This document shows positions 1 through 43,450 of a stretch of DNA of 43,450 nt, in pieces. Numbering within the stretch: position 1 is the first letter of the stretch; every line of letters begins with the position of its first letter. The DNA lies in contig NZ_HE578925.1 of assembly GCF_000313565.1 (NCBI RefSeq), forward strand, positions 390,733 to 434,182, written 5' to 3'. The notes under the pieces were generated by a model that saw only the letters and a list, made by a program, of their open reading frames with translations, was not told the DNA's origin and searched no databases. Both the position numbers and the translations under genes were made by a program. The stretch comes from Dielma fastidiosa (GTDB lineage: Bacteria; Bacillota_I; Bacilli_A; Erysipelotrichales; Erysipelotrichaceae).

Positions 1-55
1 GGAGTTTTTATTATCAAGGAATTTTTCTTGTAAATAATGGGTAGAAATCGTATAT

Positions 56-61
56 TATAAT
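56..61 (+). promoter_or_regulatory. Candidate -10 box for the lipoprotein operon
   Basis: TATAAT lies about 75 bases before the chosen start of the first lipoprotein gene. No good -35 hexamer sits at 16-18 bases. A short inverted repeat (CAAGGAA/TTTCTTG, 16-31) just upstream may be part of an earlier gene's terminator. This is the only promoter-like sequence seen before the four-gene array. Confidence 0.35.
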
Positions 62-136
62 TAAAGAGAGGATTATTGGGCTTGACGATAATATTTAAAA
101 CAATCTATGTATGTACATGGAGAAAGGGGCATTTTT

Positions 137-1900
137 ATGAAAAAACTGTTTCTCGTTTTATGCCTAATCTTATCAGGCTGTACAAAATACGAAGACCCAT
201 CTATCAGTGAAAGTCACAAGCTGCCGGAAGAAACCGCAACAAACAGTGAAATTGAAAATAATAATGAAACCATTATCGCGCCATCAGCGGATAATGAGAA
301 AATAGATTATAAAGCAATGCTGGATGCGTTAATTCATGATGAACGCGATCAAAGAGCGGCTGATTTATTTGATGAAATGGTCTCAAGCCGTTATGATAAT
401 GCGGTATTCACAGCTGTCTTTGCTGACCAGCAGACACAGGTGCAGAGCTTTGATATAAATCAAATCACTCGATTTTTCAGTCTTTTGAAAAATGGTGAAA
501 TCATTGCCCTTAATGAATCACAAACGGTAAAGGATAATGACTTAAAAATTGATCTTATCGCATCTAATGCGATGAATCAGCATATTCATTGTCAGTATAT
601 TTTTAATGAAGCTGACCCATTGCTGATATTAATGGATAATACGGATGAATATCAGATTCATTTTAAATCGGCATTGGATGAGCCGATGTATAATTATTTT
701 CAATTTCTGAAATTAGGAAACGATGTAGATGCTGATGATGCTGATAATTATGAAAAACAATTTATTAATGAAACCGATATAACAGCAGAATATGATAGAA
801 CAGCATATCTATTCAAAGAGAATCTAAGCTTATCCGAGGGGTTAATCAGAAAATCACACAGTGATACGTATGGTCAAAACCCAAATGATCTTAATCGGAT
901 TTTAGCGATGTTATTCTATACTGGAGAAATGTCGTCAGCGCCTTCTTTTGATGAGGGAATATTTCGATATATTATCCTGAATCATGAATCAGAACGCATC
1001 ATCGGCGGTGATGTGGAAGCTCTTTCTGAAATAACTTTTATGCGTGATGGCGTCGAAGAAACAATCAGTTTAGATCGGCCGATTGCCGGGTACAGTATTC
1101 TGATGAATGGTGAAGTTTTCCGATCCGCATATCGTCAATTATTCAATCAGGAGTTCAATTGGGATGAATCAAAGTCATATCACAGCGGTGCTTTGGGCCG
1201 TGACGGTTATGGCTACTTTGCAGATCATGATCTCTATTATTATGCGTGCTATTGCTTGGGTGCTGTAGGCGGATATGCTGGCTGGAATCTGCTGATTGAA
1301 GATGTGTTGGAAAATGATTCGATGGTTAATATCAAGCTGCTTGATTTTTATACAAACTATGATTGGATTGGCAATGATAATTATGCCAAGCTTTATGATA
1401 AAGATTGGCAGCCGGTAAGCATTGCGGAGTTAGGGTGGGCAGAAGGCTTACCGCTCAGAAATTTTCTTTTGGATCATCGTGACCGTTTTTTACAATGGGA
1501 GGTAAAATTGCTGCATCGAGAGGATGGCAGCTATGCTTTTCTATCAGCGTCGTGCCTCAATCAAAATGAACCTTATATCATGAATGAATCAATGATTGAA
1601 ATTGTAAAGAAACCAATGGGTCGTATATCATCAAGTGATTTATATTTGATGCCGCAGTTTACAATATCGGGATTGGATGCTTATCTGATTAATCAAGAAA
1701 TTGCCGACAGCAGTTCTTCAGTCCGCGGCTTCATAGTCGAAAATGATGGTAAACAAGTAACCGTAAAGGCTATCGACCGCTATTTATTGCCATTCAAGTA
1801 TCAGTATCTATATTTTGTGAAGGCTTCTTATACTTACGATAAAACGACTCAGGCATTTATTAATGCAGAGAAGATTTTAGCTTGGAAGCAATACTACTAA
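137..1900 (+). CDS. Predicted lipoprotein 1 of a four-gene paralogous array
   Basis: A 587-residue protein starting at ATG 137. An upstream in-frame ATG at 107 exists, but the AAAGGGG ribosome binding site at 123-129 and the classic lipoprotein signal MKKLFLVLCLILSGC favour 137. The lipobox LSGC puts the acylated cysteine at residue 15, so the mature protein should sit on the outer face of the membrane. After an acidic Ser/Thr/Asn-rich linker (about residues 20-60) there is a DxRDQRAADLF block near residue 70, a YTGE block, a GEVFRSAYRQLF block followed by DES, and a C-terminal PQFTISGLDAYLIN block. All of these recur in the next three genes. I recognise no catalytic motif or known family. 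It is the first gene of a tight operon (19 bases to the next start). The function is unknown; a surface sensor or binding role is only a guess. Confidence 0.8.
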   Translation: MKKLFLVLCLILSGCTKYEDPSISESHKLPEETATNSEIENNNETIIAPSADNEKIDYKAMLDALIHDERDQRAADLFDEMVSSRYDNAVFTAVFADQQTQVQSFDINQITRFFSLLKNGEIIALNESQTVKDNDLKIDLIASNAMNQHIHCQYIFNEADPLLILMDNTDEYQIHFKSALDEPMYNYFQFLKLGNDVDADDADNYEKQFINETDITAEYDRTAYLFKENLSLSEGLIRKSHSDTYGQNPNDLNRILAMLFYTGEMSSAPSFDEGIFRYIILNHESERIIGGDVEALSEITFMRDGVEETISLDRPIAGYSILMNGEVFRSAYRQLFNQEFNWDESKSYHSGALGRDGYGYFADHDLYYYACYCLGAVGGYAGWNLLIEDVLENDSMVNIKLLDFYTNYDWIGNDNYAKLYDKDWQPVSIAELGWAEGLPLRNFLLDHRDRFLQWEVKLLHREDGSYAFLSASCLNQNEPYIMNESMIEIVKKPMGRISSSDLYLMPQFTISGLDAYLINQEIADSSSSVRGFIVENDGKQVTVKAIDRYLLPFKYQYLYFVKASYTYDKTTQAFINAEKILAWKQYY

Positions 1901-1919
1901 ATCGAAAAGGGGGATTGTC

Positions 1920-3260
1920 ATGTGGAAACTGCTGCTTTTGCTTGCACTGTTTATTGGCGGCTGTTCAGTATCAATTAATTCAAATCAAAGAAAAATTGAA
2001 AATCATGACTTAAACATGAAAATTGCCAGCCGCTGGATTCAAAAGAATTCCGATATCAATGAATATTCAGATTTTAACTTAGTAAGGGCAACAATTCATT
2101 CACCGATTCTGATGCCTGAAGATAATGCTTATTATTTCAGCGATGAGGATTGTTACCGTGATTTTATAGGTTTTTATTGGCGTGATGAACCAAGCAATTT
2201 TGACCTTGCCATATATAGTTTTTTCTATACCGGTGAATTTACCAATCAGCCTGAGGAAAATACGTTTAAGTTCATATTTAAGACTACGCCGTATAATATA
2301 ACTATGGATAATTCCTATAACATGATTACTGATATCAGTTATCTAGAAAATGGCGAAGTAAAAAATTTTCAATCCGATATTGAAATTGGCGCTGACAGCC
2401 GTTTGATAAAGGGAGATGTATTTCGCAATCGCTACTTTGAATTGTTTAATTGTGATGCACCCTTTGATGAATCACAGAGCTGGTCACTGACAGATTTAGG
2501 TACAACCTATGGTTATATTCATGGCGCGGATATGTACTTTTACAGTCACATTGCGGCAGGTATCGTAATGCCGGGATATTCCGGCTACAATCTTTTAATT
2601 GATGAAAAGAATGAAACCGGTAATGAAATAGAAGTATCGGCCCTGCTGTTTTACAGCGAAACAGAATTAAATGAGAAAAATGATTGGGATTCAGGGACAC
2701 ATACTGTTATTTACAAGGCGGATGGCTCAAGACTCAAGCATGCCGATACGCAAAACTGTAATGAAGAATCGCTGAAGGAATGTGTCCTTGCGAATAAGGA
2801 AGATTTTAAACAGGTAACTTTGCATATCCTGCACCGTGAGGATGATACGTATGCTTTGCTGTCAGCCAAGATTTTTAATGAAGTTCTTGAAAGAGTAGAG
2901 CTGAATGATCCATCTCAGCCCATTATTATGGTTTATCGTGATGCACAAGATTCATGCTTAATCCCGAGTTATAAACAGGCTGTTCCACAGTTCAATCTAA
3001 GTGGCAGTGCTGCTTACAAAGTGAATAATTATATTAAGAATACATCAGAATATGCTGGCTATGAAATAGAAATAAATGATCAACAAGCGATTCTGCGATG
3101 TTATGCGGAAAATGATTATAATACCCCAAGTAACAAGGCGCTGATAGTGAAGCATGAATATATCTATGATCTAACAACAAAACAGCTCCATGATCAACAG
3201 GGGTTTGTATATGGCATAAAAACATTTAAGGAATATCTTGAATATAGTAAAGTGCGTTAG
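1920..3260 (+). CDS. Predicted lipoprotein 2 of the array (short form)
   Basis: A 446-residue protein with signal MWKLLLLLALFIGGC (lipobox IGGC, Cys15) and an AAAAGGGGG ribosome binding site just upstream. It shares the FYTGEF block, the GDVFRNRYFELF block with FDES, the HREDDTYALLSA block and PQFNLSGSAAYKVN with its neighbours. It is about 130-140 residues shorter because the N-terminal DQR...LF block (about residues 70-180 of gene 1) is missing: mature sequence goes almost directly into the middle domain. That makes it a natural domain-deleted paralogue rather than a frameshifted gene, since the frame is open throughout and the signal peptide is intact. It is co-directional with its neighbours, 19 bases after gene 1 and 8 bases before gene 3. 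No known family was recognised. Confidence 0.8.
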   Translation: MWKLLLLLALFIGGCSVSINSNQRKIENHDLNMKIASRWIQKNSDINEYSDFNLVRATIHSPILMPEDNAYYFSDEDCYRDFIGFYWRDEPSNFDLAIYSFFYTGEFTNQPEENTFKFIFKTTPYNITMDNSYNMITDISYLENGEVKNFQSDIEIGADSRLIKGDVFRNRYFELFNCDAPFDESQSWSLTDLGTTYGYIHGADMYFYSHIAAGIVMPGYSGYNLLIDEKNETGNEIEVSALLFYSETELNEKNDWDSGTHTVIYKADGSRLKHADTQNCNEESLKECVLANKEDFKQVTLHILHREDDTYALLSAKIFNEVLERVELNDPSQPIIMVYRDAQDSCLIPSYKQAVPQFNLSGSAAYKVNNYIKNTSEYAGYEIEINDQQAILRCYAENDYNTPSNKALIVKHEYIYDLTTKQLHDQQGFVYGIKTFKEYLEYSKVR

Positions 3261-3268
3261 GGGGAAGT

Positions 3269-4999
3269 ATGAAAACATTAAAAATGATCCTATGTTTATC
3301 CTTATTATTGATTGGCTGTGCTAAAGAGAAAAGTCAGCCGGTCATGAAATATGGCAGCTCACTGACCGAATTGATTGAAAATGATACGGATCAAAGGACA
3401 GCAGAGCTTTATCAGCAGCTTGCAAATAAAGAATATGTCTCAACTGCTTTCAGTTATTTTAACAGTGGCATGATGAACAGTGTTGAATTTGATAATGCCG
3501 ATAAGCTAACCGAACTCTTTGATTTGATTGAATCGGCAATCGTTGATTTGAATTATTATGGCCCCGGCAGAACCATTCAAGAACTGGATGCTGCCAATTC
3601 CTTCTTCATCATCAGTGCGGTGGATGCGATGGGTGAAACCTCTCAATTTACCCTTTATGCCATTGTACCTCATGTGCTGAGAATTAAAGATAATTCTAAA
3701 GATTATCTGATTGATTTAGGCGCAGATTTTAACTTATACTCTTTTTTTGATTTTGTTTATGTAGATACCCAACCGAAATCAAATGAATTAATGGGTAAAT
3801 GGATCTGGGCAAATGCCGATACACCGAATATCTACGACAGTGGAAAGGCATTTAAAATTGATGATTGGCAAGCGAATAATTTTTATCTACAGAAAAAAGA
3901 TTTAAACTATGACAATGATTTAGATTCTTTTGATAAGGCAATGAATGCAATTATCAATTTAGGCAGTGTGCCAATCCCGCCAGAACCCTCTTTTGAACTA
4001 TTTATTTATATCATGAAAAACTATCCGAACATACACGCAATATATCCCGATTTGACGGTTACCAGTGATGAAATTCATTATCTTGATGGTGATGAGGAAA
4101 AAACCATTCACTTAGCCGAGCCGATTCCTGCAAACTCTACAATCATGAGCGGCGAGCAATTCAGGGCTGCTTATCGTGAATTATTTGACCGTGAATCAAG
4201 CTTTGATGAATCTACTTCATGGTACTATTCACCGCAATGGTTTGTGAGCGGACAATATATTAAGCATGAGGATCTATATGTGTACTATGTTTATGCTGAC
4301 GGTGCAGTATCTAATGATTATACAGGCTGGATCATGAGGATCAATGATCAGCATGAACGGGAGGGTATTGCTATAATTGAAGCATCAGTGGCTTATACTG
4401 AGATAAAAGATAATGTTCAGAAAGGCAGAACTGACTGCTTCCTCTATCGTCAGGATTACTCTTTAATTGATGCTTCAACGATTAATTTATCCCTCAATAA
4501 GCTTGATGAGCTTCTAAATGTTTTTAAGGATGATTTATTGCAGCTTGGAATTAAATTAAAAGCTCATGCTGATGGAACCTACTCGATTGTGTCCATAGAA
4601 ACATTGAATGAGCGGGATGTAATGCAGGTTATTGATTCCAGTAAGCCAATCATCAATGTCTATAAAGTCTCAGATAATGATTGGACACCAATTCCACAAT
4701 TCAATCTCAGCGGTACGCTTGCCAGAGAGGTTAATGAACAATTATATTATCACAGCAATTATCAAAAGGATAAATATAAATTAAAAGCTTATGAAGACGA
4801 TCAACAGGCATATATTGCTGAATTAGATAAAACTAAGTTAAACGATGAGCCAATCAGCGGCTATCGTTATGATAAAATTACCCATGAGCTTACCGATTTT
4901 AATGGTTCAGCCATCACTTTTGGTTATCTTGACCAATTCGGTATTACAGAAGATTATCGTTTATATCATGATTTTAATATCGATAACTGCCGTCGATAA
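3269..4999 (+). CDS. Predicted lipoprotein 3 of the array
   Basis: A 576-residue protein with signal MKTLKMILCLSLLLIGC (lipobox LIGC, Cys17), starting 8 bases after gene 2 behind a GGGGGAAG ribosome binding site. It has the full set of shared blocks: NDTDQRTAELYQQL near residue 35, GSVPIPPEPSFELF, MSGEQFRAAYRELFDRE followed by FDESTSW, HADGTYSIVS, and PQFNLSGTLAREVN. The linker between lipid anchor and first domain is much shorter than in genes 1 and 4. Asp, Asn and Tyr are abundant, as is common in extracellular proteins, but no enzyme motif is visible. The function is unknown. Paralogy with genes 1, 2 and 4 is clear by eye from block order and sequence. Confidence 0.8.
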   Translation: MKTLKMILCLSLLLIGCAKEKSQPVMKYGSSLTELIENDTDQRTAELYQQLANKEYVSTAFSYFNSGMMNSVEFDNADKLTELFDLIESAIVDLNYYGPGRTIQELDAANSFFIISAVDAMGETSQFTLYAIVPHVLRIKDNSKDYLIDLGADFNLYSFFDFVYVDTQPKSNELMGKWIWANADTPNIYDSGKAFKIDDWQANNFYLQKKDLNYDNDLDSFDKAMNAIINLGSVPIPPEPSFELFIYIMKNYPNIHAIYPDLTVTSDEIHYLDGDEEKTIHLAEPIPANSTIMSGEQFRAAYRELFDRESSFDESTSWYYSPQWFVSGQYIKHEDLYVYYVYADGAVSNDYTGWIMRINDQHEREGIAIIEASVAYTEIKDNVQKGRTDCFLYRQDYSLIDASTINLSLNKLDELLNVFKDDLLQLGIKLKAHADGTYSIVSIETLNERDVMQVIDSSKPIINVYKVSDNDWTPIPQFNLSGTLAREVNEQLYYHSNYQKDKYKLKAYEDDQQAYIAELDKTKLNDEPISGYRYDKITHELTDFNGSAITFGYLDQFGITEDYRLYHDFNIDNCRR

Positions 5000-5011
5000 G
5001 GGGGAATTGAC

Positions 5012-6751
5012 ATGAGGAAAATAATGCTGTGTTTACTGCTTATTCTATGCGGCTGTCAGCATCAGAATGAGAAAATTGATGATCCGCAGGATACGAAAGA
5101 TATTTCTAATGATGAAAACATTCAGCTTAATGCAACATCAAGTGACAGTGATATTGAGAATCAGAACGATGAAAAATCAGAGACATCGTTAGAGGATTGT
5201 ATAAAAAATGATTTTGACCAGCAAACCTTGGATTTATTTAATGATATCCGAAGATATGAGTATGATGAACTTACCTTTGAATTATCAATAGGCAATCGAA
5301 AAAAAGCTGAAACCATTGCTGATCCTGAAAAAATCAGTGATTTCTTTAAACTGTTTGATATCGCTGAACCCATAAGTTTTAATCAATACTTTCCGGATTA
5401 TTATAATCAAGATAAAAAGATTCATGCCGATGTAAAATTGCTTACTCAGGATAACGAAGAAATTAATTGCCGGCTCGCGATTGGTTTAAACAATCCAAGT
5501 TTTATAATGTGTGATGCTTCCAATACTGAGTATTTCATATCTTTTTCCAATGAATTTCAAAAAACATTTGAAAATTATTTTGATTTTATTAATCTGGGCG
5601 TGAGTTTAAAAGGACCAGGAGAAGTGGGTGCTTATGAAAATCAATTTGCTGAGGCATCAGCCAATACGCCTTATCTAATCAATCAAGATGAAGTTTATCC
5701 TCAATTAAACATCGGCGGTGATCTGATTATAGATAATAAATTTACCTTTGATGAAACTGATCCGCTGCGCAAAGCTTTATCTTCAGTTTTTATAACAGGA
5801 AGTTTTAATGGTACTTTTCATGATATTGGCGAGGCTTATCAGTTTATCATGCTTAATTATCCAACAATACCAATTACCAGCAATTGTTATGAAAAAGATG
5901 GTGAGACGATAGTGATGGATTGGGGTTATTCGTTGTCTGATCAAACACGAATTATGCCGGGTGATGAATTCCGTGCGCATCTAAAGGAAGTAACCGCACA
6001 GACATTTACTGAAGCTGAAATGAGGTTAGCAGGCTATATTGAAAAATATGATTGTTATGAAATACCTCATGATAATGTATTTAGATATGAAAACTGGCAG
6101 ATTCTTGTCACTCAGCAAAGCGTTGAAAATGATTTTATATTTGTTGACGCACTAGCTTTCTATACTGAACCAATCATGCTGAACGATCAGCCGCGCATCC
6201 TGATTTATGATCAGAATTGGAAACCATTAAAACGTTCAGAATTCAATTATTATGAAGGAATATCGTATGGGGAAGCATTGCTTGCTAATCAAGATCGATT
6301 TACGCATTGGACATTTAAAATAAAACAAAAGGAAGATGGTGAACTTATTATGGTGGAGGCGGCTCATGACGCAGTAGATACCAAAAGCGGTTTACTAGAT
6401 CCTGCTTTGCCCATAGTAAATGTTTACCAAAGTAATGGCTTATATGAAGGGAAATACACATATCCTTCTAATTACCAACAAGCGATGCCGCAATTTAATC
6501 TAAGCGGTTATTCAGCCTATTTAATCAATCATCAAATTCAGATGATGCGTGGAACAATTAACGGTTATATCATTGATGAAGATGAGGCAAAAATCGAAGT
6601 AAAAGCGATTCGGCGTGATTTAAAGGGTTATGACAACGGCAGTGAATTTGTCTATTATCCCGCAGCGGTATTCATTTATGATAAAGCGAACGGACAGCTG
6701 ACAAGTGACTTGGATTTGGAGGCTATGAGGATTGTTGAGGTTTTACAATAA
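5012..6751 (+). CDS. Predicted lipoprotein 4 of the array
   Basis: A 579-residue protein with signal MRKIMLCLLLILCGC (lipobox LCGC, Cys15) and a GGGGGAA ribosome binding site, 12 bases after gene 3. A long acidic linker rich in Asp/Asn/Glu (residues 16-55) precedes the NDFDQQTLDLFNDI block. ITGSFNG, PGDEFRAHLKEV and PQFNLSGYSAYLIN follow in the same order as the siblings. The middle domain is more diverged: the FDES-SW block after the GxxFR motif is replaced by FTEAEMR. It is last in the operon. No strong terminator follows; a weak AGTGCTCA/TGAGCATT inverted repeat (6773-6816) has a 28-base loop and no T run. The function is unknown. Confidence 0.8.
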   Translation: MRKIMLCLLLILCGCQHQNEKIDDPQDTKDISNDENIQLNATSSDSDIENQNDEKSETSLEDCIKNDFDQQTLDLFNDIRRYEYDELTFELSIGNRKKAETIADPEKISDFFKLFDIAEPISFNQYFPDYYNQDKKIHADVKLLTQDNEEINCRLAIGLNNPSFIMCDASNTEYFISFSNEFQKTFENYFDFINLGVSLKGPGEVGAYENQFAEASANTPYLINQDEVYPQLNIGGDLIIDNKFTFDETDPLRKALSSVFITGSFNGTFHDIGEAYQFIMLNYPTIPITSNCYEKDGETIVMDWGYSLSDQTRIMPGDEFRAHLKEVTAQTFTEAEMRLAGYIEKYDCYEIPHDNVFRYENWQILVTQQSVENDFIFVDALAFYTEPIMLNDQPRILIYDQNWKPLKRSEFNYYEGISYGEALLANQDRFTHWTFKIKQKEDGELIMVEAAHDAVDTKSGLLDPALPIVNVYQSNGLYEGKYTYPSNYQQAMPQFNLSGYSAYLINHQIQMMRGTINGYIIDEDEAKIEVKAIRRDLKGYDNGSEFVYYPAAVFIYDKANGQLTSDLDLEAMRIVEVLQ

Positions 6752-6843
6752 TGTTTGCAGTTAATCTTATGCAGTGCTCAAAATGTTAATGATAAACCTA
6801 TAACTCAATGAGCATTTAGTACCTATTTCACTGTACTTTATAG

Positions 6844-6849
6844 TATAAT
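6844..6849 (+). promoter_or_regulatory. Candidate -10 box for exonuclease III gene
   Basis: TATAAT 26 bases before the start codon, followed by a TTGGAGG ribosome binding site. No convincing -35 hexamer is visible. The 123-base gap after the lipoprotein array contains nothing else I can identify. Confidence 0.4.
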
Positions 6850-6874
6850 AAAATCATTACTTGGAGGTTTTGTT

Positions 6875-7627
6875 ATGAAATTAGTCAGTTGGAATGTCAA
6901 TGGGCTTCGCGCCTGTGTAACGAAGGGTTTTTACGATGTGATGAAAGAGTTAGATGCTGATATTTTTTCCATTCAGGAATCTAAAATGCAGGAGGGTCAG
7001 CATGACTTTGCGGCAGATGGCTATCACATTTATATGAATAGTGCTGAAAAGAAAGGGTATTCGGGAACGATCGTTTTTACTAAGCAGGAGCCGCTTTCTG
7101 TAAGCTATGGAATCGGTATTGAAGAACACGATCATGAGGGCAGGGTAATTACCTGTGAATATGAGAAATTCTATCTGGTGGACTGTTACACGCCAAACTC
7201 AAAGGAAAAGCTTGCCCGTCTTGATTACCGCATGGTTTGGGAAGATGCCTTCCGCGCTTATTTAAAACAGCTGGAAAGTAAGAAACCAGTTATTTTATGT
7301 GGGGATCTTAATGTTGCTCATCAGGAAATCGATTTGAAGAATCCATCAAGCAATCGTCAGAATGCTGGTTTCTCTGATCAGGAAAGAAATAAATTCAGCG
7401 AATTGCTGGCGGCTGGATTTATTGATACATATCGCTATCTTTATCCGGACAAGGTTGAATATTCTTGGTGGAGTTATCGCTTCAACGCGCGTAAGAATAA
7501 TGCCGGATGGCGAATTGATTATTTTGTGATTTCAGATTGCTTAAAGGATGCGGTTAAGGATGCGAAAATTCATACGGATATTGTCGGCAGTGATCATTGT
7601 CCCGTTGAATTGGAAATCGATCTATGA
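6875..7627 (+). CDS. xth: Exodeoxyribonuclease III / AP endonuclease
   Basis: A 250-residue member of the endonuclease/exonuclease/phosphatase family, usual length for bacterial ExoA/Xth. It cleaves DNA 5' of abasic sites and degrades 3' ends in base excision repair in the cytoplasm. Visible motifs: MKLVSWNVNGLRA at the N-terminus, the metal-binding Glu in IQESK (Glu35), GDLNVAH (catalytic Asp/Asn pair), WWSYRF, WRIDYF, and the C-terminal GSDHCPV motif with the catalytic Asp240-His241. The start is supported by GGAGG 9 bases upstream. Its stop overlaps the start of the following HAD gene (ATGA), so the two are translationally coupled. exoA is an alternative symbol for the same function. Confidence 0.95.
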   Translation: MKLVSWNVNGLRACVTKGFYDVMKELDADIFSIQESKMQEGQHDFAADGYHIYMNSAEKKGYSGTIVFTKQEPLSVSYGIGIEEHDHEGRVITCEYEKFYLVDCYTPNSKEKLARLDYRMVWEDAFRAYLKQLESKKPVILCGDLNVAHQEIDLKNPSSNRQNAGFSDQERNKFSELLAAGFIDTYRYLYPDKVEYSWWSYRFNARKNNAGWRIDYFVISDCLKDAVKDAKIHTDIVGSDHCPVELEIDL

Positions 7628-8259
7628 GTTTTCTGCATATTTTTGATATGGATGGCACCTTGCTTGATTCTATGCATTTGTGGCGTGATATAGATCATCG
7701 TTATTTGGCGATGCATCACATTACTTATACAGATGAACAGCTGGATGTGATTAAGAACATGACCAACCGTGAATGTGCCGATTATTTTATCAAGACCTTT
7801 CATATCGATAAAGCCCCGGCAGTGATGATGGCTGAATGGGCGGCGATGGCAAAGGCCAGTTATGAGCATGAACTGCAGCTTAAGCCATTTGCGGCTGATT
7901 ATTTAAAGCTCATTCATCAGCGGCAGGATCGAATGATCGTGGCAACTTCCTGTGATGTCCAATTTGCGTCAGCCGCTTTAAAAAGACTGCATGTGCTGCA
8001 TTATTTTGAACGCATCATAACTACTCATGAGCTTGGTATCGGTAAGGATAAATCGGCTTTTTTTACTCAATGCGCTAAGCTGATGAACGCTGAGCCAAAT
8101 ATGTGCATTGTCTATGATGATTTGAATACAGCCATCTGCAGTGCGGCCGCTGCCGGTATGCAGACGATAGGTGTTTATGATGCCAGTTCTCATGATGACC
8201 AGCATTTATTGAAGGAAAATGCGGCAAGGCTGATAAAAAGCTTCAAAGAATTACTATAA
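7624..8259 (+). CDS. HAD-superfamily hydrolase, phosphoglucomutase-like subfamily
   Basis: A 211-residue protein with the HAD motif I FDMDGTLLDS (nucleophile Asp8, acid/base Asp10), followed by a helical cap (residues 15-85). Motif II is the VATSCD region, and motif IV is the late IVYDDLNTAI segment. It belongs to the beta-phosphoglucomutase/phosphatase-like HAD group; the substrate cannot be told from sequence. It overlaps the end of the exonuclease gene by four bases (ATGA), so it is probably translated from the same mRNA. A short hairpin with T4 follows the stop codon. Confidence 0.85.
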   Translation: MSFLHIFDMDGTLLDSMHLWRDIDHRYLAMHHITYTDEQLDVIKNMTNRECADYFIKTFHIDKAPAVMMAEWAAMAKASYEHELQLKPFAADYLKLIHQRQDRMIVATSCDVQFASAALKRLHVLHYFERIITTHELGIGKDKSAFFTQCAKLMNAEPNMCIVYDDLNTAICSAAAAGMQTIGVYDASSHDDQHLLKENAARLIKSFKELL

Positions 8260-8278
8260 GGCGTGGAATGCGCCTTTT
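8258..8278 (+). terminator. Weak rho-independent terminator after HAD gene
   Basis: AAGGCG (8258-8263) pairs with CGCCTT (8271-8276) around a seven-base loop, followed by a short T run. It separates the xth-HAD pair from ruvAB. Confidence 0.5.
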
Positions 8279-8299
8279 CATATTGGGACAAAGATAGAC

Positions 8300-8328
8300 T
8301 GTAAAGGCACCTAGTTTCATGATATAAT
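8300..8328 (+). promoter_or_regulatory. Candidate ruvAB promoter
   Basis: TATAAT at 8323-8328 with a poor -35 (TGTAAA, 8300-8305) at 17 bases. It is 16 bases before the ruvA start, so the leader is short. Confidence 0.45.
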
Positions 8329-8343
8329 AAGGCAGGTGATAGC

Positions 8344-8928
8344 ATGATAGCATTTGTGAAAGGAATCGTATTCAGAACCTTAAAAGACTATGTAATTTTA
8401 GATAACAACGGCATCGGGTATCAGATTTTCACACCGAATCCGCAAAGCTTTCAGTATGGCAGTGAGGTAACCTTATTTACTTATCAGCATGTTCGTGAGG
8501 ATGCAATCCTGTTGTTTGGTTTTGCTAAATGGGAGGAATATGAGCTGTTTCTCAGATTGATTGAGGTAAAGGGTTTAGGCCCTAAAACCGCGGTAAACAT
8601 TCTTAGTGTCAGCTCAGCGGCCCGATTGGTTGAAGCCATCGAACAAAATGATGTGGCTTATCTTAAATCAATGCCAGGCATCGGCGCTAAAACAGCCCAG
8701 CAGATCGTATTGGATCTGAAGAATAAATTAGTTGTCGTAGAAAGCGAACTGGGCGGTAAAAAAGAAGTGCTCAGTGACAGCCTGCAGGATGCGAATGACG
8801 CTTTGTTGGCATTGGGATATAAACAAAGTGAAATCAATAAGGTATTAAAACAGGTGTCAGCCATGGAATATGCAGGCAGTGATGAGGCAATCCGTTTATC
8901 ACTGAATCTGCTGGCAAACAGAAAGTGA
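8344..8928 (+). CDS. ruvA: Holliday junction branch migration complex subunit RuvA
   Basis: 194 residues, normal family length. RuvA tetramers bind four-way DNA junctions and load the RuvB hexamer in recombinational repair. The N-terminal OB fold begins [10 protein letters not shown]. The two helix-hairpin-helix motifs are visible as [13 protein letters not shown] (about residues 76-88) and [13 protein letters not shown] (about 110-122). The C-terminal domain III that contacts RuvB ([16 protein letters not shown]) is present after a flexible linker. ruvB starts seven bases after its stop, so the two are co-transcribed. Confidence 0.97.
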
Positions 8929-8935
8929 GAGACTT

Positions 8936-9949
8936 ATGGAAGAAAGATTAGTATCAGCTGAAGAAAGCAGTTTTGATGAAGATGCGTCACTGCGGCCTAA
9001 AACGTTGGATGAATATATCGGCCAAAAGGATCTGAAACAGAATCTGACAATATTTATTCAGGCGGCGCTGCAGCGGAATGAAGCGTTGGATCATGTTCTG
9101 CTTTATGGTCCGCCGGGTTTAGGCAAGACGACGCTTTCTTATATTTTGGCAAATGAAATGGGAACCCAGATTCGTACAGCCAGCGGTCCTTCCATTGAAA
9201 AGGGCGGTGATCTGGCAGCGATTCTGTCAACGCTTCAGCCAGGTGATGTTTTATTTATTGATGAGATTCACCGGCTGCCAAAAGCAGTAGAGGAAATTCT
9301 TTATCCGGCGATGGAGGACTTCTGCATCGATATCGTCGTCGGCAAGGAATCAACGGTGCGTACAATTCGATTGAATCTGCCGCCTTTTACCTTAGTCGGC
9401 GCGACAACACGTGCCGGTGATCTGACAGCCCCTTTGCGTGACCGCTTTGGGATCGTTTCCCAGCTGCAATTTTATGATTTGGAGGATCTGTCACAGATCG
9501 TTCGACGAACAAGCCGGGTGATGGGCAATGCTATTGATGAACAAGCTGTATTAGAAATAGCCCGCCGCAGCCGCGGTACACCGCGTATTGCTAATCGGCT
9601 GTTCCGCCGCGTCCGTGATTTTGCACAGGTGATGAATAATGGCATCATCGATCAAAAGATTGCCGCTATGGCTTTGGATCGTTTAAAGGTTGATCATCTT
9701 GGCCTAGATCATGTCGATCATCAATATCTTAGAGGCATTATTGAACGCTTCAGCGGCGGCCCGGTAGGACTTGAGGCAATCGCTGCTTCTATCGGTGAAG
9801 AAGCCATGACACTTGAGGATGTCTATGAACCGTATTTGCTGCAGATCGGTTTTATTAACCGTACACCGCGCGGCCGTGTTGCGACACCTAAGGCATATGA
9901 GCATCTTGGTATTTCCTATCAAAAAGATCTTTTTGGTTTTGATGACTAA
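8936..9949 (+). CDS. ruvB: Holliday junction branch migration ATPase RuvB
   Basis: 337 residues, full length. AAA+ motor of the RuvAB complex. Walker A is GPPGLGKT (residues 58-65) and Walker B LFIDE (106-110). The GATTRAG sensor 1/arginine region and the C-terminal winged-helix domain ([12 protein letters not shown]) are intact. It begins seven bases after ruvA with a GAGAC-type weak ribosome binding site, consistent with coupled translation. Its 3' end (codons for KDLF and the stop) forms half of a long palindromic terminator. Confidence 0.97.
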
Positions 9950-9964
9950 AAAGATCTTTTTTCT
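9921..9964. terminator. Bidirectional terminator formed by two copies of AAAAAGATCTTTTT
   Basis: The 14-base palindrome AAAAAGATCTTTTT occurs at 9921-9934 inside the ruvB coding end and again at 9948-9961 after the stop. The copies can pair with each other (13-base loop), with T runs on either strand. It fits between convergent ruvB (+) and the yrzE-like gene (-). The 5' arm encodes ruvB residues, so the terminator is partly coding. Confidence 0.65.
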
Positions 9965-10315
9965 TTATCGGTTACTGATAATCATTCCCAAAATACAGCC
10001 GATACACAGACAGCAGCACTTTAATATTACGCCAAGAATCGGAAAGAACGCTTTCTCACTGATCAGCAATAATATGATGAGCAGAACCGCCGCTGCCTCC
10101 AATGCATAGAGGAAAGGCTTGCGGTTAATTTTGATACCGATTATTGATCCGGCACCAAGATAGCATAAACAACCAAGAATCAGTGATGTAAGCTTCATGC
10201 TTTTTGGTGAAAAAAGGCCAAAATGGAATAAGAGTGCAAAAATCAGCGATAATAAAAATGTAGATCCAAGCAGGATGCCAAATGAAATTGAAATAGTTAT
10301 TGCTTTTTGTTTCAT
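9965..10315 (-). CDS. YrzE/TIGR04086-type small membrane protein
   Basis: 116 residues with about four hydrophobic segments (roughly 5-30, 40-60, 68-85 and 90-112) and almost no loops. It matches the general pattern of the uncharacterised TIGR04086/YrzE membrane proteins. Position supports this: in Bacillus subtilis yrzE lies between the ruvAB-queA-tgt-yajC genes and yrbG/spoVB, and here it lies between ruvB and the DUF421 gene. The GAGGTGA ribosome binding site precedes the ATG on the minus strand. It is transcribed opposite to ruvAB, so the order but not the orientation of the Bacillus cluster is kept. The function is unknown. Confidence 0.7.
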   Translation of the reverse strand: MKQKAITISISFGILLGSTFLLSLIFALLFHFGLFSPKSMKLTSLILGCLCYLGAGSIIGIKINRKPFLYALEAAAVLLIILLLISEKAFFPILGVILKCCCLCIGCILGMIISNR

Positions 10316-10372
10316 GATTCACCTCATTGTAGGATATGAAAAGAAAAATCAATTTATGCTGGGAGGACGTTT

Positions 10373-11029
10373 ATGAGCGAATATTTCACCTTAATCTGGA
10401 AGTGTTTCTTCTTTTATTTTGTTATTATTTTTGCCCTGCGCTTAATGGGCAAGCGTGAAGTCGGCGAATTAAGTGTTTTTGATATCGTTATCTATTTAGT
10501 TATGTCAGAATTACTGGCATTATCCATCACTGAAGCTGATGATTCCATCTTTAAAGCACTGGTGCCTTTATTTACCTTGGCCTTTCTGCAGATTCTTTTA
10601 TCGCAGATACTATTGCGCTTTCAAAAAGTCCGCGACTTTGTTGATGGCAAACCGGTAATTCTGATTGATCATGGCGTAATTAATCAAAAAGCCATGCGCA
10701 AGGAGCGTTACAGTATCGATGATTTGATGACCCAATTGCGGGATAAGAATATCGGCACCCCGGAAGAAGTTGCTTTTGCGATTCTTGAAAACAGCGGTTC
10801 ACTTTCTGTACTGCCAGCCAACTGCAATCATATGAAATATCCTTTTCCTTTGATTCAGGATGGCGTTATGCATCATGAGGTCATGGATACCTTAGGTGTT
10901 AATGAAGCCGAGTTATTAAAGCTCTGTAAGGCAAATGGGATTGATAAGATTGAAGATTGCTTTATCTGTCTCTATCAGAAAAATGGTTATTTTATGCTGA
11001 AGAAGGCTCCTTCCACAAGTAAAAACTAA
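10373..11029 (+). CDS. DUF421 / YetF-family membrane protein
   Basis: 218 residues. Three N-terminal transmembrane segments (about residues 8-30, 37-55, 62-80) containing the hallmark LMGKREVGELSVFDIVIY are followed by a cytoplasmic domain with the RFQKVRDFVDGKP...LI and YSIDDLMTQLR motifs of DUF421 proteins such as B. subtilis YrbG, YetF and YdfR. Members are linked to spore or envelope functions, but no biochemical role is established. A GGGAGGA ribosome binding site is 6 bases upstream. The last 38 bases overlap the 3' end of the convergent spoVB-like gene. The location between yrzE-like and spoVB-like genes matches yrbG in Bacillus. Confidence 0.9.
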   Translation: MSEYFTLIWKCFFFYFVIIFALRLMGKREVGELSVFDIVIYLVMSELLALSITEADDSIFKALVPLFTLAFLQILLSQILLRFQKVRDFVDGKPVILIDHGVINQKAMRKERYSIDDLMTQLRDKNIGTPEEVAFAILENSGSLSVLPANCNHMKYPFPLIQDGVMHHEVMDTLGVNEAELLKLCKANGIDKIEDCFICLYQKNGYFMLKKAPSTSKN

Positions 11030-12293
11030 CTCTGATTGCATGCATGAAAGTAGTAATCAGCATGGAGGCAGTCAATGCCAGCGGCAGCGCTGCTTCATTT
11101 AATACAGGTGTTAAAAAGGTAATGATCAAGAGGCGAATGACAGACCCGCTCAGGGTATCGATCATCGCCTTTTTACTTTGTCCAAACGCGTGCAGCATGC
11201 TGGATAAAACCGGCTGCAAAGCATAGAAGGCAAATGGCCATGCCAATGATTTTAAATAAGAGGAGCCCAATGTATTGTGATAAAACAGATTAAGGCATTG
11301 ATCGGTAAAAAAGAAGGAAATGGCCGAGCAGCTGAAACCGATCAGCAGACAGATCCAGAAAATAACATTGAAGATTTTCATACCGCGCTTGCGGTTGCCA
11401 TGGCTTGTCTCATACGTAAAAGAGGGCAGCAGCGTGTTGGCCAAGGTGACAGTAATGAATGAGGGCATCGTTAAGATCGGCAGCACATAGCCGTTTAACT
11501 GTCCATAAGTGGCAACGATTGACGATGCATTGCTGACACTGAGCACCATCAGCATCGGTTCAAGAAAAAAGGTCAGTGAGCCGATTAATCTTGAGGAAGT
11601 CATTGGAATCGATACCCGCAGTATCTCATCAAAGCTGGCCCTATTCAGCTTTAAGATCAATTCGTTAACCGGAAAAGCGGCCGTCCTTTTAATCATGCAG
11701 AAGATAAACATATAGAGTGAAGAACCGCATTCACCGACAAATACGCTGAGCATTGCAATTTCGGCCATTCTTACCGGCGTCATAACTGGCGCGTTGGTAA
11801 AACTGATCAATAGATAAATAATGCGGAAGATTTCCTCAAACATTTGGGAAGCACAGGCGCTGACATGTTCCTGCTTGCCCTGCAGATACCCTTTAAGCAA
11901 GCCGGACAGCGTCACCATCGGAATCATTGGCAGCATCGCTTTCATGACTGGAATTATTTGAGCATCCTTTAAGATGATCTGCGCTAAAAAAGGGATCAGC
12001 AGCATAAATAATGTGATAACAATAATATTATTCACAAGTGAAAGGATGATGCTGGTCAGCAGTGCTGATGCTGAGGATTTACTCTGCGCGATCACTTTTG
12101 ATAAAGCGGCCGGAATTCCCATTTGGGCAATGGTAATAATGAAAACCAGCGTTGGTGATGCCAGGGAATAGATATTCATCGCATCCGCACTCAGCGTCCG
12201 GGCCAGATAAATTCTTACAAAAAAGGACAGTACCTTAGCAATCACTGAAAAGATGATTAAAAGAATTGTTGATTGAATTATTTTATTTTTCAA
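10992..12293 (-). CDS. SpoVB/MOP-family polysaccharide flippase-like membrane protein
   Basis: About 433 residues, hydrophobic throughout, with roughly twelve transmembrane segments. The N-terminal pattern (ILLIIFSVIAKVLSFFVRIYLAR..., MGIPAALSKVIAQ) is that of SpoVB/Wzx/MurJ-like exporters of the MOP superfamily, which flip lipid-linked oligosaccharides such as lipid II precursors. Bacillus SpoVB is about 520 residues, so this is a short version. The frame opens at a GTG (12302), but that codon overlaps the GGAG ribosome binding site; the TTG at 12293, 8 bases after GGAG, is the better start. The gene order (yrbG-like, this, comN-like) is that of Bacillus spoVB. It may work in sporulation or more generally in wall synthesis. 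Confidence 0.85.
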   Translation of the reverse strand: MKNKIIQSTILLIIFSVIAKVLSFFVRIYLARTLSADAMNIYSLASPTLVFIITIAQMGIPAALSKVIAQSKSSASALLTSIILSLVNNIIVITLFMLLIPFLAQIILKDAQIIPVMKAMLPMIPMVTLSGLLKGYLQGKQEHVSACASQMFEEIFRIIYLLISFTNAPVMTPVRMAEIAMLSVFVGECGSSLYMFIFCMIKRTAAFPVNELILKLNRASFDEILRVSIPMTSSRLIGSLTFFLEPMLMVLSVSNASSIVATYGQLNGYVLPILTMPSFITVTLANTLLPSFTYETSHGNRKRGMKIFNVIFWICLLIGFSCSAISFFFTDQCLNLFYHNTLGSSYLKSLAWPFAFYALQPVLSSMLHAFGQSKKAMIDTLSGSVIRLLIITFLTPVLNEAALPLALTASMLITTFMHAIRVSFYLWKEPSSA

Positions 12294-12325
12294 AATTACC
12301 ACTCCACATTTATGAGTATATGCTA

Positions 12326-12331
12326 TATAAT
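12326..12331 (+). promoter_or_regulatory. Candidate -10 box for the comN-like gene
   Basis: TATAAT 26 bases before the start codon, in the 64-base gap between the divergent spoVB-like and comN-like genes. No clear -35. A strong TTGGAGGGG ribosome binding site follows. Confidence 0.45.
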
Positions 12332-12357
12332 AGACAAGTATGATTGGAGGGGCTTGA

Positions 12358-12657
12358 ATGGAGAAGTTTGATCTTCAGCAAAATTCACAGATTGATTTAG
12401 CAATCGCGATTAAAACAAATCAGCTGCGCCGTGAATATCTCGAGTCGCTTACCGCCAAGCAAGTCAGAGATACTTTATTCGGCTTTATATGGTCTCTTCA
12501 TACGCCTAAGACTTTAAGTGAAGCTGTTGATGACATCTTAAAATTAAATGTCAATGAGGTTGTTGCCTTCCTGTCTAATCAGGCAGTCGTACTGGGAGCG
12601 CAGATGAGTTTGGATGAATTCAGTGATTTATTCGAAAGTTCAGGCATTCAGAAATGA
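12358..12657 (+). CDS. ComN-like post-transcriptional regulator family protein
   Basis: 99 residues, soluble and mostly helical. The spacing and pattern (an N-terminal IDLAIAIKTNQLRREYLESLT helix pair, then DDILKLNVNEVVAFLSNQAV) resemble the small post-transcriptional regulator family of B. subtilis ComN (YrzD, about 98 residues), which controls comE mRNA at the cell poles and division sites. Context is strong: ComN in Bacillus sits next to spoVB and upstream of secDF-recJ-apt-relA, and here the gene is between spoVB-like and recJ. Assignment rests on length, pattern and position, not on an invariant motif. GGAGGGG is 7 bases upstream of the ATG. Confidence 0.65.
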   Translation: MEKFDLQQNSQIDLAIAIKTNQLRREYLESLTAKQVRDTLFGFIWSLHTPKTLSEAVDDILKLNVNEVVAFLSNQAVVLGAQMSLDEFSDLFESSGIQK

Positions 12658-12697
12658 ATGTTTTTTCTTTTGTGTTAGAATAGAACCAGAGGTATTT

Positions 12698-14257
12698 ATG
12701 AAAATAAACAATGAATTAGTAAAGATCGTATTAGACGCATATGATCTTGATGAAGAAAAACTGAATGAAATATTTAATGAGCCTGTCTTATCAAATCCAT
12801 ATGAAGCAAAGGGTATCCTAGAATGCGGCCGGATTTTGAAAAAGGTAAAAGATGAAAAAGAAAAGATTCTGGTCTGCGGTGATTATGATGCGGATGGCAT
12901 CTGTGCGACAGCGATACTGGTAATGGCTTTGAAAAAGGCGGGCATTGAATGCGGCTATTATATACCTGATCGCTTAACTGAAGGCTATGGGCTGAATGTC
13001 AACACGGTGAACAATGCGTTAGCAAAAGGCTATAAGTATTTTATTACCGTAGATAACGGGGTAAAGGCCGTTGAGGCGATGCAGGCAATCAGGGCAGCCA
13101 ATGCAACCTTGATTCTCACTGATCATCACAATTATGATGAAAGTGAAATTCTTTGTGACTGCTTTGTGCATCCTTTTAAGATGGATTCAAAGTTTCAAAC
13201 GCTCAGCGGTGCTGGTGTCGCCTGTCTGATTGCCAGAATGCTGATGAAAGAGAGCCGGGAGGCGGTCATTCTTGCCTGTGTGGCGGCGATTGCTGACTGC
13301 ATGCCGGTCTGGGGTGAAACCCGCTCACTGATTCGGCTTGGTTTAAAATATTTGAATCAGGGCTGTTATCCGGCCGTCAATCGATTGAAAAACAATCAGT
13401 TTGAACGCTGTGATGAAACGACGATCGGTTTTCAAATTGCTCCTAAATTAAACGTAACCGGCCGTTTGGCTGACCGTGCGAAGGCGAATAATACGGTGCG
13501 TTATCTGTTAAGCAATGATGAACGGCTGATTGACAGCGGGGTTGTTCAGATTAATGAATTGAATGAGATCCGCAAACAGATTACGATGGAAATGGTCAGC
13601 ATTTCTGAACGCCAGCTGAGTGAAGCCTTCTTTCAGATCGTTCATGATGATACATTCCATGAAGGGGTTGTAGGTTTAGTCGCCGGCCGGCTGGCAAATC
13701 AGCTAAACAAGCCTTTTATGGTTTTAGCGCATAAGGACGGATTATATAAAGGCAGTATCCGCAGTGTTGAGGGTCTTGATCTGACCACCTTCTTTGACGG
13801 CTGCTTAGATTTATTGGAGGCTTATGGCGGACATGCGATGGCGGCGGGCATCAGCTTTAAAGAGGAAGCCTATGAAGAAGTATGTCATTATATTGAAGAA
13901 AACAGTCATGATTTTGTATATGAAAAGCCGGTTTTGAACACAATTAAGTTAGATGAAACCATGCTGACATTGGAAAACATTGATGCATTGAATTGTTTAA
14001 GACCTTTTGGCACTGGCTTTGAAGCACCGATTTTTGAAGTAAAGGTACAGATTAAAGAAGTGAAAACCATGGGCGGCAACGCGCATCTAAAGATTATCAG
14101 TCAGTTAAATAATGAGTATATTTTATTTAATGAAGGCGCGGGCGCTGAGCAGTATCGTCAGTGTACAGAAGTTGGTTTTATAGGAAATGTTTCAATCAAC
14201 AGCTTCAGAGGCAGGCGCACAGTGTCAATGAATGTCATGGAATCTGTATTTTCTTGA
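12698..14257 (+). CDS. recJ: Single-stranded-DNA-specific exonuclease RecJ (short form)
   Basis: 519 residues from ATG 12698, chosen because AGAGG lies 6 bases upstream; the open frame extends 28 codons further back with no signal. DHH/DHHA1 phosphoesterase. Motif I is CGDYDADG (Asp62, Asp64, Asp66), motif III DHH at residues 142-144, and the GAGVAC, GRLADRAKANN and GGHAMAAG (DHHA1) motifs are present. It is a 5'-3' ssDNA exonuclease for recombination and mismatch or base-excision repair. Bacillus RecJ is about 786 residues, so the C-terminal extension is absent here; the protein is even shorter than the 577-residue E. coli enzyme. It lies just upstream of apt and rel as in Bacillus. Confidence 0.93.
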   Translation: MKINNELVKIVLDAYDLDEEKLNEIFNEPVLSNPYEAKGILECGRILKKVKDEKEKILVCGDYDADGICATAILVMALKKAGIECGYYIPDRLTEGYGLNVNTVNNALAKGYKYFITVDNGVKAVEAMQAIRAANATLILTDHHNYDESEILCDCFVHPFKMDSKFQTLSGAGVACLIARMLMKESREAVILACVAAIADCMPVWGETRSLIRLGLKYLNQGCYPAVNRLKNNQFERCDETTIGFQIAPKLNVTGRLADRAKANNTVRYLLSNDERLIDSGVVQINELNEIRKQITMEMVSISERQLSEAFFQIVHDDTFHEGVVGLVAGRLANQLNKPFMVLAHKDGLYKGSIRSVEGLDLTTFFDGCLDLLEAYGGHAMAAGISFKEEAYEEVCHYIEENSHDFVYEKPVLNTIKLDETMLTLENIDALNCLRPFGTGFEAPIFEVKVQIKEVKTMGGNAHLKIISQLNNEYILFNEGAGAEQYRQCTEVGFIGNVSINSFRGRRTVSMNVMESVFS

Positions 14258-14276
14258 TGCAAAGCCGCTTAAGTTT

Positions 14277-14285
14277 TGATATAAT
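14277..14285 (+). promoter_or_regulatory. Extended -10 promoter for apt
   Basis: TGATATAAT (TGn followed by TATAAT at 14280-14285), 26 bases before the apt start. No -35 is seen at 17 bases (TTGATG at 14254 is 20 bases away), which fits an extended -10 promoter. Confidence 0.5.
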
Positions 14286-14311
14286 GTAGAATATTGAAGG
14301 AGGCAGTTTTT

Positions 14312-14827
14312 ATGGATTTAAAAAATTATATTGCAACCATTCCTGATTTTCCGCAGGCAGGAATTTTATTTAGAGATATTACACCTTTAATGGCGGATGG
14401 TGAAGCTTTTGCCTATGCGTGCAATGAGTTGATTGACTTTGCCCGTCAGGTAGGCGCAGAAGTAGTCGTAGGACCTGAGTCCAGAGGCTTTATCTTTGGC
14501 TGCCCGGTATCTTCTGAATTGAAAATCGGTTTTGTGCCGGTACGCAAGCCAGGAAAACTGCCAAGAGAGACGGTTTCTTTAAAATATGATTTAGAATATG
14601 GCAGCAATGAACTGCATATGCATGCTGATTCAATTAAAAAGGGACAGAAGGTATTGATCATTGATGACCTTCTGGCTACTGGCGGTACTGTTGATGCGAC
14701 GATCAAGCTTGTGGAAGCAATGGGCGGGGAAGTTGTAGGCTGTGCTTTCCTGATTGAATTAACTGGTTTAAAGGGTCGTGAAGCATTAAAAGGTTATAAT
14801 GTTAAATCGTTAATGAGTTACGAGTAA
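14312..14827 (+). CDS. apt: Adenine phosphoribosyltransferase
   Basis: 171 residues, the usual length. Converts adenine and PRPP to AMP in purine salvage. The PRPP-binding motif [11 protein letters not shown] is at residues 116-126. The [14 protein letters not shown] segment near the N-terminus and the [10 protein letters not shown] region are typical of APRT. The start at ATG 14312 is preceded by GAAGGAGG at 8 bases; a TTG 18 bases upstream is in frame but lies 5' of that ribosome binding site. The recJ-apt-rel order is the same as in Bacillus. Confidence 0.96.
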
Positions 14828-14847
14828 AAGGGGCTTCCCCTTTTTTT
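14826..14847 (+). terminator. Rho-independent terminator after apt
   Basis: AAAAGGGG (14826-14833) and CCCCTTTT (14837-14844) form an 8-pair stem with a CTT loop and trailing Ts. It overlaps the apt stop codon and lies only 27 bases before rel, so it may attenuate rather than fully block read-through. Confidence 0.7.
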
Positions 14848-14873
14848 CAAAATAGAAATGTGAGGTGACAGGG

Positions 14874-17075
14874 ATGGAAAATAAAAAAGCGACGTTTGAC
14901 GATATTATGAATGAAGTTAAAAAATATATGGTCAAACCGGAAAATATCGATTTAATTACGAGAGCTTATGAATTTGCCAATAAGATGCATGAAGGTCAGT
15001 TTAGAAAAAGCGGGGAGCCGTATGTCATTCATGTAATTCAGGTTGGCTACATCCTTGCCACCCTGCGCTGCGGTCCGCAGACCATAGCGGCTGGACTGCT
15101 TCATGACGTGATTGAAGACTGTGAGACCAGTGATGAAGAAGTCAAAGCGATGTTTGGAGAAGATGTATTAAATCTTGTCGAAAGTGTTACTAAGATCGGT
15201 AATATTGAATTCCGTGATGAAAAGGAATATCAAGCCGCCAATCATCGTAAGATTTTCATCGCGATGGCGAAGGATGTCAGAGTTATTTTAATCAAGCTCG
15301 TTGACCGGCTGCATAATATGCGTACGCTTCAGTACATGACAGAGGAGAAGCAGCAGCGGATTGCCGCCGAAACGCTTGAGGTATATGCACCGATTGCGCA
15401 CCGCTTAGGTATCAGTGAAATCAAAAATGAGCTTGAAGATTTAAGCTTCATGTATCTGAATAAGGAAAAATATTATGAGATTGCTCATTTGGTTCAGGTT
15501 CGCAAGGCTGAACGTGATGAACAGGTCAAGCTGATGATCAATGATATATCGGCGCTGCTTGATGAGCATCATATCCAATACCGTATCTTTGGCCGCAGTA
15601 AGCATCTTTACAGTATTTATAAAAAGATGACCAATAAGCATAAGCGGTTTGAAGAAATCCTCGATCTGCTGGCGATTCGCATCATTACCGATAATGAAAC
15701 GAGCTGTTACGAAATTCTCGGTTATATTCATGCGACCTACCGGCCGATTCCAGGCAGGTTTAAGGATTATATCGCCATGCCGAAGATGAATATGTATCAG
15801 TCGCTGCATACGACCATCGTTGCTGATGAGGGCCATATCTTTGAGGTTCAAATCCGAACGGAAGAAATGGACGCTATTGCTGAAAAGGGTATTGCTGCGC
15901 ATTGGCGCTATAAAGAGTCGCTGAACGGCGGCAAGGAAGTTCCGCAGAAGGAAATTGAAGAACAGCTGGCATGGCTGAAGGAATTCTCTGTAATGACAGG
16001 GGAGGGTGTCAGTGAAGATGCCATGGAGTATATGAATCTTCTGCAAAAGGATATTTTTGAAGCGAATGTCTATGTGATGTCGCCGAAGGGCAGAGTTATC
16101 GCACTGCCTAATGGCTCAACGCCGATTGACTTTGCTTACCGTATTCATACGGAAATCGGCCATAAAACAATCGGTGCCAGTGTTAACGGCGGCATTGTAC
16201 CGTTGAACTATGTTTTGAAAACCGGGGATGTCGTATCGATCCGTACCAGCAATCAGTCTGCCGGACCGAGCGAGGACTGGCTGAAAATCGTGAAGTCTAC
16301 GCATGCCCGCAATAAGATCCGTCAGTTCTTCATTAAACAGGAAAATGACCGCAAGCAGGCGGACGTTGATAAAGGCCGCGAGATGCTGAGCGATGAACTT
16401 ATTAAGCGTAATCTTGACCCGGCACTTTACATGGATAAAAAACATTTGGAAGCCTTGGTAAGCAACCTCACCTACGCTTCACCGAATGATATGTATTATG
16501 CAATAGCTACGAAGTCACTGTCTGCTTCAACGTGTGTTGAACGGATGCTGACGCATAAAACCTCGACGATGGGTAACGATGATCTCGTTAAAATGTTTAA
16601 CCGTCAGGAAACTAAGCGCCGCAATCCATTAAATAAGACAGGCGTTAAGGTAGCCGGTATTGATTCAATCTTAGTATCGCTGGCTGCCTGCTGCAACCCA
16701 GTGCCTGGTGATGCCATTGTCGGTTATATTTCAAAGGGGCAGGGTGTGAAGGTACATCGTGCCGACTGTCCGAATATCGCTAATGAAACAAGGCTCATTG
16801 ATGTTGAATGGGAAGATGTGATTGACAATAAGGAATATGAAGCTAAGCTTGTTGTTCATTCCACCGACCGCAATTATCTGCTGAGTGATATTGTGACGGT
16901 GGTATCCCAATGCAAAGCGGGTCTGCTTCACGTTGATTCAAAGGTAGATGATGATAAAGTGACTGCCACTACTAAAATGAGCGTTGTAGTCAAGGATAAG
17001 GAACATCTGCGCAATCTGATCGCCAATCTGCGCAAAATCAACAGTGTGCGTACCGTTGAACGAGTGATTCAATAA
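14874..17075 (+). CDS. rel: Bifunctional (p)ppGpp synthetase/hydrolase Rel
   Basis: 733 residues, full-length RelA/SpoT homologue; start ATG 14874 follows GAGGTG at 6 bases. It makes and degrades the stringent-response alarmone (p)ppGpp. The N-terminal hydrolase domain has the HD pair in LLHDVIED (residues 75-82). The synthetase domain has GRSKHLYSIYKKM, LLAIRIIT and NMYQSLHT, followed by EVQIRT. A TGS domain begins at VYVMSPKGRVIALPNG, a conserved Cys-Cys region is seen in LAACCNPVPGD, and a C-terminal ACT domain ends the protein. Both catalytic domains look intact. It ends with a strong terminator and the accessory block begins directly after it. Confidence 0.96.
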   Translation: MENKKATFDDIMNEVKKYMVKPENIDLITRAYEFANKMHEGQFRKSGEPYVIHVIQVGYILATLRCGPQTIAAGLLHDVIEDCETSDEEVKAMFGEDVLNLVESVTKIGNIEFRDEKEYQAANHRKIFIAMAKDVRVILIKLVDRLHNMRTLQYMTEEKQQRIAAETLEVYAPIAHRLGISEIKNELEDLSFMYLNKEKYYEIAHLVQVRKAERDEQVKLMINDISALLDEHHIQYRIFGRSKHLYSIYKKMTNKHKRFEEILDLLAIRIITDNETSCYEILGYIHATYRPIPGRFKDYIAMPKMNMYQSLHTTIVADEGHIFEVQIRTEEMDAIAEKGIAAHWRYKESLNGGKEVPQKEIEEQLAWLKEFSVMTGEGVSEDAMEYMNLLQKDIFEANVYVMSPKGRVIALPNGSTPIDFAYRIHTEIGHKTIGASVNGGIVPLNYVLKTGDVVSIRTSNQSAGPSEDWLKIVKSTHARNKIRQFFIKQENDRKQADVDKGREMLSDELIKRNLDPALYMDKKHLEALVSNLTYASPNDMYYAIATKSLSASTCVERMLTHKTSTMGNDDLVKMFNRQETKRRNPLNKTGVKVAGIDSILVSLAACCNPVPGDAIVGYISKGQGVKVHRADCPNIANETRLIDVEWEDVIDNKEYEAKLVVHSTDRNYLLSDIVTVVSQCKAGLLHVDSKVDDDKVTATTKMSVVVKDKEHLRNLIANLRKINSVRTVERVIQ

Positions 17076-17089
17076 TTAAAGCTATCTAA

Positions 17090-17117
17090 GGCAGTACTGA
17101 AAAAGTGCTGTCTTTTT
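17090..17117 (+). terminator. Rho-independent terminator after rel
   Basis: GGCAGTACT (17090-17098) pairs with AGTGCTGTC (17104-17112, two G-U pairs) around GAAAA, followed by five Ts. Confidence 0.8.
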
Positions 17118-17188
17118 CTTTGTATAAATGATTAAAAAGCCGCTATGCTAATTAAAAACCGATAATTCTAAAATATTTACATATATTA

Positions 17189-17217
17189 TTGATATTGTAC
17201 GTACATTTTAGTATAAT
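17189..17217 (+). promoter_or_regulatory. chr operon promoter with a palindrome in the spacer
   Basis: TTGATA (17189-17194) and TATAAT (17212-17217) with an exact 17-base spacer. The spacer contains the perfect 10-base palindrome TGTACGTACA (17196-17205), well placed for a repressor. Its right part, CGTACATTT, recurs at 19196-19204 in front of the PTS operon. Confidence 0.7.
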
Positions 17218-17251
17218 ACGGGTAAATAAGAAGCTGAAAGGATAAAAACAT

Positions 17252-17791
17252 ATGAAAGAATATCTAGATTTATTTCTTATCTTTGCACGGATCGGCGCGG
17301 TAACCTTTGGGGGCGGTTATGCGATGCTGCCTATTCTGCAGAAGGAAATCGTACAAAGCAGGGGATGGGCAAGCGATGAGGAGATTATGGATTATTATGC
17401 GATCAGTCAGTGTACACCTGGCATTATCGCGGTTAATACCGCTATCTTTATCGGTTATAAATGCAAAAAAGAATTCGGTGCGATTGCTGCCGCCTTAGGC
17501 ATGGTGTTTCCATCAATTGTGATCATTTTAATCATCGCGATGTTTTTAAGCAATATTATGGCTTATCCAATGGTGCAGATGGCTTTCTCAGGCGTGCGGA
17601 TCGCGGTGGGTGTATTGGTTGTTCATGCGACGGTAACACTGTATAAAAAGGGCGTTGTTGATCTTGCTACCTTCATTATTTTCGCTTTAGTCTTCCTCGT
17701 TTTAATGTTCACCTCGATTTCACCGATACCGGTTGTTGTCACTTCGGCAATCCTGGGTATTTTGCTGCATAGCAGAAAGGATAAACAATAA
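17252..17791 (+). CDS. CHR-family (chromate-type) transporter, first half-size subunit
   Basis: 179 residues, about five to six transmembrane segments. The CHR signatures FGGGYAMLPILQKEIV and SQCTPGIIAVNTAIFIGY are clear. Full-length ChrA proteins are tandem duplications of this domain; here the two halves are separate genes (short-chain CHR pair). Chromate or sulfate exchange is the family annotation, but in Bacillota the physiological substrate is mostly unproven. The next gene starts in a TAATG overlap, so the pair is translationally coupled and probably forms a heterodimer. Confidence 0.88.
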   Translation: MKEYLDLFLIFARIGAVTFGGGYAMLPILQKEIVQSRGWASDEEIMDYYAISQCTPGIIAVNTAIFIGYKCKKEFGAIAAALGMVFPSIVIILIIAMFLSNIMAYPMVQMAFSGVRIAVGVLVVHATVTLYKKGVVDLATFIIFALVFLVLMFTSISPIPVVVTSAILGILLHSRKDKQ

Positions 17792-18339
17792 TGACACTTA
17801 TCACATTATTTCTTGAATTCTTTAAGATTGGTCTGTTTTCCGTCGGCGGCGGTTTGGCAACACTGCCATTCCTCTATGATTTAGCGGATCGTTATGATTG
17901 GTTTACCCGCGTGCAGCTCATTGATATGATTGCTATCTCTGAAAGCACACCAGGTCCAATCGGTGTAAATATGGCCACCTTTGCCGGTTATAATACAGCG
18001 GGTATCATCGGCGGCATCACTGCCACAATGGGCATCGTTGTGCCGGCGCTCTTAGTGATCATCACGATTGCCAAGGTTTTGGATAAGTTTAAAGACAATA
18101 AGTATGTACAATCCGCATTCTACGGCATCCGGCCGGCTGTTGCCGCCTTGATTCTGGCATCTGCATGGAACGTTATCCAGTCCACACTCTTTCATGCGGG
18201 ATCTGATCTTTTGGCGTTTTTTAATTGGCCGGCGCTGGCTTGCTTTGCCATCTTATATATCCTGCTTGTAAAATACAAAAAGCATCCAGTTATTTATATT
18301 GCCCTCGCGGCAATAGCGGGTATCTTCATCCCATTTTAA
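17791..18339 (+). CDS. CHR-family (chromate-type) transporter, second half-size subunit
   Basis: 182 residues with the same domain as the gene before it: FSVGGGLATLPFLYDLADRY and SESTPGPIGVNMATFAGY are the counterpart motifs. The ATG overlaps the upstream stop codon by one base. Helical hydrophobic segments fill residues 5-30, 75-95, 105-130 and 140-180. It ends before a perfect 13-pair bidirectional terminator. The substrate is unknown. Confidence 0.88.
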   Translation: MTLITLFLEFFKIGLFSVGGGLATLPFLYDLADRYDWFTRVQLIDMIAISESTPGPIGVNMATFAGYNTAGIIGGITATMGIVVPALLVIITIAKVLDKFKDNKYVQSAFYGIRPAVAALILASAWNVIQSTLFHAGSDLLAFFNWPALACFAILYILLVKYKKHPVIYIALAAIAGIFIPF

Positions 18340-18343
18340 ATTA

Positions 18344-18378
18344 AAAAGATTCATCACGTATAAAATGATGAATCTTTT
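18344..18378. terminator. Bidirectional terminator between chr pair and gntR
   Basis: AAAAGATTCATCA (18344-18356) and TGATGAATCTTTT (18366-18378) give a perfect 13-pair stem with a 9-base loop. It ends with Ts on the plus strand and has A's on the 5' side, so it can terminate both chr (+) and gntR (-). Confidence 0.85.
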
Positions 18379-18385
18379 ATTTTGC

Positions 18386-19105
18386 TTAATTAAAAGATGA
18401 AAAGGTATATTCATAAAGATCGGAACGATAAAAGGAAGATGTGTAATAGAAGGGAATCGTAGTATCAACATAACGAATCGAAATACTGTTCAGGATCGCC
18501 CGATTGGTAGTCTGCAGAATTCTCAGCTGATCCTCATTTCCTTCCATAGCCCGAAGTCTTGTCAAGAAGCCAGTTATATCATAACCCAGCGATTCAATAT
18601 AGCTTTCCAGTGATTTATCCAAAACGCTTAAATCAAAATGCTCAATGAATTTACGCGGAATATACGTATACTGCAGGGCAATCGGTGTATTATTGCCGGT
18701 TCTGAGCCGGACTAATGCATATAGTTCCTCACTGGCTTCAATTTTAAGCTCTTTGGCCACCTCAGGAACTTCTTTTGCTTTAATAATTTTAAATTCTAAA
18801 AGCTGACTGCCGGGAACCATGCCGATACTTTGCATATCCTCAGTAAAGCTTTTTTTCTTTTGAATATTGCGGTTAACCGGATGCCGGGATACAAATGAGC
18901 CTTTGCCGGGGGTTCTTTCGATAATGCCCATCAGTGCGAGATCAGAAAGGGCAGAGTGAACGGTCTGCCGGCCAAAATTAAATTTCTTTGATAATTCTAA
19001 TTCCGATGGGATTTGATCGCCGATTTTAAAATGCCCATTGACGATTTCGGTCAGCAAATAATTTTCAATGATTTGCTTTTTAGATGTTTTCTTTGTTGTA
19101 TTCAT
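18386..19105 (-). CDS. GntR-family transcriptional regulator (HutC/UTRA type)
   Basis: 239 residues. N-terminal winged helix (about 10-75) with the GntR pattern GDQIPSELELSKKFNFGRQTVHSALSDL and the wing GKGSFV. The C-terminal UTRA ligand-binding domain covers roughly 95-235 (ALVRLRTGNNTPIALQYTYIP is typical). Many UTRA regulators sense sugar phosphates (NagR/YvoA, DasR, TreR). It is divergent from the PTS/GGT/NagA operon, and a NagA-like enzyme lies in that operon, so a phosphorylated amino sugar or related compound is a reasonable but unproven effector. A GGAGGG ribosome binding site precedes the ATG. Inverted repeats in the divergent region are candidate operators. Confidence 0.9.
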   Translation of the reverse strand: MNTTKKTSKKQIIENYLLTEIVNGHFKIGDQIPSELELSKKFNFGRQTVHSALSDLALMGIIERTPGKGSFVSRHPVNRNIQKKKSFTEDMQSIGMVPGSQLLEFKIIKAKEVPEVAKELKIEASEELYALVRLRTGNNTPIALQYTYIPRKFIEHFDLSVLDKSLESYIESLGYDITGFLTRLRAMEGNEDQLRILQTTNRAILNSISIRYVDTTIPFYYTSSFYRSDLYEYTFSSFN

Positions 19106-19135
19106 ATTCCCTCCATAAACTTATATATCTATTTT

Positions 19136-19163
19136 AACCTATTTACACTTAAATTTATAGGTT
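19136..19163. repeat. Inverted repeat AACCTAT-N14-ATAGGTT upstream of gntR
   Basis: AACCTAT at 19136-19142 and ATAGGTT at 19157-19163. It lies 31-58 bases upstream of the gntR start codon and could be an autoregulatory operator. Short arms in AT-rich DNA, so chance is possible. Confidence 0.35.
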
Positions 19164-19196
19164 TATTTGTAATTAAGTAAGGGTTTTCAAATATTC

Positions 19197-19230
19197 GTAC
19201 ATTTATTGTGCGTAATTATGATAAATGTAT
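19197..19230. promoter_or_regulatory. Candidate operator overlapping the PTS promoter
   Basis: GTACATTTAT (19197-19206) and ATAAATGTAT (19221-19230) form an inverted repeat (9 of 10 positions) with a 14-base spacer. The right arm touches the -35 box. Likely target of the adjacent GntR protein; inference only. Confidence 0.4.
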
Positions 19231-19258
19231 GGACATATTAAAAAATTAATGCTATGAT
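19230..19258 (+). promoter_or_regulatory. Promoter of the mannose-family PTS operon
   Basis: TGGACA (19230-19235) and TATGAT (19253-19258) separated by 17 bases. Leaves a leader of about 94 bases before the IIC start; I see no strong terminator or riboswitch in that leader. Confidence 0.6.
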
Positions 19259-19358
19259 TTGATTAAGCAAAGGATTAGACAATGAAAAAGAGGAGGATAG
19301 CAGGGGTTGACAAGACAAGGATAATTCTTTGATAGACGTAATTATACGGAGGTAAAAT

Positions 19359-20108
19359 ATGAGTATTACTACAACTTTTATTATTAGCTTAATTACCGGC
19401 CTAGCCTATTTACAGCGAAGAGTATTAGGTGACTGCCAGTTAGAGAGACCTTTGGTTTTAGGACCAATCATCGGTTTGATTTTAGGTGATTTCGGCACCG
19501 GCTTATTTGTCGGAGCTTCATTAGAACTTGTCTTCATGGGTGCTCAGGCCATTGGCGGCTCAGTACCTTCAAACGTAGCGATTGCCAGTGCATTAGGTAC
19601 AACCGCGGCTATTTTGAGCGGTACTGGTTTAGAGGGTGCCATGGTCGTAGCGCTGCCGGTTGCGGTAGTCGCCAGTACCTTTGAAACCTTTGCCAAGGCT
19701 GCCTGCGCATTCTTCATGCATGCTGCTGATACTTATGCCAATAAAGGTGATTGGAAAGGTATCTCAATGATGATGTGGCTAGGCAATGGCTTGCATTTCT
19801 TAGCTTATTTCATTCCGACTTTCTTAGGTTTATATTTTGGCGCTGAATATGTTACCAACATCATGAACAGCATTCCTGCCAACATCATGGCGGGGATCAG
19901 TGCCGTAGGCGCATTATTGCCGGCTTTAGGTTTCGGTCTGCTGCTGAATAATCTGAGCACTAAAGAATATATGGGATATTTCTTTATCGGTTTTGCGATG
20001 GTAGCGTATATTCCAGCCTTTGGCGTAATGGGTGTAGCCTTCATCGGCATCGCATACTGCGCAGTCTATGTATTTAATAAATTGAATAAAGCGGAAGGAG
20101 ATCTGTAA
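19359..20108 (+). CDS. PTS mannose/fructose/sorbose-family EIIC
   Basis: 249 residues, multi-pass membrane protein of the mannose-family PTS permease. The YLQRRVLGDCQLERPLVLGPIIGLILGD segment near the N-terminus and SLELVFMGAQAIGGSVPSN are typical of ManY/AgaC/SorA-like EIIC. It forms the sugar channel with EIID. GGAGG lies 8 bases before the ATG. It is the first gene of the operon and EIID follows after one base. The sugar cannot be told from sequence. The usual EIIA gene of this family is absent from the operon. Confidence 0.92.
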   Translation: MSITTTFIISLITGLAYLQRRVLGDCQLERPLVLGPIIGLILGDFGTGLFVGASLELVFMGAQAIGGSVPSNVAIASALGTTAAILSGTGLEGAMVVALPVAVVASTFETFAKAACAFFMHAADTYANKGDWKGISMMMWLGNGLHFLAYFIPTFLGLYFGAEYVTNIMNSIPANIMAGISAVGALLPALGFGLLLNNLSTKEYMGYFFIGFAMVAYIPAFGVMGVAFIGIAYCAVYVFNKLNKAEGDL

Positions 20109-20109
20109 G

Positions 20110-20916
20110 ATGGGAGAAAAAGTTACTTTAACAAAAAAGGATTTAAATAAATTATTCATCCGTTCAAATGCGATTCAATCCGCCTTTAACTTTGAACGTC
20201 AGCAGGCACTGGGCTTTGAATGGGCAATGATTCCTGTCATCAATAAATTATATCCGACAAAGGAAGAGAGAATTGCCGGTTATAAACGTCATATCGGTTA
20301 CTTTAACTCACATCCATGGACCTGCGGGCCAATCTTTGGTATCGTGGCATCAATGGAAGAGAAAATGGCAAATGGCGATGAAATCAGTGAAGAAAATATC
20401 CAAGCCGTAAAGGGAGCCTTAATGGGACCGCTGGCGGGTATTGGTGATTCCTTGTTATGGAGTACCCTGCGTCCAATTACTGCCGGTATCTGTGCTTCCT
20501 TGGCATTGAGCGGCAACGGCATCGCACCATTGGTATTTGTTATCATTATGAATGTGATTCACTTTGGTATGCAATACTGGGGCGTTCATATGGGCTATAA
20601 TCTTGCTGATCAATTTATGGATAAGATGGAAAGCATGCAGATCAAAGTATGGATGGAAGCGGCAACGATTCTTGGCTTATTTGTTGTCGGCGGCTTAACT
20701 GCTACATGGCTGAATGTTACAACTAAATTAACTTATAATGTTGGTGACGCTGCCATTTCTTTACAATCAACGCTTGACGCGATTCTGCCTAAAATGCTGC
20801 CATTAGTATGCACACTGGCCGTATTCGGACTGCTGCGCAAAGGCAAGAGCACGACTTGGGTGATGATGGCCATTGTGGTTGTCGGTTTAGTCTTAGGCTT
20901 CTTCGGCATCCTGTAA
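20110..20916 (+). CDS. PTS mannose/fructose/sorbose-family EIID
   Basis: 268 residues. The N-terminal soluble part has the EIID hallmark FNFERQQALGFEWAMIPVINKLYP and YFNSHPWTCGPIFGI; the MGPLAGIGDSLLWSTLRPI motif is nearly invariant in the family. C-terminal half is membrane-embedded. It partners with the preceding EIIC. Its start lies two bases after the EIIC stop, with the ribosome binding site AAGGAG inside the EIIC coding end. Confidence 0.94.
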   Translation: MGEKVTLTKKDLNKLFIRSNAIQSAFNFERQQALGFEWAMIPVINKLYPTKEERIAGYKRHIGYFNSHPWTCGPIFGIVASMEEKMANGDEISEENIQAVKGALMGPLAGIGDSLLWSTLRPITAGICASLALSGNGIAPLVFVIIMNVIHFGMQYWGVHMGYNLADQFMDKMESMQIKVWMEAATILGLFVVGGLTATWLNVTTKLTYNVGDAAISLQSTLDAILPKMLPLVCTLAVFGLLRKGKSTTWVMMAIVVVGLVLGFFGIL

Positions 20917-20943
20917 TTATAATTAAACACGGAGGACAAATAT

Positions 20944-21426
20944 ATGGGTATTGAATTAGTGAGAGTCGATGATCGGCTCATCCATGGACAGGTAGCTATT
21001 GGCTGGACACGGTCAAGAGGAATTAATACAATTCTGGCAATTGATGATCCAACTGCCAAAAATAAGATGCAATGTCAGTTAATGAAAATGGCTACGCCTC
21101 CGGGTGTTACTCCATATTTCTTAACAATTGATGAAGCAGCTGAAAAAATTCTAAATGATACATACAAGAATAAAAAAGTCATGATCCTTGTGAAGGGGCC
21201 TGCTGAATTAGCGGCATTGATTGAAAAAGGCATCGAAATGAAGGAAGTAAATATCGGTAATCAGCGTTCAGGTGAAAACAAGCTTCAGTTAGCAAGTCAG
21301 ATGTTTGCGACAAAGGAAGAACTTGAAATCTGGAAGGGAATTGCCCAAAAGGGAATTAAATTATATGCCCAAGGCGTTCCCGGCGGCGCTTATGTCGATG
21401 TTAATGACGCATTAAAGAAATACTAA
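20944..21426 (+). CDS. PTS mannose/fructose/sorbose-family EIIB
   Basis: 160 residues, cytoplasmic phosphotransfer subunit. The active-site motif VDDRLIHGQV places the phosphorylated histidine at His14. Full length for a stand-alone EIIB. It should receive phosphate from an EIIA that is not encoded here and pass it to the sugar bound by EIIC/EIID. GGAGG is 8 bases before the ATG. Confidence 0.94.
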   Translation: MGIELVRVDDRLIHGQVAIGWTRSRGINTILAIDDPTAKNKMQCQLMKMATPPGVTPYFLTIDEAAEKILNDTYKNKKVMILVKGPAELAALIEKGIEMKEVNIGNQRSGENKLQLASQMFATKEELEIWKGIAQKGIKLYAQGVPGGAYVDVNDALKKY

Positions 21427-21446
21427 CAAAAGATAGGAGATGTAAA

Positions 21447-23057
21447 ATGAAGTTTAACGCAATGGATCAGCCCTATCAGCTAAGCCGTTACAGTGTTACG
21501 GCCCAGCATGGTATGGTTTGCAGCAGTAGTGCGTTGGCATCTTCTGCAGGATTGGAAATATTAAAAAAGGGCGGGAATGCCGTCGATGCCGCAATTGCGG
21601 TGGCGGCCGTTCTCACCGTCGTAGAACCCGTCAGTAATGGACTGGGCGGCGATGCCTTTGCGATTGTCTGGATGAAAGATAAAATGGTTGGCTTAAATGC
21701 ATCTGGTTATAGTCCAAAGGAAATCTCCATCGATAAACTCAAAGCAGCCGGTTATAATAAAATGCCAAAGCACGGCTGGCTTCCGGTCACAGTTCCTGGT
21801 CAGCCTAAAGCATGGGCAGCGCTTTCCAAACGCTTTGGCAAGCTGAGCCTTGAAGACGTGTTAGCCCCCGCTATCCGTTATGCTGAAGAAGGCTACCCGG
21901 TTTCTGCTGTTGTTTCCGTTTTGTGGGACAAATATGTTCGTCAGGATTCTAAACTGTTTAAAGATAATCCCATTTTTGATGAATGGTTTAAAACCTTTAC
22001 CAAAAATGGTGAGCCTTACCAATTTGGTGAGATCGTTAAATTTAAGAATCATGCGAAGACTCTGCGTTTAATTGCGCAAAGTAATGCTGATGCTTTTTAT
22101 AAGGGTGAAATTGCCGATCAGATTGATGCGCAAAGCAAACGTGACGGCGGTTTTATCCGCAAGGAGGATCTGGCTGAATATGATGTTGAATGGGTCGATC
22201 CGATTCATGTCAGCTACCGCGGCTATGATGTTTGGGAAATCCCGCCGAATGGTCAGGGAATTGTTGCCTTAATGGCATTAAATATACTGAAAAATTTTGA
22301 GTTCACATCAAGGGATGACACCGATACCGTTCATAAGCAATTCGAAGCGATGAAAATGGCTTTCTCAGACGCTTATGCGACAGTTACGGACAGTAAGGAT
22401 ATGAAGGTTGATTATCGTTATTATCTCAGTGATGAATACGGTAAGAAACGGGCGGCTGAAATCACTAATCAGGCTCAGCAGCCAAAACCGGTAGAACCGC
22501 CGAAAAGCGGTACGGTTTATCTGTGCACAGCCGATGATGAAGGAAACATGGTCTCCTACATTCAAAGCAATTATATGGATTTTGGCAGCGGCATCGTCAT
22601 TGAAGATTACGGCATCGCCTTACAGAACCGCGGGCATGATTTTTCCTTAGATCCTGCCAGCATTAATGCTCTGGCACCAAGAAAACGCAGTTATCATACA
22701 ATCATTCCGGGTTTTCTGACAAAAGACGGCAAGGCCTTGGGACCTTTTGGTGTGATGGGCGGTTATATGCAGCCGCAGGGTCATGTGCAGGTTATGATGA
22801 ATCTGATTGATTTTCATCTGAATCCGCAGATGTGTCTCGACGCGCCGAGGTGGCAATGGAAAGAGGGCATACGTTTCGATGTTGAACCGGATGTTCCTGA
22901 AGCATTGATAGAAGCGCTGAAAAAGCGCGGGCATCAGATGGTTGCGGCGGAAAACAAGCTGTCTTTCGGCCGGGCTGAAATGATTTTAAGAATGGAAAAT
23001 GGTGTCTACATCGGCGCCTGCGAATCACGTACCGATGGCAGTGTCGCCAGTTACTAA
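21447..23057 (+). CDS. Gamma-glutamyltransferase-family Ntn hydrolase, cytoplasmic (YwrD-like)
   Basis: 536 residues, self-processing Ntn-hydrolase fold. The N-terminal GMVCSSSALASSAGLEILKKGG and GNAVDAA region, GLGGDAF, and C-terminal GGYMQPQGHVQV are family hallmarks. The predicted cleavage and nucleophile is Thr356 (SG-TVYLC), giving subunits of about 355 and 181 residues. There is no signal peptide, unlike classic periplasmic or secreted GGT, so it should act in the cytoplasm like B. subtilis YwrD. Position in a PTS operon (20 bases after EIIB) suggests it removes a gamma-glutamyl or other acyl group from the imported compound or a product. Substrate unknown; oxamate amidohydrolase and acylases belong to the same fold. 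Confidence 0.88.
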   Translation: MKFNAMDQPYQLSRYSVTAQHGMVCSSSALASSAGLEILKKGGNAVDAAIAVAAVLTVVEPVSNGLGGDAFAIVWMKDKMVGLNASGYSPKEISIDKLKAAGYNKMPKHGWLPVTVPGQPKAWAALSKRFGKLSLEDVLAPAIRYAEEGYPVSAVVSVLWDKYVRQDSKLFKDNPIFDEWFKTFTKNGEPYQFGEIVKFKNHAKTLRLIAQSNADAFYKGEIADQIDAQSKRDGGFIRKEDLAEYDVEWVDPIHVSYRGYDVWEIPPNGQGIVALMALNILKNFEFTSRDDTDTVHKQFEAMKMAFSDAYATVTDSKDMKVDYRYYLSDEYGKKRAAEITNQAQQPKPVEPPKSGTVYLCTADDEGNMVSYIQSNYMDFGSGIVIEDYGIALQNRGHDFSLDPASINALAPRKRSYHTIIPGFLTKDGKALGPFGVMGGYMQPQGHVQVMMNLIDFHLNPQMCLDAPRWQWKEGIRFDVEPDVPEALIEALKKRGHQMVAAENKLSFGRAEMILRMENGVYIGACESRTDGSVASY

Positions 23058-23062
23058 GAAAG

Positions 23063-23085
23063 AAAGACTTTAAGAGTCTTTTTTT
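23063..23085 (+). terminator. Terminator between the GGT-like gene and nagA
   Basis: AAAGACT (23063-23069) pairs with AGTCTTT (23075-23081) with a 5-base loop and a T run. No new promoter is visible in the 35 bases before nagA, so it probably acts as a partial terminator within the operon. Confidence 0.65.
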
Positions 23086-23120
23086 CAAAATAATCAAGCT
23101 TTGATAAAGGATGTGAAACG

Positions 23121-24308
23121 ATGAAAGAAATATTTAAAGCCGGCAGAATTTACACTGAACAGCGGATCATGGATGATGCTTATTTGGTTGTTGAAGACGG
23201 TCGGATCAGTGAGCTTCTTGATGATTATACTGGCATGCTGCCGGTGCATGATCACACGGATAAAATTATCATTCCAGGTATCATCGATATTCATTCCCAT
23301 GGCTGCATGGGCTATTCCGCAACGTGTAAAGACATGGATGAGGTATATGGGTTTACCAAGGCCATTGCCGCAACTGGTGTCACTGGCGTTTTCGCAACCA
23401 CTCAGGAATTTGACAGTATGGCTAAGGTTGCCGATGTAATTGATTCCGGGATTGTTAAGGGAGCGCGCATCCTTGGCATACAGGCTGAGGGGCCTTTCCG
23501 CCATCCTAAATATATGGGTGCCAGCAAAGGCTTTAACTGGCCTAAGCCAAGCGTTGATTATGCGAAACAAATGAGAGAAGCGGCCAAGGGTCATTTGAAA
23601 TATATGTCAGTATCGACGGATCTTGAGGGGATTGAACCCGTTATGCAGTATTTACTGAGTCAAAACATTCGCATTGCTGCCGGTCATACCGATGCTGATT
23701 ATGAAGAAATGAAAAAAGGTTTTAAAATGGGTGCTACCAGTATCTCTCATTTTGGCAATGCGATGCGGCCGATTCATCAGCGCAGCGGCGGTGCCATAAC
23801 CGCCTGCTTATTAGATGAAGATATCATTCTGGAAATCATCTGCGATCATGTGCATCTGGCTCCGGAAATCATCGATTTATATTTCAGAGTCAAAGACAGT
23901 GAGCATTTTATTCTGATTTCTGATTCATCAGAGCTTGCCTGTATGCCGGCGGGCCGATATTATGCAAGAGGCAAAGAACGCATCGTAACCGAAGCGGGGC
24001 ACATTGTGCTTGATGACGGCACGATCAGCGGCAGCGGAAAGTATGTTTTATATGATATGCGCAATCTGATCTTTAAACACCAGATGCCTGTGGATAAAGT
24101 GATTAAAATGGCTTCGCTGCAGCCAGCCAAATATTTTCATTTAGAAGAAAAGAAAGGCAGTATCGCAATCGGCAAGGACGCTGATTTTGTCATTCTCGAT
24201 CAGGATTGGCATGTTGTTCAAACATATGTTGAGGGAATAAAACAGTATGATTGTCAAATCGATACACAGCTGATCAATCCTGCCATGAAGAATCTGCTGG
24301 CTGTTTAA
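23121..24308 (+). CDS. nagA: N-acetylglucosamine-6-phosphate deacetylase-like amidohydrolase
   Basis: 395 residues, cytoplasmic TIM-barrel amidohydrolase. Metal and catalytic residues expected of NagA are present: HSH (His58, His60), Glu123 in QAEGPF, His189 in AAGHTDADY, His210 in SISHFGNAM and Asp268 in ISDSSE. Some loops differ from textbook NagA: HFGNAMRPIHQRSGG in place of HLFNAMSPLHHREPG, and SDSSELA rather than TDA. NagA removes acetate from GlcNAc-6-P made by PTS import, which fits the upstream PTS genes. The loop differences leave room for a related N-acyl sugar phosphate. AAAGGATG supplies the ribosome binding site. Confidence 0.85.
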   Translation: MKEIFKAGRIYTEQRIMDDAYLVVEDGRISELLDDYTGMLPVHDHTDKIIIPGIIDIHSHGCMGYSATCKDMDEVYGFTKAIAATGVTGVFATTQEFDSMAKVADVIDSGIVKGARILGIQAEGPFRHPKYMGASKGFNWPKPSVDYAKQMREAAKGHLKYMSVSTDLEGIEPVMQYLLSQNIRIAAGHTDADYEEMKKGFKMGATSISHFGNAMRPIHQRSGGAITACLLDEDIILEIICDHVHLAPEIIDLYFRVKDSEHFILISDSSELACMPAGRYYARGKERIVTEAGHIVLDDGTISGSGKYVLYDMRNLIFKHQMPVDKVIKMASLQPAKYFHLEEKKGSIAIGKDADFVILDQDWHVVQTYVEGIKQYDCQIDTQLINPAMKNLLAV

Positions 24309-24335
24309 AAACCTAAAAATTAATCAAATTTAGGG

Positions 24336-24364
24336 TTGACAATTCTGAAAGCGCATACTATTAT
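24336..24364 (+). promoter_or_regulatory. licT/bgl operon promoter
   Basis: TTGACA (24336-24341), 17-base spacer, TATTAT (24359-24364). The start point should fall near 24371, a few bases before the RAT sequence. Confidence 0.8.
24346..24359 (+). promoter_or_regulatory. CcpA cre box within the licT promoter
   Basis: TGAAAGCGCATACT matches the core TGNAANCGNWNNCW at every position. It fills the -35/-10 spacer, so CcpA bound there would block RNA polymerase. Predicts glucose repression of the beta-glucoside operon. Confidence 0.7.
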
Positions 24365-24378
24365 AGACAATGTAAATA

Positions 24379-24454
24379 GGTTAGTTACTCTTTGAGGCTT
24401 GTCCTAGAACACAAATATTTTTTGTGTTGCTGGCGGCATCGAAGAGTTTTTTTT
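24379..24454 (+). promoter_or_regulatory. RAT antiterminator overlapping a leader terminator (LicT target)
   Basis: The sequence from 24379 to 24404 begins GGTTAGTTACTC and ends GAGGCTTGTCC, resembling the ribonucleic antiterminator (GGATTGTTACTG...CAGGCAAAACC) bound by LicT/SacY proteins. Its right part (24387-24398) is also the 5' arm of a terminator that pairs with 24436-24447 (one G-A mismatch), followed by eight Ts. An inner hairpin AACACAA/TTGTGTT (24409-24427) sits in the loop. The two structures are mutually exclusive. Confidence 0.8.
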
Positions 24455-24470
24455 ATAGGCGGGTGAAACT

Positions 24471-25286
24471 ATGAGAGTGATTAAAAATATTCATAACAAT
24501 ATATCTTTATGCCTTGATTCTAAGGGGAATGAAGTAATCGCATTTGGCAAAGGGATCGGTTTTAGAAAGCCGCCTTATGATATCCCTGTTTCGCAGATTG
24601 AACGTACTTTCTATAACGCGAATCCCATTCTTGTTGATACTTTATCGCAGATACCGGAGGCGATCATCCAAGTCAGTACCGATATTATTGATTATGCGAA
24701 TCAGATGCTGAACGGTAAATTTAACGATAATCTGATATTTACACTGGCAGATCATATTATGTTCAGTATGAAACGTCAGAAAGAGCACATCAATATCAAT
24801 CTGCCGCTGGCCCATGAGGTCAAGCATATGTATCCAACGGAAATCAAAATCGGTGAATATGCGTTAAAAATTATAAAAGAAAAACTAAATGCCGAGCTGC
24901 CGAAGCAGGAAGCGGCGATCATCACCCTGCATGTGATTGATTATGGTCTGGTTGATAATCAGCTGACCAACAGCAATAGTCAAAGCAGAATCGATCAATG
25001 CGCGGAAATCGTAGAAGAATGTATGAATATAAAGATCGATAAGGAAGGGTTTAATTATTCAAGATTTGTTTCGCATATGTATTATTTATTAGATCGTGTC
25101 GCAAACAACAAAGAAATTAAAACACAGAATCAAAAGATGTTTGATCAATTGATTCTCGAATATCCCCAAACTTATGAATGTGCAATAAGAATATGTAAAG
25201 CATTGGAAATTAAACTCAATGATGAAGAATTGCTGTATTTAATTCTGCATGTAAATCGTTTAAGCAGCAGAGAAGAAACCCTTTAA
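24471..25286 (+). CDS. licT: BglG/LicT-family transcription antiterminator
   Basis: 271 residues. The N-terminal RNA-binding CAT domain (1-60) has the VIKNIHNNISLCLDSKGNEVIAFGKGIGF pattern. Two PRD domains follow: PRD1 (about 65-170) with the conserved histidines in LADHIMFSM and LHVIDY, and PRD2 (about 175-271) with histidines in VSHMYYLLD and LILHVNRL. The PTS phosphorylates these histidines, so activity follows beta-glucoside availability and HPr state. It is preceded by its own RAT/terminator, implying autoregulation, and heads the bgl genes. Confidence 0.93.
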   Translation: MRVIKNIHNNISLCLDSKGNEVIAFGKGIGFRKPPYDIPVSQIERTFYNANPILVDTLSQIPEAIIQVSTDIIDYANQMLNGKFNDNLIFTLADHIMFSMKRQKEHININLPLAHEVKHMYPTEIKIGEYALKIIKEKLNAELPKQEAAIITLHVIDYGLVDNQLTNSNSQSRIDQCAEIVEECMNIKIDKEGFNYSRFVSHMYYLLDRVANNKEIKTQNQKMFDQLILEYPQTYECAIRICKALEIKLNDEELLYLILHVNRLSSREETL

Positions 25287-25353
25287 GTTTTTTACGAACC
25301 ATTGGCGCCGATGAATTCGAAAAAAATAGATAGCTGTAAGGAGGAAACACAAA

Positions 25354-26715
25354 GTGGCTAAAAAGAATTATGATGAATTATCTGAAAAGATTCTGATCGA
25401 AGTAGGCGGCAGGGAGAATATTGCCCGTGCTTATCACTGTATGACGCGTTTGCGTTTAGATGTAAAGGATAAAGGCTTAGTTAATACAGAAGCGTTGGAA
25501 AAGCTAAGCGGTATTGCCGGCTGTCAGTGGAATGGCAGTCAGATGCAGATCATTGTCGGTCAGGAGGTCGATGATTTGTATGTGAATTTCTGCAAGACTG
25601 CCGGCATTGACGCGGAAAGAAAAATCGAAGAGAATTTAGACAAAGAAAAGAAAAAATTCAGCATCGGTTTAATCTTTCAAACATTATCTGCAATTTTATT
25701 ACCGGTCATTCCCGCATTAGCCGGCGCTGGTATGATCAAGGGTCTGTCAACGATTTTAACTTCTTATTTAGGGGTAGATGCTGCCTCAACATTTATTACA
25801 GTCATGAATATGGCGGGCGATTGTGCCTTCTATTTCTTACCGTTCTTAGTTGCCTGGTCAGCATCAAAGCGTTTTGAAACCAATACGGCATTAGCCATTT
25901 CACTGGCTGGTGTACTCTTATACCCAACGATGACAGCCGGTAATACAGCCGGTGCAGAAGCAATGAGTTTGTTTGGTATGCCGATTCCATTTCCAAGTTA
26001 TTTTGGCAGTACGATTCCTATTATCTTAACGGTGTGGGTGTTAAGCTATGTATATAAGTATATCAATAAATTTATGCCAAAAAGTCTGCGCATCGTATTT
26101 ACACCGACGCTTGTCTTATTGATTATGACGCCATTAACCTTAACCGCAATCGGTCCGCTGGCGATGTATATTTCAACACTGCTAGTTGGCTTATTCAATT
26201 TCCTATATGGCTTATCGCCGATTATCGCAGGAACAATTATCGGCGGTACACGATTGTTTGTCGTTATGACCGGAATGCATTTATCGTTAAGCACAATTTG
26301 TATCGGCAATCTTGCAGAGCTTGGCTATGACTGGCTGCTGCCGATGCATACGATGGGAACTCTTGCTTTATTCGGTGCTTGTATGGGTGTCTGGGTAAAA
26401 GCTAAAAATACGGAAAACAAACAGATCGGCGCTTCCACAGCCATTTCATCTTTTATCGGAATTACCGAACCTGGTATTTATGGCATTTTCCTGAAATTTA
26501 AAAACGCGATGCTGGCAACGATTGTCGGCGGTGCTGTCGGCGGCGCTATTGTTGGTTTGTTTGGCGGCCGTGCCTTAGCATACGTTAATTCATCTATCCT
26601 TTCAACACCGGTATTTATGACTGAAAATTTCTGGTGTGTAGCTCTTGGCATGTTTGTCTCAGCGGCCATTGCGTTTTCAATGGTTATGGTTCTGGGCGTT
26701 AATGACGATAAATAA
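25354..26715 (+). CDS. PTS beta-glucoside-type EIIBC permease
   Basis: 453 residues, starting at GTG 25354 behind AAGGAGG. N-terminal EIIB domain with active cysteine Cys29 in YHCMTRLR; EIIC domain (about 105-450) with ten or so membrane segments and the GITEPGIYG signature. Beta-glucoside enzymes II such as BglP are usually fused EIIBCA of about 610-630 residues; here EIIA is a separate downstream gene. Imports and phosphorylates an aryl-beta-glucoside, cellobiose or similar sugar. No second RAT lies in the 67-base gap after licT. Confidence 0.93.
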   Translation: MAKKNYDELSEKILIEVGGRENIARAYHCMTRLRLDVKDKGLVNTEALEKLSGIAGCQWNGSQMQIIVGQEVDDLYVNFCKTAGIDAERKIEENLDKEKKKFSIGLIFQTLSAILLPVIPALAGAGMIKGLSTILTSYLGVDAASTFITVMNMAGDCAFYFLPFLVAWSASKRFETNTALAISLAGVLLYPTMTAGNTAGAEAMSLFGMPIPFPSYFGSTIPIILTVWVLSYVYKYINKFMPKSLRIVFTPTLVLLIMTPLTLTAIGPLAMYISTLLVGLFNFLYGLSPIIAGTIIGGTRLFVVMTGMHLSLSTICIGNLAELGYDWLLPMHTMGTLALFGACMGVWVKAKNTENKQIGASTAISSFIGITEPGIYGIFLKFKNAMLATIVGGAVGGAIVGLFGGRALAYVNSSILSTPVFMTENFWCVALGMFVSAAIAFSMVMVLGVNDDK

Positions 26716-26745
26716 AACTTGAAGATTGCGGGAAGGAGGAGAGCT

Positions 26746-27234
26746 ATGGGTTTATTAGATTTATTTAGTAAAAAAGAAAAACTGCCTGCAGTATCCGATC
26801 AAAATATCGTCGCAGTTGTGAAAGGTGAGATGATTGCGCCGAATCAGATCGAGGATAAGGTCTTCGCAAATGAAACTTTAGGCAAAACAATTGGTTTTAT
26901 TCCAAGTTCAAATAAATTTGTATCACCCTGCAATGGTACCTTAGAGGTAATGTTTCCAACCGGTCATGCTTTTGCAATCCGGATGCAGGACGGTACGGGT
27001 GTACTGGTGCATATCGGTATCAATACCGTTGATTTGCAGGGTCATGGCTTTAAAGTACTTGCTAAACAAGGAGCCAAAGTACAAGCGGGGCAAAAAATCG
27101 TTGAGGCTGATTTAGCCGCAATTCAAGCCGCTGGTTATTCAATGACCACGATGCTGATCATCACTGAACCAACCAAAGATGAATATGTATTTTCATCATT
27201 CGGTCTTAAAGAAAAAGCTGAAATCATTTTATAA
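26746..27234 (+). CDS. PTS glucose-type EIIA (stand-alone)
   Basis: 162 residues from ATG 26746, behind GGAAGGAGGA. An in-frame start at 26719 lies upstream of that site and is rejected. Matches EIIA-Glc: the two active-site histidines are His74 in TGHAFAI and His89 (phosphorylated) in VLVHIGINTV. Supplies phosphate to the EIIB domain of the gene before it. Effectively the EIIA domain of a split BglP. Confidence 0.95.
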   Translation: MGLLDLFSKKEKLPAVSDQNIVAVVKGEMIAPNQIEDKVFANETLGKTIGFIPSSNKFVSPCNGTLEVMFPTGHAFAIRMQDGTGVLVHIGINTVDLQGHGFKVLAKQGAKVQAGQKIVEADLAAIQAAGYSMTTMLIITEPTKDEYVFSSFGLKEKAEIIL

Positions 27235-27247
27235 AAGGAGGAGTTAA

Positions 27248-29547
<2,300 letters not shown>

Positions 29548-29588
29548 TTTTCTTTTCTTTGGCTGTGTGCAGCCTTAATGATTAAGTC

Positions 29589-29616
29589 TTGACAAAACCT
29601 TCAAAGATGGTAAACT
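29589..29616 (+). promoter_or_regulatory. Promoter of hisS-aspS
   Basis: TTGACA (29589-29594) and TAAACT (29611-29616), 16-base spacer. It lies immediately upstream of the T-box leader. Confidence 0.6.
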
Positions 29617-29624
29617 TATAGTAA

Positions 29625-29830
29625 ATCCTATGAATAAGCGTGTTTTAGAAGTCATGCGAAGAGAGAAGGCGGTTGGTGTAAGCCTTTGTTGAGTTCTGAA
29701 ACTGGACACTTTGGAGGAGCTGTTCTGATAAGGTTCAGCCGTTAATTCCGCGTTAGGGAACAAAGTTGCAGCATTCGTGCTGAACTAAGGTGGTACCGCG
29801 CTTATGCGTCCTTAGATGAGGGCGCTTTTT
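29625..29830 (+). promoter_or_regulatory. T-box riboswitch controlling hisS-aspS
   Basis: Stem I features are visible: AGAGA (29662-29666), the distal-loop sequence GGTTGGTGTAAGCC (29671-29684), and the specifier region containing GGACAC (29704-29709), which reads CAC (His) and also GAC (Asp). The T-box core TAAGGTGGTACCGCG is at 29786-29800. The terminator is GCGTCCT (29806-29812)/AGGGCGC (29819-29825) followed by Ts. Uncharged tRNA should stabilise the antiterminator and allow expression of the two synthetase genes. This leader fills the 306-base gap before hisS. Confidence 0.92.
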
Positions 29831-29853
29831 ATTTACCAAAAAGGAGAAATAGT

Positions 29854-31194
29854 ATGAGCAATTATCAAATGCCAAGAGGCACTCAGGATATTCTGCCGGC
29901 AATGTCATCGAAATGGCACAAGCTGGAAGACTTACTGCGTCAGTTCTGTTATGTCTATGATTACAGTGAAATCCGCACACCGATCTTTGAACACACAGAA
30001 GTATTTAAACGCGGCAATGATTCATCAGATATGGTGAACAAGGAAATGTATACGTTTATGGATAACGGCGGCCGTTCGTTAACTCTGCGGCCGGAGGGAA
30101 CGGCTGGGGTTGCCCGCAGCTTTGTAGAGAATAAACTGTTTGGCAGTGCGGATCTGCCGGTTAAAATGTATTACATGGGACCGCAGTTTCGTTATGAACG
30201 TCCGCAGAAGGGAAGACAGCGCATCTTCAATCAGTTTGGTGTTGAGGTAATCGGCGCTAAAAATCCGCTGCTTGATGTTGAAGCCATCTCTTTAGGCTGG
30301 TCAATCCTGTCTGCCTTAGGCTTGTCAGATTTGAAAGTCTTATTAAATACATTGGGTGATGACGAATCACGGGATGCCTACCGAACAGCTTTAAAGGAAC
30401 ACTTTAAAAAGGATATTTCTTCCATGTGTTCTGACTGTCAGCGCCGTTATGAACAGAATCCGTTAAGAATTCTGGATTGCAAGGTTGACGCTGAAGCTGA
30501 AATTATGAAAACCGTACCTAAGATTCACGACTATCTGACCCCTGAATCAAAGGCGTATTTTGACGCTGTATGCGCTGGCTTAGATGCGCTGGGAATTCCC
30601 TATGTAATTGAAGACCGCTTAGTGCGCGGTTTGGATTATTATACACATACGGTCTTTGAGGTTGTTTCCGTGAATGAACAGATGGGTTCGCAAAGCACTG
30701 TCTTAGCCGGCGGCCGTTATGATGGTTTAGTAGAATATTTCGGCGGTCCGCAGGGCATGTCCGGCATTGGCTGGGCAATGGGCATGGAACGAATCCTGAT
30801 AGCTCTTGAAGCTGAAGGCATCGATATGAGTGATCCTGAGGAATTAGATGCCTATGTGCTGTGTCTTGATGAAAGTGCTGCCTTAGAAGCCTTTAAAATC
30901 ACGACTGAATTAAGAGCTGCCGGATATCGCTCAGACATGGATTATCTGAACCGTTCCTTTAAGGCTCAATTTAAAACGGTAGACCGCAAGAAGGCAAAGG
31001 CTGCTATCTTGATCGGTGAAACTGAAGTTAAAAATCAAAGTGTCACGATTAAACGCATCGATGATCAAACACAGGTCAGCGTCCCGATGAGCGATTTGAT
31101 TGATGCCATGGATTCAATGTTTGCCATGGAGGATGAACATGAACATACTTGCACATGTGGCGAGGGTAACTGCACATGCGGCAATCATGAATAG
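29854..31194 (+). CDS. hisS: Histidine--tRNA ligase with a Cys/His-rich C-terminal tail
   Basis: 446 residues, class II synthetase. Motif 1 region, the TLRPEGTAG motif (motif 2 area), RYERPQKGRQR, and HisRS-specific motifs LVRGLDYYTHTVFEV and AGGRYDGLVEYFGG are present, followed by the anticodon-binding domain. The last 20 or so residues (EHEHTCTCGEGNCTCGNHE) are an unusual extension beyond the usual ~420-residue core, with CxCx4CxC flanked by histidines. AAGGAGA precedes the ATG. Co-transcribed with aspS 12 bases later. Confidence 0.96.
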   Translation: MSNYQMPRGTQDILPAMSSKWHKLEDLLRQFCYVYDYSEIRTPIFEHTEVFKRGNDSSDMVNKEMYTFMDNGGRSLTLRPEGTAGVARSFVENKLFGSADLPVKMYYMGPQFRYERPQKGRQRIFNQFGVEVIGAKNPLLDVEAISLGWSILSALGLSDLKVLLNTLGDDESRDAYRTALKEHFKKDISSMCSDCQRRYEQNPLRILDCKVDAEAEIMKTVPKIHDYLTPESKAYFDAVCAGLDALGIPYVIEDRLVRGLDYYTHTVFEVVSVNEQMGSQSTVLAGGRYDGLVEYFGGPQGMSGIGWAMGMERILIALEAEGIDMSDPEELDAYVLCLDESAALEAFKITTELRAAGYRSDMDYLNRSFKAQFKTVDRKKAKAAILIGETEVKNQSVTIKRIDDQTQVSVPMSDLIDAMDSMFAMEDEHEHTCTCGEGNCTCGNHE

Positions 31195-31206
31195 GAGGAT
31201 CAATAA

Positions 31207-32949
31207 ATGAAACGTACACATAGCTGCGGCGAATTAAGCATGCTTGAAGCAGGACAAAATGTCACTCTGATTGGCTGGGTAGCCAAACGAAGAAATTTCG
31301 GATCATTAGTTTTTATCGATTTAAGAGATCGTACCGGCATTACACAATGTGTCTTTGATGAAACGATTTCTGATCAGATTACATCTGTCCGCAATGAATA
31401 TATCTTGGAAGTAAGCGGCAACGTCTGCGAACGTAAGGATAAGAATCCTAAAATGGCTACCGGTGATATTGAAATCATCGTTGAAAAAGTAACCATTATC
31501 AACAGTGCTGAAACAACACCTTTATTGATTGCGGATGAAACCGACGCTTTAGAGGATACTCGTTTAAAATACCGTTATCTTGATTTAAGAAGACCAGTGA
31601 TGCAGAAAAAGCTCATCGAACGGGCACAGATTACCCGTGTGATGCGCCGGGTGCTTGATGATCAGGGCTTCATTGAGATTGAAACACCGATTCTTGGTAA
31701 ATCTACGCCGGAAGGGGCTCGTGATTATCTGGTTCCTTCACGCATTCATCCGGGCCAGTTCTATGCGCTGCCGCAGTCTCCGCAATTGTTTAAGCAATTG
31801 CTGATGGTTTCCGGCTTTGAACGTTATTACCAAGTAGCCCGCTGTTTCCGTGATGAGGATTTACGTGCTGACCGTCAGCTGGATTTTACACAGTTTGATA
31901 TTGAAACCAGCTTTATGAGCGAAGATGAAATTATTGAAATGACTGAAAACATGCTTAAGGCAGTGATGAAGGAAGTTAAGGGCATCGATGTTAAAACACC
32001 ATTCTTGCGCATGACATGGCATGATGCGATGAATAAATACGGCAGTGACAAGCCGGACAACCGTTTTGGCTATGAGCTGCATGATCTTTCAGATCTGTTT
32101 GTTAACTGTGAGTTTAAGGTATTTAAGGATTGTCTTGCCAATAAGGGTGTAATTAAAGCAATCTGTGTTGATCATCAAAGTCATATGACACGCAAGGACA
32201 TTGATCATGCTACTGATTTTGCTAAGAAATATGGCGCTAAAGGGCTTGTTGTATTAAAGGTGCTTAATGGCACGGTAGAAGGCAGTGCAGCCAAGTTCTT
32301 TAATGAGGATGAAAAAGCAGCGATGATTAAAGCGATGAATGCTCAGGAAGAGGATGTAATCTTTATTGTCTCTGACAAATGGAAGACAGCCTGTGATGTA
32401 TTAGGAGCATTGCGCGGTTACTTTGCGAAAGAGAAAAACCTGCTTGATGTAAATACATTCAGCTTTTTATGGGTTACTGATTTCCCATTGCTTGAATATA
32501 ACGAAGAAGATGGCCGCTATTATGCGATGCATCATCCATTTACAATGCCAAAAGCTGAAGATCTGCCGCTTTTGGATACCGATCCAGGCGCGGTTAAAGC
32601 TGCCGCTTATGACATTGTCTTAAATGGTTATGAGCTTGGCGGCGGTTCACTGCGTATCTATGATCAAAAGCTTCAAGAAAAGATGTTTGAAGTATTGGGC
32701 TTTACTGAAGAAAAAATTCGTTCAAGCTTTGGCTGGTTTGTTGATGCCTTCAAATACGGAACACCTCCGCATGGCGGTTTGGCACTTGGCTTAGACCGTG
32801 TTGCGATGATCTTGACTGGTTCAGATTCTATCCGTGACGTTATCGCATTCCCGAAAAACGCCAATGCCCGCTGTCCGATGTGTGAAGCGCCTGACAGTGT
32901 AGATCCGGCACAGCTTGAGGAACTGCATATTCGTATCAATCAAGAATAA
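31207..32949 (+). CDS. aspS: Aspartate--tRNA ligase
   Basis: 580 residues, bacterial type with the internal GAD insertion. The N-terminal OB-fold anticodon domain (GWVAKRRNFGSLVFIDLRDRTG), motif 2 (YYQVARCFRDEDLRADRQ, FTQFDIE) and motif 3 (GLALGLDRVAMIL) are visible. Typical N-terminus MKRTHSCGEL. Whether it is discriminating or non-discriminating for Asn cannot be judged safely here. AGGAGG lies 9 bases upstream. Ends at a strong terminator. Confidence 0.96.
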   Translation: MKRTHSCGELSMLEAGQNVTLIGWVAKRRNFGSLVFIDLRDRTGITQCVFDETISDQITSVRNEYILEVSGNVCERKDKNPKMATGDIEIIVEKVTIINSAETTPLLIADETDALEDTRLKYRYLDLRRPVMQKKLIERAQITRVMRRVLDDQGFIEIETPILGKSTPEGARDYLVPSRIHPGQFYALPQSPQLFKQLLMVSGFERYYQVARCFRDEDLRADRQLDFTQFDIETSFMSEDEIIEMTENMLKAVMKEVKGIDVKTPFLRMTWHDAMNKYGSDKPDNRFGYELHDLSDLFVNCEFKVFKDCLANKGVIKAICVDHQSHMTRKDIDHATDFAKKYGAKGLVVLKVLNGTVEGSAAKFFNEDEKAAMIKAMNAQEEDVIFIVSDKWKTACDVLGALRGYFAKEKNLLDVNTFSFLWVTDFPLLEYNEEDGRYYAMHHPFTMPKAEDLPLLDTDPGAVKAAAYDIVLNGYELGGGSLRIYDQKLQEKMFEVLGFTEEKIRSSFGWFVDAFKYGTPPHGGLALGLDRVAMILTGSDSIRDVIAFPKNANARCPMCEAPDSVDPAQLEELHIRINQE

Positions 32950-32971
32950 AATCCGCTTATGCGGATTTTTT
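32948..32971 (+). terminator. Rho-independent terminator after aspS
   Basis: AAATCCGC (32949-32956) and GCGGATTT (32961-32968) form an 8-pair stem with loop TTAT and a T run. Confidence 0.85.
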
Positions 32972-32983
32972 GAAAGGAGCATT

Positions 32984-33718
32984 ATGAAAGAAAACAAATA
33001 TGATGATGAACAATTTTTCAAGAAATACAGTGAGATGGACCGCTCTTTAAAAGGTCTTCAGGGAGCCGGCGAATGGCCGGCATTGGAGAAACTGCTGCCT
33101 GATTTTGAACATAAACGTGTGCTTGATTTAGGCTGCGGTTATGGCTGGCACTGCATCTATGCGGCTCAGCACCATGCTGATCAGGTAATCGGCATTGATC
33201 TCTCTGAAAAAATGCTGGCTGTAGCGAGAAGTAAGACACCCTATGAGCAGGTCAGCTATCAGCGTGAATCAATGGAAGATTTTGCGTTTGCGGATGCATC
33301 CTTTGATATTGTATTAAGCTCACTGGCTTTTCATTATGTCAAGGATTTTGACGCCTTGGCAGCCAAAATCAGCCGCGTTTTAAGCAAAGACGGCATTCTG
33401 ATATTCTCTTGTGAGCATCCGCTTTTTACCGCTGAAGGAAAGCAGGACTGGTATTATGATGAGGACGGCAGCATTTTGCATTTTCCGGTTGATAATTACT
33501 TTATAGAAGGGGAACGCAAGGCAATCTTCTTAGGTGAAGAAGTCACAAAATATCATAAAACATTAACGACTTATCTGAATACATTGCTGAATCACGGCTT
33601 TGAACTATTAAATATCGTTGAGCCAAAGCCCAGCGATGAGATGCTGGAAAGTGTCGCAGGCATGAAGGATGAACTGCGGCGGCCAATGATGCTGATCGTT
33701 AAAGCCAGAAAAAAATAA
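32984..33718 (+). CDS. Class I SAM-dependent methyltransferase
   Basis: 244 residues from ATG 32984 (AAAGGAG 6 bases upstream). Longer in-frame starts run into the aspS end and terminator and are rejected. Motif I VLDLGCGYGWHCIYAAQ is about residues 45-61, then GIDLSEKML (motif II, acidic residue for the ribose) and FDIVLSSLAFHY (motif IV). UbiE/Methyltransf_11-like; the substrate (small molecule or other) is not evident. Has its own ribosome binding site but no obvious promoter, so may depend on read-through from aspS. Confidence 0.88.
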   Translation: MKENKYDDEQFFKKYSEMDRSLKGLQGAGEWPALEKLLPDFEHKRVLDLGCGYGWHCIYAAQHHADQVIGIDLSEKMLAVARSKTPYEQVSYQRESMEDFAFADASFDIVLSSLAFHYVKDFDALAAKISRVLSKDGILIFSCEHPLFTAEGKQDWYYDEDGSILHFPVDNYFIEGERKAIFLGEEVTKYHKTLTTYLNTLLNHGFELLNIVEPKPSDEMLESVAGMKDELRRPMMLIVKARKK

Positions 33719-33743
33719 GATATAGCGCCTGCTATGTCTTTTT
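33719..33743 (+). terminator. Rho-independent terminator after the methyltransferase
   Basis: GATATAGC (33719-33726) pairs with GCTATGTC (33731-33738, one G-U), loop GCCT, then a T-rich tract. It overlaps the last codons of the convergent LysR gene. Confidence 0.8.
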
Positions 33744-34613
33744 CTTTTCTTCACTCAGCAGCTTTTCCATATGCGATAAAAAGCAGCGGGCAGGCGGTGC
33801 AAGAGTATCCCGGCTTTTATAAGTAACGACAATCTGGGTATAGAAGCTGTCTTCGGCAATAGGAACCGCGGCAAGGTTATCACTCGCAAACATCGGCAGC
33901 AGGGAAGCCGGGACAAGGCCTACGCCCATACCGGCTTTTGCCCAGCAGTAGGTCGTTCTCGCATCATCATTTAAACAAGCCAGCTGCAATTCACAGCCGG
34001 CATCCGCAAAAGCTGTTCTGACCAGCTTTTCAAAACGGCGGTAAATAATTAATGGGTGCTTGCTTAATTCCTGAATGGTAATTGACTCATGCCCGCAAAG
34101 CGGCTGGGTAGAAACCGCAAGCATCGCTTCACTTTGCAGATGCAGCTTAACGACATCATCTTTAAAGGGCGTTCTGACGATTGCCAGATCAAGCAGCCCT
34201 TTTTTTAATTCCTCCAATAATTCAAAAGTATTGCCTTCAAACAGCTGAAAAGTAATCAGCGGATATTGTTGATGAAATTGATCCAGCTGCTGATTCAATA
34301 AGACGGATACGGCTGATGAGATCACACCGATCCGCAGGGTACCGCTGACATGATTGCCGGCTTGCTGCAGCTCAGCGGCTGCCAGAGAGCTTAGCTCAAG
34401 AATCTGCAGCGCCCGCTTATAAAGCTGAAGCCCTGCCTCGGTGCAGACACACTGGCGTGAACCGCGCTGAATCAAGGTGACATTTAATTCCTTCTCAAGA
34501 TTGCTGAGCTGATACGATAAGGGCGGCTGTGAACAATGCAGCCGTTTAGCGGCTGCTGATAAGGTGCCTTCTTCTACGATGGCAGTAAAGACTTCAAGCT
34601 GATGCAGATCCAT
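33732..34613 (-). CDS. LysR-family transcriptional regulator
   Basis: 293 residues, standard LTTR length. N-terminal helix-turn-helix (residues 1-60): MDLHQLEVFTAIVEEGTLSAAAKRL, SQPPLSYQLSNLEKEL. Substrate-binding domain follows (about 90-293: LRIGVISSA, LLDLAIVRTP, GVGLVPASL). GGAGG precedes the ATG. It is divergent from the ABC exporter pair and shares a 115-base control region, so it probably regulates those genes. Effector unknown. Confidence 0.92.
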   Translation of the reverse strand: MDLHQLEVFTAIVEEGTLSAAAKRLHCSQPPLSYQLSNLEKELNVTLIQRGSRQCVCTEAGLQLYKRALQILELSSLAAAELQQAGNHVSGTLRIGVISSAVSVLLNQQLDQFHQQYPLITFQLFEGNTFELLEELKKGLLDLAIVRTPFKDDVVKLHLQSEAMLAVSTQPLCGHESITIQELSKHPLIIYRRFEKLVRTAFADAGCELQLACLNDDARTTYCWAKAGMGVGLVPASLLPMFASDNLAAVPIAEDSFYTQIVVTYKSRDTLAPPARCFLSHMEKLLSEEKKKT

Positions 34614-34625
34614 AATTCCTCCTAT

Positions 34626-34643
34626 ATACTTTTTGAATAGTAT
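34626..34643. promoter_or_regulatory. Candidate LysR operator between lysR and the ABC genes
   Basis: ATACT-N8-AGTAT is an interrupted palindrome containing a T-N11-A core of the LysR type. A second inverted repeat, TGAATA (34634-34639)/TATTCA (34661-34666), extends toward the ABC promoter. Confidence 0.45.
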
Positions 34644-34662
34644 GTATATAAATTAAATAATA

Positions 34663-34692
34663 TTCATATATTATCGGATATGCTACTATGAT
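34663..34692 (+). promoter_or_regulatory. Weak candidate promoter for the ABC exporter operon
   Basis: TTCATA (34663-34668) and TATGAT (34687-34692) with an 18-base spacer. The poor -35 would fit activator dependence on LysR. Confidence 0.35.
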
Positions 34693-34728
34693 AACTGGAA
34701 GAGGATAAAAAAGCAAGGGAGAGAAGTT

Positions 34729-36462
34729 ATGAAAAAGCTGCTTATCTATTTAAAAAAATATCAGAAGGAATTAGTATTAGGCCCGCTGTTTAAGCTGGTC
34801 GAAGCAATATTTGAACTGATTGTACCGTTAATTATGGCTGCCATCATCGATCAGGGAATCAAGGGGCATGATCTGCCTTTAATTCTTCATTACGGCTTGC
34901 TGCTGGTGCTGCTGGCGGTTGTCGGTCTAGCCAGCTCATTGATCTGTCAGTATTTTGCGGCATTGGCTTCGCAGGGCTTCGGCACTGACCTTCGCAATGC
35001 CATGTTTGCCCATATTCAGTCACTTTCTTATTTCGAAGTGGATCAAATCGGTACACTCTCCTTGATCACACGCTGCAACAATGATATTAATCAGCTTCAG
35101 TTAGCGGTTGCGATGATAATACGTCTCGCTCTGCGGGCACCTTTTTTAGTTCTTGGCAGCTGTATCATGGCTATGCGCATTGATTGGCAGCTGGCTTTAG
35201 TCTTTCTGATTGCAGCACCGCTGATAACTATTGTTCTGTATCTGATCATGAGCCGCTCTATCCCATACTACCGCTCTATTCAAAGCAAATTGGACAGACT
35301 CTCTTTGCTGACCCGTGAGAATCTTGACGGAATCAGGGTAATCCGGGCAACTTCAAACCAGGAACATGAGCAGCAGCGGTTTACCCTGGCAGTTGAAGAG
35401 CTTTTTGACACTTCAATTAAGGCCGGTAAAATTCAGTCTAATCTGAATCCGCTGACTTATTTGATCGTAAATTTTTCGATTCTGGCAATTATCTATTATG
35501 GCTCACATCGCGTCTACGGCGGATCGCTGACACAAGGTGAAATTATCGCCTTTGTCAGTTATATGACACAGATGCTTCTGGCTTTGAATGTGGTCGCTAA
35601 TTTAGTTGTGATATTTACTAAAGCGGGCGCCAGTGCCAACCGAGTGAGTGAAGTGCTGAGCTTAAGCTCCTCAATTCAATTTAACGATCATCAGCCCTTG
35701 GCAAAGGATAGCGAAGCAACCGTGACGATGAAGCACGTTTCCTTCCATTATCCAAACAGTGAGGAGAATATTTTAGAGGATATCAGCTTTACGCTGAAAC
35801 CCGGTGAGGTATTAGGCATTATTGGCGGTACCGGTGCTGGTAAATCCACATTGATTCATTTAATCAATCGTTTCTATGACATCAGTGAAGGTGAGCTGAC
35901 CCTTTACGGCAGAGATCCCAAAAACATAACCGAGGATGAGCTTCGCGGTTTAATCGGTCTGGTGCCGCAGAAAAATATTTTGTTTACCGGTACGATCCGT
36001 GAAAATATGTGCTGGGGAAAGCCTGATGCTGATGATGAAGAAATATGGGAAGCATTGCGTGATGCTCAAGCGGCGGATTTTGTGATGCAGCAAAAATCTG
36101 GCTTGGATACACTGGTGAATCAGGGCGGCCGTAATTTCTCCGGCGGTCAGCGCCAGCGGCTTGCAATCGCCCGCGCATTAGTTAAAAAACCGGCGCTGCT
36201 GATTCTTGATGACAGCTCCTCAGCCCTTGACTACGCAACCGATGCCAAGCTTCAAAAAGCCTTAAAGCTAAAAGGCAAAAAGCGTTCCTTGATACTCATT
36301 TCACAGCGGGCGAATTCACTTCGTTATGCTGATCAGATTTTGGTGCTTGATGATGGTAAAATGGCTGGCTTGGGTACTCATGAGGAGCTGTTGAAAAGCT
36401 CACCGGTCTATGTTGAAATCTGTGCTTCACAGTTGAGTGAGAAGGAGATGAATAATTTATGA
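34729..36462 (+). CDS. ABC exporter half-transporter, subunit with degenerate ATP site
   Basis: 577 residues: six-helix transmembrane domain (about 1-310) fused to a nucleotide-binding domain (about 335-570). Walker A is GGTGAGKS (366-373), Q-loop in VPQKN, signature FSGGQ. The catalytic Glu after Walker B is Asp495 (ILDDSSSALD) and the switch His is Gln526 (ISQR), so this domain's own ATP site should be poorly hydrolytic. That is the pattern of one subunit of heterodimeric exporters such as TM287/288, LmrCD or BmrCD. Four-base overlap with the partner gene. Exported substrate (drug, lipid or peptide) unknown. Confidence 0.92.
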   Translation: MKKLLIYLKKYQKELVLGPLFKLVEAIFELIVPLIMAAIIDQGIKGHDLPLILHYGLLLVLLAVVGLASSLICQYFAALASQGFGTDLRNAMFAHIQSLSYFEVDQIGTLSLITRCNNDINQLQLAVAMIIRLALRAPFLVLGSCIMAMRIDWQLALVFLIAAPLITIVLYLIMSRSIPYYRSIQSKLDRLSLLTRENLDGIRVIRATSNQEHEQQRFTLAVEELFDTSIKAGKIQSNLNPLTYLIVNFSILAIIYYGSHRVYGGSLTQGEIIAFVSYMTQMLLALNVVANLVVIFTKAGASANRVSEVLSLSSSIQFNDHQPLAKDSEATVTMKHVSFHYPNSEENILEDISFTLKPGEVLGIIGGTGAGKSTLIHLINRFYDISEGELTLYGRDPKNITEDELRGLIGLVPQKNILFTGTIRENMCWGKPDADDEEIWEALRDAQAADFVMQQKSGLDTLVNQGGRNFSGGQRQRLAIARALVKKPALLILDDSSSALDYATDAKLQKALKLKGKKRSLILISQRANSLRYADQILVLDDGKMAGLGTHEELLKSSPVYVEICASQLSEKEMNNL

Positions 36463-38177
36463 AAATAATGAAACGGCTGATGCGCTATCTGCTTCCATAC
36501 AAACATTATCTGCTGCTGGCAATTCTTTCGGCAATTTTGAGTGTGACAGCATCACTTTATGCGCCGATCATTATCGGTCATGCGATTGACTGCATCATTG
36601 CGATAGGTAATGTGGATTTTAGTTTAATGTCACACTATTTGGCTCAGCTTGCCTTTGTTTTGATTGTTTCTGCCTTTTTTCAAAAAACGATGATGCTGGC
36701 GACCAATCAAATGACCTATGGCAGTATCCGTGATTTACGGCAGTCAGCATTTCAAAAGTTTTCACGGCTGCCGCTTAAAACGATTGATAATCATTCACGC
36801 GGTGATTTAATTGCCCGTATTATCGCTGATATTGACATCATTTCCGATGGCTTGCTGCAGACCTTTTCACAGCTTTTTACCGGTCTTGTAACCATTGTCG
36901 TTACCTTGCTTTTCATGGCTTCAATCAATCGGCTCATCATGCTGTTAGTTGTTGTATTAACGCCGTTATCCCTATGGCTGACAAGCTTTATAGCCAAAAG
37001 AAATTATCACTACTTTCGCTCACAGTCAAGACTGCGCGGTGAGTTAAGCGCGAATATTGAGGAAATGGTTGGCTCAATGAAAGTAGTCAAAGCATTTCAT
37101 CATGAAGCGGCCGCCCAAAAACAGTTCGAAGAAATGAATCAGCGGTTATATGACAGCGGTGTTAAAAGTCAGTTTTTTTCTTCTATAGCCAATCCCGCCA
37201 CGCGTTTCATTAATGCTCTGATTTATGCGTGTGTAGGGATTAGCGGTGCTGTTCTTGTCTTTAATGGGATGCTGACAACTGGCCAGCTTTCTAGTTTTTT
37301 AGCCTATGCCAACCAATACAGCAAACCCTTTAATGAGATTACCGGTGTTGTGAGCGAGCTGCAGAATGCCTTTGCTTCAGCCGCCAGAGTTTTTGAATTG
37401 CTTGACAGCGAGGAAGAAATCGCTGATAGCAGTGAAAGCTTGCCTTTAAGCAAGGGTCACGTACAGCTTGATAAGCTGAAATTTTCTTATACCAATCAGC
37501 CCTTTATTGACGATTTCAGTATTGATGTAAAAAGCGGCCAGCATATTGCGTTAGTGGGTCCCACCGGCTGCGGCAAGACAACCTTAATCAACCTGCTGAT
37601 GCGCTTCTATGAATTGGAGGGCGGATCTATAAAAATCGATGGCATCGATATCCGCACCGTCAGCAAAAAAAGCCTGCGTTCTCAGATAGGGATGGTGCTG
37701 CAGGATACTTGGCTGTTTTCCGGTACGATTCGTGATAATATTGCTTATGGTAAGCCCAACGCTTCTGATGAGGAAATCATTGCCGCTGCCAAAGCGGCCT
37801 ATGCCCACAGTTTTATCAAAAGGCTTCCGCAGGGCTATGATACCCAGATAAGTGAAGGCGATAATCTCTCAGCCGGACAGAAACAGCTTCTATGCATTGC
37901 CCGCATCATGCTGATGCAGCCCTCAATTTTAATTTTAGATGAAGCAACCAGTAATATTGACACCCGAACTGAGGTCAAGATTCAGCGGGCCTTTGATAAA
38001 ATCATGGCTGGGAAGACCAGTTTTGTGGTCGCTCACCGCCTTTCTACCATCAAAGAAGCAGACTGTATTTTAGTGATGAAGGATGGCCGGGTGATTGAAA
38101 AAGGGAACCATGAGACATTATTGAATCAGCATGGTTTCTATGCCTCATTGTATGCTTCACAATTTGTCCAATCGTAA
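36459..38177 (+). CDS. ABC exporter half-transporter, subunit with canonical ATP site
   Basis: 572 residues, same architecture as the gene before it. Walker A GPTGCGKT, Walker B ILDEATSNID with catalytic Glu495, and switch His526 (VAHRLST) are intact. Its signature is LSAGQ, not LSGGQ. Because each ATP site pairs one subunit's Walker motifs with the other's signature, this altered signature belongs to the same site as the partner's Asp495/Gln526, giving one degenerate and one canonical site. Start overlaps the upstream stop (ATGA). Strongly indicates a heterodimer. Confidence 0.93.
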   Translation: MKIMKRLMRYLLPYKHYLLLAILSAILSVTASLYAPIIIGHAIDCIIAIGNVDFSLMSHYLAQLAFVLIVSAFFQKTMMLATNQMTYGSIRDLRQSAFQKFSRLPLKTIDNHSRGDLIARIIADIDIISDGLLQTFSQLFTGLVTIVVTLLFMASINRLIMLLVVVLTPLSLWLTSFIAKRNYHYFRSQSRLRGELSANIEEMVGSMKVVKAFHHEAAAQKQFEEMNQRLYDSGVKSQFFSSIANPATRFINALIYACVGISGAVLVFNGMLTTGQLSSFLAYANQYSKPFNEITGVVSELQNAFASAARVFELLDSEEEIADSSESLPLSKGHVQLDKLKFSYTNQPFIDDFSIDVKSGQHIALVGPTGCGKTTLINLLMRFYELEGGSIKIDGIDIRTVSKKSLRSQIGMVLQDTWLFSGTIRDNIAYGKPNASDEEIIAAAKAAYAHSFIKRLPQGYDTQISEGDNLSAGQKQLLCIARIMLMQPSILILDEATSNIDTRTEVKIQRAFDKIMAGKTSFVVAHRLSTIKEADCILVMKDGRVIEKGNHETLLNQHGFYASLYASQFVQS

Positions 38178-38205
38178 TTAAAGCTGCTTTTCTATCCCAT
38201 AACGT

Positions 38206-38234
38206 TTGAACTATTGCTTTTTTTGTCCTACAAT
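38206..38234 (+). promoter_or_regulatory. Promoter of the XRE/cysteine-rich pair
   Basis: TTGAAC (38206-38211) and TACAAT (38229-38234), 17-base spacer, 25 bases before the start codon. Confidence 0.7.
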
Positions 38235-38258
38235 AGATAGAGAAACAGGGGTGATGCA

Positions 38259-38477
38259 ATGACCTTAAATGATATTGTCCGGCTTAATATAATTACAATA
38301 TTAAAATCACGGGGTTATTATAAAAATAAACGCCTGACCCTGCCAATGGATATGAAATATCTCTATTCTACCTTATCATCGATTATTAAGGGCAGCGGCG
38401 GGATGACGCTGAATACCTTGGAAACAGTAGCACACGCATTGGATGTTGAAGTAGCGGAATTAATCCGCTGGGAATAA
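38259..38477 (+). CDS. Small XRE/Cro-type helix-turn-helix protein
   Basis: 72 residues. The pattern LYSTLSSIIKGSGGMTLNTLETVAHALDVEVAELI is that of a Cro/CI-type HTH, with recognition helix at about 35-45 and the closing hydrophobic helix at 50-68. It has no extra effector domain. The AGGGGTG ribosome binding site precedes the ATG. The following cysteine-rich gene begins within 12 bases, so the two are co-translated. Target genes unknown. Confidence 0.75.
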   Translation: MTLNDIVRLNIITILKSRGYYKNKRLTLPMDMKYLYSTLSSIIKGSGGMTLNTLETVAHALDVEVAELIRWE

Positions 38478-38489
38478 ATGGAGAACGTT

Positions 38490-38927
38490 ATGTGTAAAGA
38501 ATGTTATGTCACAGATAGCCGGTGTACACCGCTTTTAAAACCATTAGATTGTTTAAAAAATCATACCCAATACATTTGCTCTACCTGCGGCCGCTGCATC
38601 TGTATTGAAGCAGATCCTAAACGCTCTTTGCAGCGTTGGAATTTTCCTTTCAAGACATTGGAAATTGCGAAGATGTATCTGCGGGCAGCAGATTATACTA
38701 CAAAAAAAGCCTGCGGAATCTATCAGATAGAAAACAGCAGGGGACAATCAATTTATAAAATATTTACCGGCGCTGATGATTTGCAGCTTTATCTGAATAA
38801 GCATAAGGATAAAAGCTGCTCGGCGATGGCGCCTGTCTATACGGCAAAAGAATTCATTGCCTATCCAAACACACAGGTACGCCGCCTGAGTGATGAAGAA
38901 ATTGAAAAATATCTGTCAGAACGCTGA
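38490..38927 (+). CDS. Cysteine-rich protein of unknown function, paired with XRE regulator
   Basis: 145 residues from ATG 38490, chosen because GGAG (38480-38483) is 6 bases upstream; the in-frame ATG at 38478 directly abuts the previous stop and has no ribosome binding site. The N-terminal third has eight cysteines: MCKEC, Cys12, Cys21, and CSTCGRCIC (30-38), suggesting one or two zinc or iron-sulfur sites. The rest is a soluble mixed domain (YRIENSRG..IYKIF-like strand pattern) ending in a charged helix. I do not recognise the family. Tight coupling to the XRE gene suggests a shared role. Confidence 0.7.
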   Translation: MCKECYVTDSRCTPLLKPLDCLKNHTQYICSTCGRCICIEADPKRSLQRWNFPFKTLEIAKMYLRAADYTTKKACGIYQIENSRGQSIYKIFTGADDLQLYLNKHKDKSCSAMAPVYTAKEFIAYPNTQVRRLSDEEIEKYLSER

Positions 38928-38944
38928 CAGTTTTCTTTTTAGCT

Positions 38945-38973
38945 AAAATAAAAGGCAGGCATCGCTGCCTGCC
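38945..38973 (-). terminator. Rho-independent terminator of the minus-strand RNA
   Basis: 8-pair GC-rich stem GGCAGGCA/TGCCTGCC with a 4-base loop. On the minus strand it is followed by TTTTATTTT; on the plus strand no T run follows, which fixes the orientation. Confidence 0.85.
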
Positions 38974-39123
38974 ACCAAAAGGTGAGACCTTTTCCCTGTA
39001 TATACAGGTGGGCATCCTGTGTAAGTTTTTAGGATTCCTGCACTCGTGCAGGCATTCACACCAAAATACAACGTCCGGATTCCCTTATCTCAACTTGTAG
39101 GAAAAATTTTATACCTTTTGGAT
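38945..39123 (-). ncRNA. Structured non-coding RNA of uncertain class (6S-like or raiA-like candidate)
   Basis: On the minus strand a TATAAT box (39130-39135) is followed about 180 bases later by a near-perfect terminator (GGCAGGCA/TGCCTGCC, 38954-38973, then a T-rich tract to 38945). The predicted 5' end CCAAAAGG (39114-39121) pairs with CCTTTTGG (38975-38982). Interior helices: CCTGCA/TGCAGG (39037-39052), CCTGTATATACAGG (38995-39008), ATCCT/AGGAT (39014-39035), and GGTG/CACC-type closure (38981-38987 with 39056-39062). An alternative rod-shaped fold is also possible. No open reading frame lies here. It fills most of the 378-base gap before truB. Class not established by eye. Confidence 0.6.
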
Positions 39124-39129
39124 AATCTT

Positions 39130-39135
39130 ATTATA
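39130..39135 (-). promoter_or_regulatory. -10 box of the minus-strand RNA
   Basis: TATAAT on the minus strand, about 7 bases before the predicted 5' end of the RNA. The -35 region (GTATTA) is poor. Confidence 0.55.
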
Positions 39136-39268
39136 TCTTAAAAAAATCTAAATAATACTCTTGACTTTTAGGAAATGTTTAGAAATTTTATTTCGTCATA
39201 CTTTCTCATCTCAAAACAAGCATCAGGAAAAGGCCGCAAATCGTTTTCTCAACATGCTTCTTATTTTA

Positions 39269-39277
39269 TGTTATAAT
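39269..39277 (+). promoter_or_regulatory. Extended -10 promoter for truB
   Basis: TGTTATAAT (TGn directly before TATAAT at 39272-39277), 28 bases before the truB start. Confidence 0.6.
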
Positions 39278-39305
39278 AAAGCAGAAGCCATGAGGTGAAT
39301 AAATA

Positions 39306-40136
39306 ATGGATGGAATTCTTTTAATTAATAAAGCGGCCGGCATGACAAGTCATGATGTCGTGTTTAAATTACGAAAGCTGCTGAATACTAAAAAAATCGG
39401 TCATACTGGAACGCTTGATCCGGATGCGACAGGTGTTCTGATCGTCTTAGTCGGCAGAGCCTGCAAGATTTTGCCGTTTTTGGAAAATACCGATAAAGAA
39501 TATATCGCTCAGCTTATGCTGGGTCAGACAACTGATACTGAAGATATTTGGGGCAAGGTGCTTGCCACCGGTGAAATTAAACCGATTGAGGATTTTGAAG
39601 GCTTATTGAAAAGCTTTGAGGGCAGACAGAAGCAGCTGCCGCCAATGGTTTCATCAATTAAGGTGAATGGGAAGAAGCTTTATGAATATGCCCGAAGCGG
39701 CGAGGCGGTAGAACGGCCGCTCAGAGACATTGAAATCTATGAAACCCAAGTGCTGGATGCCAAAGAGCTGCGTTTTCGCGTAGCTTGTTCAAGCGGTACT
39801 TATATCCGTTCGCTGTGCCGTGATTTGGCTGAGAAAAGCGGAAATCTGGGCTGCATGAGCTCATTAGTGCGCAGTAAGGCAGGTCATTTTACCTTGGCTC
39901 AATGTGTCAGCCTTGAGGATGTCGCTAAAGGCAATTACAAACTGCTGCCGATGATTGAAGCATTAAAGCATCTGCCAATGATTACACCGGCCAATGAAGC
40001 TGATATAAGAAATGGCAAGCGGGTGCAATTAAACTGCGATGAAGCGCAGGTCGTGATGATCAGCAACGATGAAGTGCTGGCTGTCTATGAACGTGAAAAA
40101 GAAAATATCTATCGCTGTGTGCGGGGATTATGGTAA
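39306..40136 (+). CDS. truB: tRNA pseudouridine(55) synthase TruB
   Basis: 276 residues. Makes pseudouridine 55 in the tRNA T-loop. Catalytic Asp38 lies in the GHTGTLDPDATG motif (residues 32-43). The MDGILLINKAAGMTSHDVV N-terminus and SSIKVNGKKLYEYAR motif are typical, as is GTYIRSLCRDL. A GAGGTGA ribosome binding site precedes the ATG. ribF follows after 10 bases, the usual truB-ribF arrangement. Confidence 0.96.
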   Translation: MDGILLINKAAGMTSHDVVFKLRKLLNTKKIGHTGTLDPDATGVLIVLVGRACKILPFLENTDKEYIAQLMLGQTTDTEDIWGKVLATGEIKPIEDFEGLLKSFEGRQKQLPPMVSSIKVNGKKLYEYARSGEAVERPLRDIEIYETQVLDAKELRFRVACSSGTYIRSLCRDLAEKSGNLGCMSSLVRSKAGHFTLAQCVSLEDVAKGNYKLLPMIEALKHLPMITPANEADIRNGKRVQLNCDEAQVVMISNDEVLAVYEREKENIYRCVRGLW

Positions 40137-40146
40137 GGAGAGAGTT

Positions 40147-41088
40147 ATGGAAGTAATAAGAATGGGTATCGGTTCGATTCAATCATCGCCGGTACCGTTA
40201 TCAGCTTGTATCGGATATTTTGACGGTCTGCATTTAGGCCATCAGCAGCTGGTAGCCAACGCAATCGCAGCTGCCAAGGATCATCACTGCCAAAGCGCGC
40301 TGATCACCTTTGATCCTGACCCTTGGGCAGTATTAAAAGATCTTCAGGATATCGACCATTTGACAACGATGGCAGAACGCATTGAATTAGGCGCTAAGCT
40401 GGGCATTGAAAAATGGATTATCTTGGAATTTACAAAAGAGCTGGCCGCGTTAACGCCGGAAGCTTTTTTAAATCAGATTTTGATTCCGCTGAATCTGCAC
40501 ACATTAGTCTGCGGCTTTGATTATCATTATGGCTGCCGCGGGCAGGGGAACGTCGATACGCTGAAAAAACAGAGTGTTTTTGATGTCAAGGTAGTTGCGG
40601 AGGTCGATTATGCGGGGGAGAAGATCAGTTCCACAAGAATTGAAAAAGCGATCAGTGAAGGCGATATGGTTTTGAGTGAAAAGCTTTTGGGCCGTCCTTA
40701 CAGCCTGCATGGCAGCGTTGTGCGCGGCAATCACGTCGGCACCAACGTACTGGGCTTTCCAACTGCCAATTTAGCTCTCAGCGATCATTATGTGATTCCT
40801 AAGCGCGGTGTCTATGTTGGCGCCTGCCGCTGTAACGGTGAATTGATAAAGGCGATGATCAACATTGGACATAACCCAACATGCAACCATCGTGATGAGC
40901 TCAGCGTCGAAGCCCACCTGATCGATTTCAATCAGGATCTTTATGGTCAGACGATTACGCTGTATTTTTATGAAAAGCTGCGTGATGAAGTAAAGTTTGC
41001 CAGTGCTGATGAGCTGATTGCTCAGTTAAACGCTGACCGGCTCAATACAAAGAATTATCAAAGAAAAGAGGGAATGGCATGCGTTTAA
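40147..41088 (+). CDS. ribF: Bifunctional riboflavin kinase / FAD synthetase
   Basis: 313 residues from ATG 40147, behind TAAGGAGAG; the open frame reaches back into truB but without signals. N-terminal FAD synthetase domain with GYFDGLHLGH (residues 23-32) and FDPDPW; C-terminal riboflavin kinase domain with GTNVLGFPTANL and the KRGVYVG motif. Converts riboflavin to FMN and FAD. The stop overlaps the start of the next gene by 10 bases. Confidence 0.95.
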   Translation: MEVIRMGIGSIQSSPVPLSACIGYFDGLHLGHQQLVANAIAAAKDHHCQSALITFDPDPWAVLKDLQDIDHLTTMAERIELGAKLGIEKWIILEFTKELAALTPEAFLNQILIPLNLHTLVCGFDYHYGCRGQGNVDTLKKQSVFDVKVVAEVDYAGEKISSTRIEKAISEGDMVLSEKLLGRPYSLHGSVVRGNHVGTNVLGFPTANLALSDHYVIPKRGVYVGACRCNGELIKAMINIGHNPTCNHRDELSVEAHLIDFNQDLYGQTITLYFYEKLRDEVKFASADELIAQLNADRLNTKNYQRKEGMACV

Positions 41089-42455
41089 GTATCTTTGATA
41101 CCATTGATTCCACGCTGGCTCTGCTTGATGAGCGAAATGATCTTTATCATGAATTGGAACAGCAGCTGAAATCAGATCTTTATGCTATTTTTGAAGCAGA
41201 CGCGGAAATGATCGTCGATATTTTTTCACGTGTTAAGACGCGCGAGAGTCTGCGTGAAAAAATCATCCGCAATCGTTTCTATATCAACTATGACAACAGT
41301 GAGGATATCCTCGACAATCTTTCTGATTTGATTGGTGTCAGCATCGAATGCCGCTTTATTGAAGAAGAATATAAGGTACTAAAACGTCTGCGTGAATATT
41401 TCATCGTCCCTGATGAAGCAAGCGGTTATTTTTATAATGAGAATCATCCTGAGCTGTTTTTAGATACTGCTTCAAGACAGCCGCAGGTTCAGAAAAATGG
41501 TTTTTCAATTTATCGGATTGATGGTTTTATCATGCATAACGGCATGAAGATCAACTTTGAACTGCAGATTAAAGCACTGGTTCATGCGTTTTGGGGTGAT
41601 ATTGAACATAAGCTCGTTTATAAGAATACAAATTATTATGTCTATGATAGTTTTATGGTTGATATTCTCTCCTCAATAAAAGCGAATCTGACGATCATTG
41701 ACCGCCAGCTCAGCATCATTTACAATCAGATGCAGAATTCAAGTATGAGTGATGTTTCAATCAGTGAGAAGAGTTTTGAGAAAATCGTTACAAAGGCGAT
41801 TAATGATCTCTTTGCGATGAAGATGAATGAATCAATCGGCTTTACGATTAATTTAAAGAGTACCAGTTCAATTTTAGGTCATTATATTTTTATCAAGGAT
41901 ATCCGTCATTCCTCAATGAATAATGACCGCATCTCGCTGTTATTTAAAACGTTTAAGAAAGTGAATAATTCACAGATGGATTTTGAAAATGAAATCGTAC
42001 TGGATGGTGATTTCAGTTCAAATGACCCGTTTATTCAAATTCTCGGTGAATATCTTGTTTCAGTCATCAATATAGATTATGACTGGTATGTTTTCTTCAA
42101 GATGCTGTTTTTTATTGAACCAGGCAATAATACTGAAGATTTTGTTTTATTCCTTAAAGTCATCAAAAATTATTTGGTCGATGATTATTGGCTGAAAACC
42201 AGCTTTGTAAGATTAAGCATGAGTGAAAGTGTCATGGTTCAAGATGAATGTGCGGCCATTCTGGCACGTTCCCTGGTTGCTATTAAAACGATAGCGATCA
42301 TCGATGATGACAAGATGATTGCTGTTAATAAAGCTTTTGTTTTATTCATTCAGGAGCTGGAAACCAGAGTCATTAATTACAGTGATTTCATGAATTATAA
42401 AGAAGCTTATTATCATGATTGGTTAAATCGGATGAATCATATTTTTAATCGTTAG
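41079..42455 (+). CDS. Divergent RelA/SpoT-domain (alarmone synthetase-like) protein with unknown C-terminal region
   Basis: 458 residues. Residues about 20-190 follow the (p)ppGpp synthetase fold of small alarmone synthetases: SRVKTRESLREKI (ATP-binding region, residues 50-62), DLIGVSIECRF (metal Asp83), ELQIKALVHAFWGDIEHKL (Glu161). The nucleotide-stacking motif, usually NGYRSLH, is NGFSIYR here (Phe142 for Tyr, no His), so activity or specificity may be altered or lost. Residues 190-458 are a helical region I do not recognise. It is not the long Rel, which is at 14874-17075. The AGAGGG ribosome binding site lies within the end of ribF; 10-base overlap implies coupling. Confidence 0.75.
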   Translation: MRLSIFDTIDSTLALLDERNDLYHELEQQLKSDLYAIFEADAEMIVDIFSRVKTRESLREKIIRNRFYINYDNSEDILDNLSDLIGVSIECRFIEEEYKVLKRLREYFIVPDEASGYFYNENHPELFLDTASRQPQVQKNGFSIYRIDGFIMHNGMKINFELQIKALVHAFWGDIEHKLVYKNTNYYVYDSFMVDILSSIKANLTIIDRQLSIIYNQMQNSSMSDVSISEKSFEKIVTKAINDLFAMKMNESIGFTINLKSTSSILGHYIFIKDIRHSSMNNDRISLLFKTFKKVNNSQMDFENEIVLDGDFSSNDPFIQILGEYLVSVINIDYDWYVFFKMLFFIEPGNNTEDFVLFLKVIKNYLVDDYWLKTSFVRLSMSESVMVQDECAAILARSLVAIKTIAIIDDDKMIAVNKAFVLFIQELETRVINYSDFMNYKEAYYHDWLNRMNHIFNR

Positions 42456-42461
42456 CATAAA

Positions 42462-42496
42462 CCTTTGCGCTGCGGCATAGGCTACAGTAGCAAAGG
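42462..42496 (+). promoter_or_regulatory. Hairpin that can hide the SpoIIIAH-like ribosome binding site
   Basis: CCTTTGC (42462-42468) is complementary to GCAAAGG (42490-42496), which contains half of the AAAGGAGG site (42492-42499). The 21-base loop makes the stem marginal. Confidence 0.3.
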
Positions 42497-42506
42497 AGGT
42501 TTGCTT

Positions 42507-42974
42507 ATGAATCGACAAGCCATTGCGTTTATCTCTTTGTTTTCCTTGATACTGATGCTTTCCGTCTATTATGTAAGCATGGATAACGATGATGTAGCCG
42601 TCATTCAGCCGCAGGATCATGAAGTGGTTTCAACGCTGAGCGATGGTTCACAGCCTTTAAAGGATCAAATCAATGAACAGGATCAAAGTGAGATCCAAAA
42701 GCAGAAGGAAATTCTTGGTACTAAGGGTGACAGTGAAGAAAAATCGGAAGCGCTGGATGCGATTGCCAAGCTGGAAAACAAACAGAAGCAGCAGCAGGAA
42801 TATGAAGCACTGCTTAGTGAACAGGGCTTTAAATGTGTTGTAGAGATTGATGAGAGTGTGGTCAGAGTAACGGTCTATGAACAGGGAAAAGATCTGAATC
42901 TGGCAAATCAGATCATGAATCTGCTTTATGAAAAGGTCGGAAATGAAAAAACAATCGAAGTATCTTTTAGTTGA
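42507..42974 (+). CDS. SpoIIIAH-like protein
   Basis: 155 residues from ATG 42507, chosen for the perfect AAAGGAGG 7 bases upstream. A short cytoplasmic N-terminus (MNRQA) and one membrane helix (about 6-24, ending LSVYYV) are followed by a charged coiled-coil-like segment (60-110, KQKEILGTKGDSEEKSEALDAI...NKQKQQQ) and a C-terminal alpha/beta module (CVVEIDESVVRVTV). This is the SpoIIIAH/YscJ-like layout. Bacillus SpoIIIAH (about 218 residues) forms a channel with SpoIIQ during engulfment. No other spoIIIA genes are adjacent, so its role here is open. The neighbouring YqhY-like gene matches the Bacillus locus. Confidence 0.75.
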   Translation: MNRQAIAFISLFSLILMLSVYYVSMDNDDVAVIQPQDHEVVSTLSDGSQPLKDQINEQDQSEIQKQKEILGTKGDSEEKSEALDAIAKLENKQKQQQEYEALLSEQGFKCVVEIDESVVRVTVYEQGKDLNLANQIMNLLYEKVGNEKTIEVSFS

Positions 42975-42999
42975 AATGTCTTAGGACATCAAGTATAAT
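42971..42999 (+). promoter_or_regulatory. Promoter of the Asp23/YqhY gene with an inverted repeat in the spacer
   Basis: TTGAAA (42971-42976) and TATAAT (42994-42999) with a 17-base spacer. ATGTC-TTAG-GACAT (42976-42989) lies in the spacer and could bind a repressor. The -35 overlaps the stop codon of the upstream gene. Confidence 0.75.
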
Positions 43000-43019
43000 A
43001 CAGGTAGAAGGTGATAATT

Positions 43020-43346
43020 ATGGCTCAGGAATACATCGCAGTAAAACAGAAAAATGATTTAGGTTTAATCGCTATCAGCAAGTCCGTTTTTCAAACGATT
43101 GCCGAGATAGAGGTAGAGGAAGAGGAAAATGTGGCTTTAGCTGAGGCAACGCCATTTAAGAGTCCACTGGGTTGCAAGATTACCGATGACCGTCTTTACT
43201 TGTCCGTAGATATTAAAGTGATGTATAATGCAAATGTAAATGAGATTTGCGCAAAGCTTCAAAATAAGATCTATGACTCGATCAAGCACATGAGTGAATA
43301 TGCGCCGGATGTGATTGATATTAAGGTTACAGGCTTTTTGTTCTAG
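43020..43346 (+). CDS. Asp23/Gls24 (YqhY-like) family protein
   Basis: 108 residues from ATG 43020 (AAGGTG 6 bases upstream). The GLIAISKSVFQTIAEIEVEE start and LYLSVDIKVMYNANVNEICAKLQNKIYDSIKHMSEYAPDVIDIKVTGF pattern is that of Asp23/DUF322 proteins. B. subtilis YqhY of this family lies by accBC and nusB downstream of spoIIIAH and affects acetyl-CoA carboxylase. Here acc genes are not between the two. A terminator follows, so it may be monocistronic. Confidence 0.88.
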   Translation: MAQEYIAVKQKNDLGLIAISKSVFQTIAEIEVEEEENVALAEATPFKSPLGCKITDDRLYLSVDIKVMYNANVNEICAKLQNKIYDSIKHMSEYAPDVIDIKVTGFLF

Positions 43347-43357
43347 TCATTTTTCAA

Positions 43358-43382
43358 AAATACTCCTTTGGGGGTATTTTTT
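43358..43382 (+). terminator. Rho-independent terminator after the YqhY-like gene
   Basis: AAATACTCC (43358-43366) pairs with GGGGTATTT (43371-43379, one G-U), loop TTTG, followed by Ts. The remaining 68 bases of the window show no gene. Confidence 0.85.
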
Positions 43383-43450
43383 CGTTATATAGGAAATTTC
43401 ATTTTCTAGCATCCAAGCGCCATGAAGGAAATCATTTTCTTGTTTCTTTA

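Follow-up and report, generated by a model that had tools for sequence, protein, structure and literature searches.

A predicted 6S RNA gene beside truB in Dielma fastidiosa

6S RNA, a well-known small RNA, acts as a mimic of an open promoter and keeps RNA polymerase parked. A conserved GG in the pRNA and an A adjacent to the pRNA start are reported hallmarks of such RNAs (PMC8414754). A collapse helix had earlier been inferred in B. subtilis, from probing and mutants, and in A. aeolicus. The B. subtilis 6S-1 gene lies by rarA, and those of lactic acid bacteria are flanked by rarA and uspA (PMC8414754). The locus described here has different neighbours and lies in an aspS-truB neighbourhood. 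In a 43,450-nucleotide stretch of Dielma fastidiosa DNA (the window), the minus-strand RNA beside truB is almost certainly a 6S RNA (SsrS) gene, running from a sigma-A-type promoter to its own terminator; we infer its expression, polymerase binding and pRNA synthesis. The find adds one more member to a known family and is largely ordinary housekeeping biology; it gives a 6S RNA to a lineage for which the searched open literature says little about 6S.

Identity and extent of the locus

A standard Rfam pass picks up the locus above the curated cut-off, with RF00013 (6S) matching positions 39102-38994 of the minus strand at 54.1 bits against a required 46.4. This alignment comprises model positions 40-147 of 187; it stops short of the closing stem because the local alignment omits that helix, and the closing-stem assignment therefore rests on the family alignment. 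The family covariance model R1, whose seed includes the window sequence, matches at full length at 39127-38968 on the minus strand with 140.3 bits. The gene and its surroundings comprise the following features:

38946-39123, minus strand: 6S RNA gene, predicted transcript of about 175 nt (RF00013 and R1 matches)
39130-39135, minus strand: -10 box TATAAT (sequence and relatives)
39160-39165, minus strand: upstream GTCAAG motif, lying 24 nt ahead of the -10 box (conserved in relatives)
38954-38973, minus strand: intrinsic terminator GGCAGGCAGCGAUGCCUGCC with a U-rich tail (terminator scan)
39306-40136, plus strand: truB, the divergent neighbour (Pfam TruB_N, 1.6e-51)
31207-32949, plus strand: aspS-like gene (Pfam), 6 kb from the 6S gene

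The transcript start was inferred to lie 7 nt after the -10 box, and the end was placed in the U-tract of the terminator. By sequence, promoter and terminator fit a free-standing transcript of about 160-200 nt. The first-pass annotation had described a TATAAT box, about 180 bases of foldable RNA and a terminator in one orientation; all are present, on the minus strand at 39135-38954. The span that it had assigned, 38945-39135, fits a gene from promoter to terminator, and the sequence supports its view of the locus as a free-standing RNA, structured and encoded on the minus strand. Among the identities it had offered, 6S RNA proved right in the Rfam comparison. The region has 5 terminator-like sites, where shuffled sequence gives an expectation of 0.3; a hairpin or U-run stands 3' of the closing stem at many relatives' loci. 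On the plus strand, a gene for a 149-aa cysteine-containing protein that lacks a Pfam match (38478-38927) ends just before the 6S terminator and is directly preceded by a small HTH_26 gene (38259-38477).

When the genome (98.5% complete) was searched with RF00013, the minus-strand locus beside truB was the sole 6S match, and searches with RF00013 and the family-specific model found no second copy. The upstream region and the RNA recur in near-identical form in Traorella massiliensis (L033) and in one member of the family (L144). Together with the relatives of truB, these two loci point to a family that is Erysipelotrichaceae-like. The region has no match to phage. A 6S match is present in 147 of 196 same-family genomes, one per genome. 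Scores exceed the Rfam cut-off in 65 of the 196, and many relatives fall below it. Under strict filters 49 of the 196 genomes have no 6S match, some of them nearly complete; two nearly complete genomes (G016 and G055) yield no 6S candidates at all.

Canonical rod and competing helix

The window fold is more stable than those of shuffled sequences (z -3.3; 1 of 200 shuffles as good). A first alignment, of the window and 28 relatives, served to derive the canonical 6S rod. In it, 92% of cells are paired and both sides have changed in 21 of 30 pairs; a covariation score of 0.527 compares with 0.233 for shuffled partners and at most 0.18 for slid ones. A second alignment, of the window and 42 sequences not used for deriving the structure, gives 0.542 against 0.216 shuffled and at most 0.20 slid. 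The comparison with relatives, proposed as a check at first pass, reveals strong compensatory change across the canonical 6S rod. Both alignments contain a central bubble and an interrupted apical arm with a terminal loop. The elements of the rod, and those of a helix that would compete with part of it, are:

39114-39121, minus strand: closing stem, 5' strand CCAAAAGG (folding, compensatory changes)
38975-38982, minus strand: closing stem, 3' strand CCUUUUGG (folding, compensatory changes)
39097-39110, minus strand: predicted template for a pRNA 5'-GUAGGAAAAAUUUU (from sequence rules); contains the 5' strand of helix P2
38990-38996, minus strand: helix P2, 3' strand GGGAAAA (folding, covariation)
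39032-39053, minus strand: apical hairpin GCCUGCACGAGUGCAGGAAUCC (99% of cells paired, compensatory changes in all five pairs, first alignment)
38995-39008, minus strand: hairpin CCUGUAUAUACAGG of the 3' central bubble, inside or following the invariant CCCACCUG (folding, alignment)
39087-39092, minus strand: UGAGAU of the distal 5' central bubble, 5' strand of the predicted collapse helix (covariation with 38988-38983)
38983-38988, minus strand: GUCUCA, 3' strand of the predicted collapse helix (covariation, constrained folding)

The closing stem joins the 5' and 3' ends of the RNA, pairing 39121-39114 with 38982-38975. This end-to-end pairing had been recognised at first pass, and it covaries in relatives: compensatory changes affect 7 of 8 pairs in the first alignment and all 8 in the second, placing the stem among the helices richest in such changes. 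The same annotation had seen two hairpin units beginning with similar RATGCC sequences. AATGCC and GATGCC do exist in the window; as a repeat they are not conserved in the alignments.

The sequence UCCnACA is invariant in the alignment, so that the predicted pRNA starts with GUnGG and has its GG at positions 4/5. With the start position set by sequence rules, GUnGGAAA occurs in 58 of 69 relatives, which by this rule keep the GG and the adjacent A.

The proposal of two competing folds was borne out in kind, with other partners than those suggested. The AAAAGG/CCUUUU pairing originally put forward forms 6 bp locally in the window and is not conserved; because no other relative exceeds 4 bp, we regard this fold as a private coincidence. 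The conserved pairing is that of 39092-39087 with 38988-38983, UGAGAU/GUCUCA, which is kept in relatives through UGAUAU/AUAUCA, CGAUAU/AUAUCG, AGAGAU/AUCUCU and GUAAAAUU/AAUUUUAC. Here 81-83% of cells are paired, and covariation scores of 0.25-0.36 compare with 0.14-0.17 for shuffled and at most 0.14 for slid partners. When partners were exchanged between species, the pairing strength with the own partner stood out at a z of about 10. Since the reversed-strand control reaches about 5, relatedness accounts for part, not all, of the signal.

The collapse helix crosses P2 and therefore excludes it in a nested fold. Constrained folding was carried out on the RNAs of 69 relatives, with the 14 nt of the predicted pRNA template blocked in silico. 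Under the block, the expected number of pairs in the collapse helix climbs from a mean of 1.1 to one of 4.4, with at least 3 expected in 48 of the 69 RNAs; a control block of another 14 nt has no effect on this helix. In the window, the refolded state would cost 0.4 kcal/mol (-40.2 vs -40.6). Covariation and these model calculations support the predicted refolding partners, and UGAGAU/GUCUCA matches the central bubble collapse helix reported in the 6S-1 RNA of B. subtilis (PMC8876501). With this comparative evidence, the collapse helix becomes testable in another firmicute lineage.

A release cycle can be proposed. The RNA would fold as a rod of closing stem, central bubble and apical arm. As is expected from its family, it would mimic an open promoter, bind RNA polymerase in its housekeeping holoenzyme form and reduce transcription during stationary phase. 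When nutrients return, polymerase would use the template at 39097 and upstream to make a short pRNA that starts with GUAGGAAAAA. Synthesis of this pRNA may strip helix P2, and the freed GUCUCA could then re-pair with the bubble's UGAGAU as the central bubble collapse helix, the formation of which would eject the RNA from polymerase.

Promoter, gene neighbourhood and rival explanations

All 72 family loci have a TATAAT-like box with 5 or 6 of 6 matches immediately 5' of the RNA, mostly at one and the same distance, and 36 of 51 non-redundant loci carry an extended TG at it. The -35 boxes at 6S loci are little better than those in shuffles. An exact GTCAAG spaced 23-26 nt upstream of the -10 box, in many of the family's 6S promoters 24-25 nt, is found in about 22 of the 51 non-redundant loci (L002, L009 and L124 among the loci with the motif) and is nearly absent at other offsets.

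Several explanations of this motif were considered. GTCAAG as the -35 box of a divergent promoter was rejected, as the corresponding -10 is no commoner than in shuffles. A general promoter type was likewise rejected: the genome contains 7 instances of the motif with TATAAT at 22-26 nt, and 4 of a reversed control pattern. As for a Spo0A box, motif and protein do co-occur, Spo0A being matched in 17 of 28 GTCAAG-positive and 6 of 29 negative genomes (Fisher p 0.003, phylogeny ignored); yet 11 genomes with the motif lack a match to Spo0A, which thus cannot be required. We propose tentatively, and with more doubt than confidence, that GTCAAG is a conserved, dedicated 6S promoter element acting 24-25 nt before the -10 box at promoters that have no good -35, combined with a collapse-helix release switch under selection family-wide. 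If this reading of GTCAAG were true, an unknown activator or an unusual polymerase contact would drive 6S.

In Traorella, the order is an aspS-type gene, 6S, dedA and truB, with 6S directly after the aspS-type gene and before dedA, about 690 nt from truB. The orientation of 6S there is opposite to that in the window, where 6S is inverted relative to truB by comparison. The order in a further relative (L002) is 6S, a PP-loop gene and truB, the last two named by similarity to another relative (L032) and the window. Most of the other relatives that were examined have a gene resembling aspS by sequence immediately 5' of 6S; Pfam assignments as aspS-type concern the Traorella and window genes only. 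The shared aspS/truB neighbourhood supports a common descent of the 6S loci. In the window, the aspS-like gene follows a hisS-like gene (29854-31194, plus strand), directly 5' of which lies a T-box leader (29621-29816, plus strand; 94.1 bits against an Rfam cut-off of 93). Encoded 3' of truB and ribF (41079-42455, plus strand) is a 458-aa protein with a RelA/SpoT domain, whose long C-terminal portion has no Pfam match.

The position between upstream genes and truB, together with a plus-strand terminator-like site at 39001-39023, would suit a cis-acting leader or attenuator of truB. This is highly improbable: a promoter-like site for truB lies further downstream, at 39249-39277, the Traorella RNA stands before dedA in the other orientation, and R1 reaches 140 bits for the minus strand and 22 for the plus strand, which also disfavours transcription solely as a plus-strand leader. 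Equally remote is a raiA-type RNA, a candidate of the first-pass annotation that shares with the locus its size and several hairpins; the Rfam scan of the locus up to E = 10 lists 6S at its 54.1 bits and does not list RF03072. A genome search for raiA gave no match and, having had no positive control, shows little.

Slightly less improbable, and still very unlikely, is a new structured RNA class superficially like 6S, for instance an Ms1-like RNA whose partner is core polymerase, not holoenzyme. Ms1 is structurally related to 6S (PMC9130861), and polymerase binding preference is not readable from sequence. Against it, the RF00013 match lies above the curated cut-off, the B. subtilis-type 3' bubble hairpin and CCCACCUG are kept, and the predicted template gives a GG at pRNA positions 4/5 with an adjacent A. 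The new class that had been suggested at first is not needed, and a 6S RNA gene remains the preferred reading.

Comparison with known 6S RNAs

The predicted RNA resembles B. subtilis 6S-1 RNA (BsrA, RF00013) in its rod, closing stem, 5' central bubble, small 3'-bubble hairpin and apical arm, and in a P2 that is predicted here to be replaceable by the central bubble collapse helix (PMC8876501). Whereas B. subtilis has both 6S-1 and 6S-2, one 6S copy was found here, and the pRNA GG, at positions 5/6 in B. subtilis, is predicted at 4/5 in Gram-negative style. The 6S RNAs of lactic acid bacteria share with it the canonical structure, the A next to the pRNA start and the pRNA GG (PMC8414754). In those bacteria, however, cre sites overlap the -35 region of the 6S promoter (PMC8414754); the common upstream element here is GTCAAG. 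E. coli SsrS is similar in its promoter-mimicking rod and pRNA GG at 4/5 (PMC8414754), and its release relies on an extended hairpin of 9 bp in the 3' bubble (PMC8876501). Unlike in SsrS, the short 3'-bubble hairpin here would already be formed in the free RNA, and a collapse helix is predicted instead.
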